Shown piece by piece: positions 1 through 5,388 of a stretch of DNA of 5,388 bases (positions are counted from its first letter, which is position 1; each line of letters starts with the position of its first letter). The notes under the pieces were generated by a model. The model saw only the letters and a program-made list of their open reading frames with translations, did no database searches and was not told the DNA's origin. The DNA is from Candidatus Poribacteria bacterium (lineage in GTDB: Bacteria; Poribacteria; DTPJ01; WJIO01). Location of the stretch: contig WJIO01000272.1 in assembly GCA_014730235.1 (NCBI GenBank), positions 1-5,388 of the forward strand, in the 5' to 3' direction. The position numbers were made by a program, and so were the translations under genes.

Positions 1-81
1 GGTCAGAATCCGACCGGCAAGATGGGCTGTGAACAGGGCTGATGTGTTCCTGATTATGCTGTTACTGCGCATACCCGGCAT
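1..81 (-). CDS. Wzx-like polysaccharide flippase, N-terminal fragment
   Basis: Only the first 27 codons are inside the window; the gene continues past the left edge. The visible residues include RSNSIIRNTSALFTAHLAGR, which resembles the amino terminus of Wzx/RfbX-type oligosaccharide flippases (polysaccharide biosynthesis protein, MOP superfamily), where a short polar start with an Asn-Thr pair leads into the first membrane helix. Members of that family move lipid-linked repeat units across the cytoplasmic membrane. I chose the ATG at 81-79 because AGAGAG lies 5 bases upstream (87-92); the ATG at 72-70, three codons later, has a poorer leader. The start overlaps the 3' end of the polymerase gene by 20 bases in another frame, which suggests translational coupling. 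The reading frame is open to the window edge and the Wzy neighbour fits a Wzx gene here. The call rests on a short fragment and on context. Confidence 0.6.
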   Translation of the reverse strand, partial: MPGMRSNSIIRNTSALFTAHLAGRILT

Positions 82-1525
82 ATTTTCTCTCTATTATATT
101 ACCCAAAGCAGCAAGAACACCTATTAATAACCAAAAAGGCACACCCACTACATCGGCCTGGATCATGTTGTTTACCAGAAAATGCACCATCAGCGAAAGT
201 TCCGCCGCCATAACGCCTATGATGACAGATTGGTAAAAGGATATATCTTCAGCTTCAGGGAAGCTTTCTTTAATATGGGATAATTTTTTTAGCAATCTGA
301 ATCCGTAAACAAAGAAGAATAATATAATGCACATCCAGGCTGAAAAACCTATAATACCGGTCTCTGCCAATGCCTGTAGATATTCGTTATGAGCACCCAT
401 TTTATACTGGCTTAGATGTAGACCAATAGCTGCTGGATTGTTCTTAAATGTAAAGGCGAACATACCGTAACCTGCACCCATTATAGGATGCCGCAGAAAC
501 ATCATGACAGCCGTACCCCATCGGATCAGACGTTCCTTATTTGTGCCGTAGCTGAGACTTGCAATGGTGCTGAGGCGGGATGTTACCATGCGAAAAACCG
601 GGGGGATACTCAACAGGAAAGCAAAAAGGGCAAAAGCACCGATCAATATTAGTATTTTCTTATGCTGAACGCCCTCTGTTTTCTGAAGAAATAAAAATCC
701 CACCGATGCTATAAATGAAACCCAGACCCCCCTTGAAAAGGACATACCTATACCGATGAAAAAGAACACCAGCAAAAAAGTCCATATAACCCGATCCCGT
801 ATCCCCCGATCAAACATATTCCGAGCCAGTATCACCAGCAGGAAAACTGCCACAAACGCGCCATAATGGGAATAGCTGGTAAAGGGTAACCCTTCATACG
901 CGCTGCTGTATCTCCACATACCTATACGGTCTATCAGGAATATTACCGTCCAGCCTACGGCAACAACAGCCGGAACAACAGAAAATACAAACAGGCGTTT
1001 AAGCCGCTGTTTGTCTGTTACCACATAAAAGGTTATAACGGCTATCATCATATAGGCTAAAGCTCTTATAGTTCCTTTAGCTGAAGAATATAAACGAGCG
1101 GAATTGACCAGGGAAAGACAAAGGCTTAAAGCATATAAAGCCAGGGGAAAGCGGAAGGGGAATTTAATCTCCAGGTTCTGTCTGCCGGTTACAAACAGCC
1201 TCACTATAAGGGCCAGGGACATCACAGCCAGCAGAGGTTCTGTTGGAACCTGCATCTCTGTTCCGTAGGCGAATATGAATCTGAAGGAAAAAGGTAAAAA
1301 TACAAGAAGGATGTAAAGGGCATAATCCAGGGCGGAGAAGCTGGTAAGGGTTAAAGCGCCCAGGAATGGTATTACAAGCCAGGGAGAGTCAGCATAAACA
1401 GCCAGGGCCACACCCAGCAAAATCATCCCGGAACATAACAAAACCCATCTGTAGATGGGTTTTGTTATGTTGGAAAGCGTTTGATCTCTAAAATGTAAAC
1501 TCCTCAAATTCAAAGCTTTCTTCAC
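62..1525 (-). CDS. Wzy/O-antigen ligase-like polysaccharide polymerase
   Basis: This 487-residue, strongly hydrophobic protein has about a dozen predicted membrane segments, the size and shape usual for the O-antigen ligase/polymerase family (Wzy_C type). Such proteins join lipid-linked glycan repeat units on the outer face of the membrane, or ligate the glycan to an acceptor. Family-type motifs are SFSRGVWVSF (262-271), RWGTAVMMFLRHPIMGAGYGMF around 335-356, and GAHNEYLQALAETGIIGF (377-394), the usual large-loop block with His379-Asn380-Glu381. The GTG start at 1525-1523 has only a weak purine-rich leader and overlaps the GT-C gene by 38 bases. A better Shine-Dalgarno-like GAGGAG lies at 1500-1505 but has no usable in-frame start after it. 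The first ATG is Met34 (1426-1424), but starting there would cut the first membrane helix (about residues 26-44). Codons 19-31 form a perfect hairpin, described separately. Polymerase versus ligase cannot be settled from sequence. Confidence 0.88.
   Translation of the reverse strand: MKKALNLRSLHFRDQTLSNITKPIYRWVLLCSGMILLGVALAVYADSPWLVIPFLGALTLTSFSALDYALYILLVFLPFSFRFIFAYGTEMQVPTEPLLAVMSLALIVRLFVTGRQNLEIKFPFRFPLALYALSLCLSLVNSARLYSSAKGTIRALAYMMIAVITFYVVTDKQRLKRLFVFSVVPAVVAVGWTVIFLIDRIGMWRYSSAYEGLPFTSYSHYGAFVAVFLLVILARNMFDRGIRDRVIWTFLLVFFFIGIGMSFSRGVWVSFIASVGFLFLQKTEGVQHKKILILIGAFALFAFLLSIPPVFRMVTSRLSTIASLSYGTNKERLIRWGTAVMMFLRHPIMGAGYGMFAFTFKNNPAAIGLHLSQYKMGAHNEYLQALAETGIIGFSAWMCIILFFFVYGFRLLKKLSHIKESFPEAEDISFYQSVIIGVMAAELSLMVHFLVNNMIQADVVGVPFWLLIGVLAALGNIIERKYAGYAQ
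1432..1471 (-). terminator. Terminator-like perfect 19-bp hairpin inside the polymerase gene
   Basis: On the plus strand the left arm AACATAACAAAACCCATCT (1432-1450) is the exact reverse complement of the right arm (1453-1471), with GT between them; in RNA this gives about 18 pairs closed by a four-base loop. The core CCCATCT/AGATGGG is followed on either strand by TTTTGTTATGTT, so it has the A-tract, GC stem and T-tract form of a bidirectional intrinsic terminator. On the transcribed strand it begins 16 bases after the GT-C stop codon, the normal place for a terminator. It also spans codons 19-31 (NITKPIYRWVLLC) of the polymerase frame, at the start of its first membrane helix. It could therefore terminate, attenuate, stabilise the upstream mRNA 3' end or slow translation. 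The structure is certain from the bases; its action is inferred. Confidence 0.55.
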
Positions 1526-3023
1526 TCTCTATTTCTGCTTTTGGCTTTTCATAAGCTGCATGCCACAGAGTTATAGAACGGTCTGAAACTCTGGCATATA
1601 CCGGGAATTCCTTTATCATTCGGCAGTTGGCATATACCCATTCCCTGAAACTGCGGTCTTTATCCAGCGACTTAAGAGATAGTTCATCCAGCATAAACCA
1701 TATATCCCGTCCTTCCCATTTCCACAGGCTTTCCAGATTTCCGATTCGGGATTTTACGTCCTCCAACTGCATGACTGGATTGCCAACAGAACTTGTGATG
1801 AGCGGTTTCTTCAAATAATACTGGGCAATTCGGGGCATGGATATTACAAGGGTATCACCGGCATTCATCCTGCTGTTTAACGTTTCGAAAGCCGCGCGCC
1901 ATTTAGGTCTGCCGCCGTTTTCCTTGTTGAAATACAGATAATCCTGGGCAAAAAAGGATACAAGGACAATAAGTATAACTGCAATGGACAGAATCCGCGA
2001 ACTTCTGGCCGTGCTTTCTGTAAGTTCTGACGCACAAAAAGCCGCCAGCATCAGAAAGGCCGGCATGGTAAAGAACAGGTAATAACCAGCAACGTTAAAA
2101 AATGGTGATATAATCAGAAGCGCGATAAATGGCACTACTGCATAGCAGATCATAAATAATCCGCCCCGGTGCATGTATGTAAATGAATGAATACCACCCA
2201 CAAAGGCAGCAACTGCCATGGGTATACTCAAACCATACAGCAAGGTAAAGACTATATAGAGGGGACTTCTACCCAATTGATTTAATCCCCAGCCTGAATA
2301 TATATAATTCCTTACAGAAGGTATCAAAAGGAATATTAACCCCAGAATAAAAGGCCCAAAGAAAATAATAAGATTCTTTCCATTCAAACCCCGGGGAATT
2401 CCTGCGGGCAATAACATTATTAATATTACATATACAACTAAGGCAGGGATTAATAATACTGTCTGGGTGTATGAGGCTATAGAAATAAGCATAGTAAGCA
2501 GCGACAGAAAAGTAAGCCATGAGTTGTCCCGTTCCAAAGCTAGGTAAAACAAAGACGCGGAAAGACCGGCAAACAAAAAGGCCAGGGAATAAGCCCTTAC
2601 ATTCTGAGACCAGAAGATATGCCAGGGATGAAAGACCAGAAAAAGACAGGCTATCGCGGCTACCTTTGAATTAAACATACGTCTGGCAGGCCAGTATAAA
2701 GCAGGAACACTGATAATCCCGATTATACAAGGACCCAGGCGCGCGCTCCATTCGCTTAAACCTATAGATCTGGTGACATAATTGACGATTATGTATACTA
2801 CAGGATTTACGTTAATCAGGGATGGAAATCGCTGAGCATCCTGAACGGTAAATATTTCATCAGCCCAGAAACTCCATTCACCCAGCTTCCACAATCTCAT
2901 CACAGCAGCCAGGGCCATGACAATAATCATTACAATAACGTCTTCAATAATACTTGCAGAATCACGTTCTGGTGCGAGACTGCCTCTAAGTGTTCCGTAG
3001 TCTGAATTTCTGGAGCGCGGCAT
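1488..3023 (-). CDS. GT-C family glycosyltransferase (PMT/GT39-like)
   Basis: This 511-residue membrane protein resembles the dolichyl-phosphate-mannose-protein mannosyltransferase/ArnT superfamily (PMT_2 type), which transfers a sugar from a polyprenyl-phosphate donor on the outer face of the membrane. The first helix (about 27-45) is followed by SFWADEIFT (51-59), where Asp55-Glu56 sits where GT-C enzymes carry the catalytic acidic motif. HPWHIFWSQNVRAYSLAFLF (132-151) matches the second conserved block, with Gln140 and Arg143. Some eight to ten more helices run to about 360, then a soluble C-terminal domain (about 365-490) begins with GGRPKWRAAFETLN and contains AGDTLVIS. The tail (about 491-511) is very acidic (EIESEESFEFEEF). 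The ATG at 3023-3021 is preceded by AAGGAGGG, so the start is well supported, although it overlaps the FemAB gene by 38 bases. Donor sugar and acceptor are unknown; a lipid-linked glycan is likelier than protein given the Wzy neighbour. Confidence 0.87.
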   Translation of the reverse strand: MPRSRNSDYGTLRGSLAPERDSASIIEDVIVMIIVMALAAVMRLWKLGEWSFWADEIFTVQDAQRFPSLINVNPVVYIIVNYVTRSIGLSEWSARLGPCIIGIISVPALYWPARRMFNSKVAAIACLFLVFHPWHIFWSQNVRAYSLAFLFAGLSASLFYLALERDNSWLTFLSLLTMLISIASYTQTVLLIPALVVYVILIMLLPAGIPRGLNGKNLIIFFGPFILGLIFLLIPSVRNYIYSGWGLNQLGRSPLYIVFTLLYGLSIPMAVAAFVGGIHSFTYMHRGGLFMICYAVVPFIALLIISPFFNVAGYYLFFTMPAFLMLAAFCASELTESTARSSRILSIAVILIVLVSFFAQDYLYFNKENGGRPKWRAAFETLNSRMNAGDTLVISMPRIAQYYLKKPLITSSVGNPVMQLEDVKSRIGNLESLWKWEGRDIWFMLDELSLKSLDKDRSFREWVYANCRMIKEFPVYARVSDRSITLWHAAYEKPKAEIESEESFEFEEFTF

Positions 3024-4026
3024 AAACCCTCCTTAGCATTGGTTCTGATACAACCCACATTTTCTTTTTCCACCAGGAGTTTAGTCTGCTGAATGTATGA
3101 AAATATACTTTTTCCGCTTTCCATTCTTCCTTAAAAGCGATAAGTCCCTCGCTTTCCGGTGGAGAAGCGCCAAAGTCAACAGATGGATAGCCATTATCAC
3201 AGGCCCATTCAACTATATAATTTATAATTGCATTGTTAGGACGATAGCTCAGGTATTCAGGATCCGAGGCTTCCACCCACAGACGGACACATGAGTTGAA
3301 ATAGAGAAATAGCAGACCACCGATAATTTGACCATCTAATTCTGCAACTACCAGACGGGCTATTGGGCTTGTTTGCAGATACCTGAACAAACTATATGGC
3401 TTTGGGGTGCTTTGAAAGCGTTCCATCATGTCCATATACTGTCTGTAGAAGACTGTCAGGTCTTCTTCATCCTCTGTTTCCCGAACTATTACACCTTTCT
3501 TTTTTGCCTTCCTTACAGCCCCCCGAACTCGCTTGTTATAAGCTGTCCAAACTGCGTCAAAACCTTTCCCTGTATCCAGAATATGTGTGAATTTTCGCAC
3601 ATTATCCGAATATCCAGTTGATTCCAGGTAACTTTCTATCTCATTATATCCCCCCGGGGTTGAGGTTACAACGGTCTCAAAGACCCTTTCCTCTTCGGCT
3701 ATCTGGTTCATTTTACTGACCACAGATGCACAGGCTTCATCTATATCCGTATCAGGAAACAACAAAGGCCCGCCGTGCAGCGACCAGGGCATGGATAACA
3801 TTGCCTTAAAGCCGGGAATAGGCTGAAATATGAAACATGGAACAGCACCCGCAATATTATCACTTTCATCTTTAATGACAAGATACATTGGAACCAATTG
3901 CCTGAAAGAAGCTGTAAGGGCGTTACGCCATTCCAGAGTATGCAGGGCTTCGCTGTATGGACATTTGGATATTATCTGATTCCAATTTTGTAATTCTGTT
4001 TCTGATGCTATTTCAGTTTTATACAA
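2986..4026 (-). CDS. FemAB/GNAT-fold acyl- or aminoacyl-transferase
   Basis: This 346-residue soluble protein has the double-GNAT layout of the FemAB-like/Acetyltransf_6 family. The first half begins with WNQIISKCPYSEALHTLEW (15-33), typical of the family amino terminus. The linker has a basic stretch RVRGAVRKAKKKGVIVRE (166-183), resembling the family's RR-KA-K-GV motif. The second half ends in VDFGASPPESEGLIAFKEEW (283-302), matching the conserved FG-S-glycine-FK-W block. Classical FemX/A/B proteins add amino acids from tRNA to lipid II; relatives in exopolysaccharide clusters are thought to acylate or aminoacylate glycans, and which applies here is unknown. The C-terminal 30 residues are Lys/Arg/Trp-rich and may touch the membrane. 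The start is TTG (4026-4024): the frame has a stop upstream and no ATG or GTG before Met47, and there is no clear Shine-Dalgarno site. The 3' end overlaps the GT-C gene. Confidence 0.85.
   Translation of the reverse strand: MYKTEIASETELQNWNQIISKCPYSEALHTLEWRNALTASFRQLVPMYLVIKDESDNIAGAVPCFIFQPIPGFKAMLSMPWSLHGGPLLFPDTDIDEACASVVSKMNQIAEEERVFETVVTSTPGGYNEIESYLESTGYSDNVRKFTHILDTGKGFDAVWTAYNKRVRGAVRKAKKKGVIVRETEDEEDLTVFYRQYMDMMERFQSTPKPYSLFRYLQTSPIARLVVAELDGQIIGGLLFLYFNSCVRLWVEASDPEYLSYRPNNAIINYIVEWACDNGYPSVDFGASPPESEGLIAFKEEWKAEKVYFHTFSRLNSWWKKKMWVVSEPMLRRVYAALQKFRLRNT
3027..3034 (-). promoter_or_regulatory. Strong Shine-Dalgarno site of the GT-C gene
   Basis: The minus strand reads AAGGAGGG here, a near-perfect match to the anti-Shine-Dalgarno end of 16S rRNA. 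It ends 3 bases (TTT) before the ATG at 3023-3021, a slightly short spacing. It lies within the last codons of the FemAB gene and decides the start of the GT-C gene despite the 38-base overlap. It is by far the strongest ribosome binding site in the window; the other starts have weak leaders. Confidence 0.85.
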
Positions 4027-4046
4027 AGTAAATAAAAATATGTCAT
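4018..4046 (-). promoter_or_regulatory. Sigma-A-like promoter match at the FemAB start
   Basis: On the minus strand ATGACA (4046-4041) and TATAAA (4023-4018) are separated by exactly 17 bases, matching the TTGACA/TATAAT consensus at 10 of 12 positions. The spacer is AT-rich, as is much of this region, so chance is possible. A transcript would begin near 4011, inside the FemAB frame just after its TTG start. If real, it would serve the downstream GT-C, polymerase and flippase genes rather than FemAB as annotated, or the FemAB start would be wrong. The -35 element overlaps the 12-base palindrome at 4042-4053. Confidence 0.3.
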
Positions 4047-4053
4047 ATATGAC
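4042..4053. repeat. Perfect 12-base palindrome in the intergenic gap
   Basis: GTCATATATGAC is a perfect palindrome with no spacer. It lies in the only true intergenic gap of the window, between the flippase-like gene and the FemAB gene, and shares TGAC with the -35-like hexamer of the possible promoter. A dimeric regulator could bind such a site, but no regulator gene is in the window and 6-base arms can arise by chance in AT-rich DNA. It is too short and AT-rich to act as a terminator. Confidence 0.35.
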
Positions 4054-4061
4054 TGGTTACG

Positions 4062-4082
4062 GATCACTGATCACTGATCACT
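4062..4082. repeat. Three exact tandem copies of the heptamer GATCACT
   Basis: The plus strand holds GATCACT at 4062-4068, 4069-4075 and 4076-4082 with no mismatch. On the coding strand the array supplies the last three codons (Ser-Asp-Gln) and the TGA stop of the flippase-like gene and runs 9 bases into the gap. Because the unit is 7 bases long and contains TGA on both strands, an array of this kind puts stop codons in all frames. Heptameric short tandem repeats are known from cyanobacterial genomes; whether this one is part of a dispersed family here cannot be seen from one locus. Confidence 0.8.
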
Positions 4083-5099
4083 AAATTTAAGATAAATACC
4101 ACTGCCAATTCCTAAAACCGTACTGCAAATTATGAGTATAATATGCAGACCAAAACCCGATGTTATGGCATCCTGCTGTGAAATTCCCAGCACCTGCAGG
4201 GCCAATACCCAGGGAGCTTCTATTGTACCTATTCCAGCCGGGCCGTGAACAGGTATCATGGAAAATAACGAGCCGAAAAATTGGGCGAAGCTCAGGGGCC
4301 ATATACCTATGTTAATCTTCATGGATTTAACCAGATACCAGTATGTAAAAAGACGTAAAAATACTATGGATATAGAACATCCAACTACACCCAGTAACCT
4401 TATATCCAGAGGAGTATTTGCCAGTTCCTGAATTGTTTCTATAACTTTTGTTTTAGCCAGATTCAGGTATCGCCAGAAAAAATGTTCCCGGCTGGTGCGA
4501 CTGCGATTAAACCAGATCAAAAATATTATTAAAGCTGCTAACAGTATAAAGCCAATTATAAGAAAAATCAAATTACTTCTGGCAGAAATTATCAAAGAAC
4601 TGATTCTCTGGCTGAGTCCAGCATAAAAAGACGAAAGACCTTCCATCATAGGTTCTCGGAGATAAATACCTACAACAATCATGCCAAGAACCAGAACGCC
4701 TGCATCAGCTACACCACAGACCACCAATGAGGCGAAACTCCTGGGGCCGGAGGTGCTGGTTTGTTTTTTCAGCATGTATACATAGGATACTTCACCGGCT
4801 GGTCTTGGTAAAGCATTTACAATAAATAAATAAAATGAGACAATAGGGAAAAACTGCTTCATTTTAATCTTTTTGCCAAGTACCAGGTTTAACCTGAAAG
4901 CCTTTATATACTGGGCCAGGGCATACATCATAAATCCCAGCAAAAGGCTGTATAAAGGAATGTTACCCAAAGCCCTGGGGATGTCCATAGGGTCTATTCT
5001 GGAGAGAAGAAACCATGCTATAAAAAGACCAATAAATACGGAAAAAATAATACTGCGGATTTGCTTTCTTCTCTTCTTTTTTTGGTCTTCAGTTTTCAA
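4071..5099 (-). CDS. Flippase-like LPG-synthase-TM/UPF0104 family membrane protein
   Basis: This 342-residue protein has a Lys/Arg-rich cytoplasmic start (KKKRRKQ, 7-13) and about seven to eight membrane helices, the usual size for the stand-alone lysylphosphatidylglycerol-synthase transmembrane family. Motifs seen are NALPRPAGEVSYVYMLKK (95-112), matching the family P-R-GE block, and MIPVHGPAGIGTIEAPWVLA (281-300), matching the late P-GG-G-E block. In MprF this domain flips the lysyl-lipid, and related domains occur in AglD-type enzymes of archaeal N-glycosylation, so moving a lipid-phosphate-sugar is a reasonable guess. The start is TTG at 5099-5097, one base after the methyltransferase stop, with GGAAAG 7 bases upstream inside that gene; the first ATG (Met38) would remove the first helix. 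The carboxyl end is formed by the heptamer repeat, so its last residues may not be ancestral. Substrate unknown. Confidence 0.85.
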   Translation of the reverse strand: MKTEDQKKKRRKQIRSIIFSVFIGLFIAWFLLSRIDPMDIPRALGNIPLYSLLLGFMMYALAQYIKAFRLNLVLGKKIKMKQFFPIVSFYLFIVNALPRPAGEVSYVYMLKKQTSTSGPRSFASLVVCGVADAGVLVLGMIVVGIYLREPMMEGLSSFYAGLSQRISSLIISARSNLIFLIIGFILLAALIIFLIWFNRSRTSREHFFWRYLNLAKTKVIETIQELANTPLDIRLLGVVGCSISIVFLRLFTYWYLVKSMKINIGIWPLSFAQFFGSLFSMIPVHGPAGIGTIEAPWVLALQVLGISQQDAITSGFGLHIILIICSTVLGIGSGIYLKFSDQ

Positions 5100-5100
5100 T

Positions 5101-5388
5101 CTACTTCTTTCCGATAAAGTAAACAGCAGAGGCGATCACGTCTGAGTTTTTGTTGTATTTAAGCAGGTAGTCAATATAAACAATAGGGAAAGTAATCCAT
5201 CCCACCAGTAAAGACAAACCCTTGTATATCCATAGATTACCGAAGGAAAATAATATGCCTACATATTCCCTGAATATCCAGTGCAGTGCGCTGGTAGCCC
5301 CTACACACGACCCACTTTTAATCTTCTGAAAATCCGAAAACAGGTGTTCCAGTCCCCATACCGTATACCTCTGGTAATCCTCCGGTGA
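5101..5388 (-). CDS. Class I SAM-dependent methyltransferase, C-terminal fragment
   Basis: The last 95 codons are inside the window; the N-terminal SAM-binding fold lies beyond the right edge. The fragment opens with SPEDYQRYTVWGLEHLF, resembling the P-x-D-Y-x-R-[YF]-T-x-x-G-L block seen late in methyltransferases of the Methyltransf_11/23 type common in polysaccharide clusters. A hydrophobic stretch follows (ILFSFGNLWIY, then LSLLVGWITFPIVYIDYLL), and the protein ends with SDVIASAVYFIGKK, also typical of these proteins, whose C-terminal half often forms a membrane-associated or lid element. It probably methylates a sugar, lipid-linked glycan or other small substrate of the pathway, but the target cannot be read from this part. 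The stop codon is 1 base before the TTG of the next gene, so the two are almost certainly co-transcribed and coupled. Confidence 0.75.
   Translation of the reverse strand, partial: SPEDYQRYTVWGLEHLFSDFQKIKSGSCVGATSALHWIFREYVGILFSFGNLWIYKGLSLLVGWITFPIVYIDYLLKYNKNSDVIASAVYFIGKK

Follow-up and report, generated by a model that had tools for sequence, protein, structure and literature searches.

A perfect 19-bp hairpin at the junction of a glycosyltransferase gene and a Wzy_C gene belongs to a class of one-off palindromes at gene ends in a Poribacteria genome

Introduction

Intrinsic (Rho-independent) terminators, including bidirectional ones, combine a GC core with a T-rich 3′ side, lie mostly 0 to 30 nt past stop codons and often separate convergent gene pairs. 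A survey of 118,019 genomes found that the repeats behind bacterial stop codons mainly have a spacer of 4 to 5 nt (PMC13155455). Compensatory changes accumulate slowly one step at a time, and how long, perfect hairpins (terminators among them) come about has therefore long been a puzzle. Template-switch (quasipalindrome) mutation is a documented process by which perfect short-spacer repeats arise in place, in both coding and noncoding DNA (Monttinen and Loytynoja 2022, PMC8794818; Abraham and Hazkani-Covo 2021, PMC8604942). Template switching can create and maintain perfect RNA hairpins (PMC8794818), and inside yeast genes it makes imperfect inverted repeats perfect, at times inverting the spacer; in one yeast gene, a 5-bp repeat was turned into a perfect repeat of 16 bp (PMC8604942). 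Two further systems are REP and other palindromic extragenic repeat families, which are palindromic and intergenic, and the mitochondria of Nematomorpha, which carry perfect palindromes of up to 284 bp in protein genes whose products still look functional (PMC6649704).

Here, we describe a hairpin, and the genomic class to which it belongs, that shares features with each of these systems. Like intrinsic terminators, the palindromes have a GC core and a T-rich 3′ side and follow stop codons, but they consist of 14 to 30 perfect pairs with a near-zero spacer, unlike the usual bacterial 4 to 5 nt, and the hairpin analyzed here is also coding. The template-switch papers treat scattered events for which close relatives are available, whereas here there is a genome-wide excess behind stop codons and an ancestor for comparison is lacking. 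REP families share one sequence, while these palindromes are one-off, and in contrast to those of Nematomorpha they measure about 28 to 60 bp and occur mainly at the ends of bacterial genes. Neither template switching nor terminators are new in themselves; the density and perfection of the palindromes look new, and among the papers that our literature search listed, none relevant to terminators or palindromes in Poribacteria was present.

Results

The window, the whole stretch of 5,388 nucleotides that was analyzed, is one entire contig of the fragmented 5.53-Mb metagenome-assembled genome (MAG) of an uncultured Candidatus Poribacteria bacterium. The hairpin occupies positions 1432 to 1471 (minus strand), where two 19-nt arms (1432 to 1450 and 1453 to 1471) are 100% complementary and separated by 2 nt, 40 bases in total. 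Its GC core is CCCATCT/AGATGGG, flanked by outer arms that are A-rich on the 5′ side and T-rich on the 3′ side, and these outer arms are T-rich on both strands. On the transcribed strand, the T-rich tract GGGTTTTGTTATGTT directly follows the GC core; the core runs on into TTTTGTTATGTT, and the T-tract is paired within the outer stem rather than free. Only about 5e-7 inverted repeats with arms of at least 19 nt and a loop of at most 10 nt are expected by chance in 5,388 bases, and we rejected a chance origin. The preliminary description of this DNA, which had reported a perfect 19-bp hairpin with a 2-base center and T-tracts on both strands, far beyond chance, was thus borne out. It had also proposed folding the mRNA, and folding gave a strong stem on both strands, with a z score of −5.5 for the plus strand and −5.2 for the minus strand, which is the coding one, and no shuffled sequence equally stable. 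The minus-strand fold placed a separate stem upstream, and a non-exhaustive antiterminator search of this fold returned no alternative pairing that involved the hairpin. A simple terminator scan of the window did not report the site, because that scan requires a loop of 3 to 8 nt and an unpaired T-run outside the stem and the T-tract here is paired. An Rfam search gave no family match. The sequence is single-copy in its own genome at up to 3 mismatches, which rules out membership in a repeat family.

The gene upstream of the hairpin encodes a GT-C type glycosyltransferase (1488 to 3023, minus strand; PMT_2, PF13231), and the downstream gene encodes a protein of the Wzy_C/O-antigen ligase family (62 to 1525, minus strand; PF04932, GTG start), a profile match that cannot tell polymerase from ligase. 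Along the minus strand, the stop codon of the glycosyltransferase gene (1490 to 1488) is followed by a spacer of exactly 16 nt (1487 to 1472) and then by the hairpin, which in the frame of the downstream gene makes up codons 19 to 31 and the first base of codon 32, so that both positions given in the preliminary description were correct. The GTG start at 1525 overlaps the glycosyltransferase gene by 38 nt and is preceded by no convincing ribosome-binding site. The glycosyltransferase frame overruns the matches of its relatives, which stop at about residues 486 to 495 of 511 and leave the last 16 to 24 or so residues beyond them; this C terminus (EKPKAEIESEESFEFEEFTF, window positions 1488 to 1545) is not part of the conserved domain and overlaps the start of wzy. 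The genes of the window are packed like a single operon. Elsewhere in the window, a short tandem GATCACT repeat (GGATCACTGATCACTGATCACT, 4061 to 4083) lies between two genes.

We then compared the site with its counterparts in other Poribacteria. The nearest searchable genome, G001, belongs to the same order only, with a protein identity of 58%. None of the 29 relatives' homologues examined has a palindrome with arms of at least 8 nt at the hairpin position, and the homologues have coding residues there too. Relatives that keep the residues but lack the repeat, which the preliminary description had named as speaking against its reading, therefore exist, solely at the distance of at most 58% protein identity. 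The alignment of wzy with its G001 homologue is gapless from residue 20 across the remaining hairpin codons (20 to 31), and at this distance the codons are too diverged for a comparison of ancestral arms. In the little data available, the residues of the 3′ arm, RWVLLC (RWLLII in one relative), at the start of the first membrane helix, look more conserved than those of the 5′ arm. In G001, the homologues of the glycosyltransferase gene and of wzy are found on separate contigs, and single-contig genomes such as G010 and G019 carry them at distances of hundreds of kilobases or more; the adjacency of the two genes therefore appears to be specific to the source lineage. The suggestion that the hairpin sets the ratio of Wzy to Wzx, and with it chain length, found no support, because the window holds no wzx, polymerase and ligase are inseparable here, and the relatives checked lack the hairpin and do not have the two genes as neighbors. 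Several Poribacteria Wzy_C homologues begin at or slightly before the position of the hairpin 5′ arm; since, in addition, the GTG lacks a convincing ribosome-binding site, the original wzy start codon may, speculatively, have been overwritten. The next in-frame ATG past the hairpin (1426 to 1424, codon 34) is an unlikely start on the basis of the alignment, because it would remove roughly one-half of the first membrane helix.

To place the hairpin in its genomic setting, we surveyed 0.98 Mb of the source genome (0.95 Mb readable) and found dozens of perfect palindromes, their arms 14 to 36 nt long, some of which belong to repeat families. The main family taken out of the count was TGTCATTCCTGC..GCAGGAATGACA. 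A REP-like family, TGTCATTCCTGCTTCAAGCTTTTTGAAAAAGCTTGAAGCAGGAATGACA, occurs as a perfect palindrome about 25 times per Mb (for example, L069:13702-13752 and L110:4369-4419). After removal of repeat families, 48 one-off perfect palindromes with arms of at least 14 nt were left in 0.95 Mb, about fifty per million bases, against an expectation of 0.06. There were none in 339 kb of G001, three in 417 kb of wzy loci from other Poribacteria (0 to 13 per Mb across small samples) and one in 250 kb of Escherichia coli K-12. A small Bacteroidota sample contained two in 70 kb, and the source genome is therefore not to be called unique among bacteria. The spacer measured 0 to 2 nt in 36 of the 48.

Perfect stems outnumbered stems with a single mismatch in the source genome, by 47 to 12 at an arm length of 14 and by 39 to 6 at 16. 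A rerun with a different register choice gave 62 to 12 under weaker repeat-family filtering. In other Poribacteria, the corresponding figures were 3 perfect and 10 one-mismatch stems (arm 14) and 2 of each (arm 16).

Because amplified DNA can contain fold-back chimeras and the sequence comes from a fragmented metagenome assembly, an assembly or amplification artifact had to be considered. We regard this as extremely improbable: reading frames and homology continue correctly on either side of the palindromes, all lie at least 187 nt from sequence ends, their placement at 3′ ends and their T-tracts are biological, and other assemblies show no such excess. Contaminant contigs were rejected as a source because the surveyed contigs are uniform in base composition (GC 0.406, standard deviation 0.022) and the wzy, queA, cca and aroQ proteins best match the same-order relative. 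Nor does the hairpin behave like an inserted small mobile palindromic element of the REP, MITE or Rickettsia type. REP-like families, such as the one removed from the count, are present in the genome, but the hairpin is single-copy even at 3 mismatches, its codons align to the nearest homologue without a gap, an insertion of 40 bases would shift the frame unless it came with a target duplication, and the REP-like family shows none of the 3′-end preference of the one-off palindromes. With the multiple copies and the gap both missing, we rejected a mobile element as very unlikely.

The placement of the palindromes resembles that of terminators. Before minor families were removed, 54 palindromes were distributed over co-directional gaps (23), convergent gaps (18), divergent gaps (3), reading frames (7) and sequence edges (3). 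A stop codon lies within 100 nt of 36 of the 48 one-off palindromes, at a median distance of 16.5 nt. Arms of at least 14 nt were present at 35 of 570 gene 3′ ends, compared with 0 of 239 in G001 (p = 5e-6), and in 0 of 608 mid-gene samples. Across the class, T makes up 0.41 to 0.52 and A 0.24 to 0.32 of the bases at +12 to +24 from the palindrome center. The window hairpin, 16 nt past a stop codon and T-rich after its GC core, is a typical member, and its stable GC-containing stem, following T-rich tract and location downstream of a stop codon are the hallmarks of a terminator. These features of placement and composition uphold the earlier view of the hairpin as terminator-like, and because the whole class is placed and composed like intrinsic terminators, at least partial termination after the glycosyltransferase gene is most likely its role. 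Ribosomes translating across the hairpin from the upstream GTG may allow read-through, as the preliminary description suggested.

The operon-like packing of the window speaks against a strong terminator at this site. It would suit a 3′-end or intercistronic RNA hairpin that stabilizes or processes the upstream mRNA, or separates the translation of the two genes, and does not terminate transcription; several class members do sit between tightly packed co-directional genes, 10 to 26 nt ahead of the next start, some without a clear T-tract. However, the average T-enrichment of the outer 3′ arm and the many members between convergent genes suit termination better, and a purely non-terminating function seems to us quite unlikely.

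Some palindromes fall within reading frames, which resemble queA, aroQ, cca and a prepilin peptidase gene. Perfect palindromes lie in aroQ (L069:1610-1639, in the conserved SYI..GVI region), queA (L090:10672-10708) and cca (L086:18393-18429), and in all three the palindromic codons align gap-free to solved homologues; the queA and aroQ matches in G001 are of equal length. The gapless alignments of queA, aroQ, cca and wzy indicate that bases were replaced in place. In the extended aroQ frame, the stretch ahead of the gene (approximately residues 2 to 46) has matches at some 45 other sites in the genome, indicating that a dispersed repeat reads through into the aroQ frame.

These observations bear on whether selection by itself could have produced the hairpin, as an intrinsic terminator or attenuator, ordinary but strong and bidirectional, that separates the glycosyltransferase gene from wzy and was assembled from point mutations and kept perfect. 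The position past the stop codon, the GC core with its T-rich arm and the enrichment of the class at 3′ ends fit such a history, and selection for very strong terminators might favor long stems as well. Yet termination needs neither 19-bp perfect stems nor complementary loop bases, perfect stems exceed one-mismatch stems, similar palindromes lie within the coding sequence of conserved housekeeping genes, in which a terminator would do harm, and the nearest relative has no such stems. We therefore consider point mutation and selection alone an unlikely explanation.

Discussion

The excess of perfect stems and their near-zero spacers point beyond ordinary selection for termination. We favor the reading that the window hairpin was written or perfected in place by template switching at a lineage-specific junction and probably serves as a partial terminator, and we judge the chances of this combined reading to be about even. 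The hairpin is a perfect inverted repeat with a short spacer and no net insertion (codons 20 to 31 against G001), as template switching would leave it. The switching step itself is inferred, since reading the ancestral arms would take a closer relative than any available; for the class as a whole, template switching is the most likely maker.

Under the proposed mechanism, the growing strand would briefly copy its own or the sister strand backwards, and such short-range switches would write or perfect many one-off palindromes across this Poribacteria lineage. At the site of the hairpin, bases would have been replaced in place, with no inserted element. Most survivors would be those just behind stop codons, where a GC core and a T-rich 3′ arm would make them intrinsic terminators. 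The window hairpin, 16 nt past the glycosyltransferase stop codon, would probably end part of the transcripts, and ribosomes that start wzy upstream, at the GTG at 1525, may carry other transcripts through it.

A broader proposal is that unusually active template switching makes near-zero-spacer palindromes throughout the genome and that these have been recruited as a main source of new terminators; we put it forward tentatively, as possible but rather doubtful. Searches for SbcCD, ExoVII and RecJ yielded no cause of high template-switch activity in the source lineage. Loss of SbcCD as the sole cause was rejected: SbcC was undetected and SbcD weak in the source genome, yet both are also missing from G001, which has none of the palindromes. 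Because ExoVII and RecJ are present in the source genome, their loss was rejected as well.

With so many one-off perfect palindromes, some of them in housekeeping genes without an insertion, the genome would allow a direct bacterial test of template switching as the answer to how long perfect hairpins arise. The same palindromes would connect mutation bias to a lineage's way of ending its genes. If active template switching has indeed been recruited for terminators, this would be a case of a mutation bias building gene ends.
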